A DNA stretch of 7,919 bases from Capsulimonas sp. (GTDB taxonomy: Bacteria > Armatimonadota > Armatimonadia > Armatimonadales > Capsulimonadaceae): contig JAOQAA010000332.1 in NCBI GenBank assembly GCA_025963815.1, positions 1-7,919 of the forward strand, in the 5' to 3' direction. Position 1 is the first letter of the stretch, and each line of letters begins with the position of its first letter. Below the pieces are notes generated by a model, which worked only from the letters and a program-made list of their open reading frames with translations, was not told where the DNA came from and searched no databases. Below, piece after piece: positions 1 to 7,919 of the stretch. A program made the position numbers and the translations under genes.

Positions 1-33
1 CCTGCGTCGCAATGATTAGGCTGCGCCGGCATC

Positions 34-576
34 TCAGCGCTCCATCGTCCCCCGATGCGCGTAAATCGCCGACAAGAGCACCGCCTGCCCACCGTGGTAC
101 GCGTCGTGCTCGACGATGTGACCGAGAAGCCAGCGCAGGGTGAACTCACGTTCAGGATTTTCGGGGCGCCGCCCAATGTGATTGGGATCATTGATCGCGG
201 CAATCTTCTGTCGCGTCCGCGCCCGAACGGCGTCCTGCTGCGCGTAAAACCAAGCAAGTGGCTGCGTCGGGGGTGACGGCCACCGCGCCTCATACTGCTG
301 TGTGTCATCCGACAGAAACAGCGCGGCCTCTTCCGCCGTCATGGGAAGGCCCCCGCCGACCTCCCCGATCCAGAACAGCTCCGTATCCGCCATATGCAGT
401 AAGAGTGCGCCAATATTATGCCCATTTGGGAATGGGCTCCAGGCGATGGAGTCGTCCGAAATCTCGCCGAGCTCCTTGCGCCACGTCTGCGTGGCGTTGT
501 CGAGCGCCCCGAGCAGAGCGGCCAACCCGGGGTGGAGGTCGGGATGAATTGGGAGGTCTTTGCGATTGCTGGGCAT
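34..576 (-). CDS. DinB/YfiT-family putative metal-dependent protein
   Basis: A 180-residue protein of the DinB (DinB/YfiT-like) superfamily: four-helix-bundle proteins that usually bind a divalent metal through three histidines and include thiol-dependent transferases and many members of unknown substrate. The likely triad is visible: H61 in the segment LLHMADTE, and H157 and H161 in the signature EHDAYHGGQ near the C-terminus. H153 lies one turn earlier. Length is typical for the family. There is no signal peptide or membrane segment, so it is presumably cytosolic. The ATG lies 12 bp after the lexA stop on the same strand, with no promoter or terminator between, so it is probably co-transcribed with lexA. 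The name-giving B. subtilis dinB is DNA-damage inducible, which makes the arrangement meaningful. The ribosome binding site is weak (AGGAT inside the lexA stop region, somewhat distant), which suggests translational coupling. The substrate cannot be assigned. Confidence 0.88.
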   Translation of the reverse strand: MPSNRKDLPIHPDLHPGLAALLGALDNATQTWRKELGEISDDSIAWSPFPNGHNIGALLLHMADTELFWIGEVGGGLPMTAEEAALFLSDDTQQYEARWPSPPTQPLAWFYAQQDAVRARTRQKIAAINDPNHIGRRPENPEREFTLRWLLGHIVEHDAYHGGQAVLLSAIYAHRGTMER

Positions 577-588
577 TAGGCTTTTCGT

Positions 589-1245
589 TTATCCTACATA
601 TCCCCGCAGCAGTCCGACGACTTTGCCGATGATGGCGGCGTCGTCGGATTTGCGCAGGGGGATGGGGGCGTAGTTGGGGTTCTGAGCCTGCAATTCGATT
701 CGGTTGCCGTGGCGGCGGAAGCGTTTGACGGTGGCGTCCTCGCCGATGCGGGCGGCGACGATGTCGCCGTTTTCGGCGGTGATCTGCGGCTGGATGATCA
801 CGAGGTCGCCGGGCAGAATGTGCGCGCCGGTCATGCTTTCGCCTTGGACGCGCAGCAGAAAGCACTCCTGATGAGAGGCTTTTAGGAGCTGCAAGGGGAC
901 AGGGATGATGTCTTCAATATTCTGGGTAGCAAGCAGGGGCGTACCGGCGGCGATGGCGCCGATCAGGGGCAGGCGGACCATGCCGCTGACTTCGTCGGCG
1001 GAGCGTTCGGAGACGCGCGCCAGGATGCGAATGCCGCGGGAGGTGCGGGGGCCATTCTTGCTGGAAAGGCGCTCGATGAAGCCCTTCTTGTGCAGCGCGT
1101 CGAGGTGAATCGTGACGCCGCGCAGGGAGCCGATGCTCAGCCCCAGCTGCATTTCGCGTATGGTGGGCGGGTATCCTTTTTCTTCCACGAATGCGACGAT
1201 GAAGTTGAAAACTTCCTGCTGTCGATCCGTCAATCCTTTAGCCAT
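589..1245 (-). CDS. lexA: LexA SOS-response repressor / self-cleaving protease
   Basis: A 218-residue LexA, the normal family length. It represses DNA-damage genes as a dimer and cleaves itself when stimulated by RecA filaments. The N-terminal winged helix-turn-helix (about residues 4-70) begins GLTDRQQEVFNFI and continues through GYPPTIREMQ to the wing HKKGFIER. The Ala-Gly cleavage site is A100-G101 in GAIAAGTPLLA. The catalytic serine is S137 in QGESM and the catalytic lysine is K174 in DATVKRF, so the protein should be active. Two adjacent ATGs exist (1248 and 1245). AAGGA lies 2 nt before the first and 5 nt before the second, so the second is preferred; the difference is one residue. The open frame continues upstream to 1428, but that extension would run through the promoter and SOS box and is not credible. 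The gene probably leads an operon with the downstream DinB-family gene and represses itself. Confidence 0.96.
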   Translation of the reverse strand: MAKGLTDRQQEVFNFIVAFVEEKGYPPTIREMQLGLSIGSLRGVTIHLDALHKKGFIERLSSKNGPRTSRGIRILARVSERSADEVSGMVRLPLIGAIAAGTPLLATQNIEDIIPVPLQLLKASHQECFLLRVQGESMTGAHILPGDLVIIQPQITAENGDIVAARIGEDATVKRFRRHGNRIELQAQNPNYAPIPLRKSDDAAIIGKVVGLLRGYVG

Positions 1246-1351
1246 CATTGTCCTTGCTATCGCCGCGTTGGGCGGCTCTCGAAAACGGGGCGTATTGACC
1301 GCCCGTCGCGTTGCGTCGGTGCGCCGGAAGGCGGCGTCTACTGTTTGCTTT

Positions 1352-1365
1352 CGAGCATATGTTTG
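1352..1365 (-). promoter_or_regulatory. Candidate LexA-binding SOS box
   Basis: The 14-mer CGAGCATATGTTTG closely matches the Gram-positive/actinobacterial SOS box CGAAC-N4-GTTCG: the core reads GAgC-ATAT-GTTt, two departures in eight core positions. It lies just downstream of the predicted lexA transcription start (-10 at 1379-1384), where a bound repressor would block transcription. This is the expected site for lexA autoregulation. It was found by eye, and binding is inferred. Confidence 0.7.
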
Positions 1366-1378
1366 TATTACTGCCCCG

Positions 1379-1384
1379 ATTATA
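1379..1384 (-). promoter_or_regulatory. lexA promoter -10 element
   Basis: Read on the minus strand this is a perfect TATAAT. Transcription would start near 1372, giving a leader of about 125 nt before the lexA ATG. At 17 bp spacing the -35 position reads CCGGAA, a poor match to TTGACA, so the promoter rests mainly on its -10. The SOS box follows immediately downstream. Confidence 0.6.
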
Positions 1385-1446
1385 CCCGAATTTTTCCTGG
1401 CTTCCGGCTGCTCGCTTCGCCCTTCCATGCGCGATGCGAGGCTCCG

Positions 1447-1455
1447 TGCTACAAT
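1447..1455 (+). promoter_or_regulatory. Extended -10 promoter for the methyltransferase gene, possibly leaderless
   Basis: TGC-TACAAT forms an extended -10 (TGn plus TANAAT). No good -35 lies 16-18 bp upstream. A start about 7 nt after the -10 falls near 1462, only about 5 nt before the ATG at 1467. No Shine-Dalgarno sequence precedes that ATG (the preceding bases are CTCTTCTT), so a leaderless or nearly leaderless mRNA is likely. Confidence 0.5.
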
Positions 1456-1466
1456 AGACTCTTCTT

Positions 1467-2672
1467 ATGGAACTTCTCACCGCACAGTATTTACTGACCG
1501 AACCGGGACGCCTGCTGCTGGCCGAAGCAAGCGCATTACTAGCCGCGAAGGCCGAACCGGTGGTGGCGCTGACACGCCTGCGCAAGTCGGCGTCGCCGGA
1601 GATCGCAGCGGCGGCGTGGGAGATGGCGGCGTCGCGCCGCAAAGGCGTGCGTAAGTTTGGGGAATCGGCTGCCGGCATGTACTTTATCGGCGAAGCTCTG
1701 GAGCAGGCGTCGAGCGCCGGCGCGGCCGCATATCACGCCGCGCGCTTTGCATCTGTCGGAATAACATCCCTCACCGACCTCTGTGGCGGCGTCGGCGGCG
1801 ACGCCATCGCCTTCGCCCGCGCCGGGCTGCAAGTCACCGTCGTGGAGCGCGATCCCGCCCGCGCATTATTCGCTGCCGAGAACGCACGGGCGCTGGACTT
1901 GGATTCGAAGATCACCGTCCATTGCGCCGACGCCATTGACTTTCCCGTAATCACCGAAGCCGTCTGGTTCGACCCCGCCCGCCGCGTGGACAAGCGCCGC
2001 GTCGTCTCCCCCGAAGACTACTCGCCGCCGCTCTCCCTCGTCAACGATCTGCGCGATCGAGGGATCGAACACATCGGCGTCAAGCTCGCGCCGGGCATCG
2101 ACCACTCCGTCGCGGAGCAAATGGACGCGGGCCTAGAGTTTCTCTCCGACGAAGGCGAGTGCAAAGAATCCCTCTTTTGGACCGGACGATTGCGCGCCCC
2201 CGAACCCGTACGCGCCACCGTACTCCGCCCGGAAGGCGTGCAAGCGCTCGCGGGAGCGCCCGACGAAGACACCGATTTCATCCCCGCCGCGCCGTCCGAC
2301 GAAGGGGGCTATCTCTACGAACCAGACCCAGCCGTGATCCGCGCGCATCTGATCCGAACCCTGGCGCACGAACTCAGCGCCGCGCCCGTCGATCCACAGA
2401 TCGCCTATCTCATCGCCCCCGAGCTTCTCCCGACGCCCTTCGCCACGGCATATGAGATCGTCGAGCGCTTTCCCTACCACTTCAAGGTCCTGCAAAAAGC
2501 ACTGAACGCGCGCGGCGTCGGCCGCGTCGTCGTCAAAAAACGCGGCGTGCCGCACGATCCCGAAGCCGTGATCAAGCAGCTCAAGCTCAAGGGATCGAAC
2601 GAAATGACGGTTGTGTTGACGCGCATGGGCGACAAGCAAATCGCCATACTCTGCCGGCGAGTAAAAGAGTAA
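1467..2672 (+). CDS. SAM-dependent methyltransferase with C-terminal THUMP-like domain
   Basis: A 401-residue class I SAM-dependent methyltransferase of the family with a C-terminal THUMP-like domain, common in actinobacteria and Bacteroidetes; such enzymes are presumed to act on RNA, but the substrate is not established. Motif I, the SAM-binding loop, is TDLCGGVGGD at residues 103-112. The acidic residue after strand 2 is E127 in VVERDP. A motif III-like CADA is at 153-156, and a catalytic-type motif WFDPARR at 167-173 resembles the NPPY/DPPR loop. GYLYEPDPAVIRA (281-293) links to the C-terminal domain, about 328-398, which contains YEIVERFPYHF and the basic strand VVVKKRG. The N-terminal helix (LTAQYLLTEPGRLLL) fits the family start, which supports the ATG at 1467. 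The gene is divergent from lexA and 7 bp upstream of the membrane-protein array, with no terminator visible between. Part of its 3' end recurs near 4861-4941. Confidence 0.85.
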   Translation: MELLTAQYLLTEPGRLLLAEASALLAAKAEPVVALTRLRKSASPEIAAAAWEMAASRRKGVRKFGESAAGMYFIGEALEQASSAGAAAYHAARFASVGITSLTDLCGGVGGDAIAFARAGLQVTVVERDPARALFAAENARALDLDSKITVHCADAIDFPVITEAVWFDPARRVDKRRVVSPEDYSPPLSLVNDLRDRGIEHIGVKLAPGIDHSVAEQMDAGLEFLSDEGECKESLFWTGRLRAPEPVRATVLRPEGVQALAGAPDEDTDFIPAAPSDEGGYLYEPDPAVIRAHLIRTLAHELSAAPVDPQIAYLIAPELLPTPFATAYEIVERFPYHFKVLQKALNARGVGRVVVKKRGVPHDPEAVIKQLKLKGSNEMTVVLTRMGDKQIAILCRRVKE

Positions 2673-2679
2673 AGACTCA

Positions 2680-3009
2680 ATGGATGATTCTTACGATGAG
2701 GAATCGACTTCATCCAACGAGCCCCGCCAGGGCATTGTTTCGCTTCGATATCTCATCGCGAGCGCAACGCTAGCATACACGTTTGCCATACTCGTACGAT
2801 TAGGTTTGATGCCAGAGGGCTCCGCCGTCTTTGCGTTTTTTGGGATTTGGCTGATCGGTCAGCTGCTACTAATCGTGAAAGGCATTACATTTGGAATACG
2901 TGGATTTCGATCTTGGCAGGGCAAATGTGGACTTTATGGCTCCATCCTGATGGTTCTCATTGTAATTTGCATGGTGTGGTTTATTGTCAGTATCGCAGTT
3001 GGCGCCTAG
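2680..3009 (+). CDS. Small three-helix membrane protein, array paralogue A
   Basis: A 109-residue protein of unknown function, the first of seven tandem paralogues. The hydrophilic N-tail (MDDSYDEESTSSNEPRQG) is acidic and lacks the VWPPP motif of the other copies. Three membrane segments follow, roughly residues 22-42, 48-70 and 88-108. Between helices 2 and 3 lies the family loop RGFRSWQGKCGLYGS. Its positive charge suggests a cytoplasmic loop, hence N-tail inside and C-terminus outside. The ATG is 7 bp after the methyltransferase stop; it matches the start of the other copies (ATGxxTGATTC), though its ribosome binding site is poor. Around the helix 2-loop junction its DNA is closest to copy G (20 of 23 bases, 2881-2903 against 5180-5202). 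It may be translationally coupled to the methyltransferase. Confidence 0.8.
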   Translation: MDDSYDEESTSSNEPRQGIVSLRYLIASATLAYTFAILVRLGLMPEGSAVFAFFGIWLIGQLLLIVKGITFGIRGFRSWQGKCGLYGSILMVLIVICMVWFIVSIAVGA

Positions 3010-3012
3010 GAG
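3008..3012 (+). promoter_or_regulatory. Shine-Dalgarno of paralogue B overlapping the stop of A
   Basis: AGGAG lies 7 nt before the ATG at 3020 and overlaps the TAG stop of paralogue A (3007-3009). It decides the start of B over the upstream in-frame ATG at 2984, and it implies translational coupling within one mRNA. Confidence 0.7.
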
Positions 3013-3019
3013 AAGGCAT

Positions 3020-3364
3020 ATGAACGATTCCAACGATGTATGGCCGCCGCCTCCGTCGAGCCAACCACAGCATGCGCCGACACGGCGGCAGGGGCCCAGC
3101 CCTGAGGGAATTTGGGCGTATCGTTTGTTTCTTGCGAGTGTGGTGTTTCTGGCGTCCGCATTTGTATTCGGCTTTGGAGGCAGTCCCTTTTTCATGAGCC
3201 TTTGCGGAGTGTGCACCGTGGTCGGCGTAGTGTGCGGCGGCATGGGTTTTGATACTTGGCAAGGACGAACGGGGTTGTGGGGATCGTGGCTGATTTTATT
3301 GATCTTTGTACTGCCATTCCTGTTTTTTGCAATCATGTTCAGCGGCGGCCTTCATGGAGATTAG
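3020..3364 (+). CDS. Small three-helix membrane protein, array paralogue B
   Basis: A 114-residue membrane protein of unknown function. It has the family N-tail MNDSNDVWPPPPSS followed by a proline- and glutamine-rich linker to about residue 32. Three hydrophobic segments follow (about 33-55, 57-78 and 88-110), with the loop DTWQGRTGLWGS between helices 2 and 3. Unlike A, C and E it ends in GGLHGD, a feature shared only with D. The start at 3020 is chosen because of the AGGAG 7 nt upstream and because it aligns with the MN/SDSxDV start of the other copies; the frame is open upstream to 2984, inside A. It is followed at 10 bp by C, and the B-C junction is repeated exactly at the D-E junction. 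The function is not known; membrane location and topology are inferred from hydrophobicity and loop charge. Confidence 0.8.
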   Translation: MNDSNDVWPPPPSSQPQHAPTRRQGPSPEGIWAYRLFLASVVFLASAFVFGFGGSPFFMSLCGVCTVVGVVCGGMGFDTWQGRTGLWGSWLILLIFVLPFLFFAIMFSGGLHGD

Positions 3365-3379
3365 GCGTTATCAATGAGT
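3356..3379 (+). repeat. 24-bp identical junction repeat, copy 1 (B-C)
   Basis: The bases spanning the last codons of B, its TAG, the intergenic GGCGTTATCA and the start of C are identical over 24 bp to 4087-4110 between D and E. Similarity continues into the next gene (CCAAAGATGTTTGGCCACC in both). It marks a duplicated two-gene unit. Confidence 0.9.
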
Positions 3380-3730
3380 GATTCCAAAGATGTTTGGCCA
3401 CCACCGATCTCGGCTTCCAATGAGCCACCTCCCTCGCCTTCAGAGAAGCCGCAGGCAGGAATTGCCGCGCTTCGTTGTTTGCTTGCGAACGCCGCGCTGA
3501 CAATCGCATTTTTTGCGTTCGCCTTGGCGGGTTTTAAAACTACGAACAGTAATTTTGCCGTTGTGACGGGTATATGGCTGGTTGGTGAACTCATCTTAGT
3601 ATTTGCCGGCATCATACTAGGCGCGATTGGGTTGCGTTCGTGGCAGGGAAAGTGCGGCCTGATCGGCTCCATACTGTCGATTGGTTTCTTTTTCATCCTC
3701 TCATTTCTTTACGCATTCGCGTCTGCTTGA
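3374..3730 (+). CDS. Small three-helix membrane protein, array paralogue C
   Basis: A 118-residue paralogue of unknown function. Its N-tail MSDSKDVWPPP runs into a proline/serine-rich stretch to about residue 30 (IGL-type membrane region begins near GIAALRCL). Three hydrophobic segments follow at about 32-52, 60-82 and 97-117, with the loop GLRSWQGKCGLIGS between the last two. The gene starts 9 bp after the stop of B, with AGG 8 nt before the ATG, so coupled translation is likely. Its first 20 bases are also those of copy G, although the rest of the two genes has diverged strongly. Together with B it forms the unit that was duplicated to give D-E. Confidence 0.8.
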   Translation: MSDSKDVWPPPISASNEPPPSPSEKPQAGIAALRCLLANAALTIAFFAFALAGFKTTNSNFAVVTGIWLVGELILVFAGIILGAIGLRSWQGKCGLIGSILSIGFFFILSFLYAFASA

Positions 3731-3747
3731 TAAAGATTGCATTGCAA

Positions 3748-4095
3748 ATGAATGATTCGCACGATGTGGGGCCGCTTTCGCCAACCAATCAGGAAAAGTT
3801 TCCGCAACAGCAGAGAGGCCCTAAGCCGGCAGGAATTTGGTCGCTTCGATTGTTTCTAGCGAGCGTGTTGTTTGTGGCGCTCGTCTTTGTCCATGGTCTT
3901 GACGACGGAGCTTACTTCTACATTTCATCGAGCGCTATCTGCGCAGTGCTGGGTTTCGTATATGGCTGGAAAGACGCAGAATCCTGGCCGGGGAAAGTGG
4001 GACTCTTGGGCTCGTGCCTGATATTGGTGGTTTTCGTCGTTCCATTACTGTACTTCATGTCAGTGTTAGGCGGTAGTGGTCTGCACGGAGATTAG
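3748..4095 (+). CDS. Small three-helix membrane protein, array paralogue D
   Basis: A 115-residue paralogue of unknown function, closest to B: both begin MNDSxDV and end GLHGD. Its tail motif is degraded, reading DVGPLSP where the others have DVWPPPP. Its loop is also altered, reading SWPGKVGLLGS with proline replacing the usual glutamine. Three hydrophobic segments lie at about 31-48, 53-73 and 87-108. The ATG at 3748 is chosen because it aligns with the family start; the open frame extends back to 3640 inside C. There is no clear Shine-Dalgarno sequence (AAAG about 11 nt upstream), so expression may depend on coupling to C. The loss of the VWPPP tail may mean relaxed constraint or a changed partner. 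Confidence 0.75.
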   Translation: MNDSHDVGPLSPTNQEKFPQQQRGPKPAGIWSLRLFLASVLFVALVFVHGLDDGAYFYISSSAICAVLGFVYGWKDAESWPGKVGLLGSCLILVVFVVPLLYFMSVLGGSGLHGD

Positions 4096-4110
4096 GCGTT
4101 ATCAATGAGT
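4087..4110 (+). repeat. 24-bp identical junction repeat, copy 2 (D-E)
   Basis: Second copy of the B-C junction (see 3356-3379), spanning the end of D and the first codons of E. The 731-bp distance between the copies equals one two-gene unit. Confidence 0.9.
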
Positions 4111-4461
4111 AATCCCAAAGATGTTTGGCCACCGCCGCCATCAGTCCCAAATGAGCCGCCTTCGCTCCCCTCTGATATGTCGTCGGCCGGAATTGTTGCA
4201 CTGTACTGTTTTATTGCGAGCGTTACGCTGATGATTGCCTTTGCTGTCTACGTGCTCGCGGGCCTCATGGTGGGTCAAACAGCCATCCCAATTATTCTTT
4301 TTTGGCTGACTTGTGAAGTAGCTCTGATATTTTCCGGAGTCTTATTTGGGAGGCGCGGAGTACGATCCTGGCAGGGCAAAGTCGGCCTTTTTGGTTCGGC
4401 GCTGTTGGTAATGGTCGTAATTTGGTCGGTGGGATTAATTATCCATATTGCGGTGTCATGA
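4105..4461 (+). CDS. Small three-helix membrane protein, array paralogue E
   Basis: A 118-residue paralogue of unknown function, the same length as C and its nearest relative by the shared junction and N-tail (MSNPKDVWPPPPS, then NEPPSLPS where C has NEPPPSPS). Three hydrophobic segments lie at about 31-54, 58-81 and 97-117, with the loop GVRSWQGKVGLFGS. It starts 9 bp after the stop of D with the same spacing signal as C. It is followed by 50 bp before F, the first gap in the array larger than about 20 bp. No terminator is visible in that gap. Confidence 0.8.
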   Translation: MSNPKDVWPPPPSVPNEPPSLPSDMSSAGIVALYCFIASVTLMIAFAVYVLAGLMVGQTAIPIILFWLTCEVALIFSGVLFGRRGVRSWQGKVGLFGSALLVMVVIWSVGLIIHIAVS

Positions 4462-4511
4462 CATGTACAATCTCAGCCCATCTGTCGCAGTGTGCAGAAT
4501 AATAAAGTTAT

Positions 4512-4862
4512 ATGAGTGCTTCCAACAATGTCTGGCCTCCGCCGCCCTCAGGTCCATCCCCGCCTTTGACGTCGAACGCGAAGCCAACGAAAGCATGGGT
4601 GGGGATCATCGGATTGTGCTGTTTCGCGGTAGTTTTTCTTATTATGCTCGTATGGTTTGTAGAGTTAGGTCATGGTATTGTGCAAACCGGAGCGAGGGGC
4701 GCCTTAGGGGGATTGGCCGTTATCATTCTGACGCCTGTAGGGATTGGGTTCGGAATCGTCGGCCGGCGATGTTGGCAAGGGAAGGTTGGATTATGGGGGT
4801 TGCTCCTACTGATTGCCGCCTTTCTTGCGCTGTGGTGTTGGGTGACTATATTCCGGTTTTGA
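4512..4862 (+). CDS. Small three-helix membrane protein, array paralogue F
   Basis: A 116-residue paralogue of unknown function. Its N-tail MSASNNVWPPPPSGPSPP replaces the aspartate of the DVW motif with asparagine, and the linker is lysine-containing (NAKPTKAW). Three hydrophobic segments lie at about 30-52, 64-84 and 93-114. The loop RRCWQGKVGLWGL is the only one lacking the serine that ends the motif in the other copies. The start is set by homology; the upstream AATAAAG is a poor ribosome site. The stop codon abuts the decayed methyltransferase 3'-end copy, so the C-terminus may have been set by that junction. A longer open frame at 4448-4942 overlaps it in another phase, has no family resemblance and is disregarded. 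Confidence 0.78.
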   Translation: MSASNNVWPPPPSGPSPPLTSNAKPTKAWVGIIGLCCFAVVFLIMLVWFVELGHGIVQTGARGALGGLAVIILTPVGIGFGIVGRRCWQGKVGLWGLLLLIAAFLALWCWVTIFRF

Positions 4863-4941
4863 TGCTCATGGGAGCAGAGACGAAATCCCATCGTGCTTAC
4901 GCGCATAGGCGACAAGTGATTATATTTCTCCCCGTCGTCTA
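4861..4941 (+). pseudogene. Decayed copy of the 3' end of the methyltransferase gene
   Basis: This intergenic stretch aligns with the last part of the methyltransferase gene (about 2582-2665). ACGCGCATAGGCGACAAG at 4899-4916 matches 2619-2636 in 17 of 18 bases. GCTCATGGGA at 4864-4873 matches GCTCAAGGGA at 2585-2594, and ACGAAAT occurs in both between them. Translated, 4893-4916 reads VLTRIGDK where the intact protein has VLTRMGDK, then hits a TGA. Small indels break the frame upstream, so it is non-coding. Distances to the following ATG are nearly equal in both places (ATG of A and ATG of G). It is best read as the edge of an old tandem duplication that included the methyltransferase 3' end and the first gene of the array. 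Confidence 0.8.
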
Positions 4942-4957
4942 GAAGGGAAGATACCAA

Positions 4958-5290
4958 ATGAGTGATTCCAAAGATGTGTGGCCGCCGCCGCCAACCAACG
5001 TTCCGTTGCCACCGCCATTACCGCCCAGTAGGATGCGGTCAGCCATAATTTCATTCTCCTGTTTCATATTGTACATATTTCTGGTTATTGCGTGGTTTGT
5101 CATTACAGCGTTTGGCGCGATGGCCACAAGAGTGCGCACCGGTGATGTCGAGTTGGGCTCCTTGGTAGTGACGCTTGCAGGCATTGGGTTTGGAATACGT
5201 GGCTGGAGGCATTGGCAGGGAAAGATCGGGCTCATCGGCTCCGCGCTGTTACTTTTCGCCTTTGTCGTGCTAATGATTTATTTCTTGTAA
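4958..5290 (+). CDS. Small three-helix membrane protein, array paralogue G
   Basis: A 110-residue paralogue of unknown function and the last of the array. Its N-tail MSDSKDVWPPPPTNVPLPPP is the most proline-rich of the seven. Three hydrophobic segments lie at about 27-51, 64-78 (short) and 91-110. The loop reads GWRHWQGKIGLIGS. The start has AAGGGA about 9 nt upstream, the best ribosome site in the array after that of B, which would allow independent translation after the 95-bp gap. The 5' end is nearly identical to C, while the helix 2-loop junction is nearest to A; the gene therefore looks mosaic or gene-converted. The decayed methyltransferase end just upstream supports G as a copy of the array's first gene. 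Confidence 0.8.
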   Translation: MSDSKDVWPPPPTNVPLPPPLPPSRMRSAIISFSCFILYIFLVIAWFVITAFGAMATRVRTGDVELGSLVVTLAGIGFGIRGWRHWQGKIGLIGSALLLFAFVVLMIYFL

Positions 5291-5323
5291 CTACGAGGAT
5301 GTGGATATTTCCCGAAAGATAAT

Positions 5324-6616
5324 TTGGAGATTAGTGACGTCAAAGTTCTCGGCGCTTCGCGCGGGGATCGTATTTATAACTTTTTCTCCTGCGTGATCGA
5401 TTCGATCGGCTGGCCGCTGGGGATGGCGTTCTTTTCGAACACCATCATCCTGCCGGTTTTCCTGGCGCATTTGGGCGCGTCGGATCTGCTCGTCGGCTGC
5501 GTTCCCGCGCTGATGAACTTGCTGATCACGCTGCCGGGGTTTCTGGTCGTTCCGTATCTGAGCCGGCGGCGCGTGCGGGGATTCTTGTTCTGGATCGCTT
5601 TGCTGGAGCGCTTCGCCCTGCTGCCGCTGGCGCCGCTGACGCTGGTTCTGGGCGTGGCGCATCCGCAGTGGATGATTGTGGCGCTCTTCGGCTGCTTGAC
5701 GGTTCATGCGACCATGATGGGGCTGAACCAGCCGGCGTACTGGATGGCGGTGGGCAAGACGATCCCGAGCCATTGGCGCGGGCGGCTGTACGGCGTTGCG
5801 GGCGGGATCGGCGGCGTGCTCAGCATTGGGGTGGAGCGTCTGCTGAGCCATCTGCTTTCGGGGCCGAACGGGGGATTTCCCGGGGGATACAGCAAGGGCT
5901 TTTTGATCGGGTTCCTGATCCTGACATTTACCGTGCTGCCGCTGGGACTGCTGCGCGAGCCGGATAGCCCGGTCGTCGTGGACAAAAGCGCGCACCCGCC
6001 GTTCGCCGGCGAGCTCAAGCGCGTCTTACGGGGCAATCATAGTTTCCGGCAATACCTCTACGCTCAAACGGCCTTTCAGCTTGCGGCGGGCGTGACGCCG
6101 TTCTACATCCTCTACGCCCAGCGCGACATTGGGGCGAATACAGCGGCGATCGCCGCGTTCACCGGGGTGATGATCTGCGTGACGGCCTTCGGCGGCCTGG
6201 GGTGGGGCGCCTGGGCGGACCGCGCGGGCAACAAAGTCGTCCTGCTGTCGGCGTCCGTTTGCGCGGTCCTGGCGCCCGTCGCCGCATTGATCGCGCACGC
6301 GCCGGTCGAGTTCTACGCCGTCTTCGTGCTGCTCGCCTTATTGGCGGCGGCGAGCAACATTGCCGCCGCCAACATCGTGATGGAGTTTGCCAGCGAAGCG
6401 CACGAGATCGGCCTCTACATGAGCATCGCCAACGTCGTCACCGCCCTCCCACGCACCGTCGCCACCCTCCTCGGCGGCGCCGTCGCCTCCCTCACCCACG
6501 GCTACCGTGTCGGCTTCGCCCTCTCGGCCATGCTGGCTTTGGTCAGTTTAGTGCTGACGCTTCGGGTGACGGAGCCAAGGATCAAGGTCGAGTTGCCGCT
6601 GCCGCCGGGGCCATAA
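5324..6616 (+). CDS. Major facilitator superfamily (MFS) transporter
   Basis: A 430-residue inner-membrane transporter with about 12 hydrophobic segments in two halves, separated by a hydrophilic linker at about 211-240. The canonical MFS motif A is visible in the second half (GWGAWADRAGNK, about 293-304); its counterpart after helix 2 is only a degenerate PYLSRRRVRG. WRGRLYGVAGG at 151-161 is a conserved-looking cytoplasmic loop near helix 5. The substrate cannot be told; drug or metabolite efflux is typical of such orphans. The start is uncertain: the frame is closed at 5288 and has no ATG or GTG before the first helix, so TTG at 5324 (weak GAAAG upstream) is the best choice. It follows paralogue G by 33 bp with no terminator visible. 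Its last 26 codons recur at 7141-7221. Confidence 0.87.
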   Translation: MEISDVKVLGASRGDRIYNFFSCVIDSIGWPLGMAFFSNTIILPVFLAHLGASDLLVGCVPALMNLLITLPGFLVVPYLSRRRVRGFLFWIALLERFALLPLAPLTLVLGVAHPQWMIVALFGCLTVHATMMGLNQPAYWMAVGKTIPSHWRGRLYGVAGGIGGVLSIGVERLLSHLLSGPNGGFPGGYSKGFLIGFLILTFTVLPLGLLREPDSPVVVDKSAHPPFAGELKRVLRGNHSFRQYLYAQTAFQLAAGVTPFYILYAQRDIGANTAAIAAFTGVMICVTAFGGLGWGAWADRAGNKVVLLSASVCAVLAPVAALIAHAPVEFYAVFVLLALLAAASNIAAANIVMEFASEAHEIGLYMSIANVVTALPRTVATLLGGAVASLTHGYRVGFALSAMLALVSLVLTLRVTEPRIKVELPLPPGP

Positions 6617-6632
6617 ATGAGTCGGATTAAAG

Positions 6633-6662
6633 TTGCAGCATTCTGGGCAACGTGATTATAGT
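6633..6662 (+). promoter_or_regulatory. Candidate promoter of the 6724 gene
   Basis: TTGCAG (6633-6638) and TATAGT (6657-6662) are separated by 18 bp, a reasonable sigma-70-type arrangement in the 107-bp gap after the MFS gene. Transcription would begin near 6669, about 55 nt before the start codon. AAAGTTGCAG with a nearby TTCTGG is seen again at 7845-7860. Confidence 0.4.
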
Positions 6663-6712
6663 AGTCCTCGGCAGCCGCTCTTTTTGCCCTCGATATCCGC
6701 AACCAATACCTT

Positions 6713-6717
6713 GGAGG
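6713..6717 (+). promoter_or_regulatory. Shine-Dalgarno deciding the start at 6724
   Basis: GGAGG lies 6 nt before the ATG at 6724, a near-perfect site. It settles the start against the in-frame ATG at 6652, which would add 24 unconserved residues and lies within the putative promoter. Confidence 0.85.
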
Positions 6718-6723
6718 TTCCCC

Positions 6724-7140
6724 ATGTCAGAAGAACTCGGAACGAAGCAGAATCCGTGGCGGCTGAAGACGCCGCCTTTGACCTCCGACTACCAGATGTA
6801 CCTGGACGAGAAAAACGGCGAAAAGGTTATTGTGTGCGTCGTGGGCGCGACCACATTGCTCTACGCGCACCGGGCGATTGAGGACTTGCGGGGCATGCTG
6901 GAGAGCTATGGGGATTGGATGGACCTTGGCGGCGCCGATGAGCAAAAGCCGGCGAAAGACGGCACGGTGGAAGCATGGGCGCGGTCGGAAAGCAATCCCG
7001 TGGGCGGTTGGTACGGTCTGAAGAAGGGGCTCCGGGGTCGTTTTGGAGTATATATGCCCCCGCTGATGGAAGCGCTCGGCCTCGCCGAAGTCGAGCACAA
7101 CCCTCGCAACAACCGAATGCGGGCGCGGCAGCGCCAGTAA
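6724..7140 (+). CDS. Conserved small protein of uncharacterised family
   Basis: A 138-residue soluble protein with no signal peptide or membrane helix. It resembles a family of hypothetical proteins found in actinobacteria and some other phyla (from memory possibly DUF6855, unverified). Family-like features are the start GTKQNPWRLKTPPLTSDYQMY, an alternating-strand segment KVIVCVVGATTLLYAHRAIEDL (described by its ends 34-55), and the strongly patterned second half containing GDWMDLGGADEQKP, GTVEAWARS, NPVGGWYGLKKGLRGRFG, YMPPLMEALGLAEVEHN and NNRMRA. The many invariant-type Gly, Trp and Arg residues suggest a ligand-binding or enzymatic fold, but no catalytic motif is recognisable. It has its own ribosome site and a candidate promoter. 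Immediately after its TAA, in the same frame, comes the copied 3' end of the MFS gene, so this gene sits between an intact MFS gene and a remnant of one. Confidence 0.85.
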   Translation: MSEELGTKQNPWRLKTPPLTSDYQMYLDEKNGEKVIVCVVGATTLLYAHRAIEDLRGMLESYGDWMDLGGADEQKPAKDGTVEAWARSESNPVGGWYGLKKGLRGRFGVYMPPLMEALGLAEVEHNPRNNRMRARQRQ

Positions 7141-7221
7141 TCGCTGGTGAGTTTATTGCTGACGTTGCGTGTGGCGGAGCCTCGGATCAAGGTCGAGCGG
7201 CCGCTGCCGCCGGGGCCTTAG
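7141..7221 (+). pseudogene. Copy of the 3' end of the MFS gene
   Basis: Translated in the frame that follows the preceding TAA, this stretch reads SLVSLLLTLRVAEPRIKV then ERPLPPGP and a stop, against the MFS C-terminus ALVSLVLTLRVTEPRIKV then ELPLPPGP. From the second codon it is 22 of 25 residues identical and 65 of 78 bases identical. Most changes are synonymous and there are no indels, and the stop codon is kept (TAG for TAA). It has no start and is not a gene now. The pattern implies descent from a homologous but already diverged MFS gene rather than a very recent duplicate. Confidence 0.88.
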
Positions 7222-7244
7222 CGCTTGTCGGCAATTGCTTTCGT

Positions 7245-7775
7245 TTACCACCACCCATGTGATCGCCGTGGCGGGGGCGCCGGTAAAAGCGAAGCTCCAA
7301 ACCCCATCAGCGCGCCGACGAGGATGGCGACCAGAGTATTGAGATGTGCGACGTGGCGAATGGTGTCTGGATGTATTCTGCCGAGCGGCAGATACAGAAC
7401 GACGAGAATACCCGCTAGCATGTACAATCCCACTCTCGCGGTTTTCAAATAAGGCCCAAAAGGGCCATAGGCCCATGGAGATGGCTGACGATATTGTGCG
7501 GGAGCCCAGGGATTGCCGTCTAATCGGGCGCGCTCCTCGATGCCGGCCTGGTATGCGATCCGCGAGGCGAAATCATCTTCGGATTCTCCAGGAAGCCGTG
7601 GCTGGCTGTTTTGCAGTGTGGGCAGGCTCTGCAGCATTCGCAGCGCCTCCTGATGCATAGGGTCCAGCGCCAGCGCCTTTTTCAAAAGCGTGCGCGCTCG
7701 CTCCGTGGACTGGCGCAAAATCGCCAGATGGGCTTGCTCGATCAACTGCTCGACGGAGCCTTGGATGTCGGACAT
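7245..7775 (-). CDS. TPR-like, two-helix membrane protein
   Basis: A 176-residue protein of unknown function. Residues 7-50 form a tetratricopeptide-like helical pair (ARTLLKKALALDPMHQEALRML is the recognisable part, about 27-48). A charged middle (SEDDFASRIAYQAGIEERA, about 65-83) leads into a proline/aromatic-rich stretch (89-109, NPWAPAQYRQPSPWAYGPFG). Two membrane helices lie at about 113-131 and 145-165, and the protein ends in PAPPPRRSHGWW. The basic tail suggests both termini are cytoplasmic, with the TPR available to bind a partner. It converges on the 6724 gene. The ATG has only a distant AAAGG upstream, so the start is less certain than the frame. Its stop lies 23 bp from the MFS remnant. 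Confidence 0.75.
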   Translation of the reverse strand: MSDIQGSVEQLIEQAHLAILRQSTERARTLLKKALALDPMHQEALRMLQSLPTLQNSQPRLPGESEDDFASRIAYQAGIEERARLDGNPWAPAQYRQPSPWAYGPFGPYLKTARVGLYMLAGILVVLYLPLGRIHPDTIRHVAHLNTLVAILVGALMGFGASLLPAPPPRRSHGWW

Positions 7776-7919
7776 GGGAAACGGTCGCCTTTAATTGCCC
7801 TGCGGGCTTCGCTCTGTACTCGGTGAGACAGGATAGGGCGAATAAAGTTGCAGTTTCTGGTTTATAGGATGCAATCAGCACAGGGGAAATGTAATGAGAA
7901 TTGATTTGTGAATTTTAGC
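7776..7919. other. Upstream region of the minus-strand gene, no gene complete in the window
   Basis: These 144 bp are relatively AT-rich at the far end and contain no convincing gene. A plus-strand ATG at 7894 (preceded by GGGGAAA) stops after five codons. Read on the minus strand, TATAAA at 7861-7866 could be part of a promoter for the 7245-7775 gene, but no good -35 partner was found. AAAGTTGCAG at 7845-7854 repeats a motif from 6630-6639. Confidence 0.4.

Follow-up and report, generated by a model that had tools for sequence, protein, structure and literature searches.

We asked what is encoded by a run of seven small genes in Capsulimonas sp. (assembly GCA_025963815.1, contig JAOQAA010000332.1) and whether the tryptophan-proline tail that most of them carry could be an element recognised by another protein. 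The window, by which we mean the whole stretch of DNA analysed, is 7,919 nt long, and the array occupies positions 2680-5290 between a methyltransferase gene and a transporter gene:

1467-2672, forward strand: THUMP-like class I SAM methyltransferase gene (Pfam PF18096, E 9.1e-20), the left neighbour in both Capsulimonas genomes
2680-3009, forward strand: gene 1, 109 aa, without the VWPPP tail; its orthologue is C. corticalis CCAX7_008060 (clade support 99/98)
3020-3364, forward strand: gene 2, 114 aa, 2/4 type
3374-3730, forward strand: gene 3, 118 aa; AlphaFold2 model with three helices
3748-4095, forward strand: gene 4, 115 aa, 2/4 type; degenerate tail, VGPLSP
4105-4461, forward strand: gene 5, 118 aa
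4512-4862, forward strand: gene 6, 116 aa; in a clade with gene 7 (support 93/91)
4958-5290, forward strand: gene 7, 110 aa; its orthologue is the second C. corticalis copy (clade support 91/90)
5324-6616, forward strand: MFS transporter gene (Pfam PF07690, E 2.2e-20), the right neighbour in C. corticalis too

The original prediction of seven same-strand genes of 109-118 codons was confirmed from the list of open reading frames: the seven ORFs are consecutive, encode small predicted membrane proteins and have intact frames in all cases (for genes 2 and 4 we chose the start that matches the family; the ORF list runs both further upstream). The array had also been said to be richer in AT than its flanks, and the GC content of its genes is indeed 0.48-0.55, compared with 0.65 in each flanking gene. 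An Rfam search of the window for structured RNA gave no matches.

A loop of the type W-x-G-[KR]-x-G-L-x-G, described beforehand as nearly invariant, is present in all seven genes, as expected, and in both C. corticalis copies; in this family it lies between helices 2 and 3:

2914-2940, forward strand: conserved loop of gene 1, WQGKCGLYG
3257-3283, 3641-3667, 3985-4011, 4369-4395, 4773-4799 and 5213-5239, forward strand: conserved loop of genes 2-7, in this order

The loop is only partial in one distant relative (P0009) and is not kept in another (P0010, found beside an RHS gene). Three hydrophobic segments had been proposed for every protein; our hydropathy script found three in six of the seven and two in gene 2, and the AlphaFold2 model of gene 3 contains three helices (residues 26-51, 60-85 and 90-117; mean pLDDT 76.6). 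A known fold was rejected for this model, as none of its 25 Foldseek matches in the PDB reached E ≤ 0.001. The proposal that the positive-inside rule places both tail and loop in the cytoplasm held for the loop, whose charge is clear in most copies, and less clearly for the partly acidic tail. The predicted topology of the array proteins has three membrane-spanning helices, the N-terminus inside and the C-terminus outside.

None of the seven proteins matched a curated family above cut-off in Pfam, NCBIfam or PADLOC (the best sub-threshold matches were Pfam UbiA at E 0.024 and an NCBIfam model at E 0.35, with none in PADLOC at E ≤ 1). DUF4190, whose fold presumably resembles that of the window family, was absent from their Pfam matches. 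Capsulimonas and some other samples were the only sources in which we found close homologues; these samples supplied both close relatives of gene 4 (P0005 and P0007), and C. corticalis has two copies of the family at the same locus. A profile built from the seven window proteins matched 10 of 61 genomes at E ≤ 0.1, with the best matches outside the genus at E 1.8e-7 (G004) and 4.5e-6 (G011). A wider alignment (A3), which already contains G004 and RHS-side sequences, matched 9 of 291 genomes at E ≤ 0.01 with at most 15 candidates scored per genome. Two scans of GTDB contigs, from which very near genomes were possibly excluded (C. corticalis was not returned), gave no confirmed relative. We rejected a mobile-element origin, since gene 3 had no match in plasmids and phages and no relative was confirmed in viral contigs for alignment A5.

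Comparison with the C. corticalis orthologues gave dN/dS values of 0.33 for gene 1 and 0.19 for gene 7, and these two genes (two orthologous pairs) are under purifying selection. Because its C. corticalis orthologues are under purifying selection, the array is not decaying junk; the original prediction had named the lack of homologues together with dN/dS near 1 as the finding that would speak against it, and for genes 1 and 7, the two genes compared, we found the reverse. In both pairs the segment that separates helix 1 from helix 2 is the most variable part and the conserved loop the least variable, and helix 3 of the gene 1 pair is as variable as its tail. These comparisons spoke neither for nor against the variable sensing or pore parts suggested in the original prediction.

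The tail was said to be present on all seven proteins and fixed across the array. It is not fixed: genes 2, 3, 5, 6 and 7 carry VWPPP (five of seven; the WPPPP core is present in four and the remaining one reads WPPPI), whereas the tail of gene 1 is acidic and lacks the proline motif and gene 4 reads VGPLSP. One of the two C. corticalis array copies has the VWPPP tail. The motifs in the window are:

3038-3055, forward strand: tail motif VWPPPP of gene 2
3392-3409, forward strand: tail motif VWPPPI of gene 3
4123-4140, forward strand: tail motif VWPPPP of gene 5
4530-4547, forward strand: tail motif VWPPPP of gene 6
4976-4993, forward strand: tail motif VWPPPP of gene 7

Is the motif confined to this family? 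The window genome, C. corticalis and a third genome all have [VA]WPPPP in further, unrelated proteins with a predicted membrane location, where it often lies close to one end of the chain. In C. corticalis we examined all 50 genomic WPPPP places, and 15 were coding in frame by codon usage, as judged by a crude caller that was trained on this species and fails to call the four WPPPP genes of the window itself. One or more helices are predicted in every one of these 15 proteins, compared with 94 of 234 background ORFs, and in 11 of them the motif lies within 40 residues of a terminus. The control patterns behaved differently: PPPPW was coding at 1 of 33 examined places (34 places in total; Fisher p 0.0018 against WPPPP) and FPPPP at 1 of 30 (also 34 places; p 0.0035). 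When neighbouring paralogues were collapsed (four tandem DUF4328-type genes, a trio and a pair, counted as one each), WPPPP stood at 9/44, against 1/33 for PPPPW (p 0.037), 1/30 for FPPPP (p 0.042) and 2/63 for the pooled controls (p 0.007). Each of the nine collapsed carriers has a helix, which has a probability of 2.7e-4 at the background rate. The window genome gave 14 coding contexts out of 34, with a helix in 11; the three carriers without a predicted helix include one clipped by a contig end. Here the motif lies within 40 residues of a terminus in only 6 of 14 proteins, some of whose starts were called too far upstream. Among the first 30 of 132 WPPPP places in the third genome, 5 were coding (4 with a helix) and 25 were not called coding.

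The carriers come from various families (DUF4328, YcxB-like, a zinc ribbon with helices, and Clp_N fused to WPPAP and a hydrophobic end), most of those scanned have no Pfam family above cut-off, and the motif codons differ at synonymous positions. The DUF4328 (PF14219) proteins resemble the array in being small, multi-helix and tandemly encoded with an N-terminal VWPPPP tail; there are four such genes in C. corticalis (PF14219 shown in three) and three homologues in the window genome. They are about twice as long as the array proteins and form a different family, and none of the window genes matches PF14219. A tandem array of three Clp_N proteins on another contig (G000:C178) has a WPPAP/WPPPP linker followed by hydrophobic segments, and hhalign aligned these proteins with the window family at 92% probability over 82 columns, a match that includes the tail and rests on three sequences. 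Unlike the array proteins they carry Clp_N (PF02861) in front, and the match does not prove that the helices share an ancestor.

We therefore consider that the VWPPP tail may be a peptide to which a single, shared cytosolic partner docks, a reading to which we give a probability of about 0.45. The original prediction had proposed a recognised tail, and this part of it gained independent support, as VWPPPP tails also occur, in this genome and in related ones, on predicted membrane proteins unrelated to the array. The tail would lie inside the cell and be bound by a protein; the tryptophan and the polyproline run would be the element read by this putative partner, which may gather or localise the tagged membrane proteins, and expansion of the array would then have placed variant membrane parts behind one common tag. 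A docking peptide with the same pentapeptide core (Trp and then a run of prolines) is known from the ligands of EVH1 and WW domains: WPPPP is described as a binding motif of VASP (EVH1) (PMC11237882), and for WW domains a described ligand is WPPPPRVPR (PMC4464085). These readers are eukaryotic domains, whereas the Capsulimonas peptide sits at the ends of predicted bacterial membrane proteins. Counted against docking are the absence of the tail from two of the seven array genes and the existence of helix-less carriers, one of which is a probable acyl carrier protein ending in NVWPPPPIC. No partner came to light: the sole candidate reader domain that we searched for, GYF_2 (PF14237), was rejected, since it occurs in 11 of 21 genomes and once in the window genome, whereas C. 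corticalis and G004 have none.

A bolder version, in which VWPPPP would serve throughout the Capsulimonadaceae as an address tag on dozens of unrelated membrane proteins, read by one EVH1-like adaptor and leading to a common assembly with the array supplying variant subunits, we regard as unlikely. If the tag is read, this would be a docking code of the kind used by eukaryotic scaffolds, operating across unrelated membrane proteins in a phylum with, in our judgement, little cell biology; a six-residue peptide could then fish out the partner and give a first handle on an uncharacterised family and several DUFs. Our search of the literature on Capsulimonas and WPPPP found no earlier description among the papers listed.

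Could the sharing of WPPPP instead result from composition, the tails being low-complexity disordered ends multiplied by duplication within families? Small bacterial membrane proteins often have proline-rich ends, and CCN runs are many in high-GC genomes. At the DNA level, WPPPP places outnumbered places of the reversed pattern in 36 of 61 genomes of the phylum (fewer in 20, equal in 5), and without regard to frame the excess reached 103 against 29 (G019) and 124 against 19 (G032). Several carriers are neighbouring paralogues, and the paralogue collapse leaves the contrast at p about 0.04 for each single control. On the other hand, the controls themselves (PPPPW and FPPPP, one coding place each), the different families of the carriers and the retention of the tail in five of the seven AT-rich window genes all argue against this explanation, which we find doubtful. 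Between species, 40 of 42 motif columns were conserved compared with 89 of 191 flank columns, a contrast biased because the motif itself served to choose six of the seven pairs.

The polyproline run could also act without any partner: it would make ribosomes pause, with relief by EF-P, close to the start or once a membrane helix has been made, and the delay would help insertion. E. coli polyproline motifs are reported to be enriched near starts and downstream of transmembrane helices, and an aid to insertion was proposed (PMC5811046). The positions of the tails are similar, and the median distance from motif to nearest helix is 29 residues. However, the available part of that source names neither Trp nor a common tag for EF-P-relieved motifs, and Trp seems to matter here (1/30 coding places for FPPPP against 15/50 for WPPPP). 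Moreover, a pause ahead of helix 1, as in the array, cannot await a helix not yet made, and we judge pausing improbable.

Diversified immunity genes are known to form tandem arrays, and a distant relative of the family (P0010, L028 4552-4887) lies ~100 nt downstream of an RHS-associated core gene (TIGR03696, E 2.7e-16), but an orphan immunity array of RHS-type polymorphic toxins, expanded by duplication, is very unlikely: the scanned window genes include no RHS gene and none was seen by eye next to the C. corticalis array, in both Capsulimonas genomes the array has methyltransferase and MFS genes rather than an RHS toxin gene as neighbours, the G004 relative adjoins a fragment that looks RHS-like by eye only (NCBIfam none; Pfam Tox-PAAR-like E 0.024, below cut-off), the VWPPPP tail is also found on other protein families, and PADLOC gave no match.

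The charge around the helices of the carriers also speaks for the docking reading. In 52 carrier rows with a helix, a few of which are clipped duplicates, the motif-facing side of the nearest helix was richer in K/R in 31, poorer in 14 and equal in 7 (sign test p 0.016).

How did the array reach seven copies? In C. corticalis the methyltransferase orthologue (88% identical) is followed by two array genes, and downstream of the methyltransferase in other genera no family member was seen by eye at 11 loci, some of them incomplete. Three segments of the array bear on its growth:

3347-3531, forward strand: duplicated block, first copy, spanning the boundary of genes 2 and 3
4078-4262, forward strand: duplicated block, second copy, spanning the boundary of genes 4 and 5
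4864-4916, forward strand: remnant of the methyltransferase 3' end, matching 2585-2636 (78% over 54 columns)

The block copies are 71% identical over 185 nt at a spacing of 731, and the remnant ahead of gene 7 (E 6.6e-4 when 3.1 kb were compared with themselves) is likely a fossil of tandem duplication. As judged from these repeats, the array grew by tandem duplication, with the block of genes 2-3 copied as genes 4-5 and a methyltransferase remnant placed before gene 7. Wide divergence outside tail and loop had been claimed, but the copies are not uniformly unrelated: besides the duplicated block, the tree contains a supported clade of genes 2 and 4, and a further group joins gene 6 to gene 7 and the C. 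corticalis orthologue of gene 7.

The original prediction of seven consecutive same-strand genes held for the array, and all seven frames are intact. The window makes up contig C137 of a draft Capsulimonas genome (Armatimonadota, Capsulimonadaceae; 4.77 Mb, 69% complete). The gene order is as follows:

minus strand, DinB/MST-like gene, first in the window
minus strand, LexA gene, between the DinB/MST-like and methyltransferase genes
plus strand, THUMP-like methyltransferase gene, directly left of the array
2680-5290, plus strand, seven small array genes, between the methyltransferase and MFS genes
plus strand, MFS transporter gene, directly right of the array
plus strand, DUF6855 gene, right of the MFS gene
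minus strand, last gene of the window (TPR-like matches below threshold only), right of the DUF6855 gene

The near-invariant loop (W.G[KR].GL.G) was found in all seven array genes, while the proline tail, predicted for every one of them, was present as VWPPP in five and missing from two. The genes share 22-45% identity with gene 1. An AlphaFold2 model (13 sequences; mean pLDDT 76.6, pTM 0.52) has three helices and gave zero matches in the PDB at E ≤ 0.001, and no array protein matched a curated family above cut-off. Judged by charge, the tail and the loop are predicted to lie on the inner side of the membrane. The intergenic gaps are 10, 9, 17, 9, 50 and 95 nt and suggest that genes 1-5 at least share a single transcript. 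We counted 3 promoter-like sites (2.2 expected) and 8 terminator-like sites (4.2 expected).

We asked what the tail might do. Two papers describe WPPPP as a VASP-binding (EVH1) motif (PMC11237882) and WPPPPRVPR as the ligand of a WW domain (PMC4464085). Purely by analogy, our favoured reading of a tryptophan followed by several prolines, placed where many membrane proteins probably have a cytosolic end, is a docking peptide for a putative cytosolic partner. GYF_2 was considered as a general reader of the tail and is unlikely. In Capsulimonas corticalis, a same-genus relative assembled as one 7.6-Mb contig, all 50 WPPPP places were examined and 15 were coding in frame, compared with 1 of 33 examined for PPPPW and 1 of 30 for FPPPP (34 places each). 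All 15 proteins have a predicted helix, as do 94 of 234 called ORFs in the background (17 stretches of 20 kb at round coordinates); in 11 the motif is ≤40 residues from a terminus and in 5 it is ≤7 residues from the stop. A serious rival is that composition and paralogy lie behind the shared tail. The 15 proteins are non-independent, and regrouped as nine loci or groups they gave 9/44 against 2/63 for the pooled controls (p 0.007), or p 0.037 and 0.042 against each single control; a helix in 9/9 groups has a probability of 2.7e-4 at background. Ribosome pausing at proline runs would account for the proline but leaves the tryptophan unexplained.

Places were also counted in genomes besides C. 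corticalis. The window genome gave 34 WPPPP contexts from 32 places, some clipped contexts probably being counted twice; 14 were coding, 11 of these with a helix and 6 with the motif ≤40 residues from a terminus. Among the first 30 of 132 places in a third genome (G004), 5 were coding (4 with a helix, all 5 near a terminus). PPPPW was coding in 0 of 10 examined in the window genome (21 places) and in 0 of 10 in G004 (44 places). To be called coding, a frame must have a positive codon score and also rank highest among all six; the caller misses AT-rich genes, including the window's own four WPPPP genes. Across 61 genomes of the phylum, WPPPP places outnumbered reversed ones in 36, were fewer in 20 and equal in 5, with a large excess in G019, G029, G032 and G045; this excess was counted at the DNA level, and the tail may extend beyond the family.

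The VWPPxP DNA pattern, both strands summed, was likewise compared with its reverse: 19 vs 4 in the window genome, 22 vs 10 in C. corticalis, 43 vs 13 in G004, 19 vs 9 in G006, 12 vs 5 in G002, 3 vs 3 in G003, 0 vs 2 in G005, 9 vs 7 in G007 and 13 vs 25 in G014. In the loci read, a chosen part of these places, the motif stands at the N-ends of four tandem DUF4328-type genes of C. corticalis and of three window-genome homologues, at C-ends (e.g. NDDVWPPPPKR-stop and EEGVWPPPPRR-stop) and in linkers. A whole-protein search returned a DUF4328 homologue on another contig (P0014) with GVWPPPP at its start; the sequence of another (P0012) begins past the tail region. Weak matches led to three tandem genes (L030 2645-4843, on contig C178 of the window genome). 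In each, a linker reading WPPAP or WPPPP joins a Clp_N domain (E 5.5e-9, 1.1e-13 and 3e-13) to a hydrophobic end, and the third looks shortened; the window-family profile aligned to their proteins with an hhalign probability of 92% over 82 columns, the tail included. A probable acyl carrier protein (L147 1800-2048, on window-genome contig C305; PF00550 E 1.7e-11) ends in NVWPPPPIC and carries this tail without a predicted membrane helix. In G004, VWPPPP and hydrophobic segments occur in three tandem genes (L155 1672-2839, on contig C101), two of which were scanned, with a zinc ribbon above the Pfam cut-off in one and just under it in the other. Also in G004, a start reading MDTWPPPPTQPPEPP (L027 5324-5419, on contig C308) is probably a further tail carrier clipped by the contig end.

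The profile of the seven proteins gave eight matches at E ≤ 0.001 among 5.8 billion proteins. Window genes 3, 2 and 1 account for P0001, P0002 and P0004. P0003, on a 70-kb contig, differs from gene 4 by a single residue, and P0006 corresponds to gene 7 but is shorter. P0008 belongs to C. corticalis, while P0005 and P0007 were recovered from other samples. Ten of 61 genomes matched at E ≤ 0.1, the best outside the genus being G004 (1.8e-7) and G011 (4.5e-6). A wider alignment matched 9 of 291 phylum genomes at E ≤ 0.01 (up to 15 candidates scored per genome); it already includes the G004 and RHS-side sequences, so their strong scores on return (P0009 and P0010) are by construction, and with the seven-protein profile the RHS-side relative scored merely 0.067. 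That distant relative (C. corticalis locus L028, 4552-4887, tail TWPPAP) follows an RHS-associated core gene (1619-4450), and the two could be a toxin and immunity pair, this one clear RHS neighbour being the whole basis for reading the family as RHS immunity proteins.

Finally, we compared the array with C. corticalis, where the same methyltransferase and MFS genes flank two copies and the first copy overlaps the stop codon of the methyltransferase gene. The trees pair these copies, as orthologues, with gene 1 (CCAX7_008060; clade support 99/98, and 100/98 in an earlier tree) and gene 7 (91/90, and 88/85 in that earlier tree). Decay, raised in the original prediction as a possibility, was not borne out for these two genes: dN/dS (Nei-Gojobori) was 0.33 for gene 1 and 0.19 for gene 7, and the methyltransferase pair had dN 0.07 and dS 0.60. 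Paralogue pairs gave 0.19-0.48 where dS was computable, values that are unsafe as dS was at least 1.5. Of the two C. corticalis copies, the second matches gene 7 in its body, but on its left it matches the gap between genes 1 and 2 and the beginning of gene 2. Such a pattern would arise if an array that was once longer had lost its middle by recombination within the repeated tail region; alternatively, the array may have expanded in the window species. P0005 and P0007 fall with gene 4 within the clade of genes 2 and 4 (support 100/99), so the split between these two genes predates those lineages; the tree gave no settled position for genes 3 and 5. Within the array, block 3347-3531 recurs at 4078-4262 (71% identical), and a remnant of the methyltransferase 3' end at 4864-4916 is a second trace of duplication. 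The 3'-terminal 76 nt of the MFS gene (6540-6615) are repeated at 7145-7220 with 86% identity, beyond the DUF6855 gene, and its enclosure by two MFS 3'-end copies is a further trace of tandem duplication.
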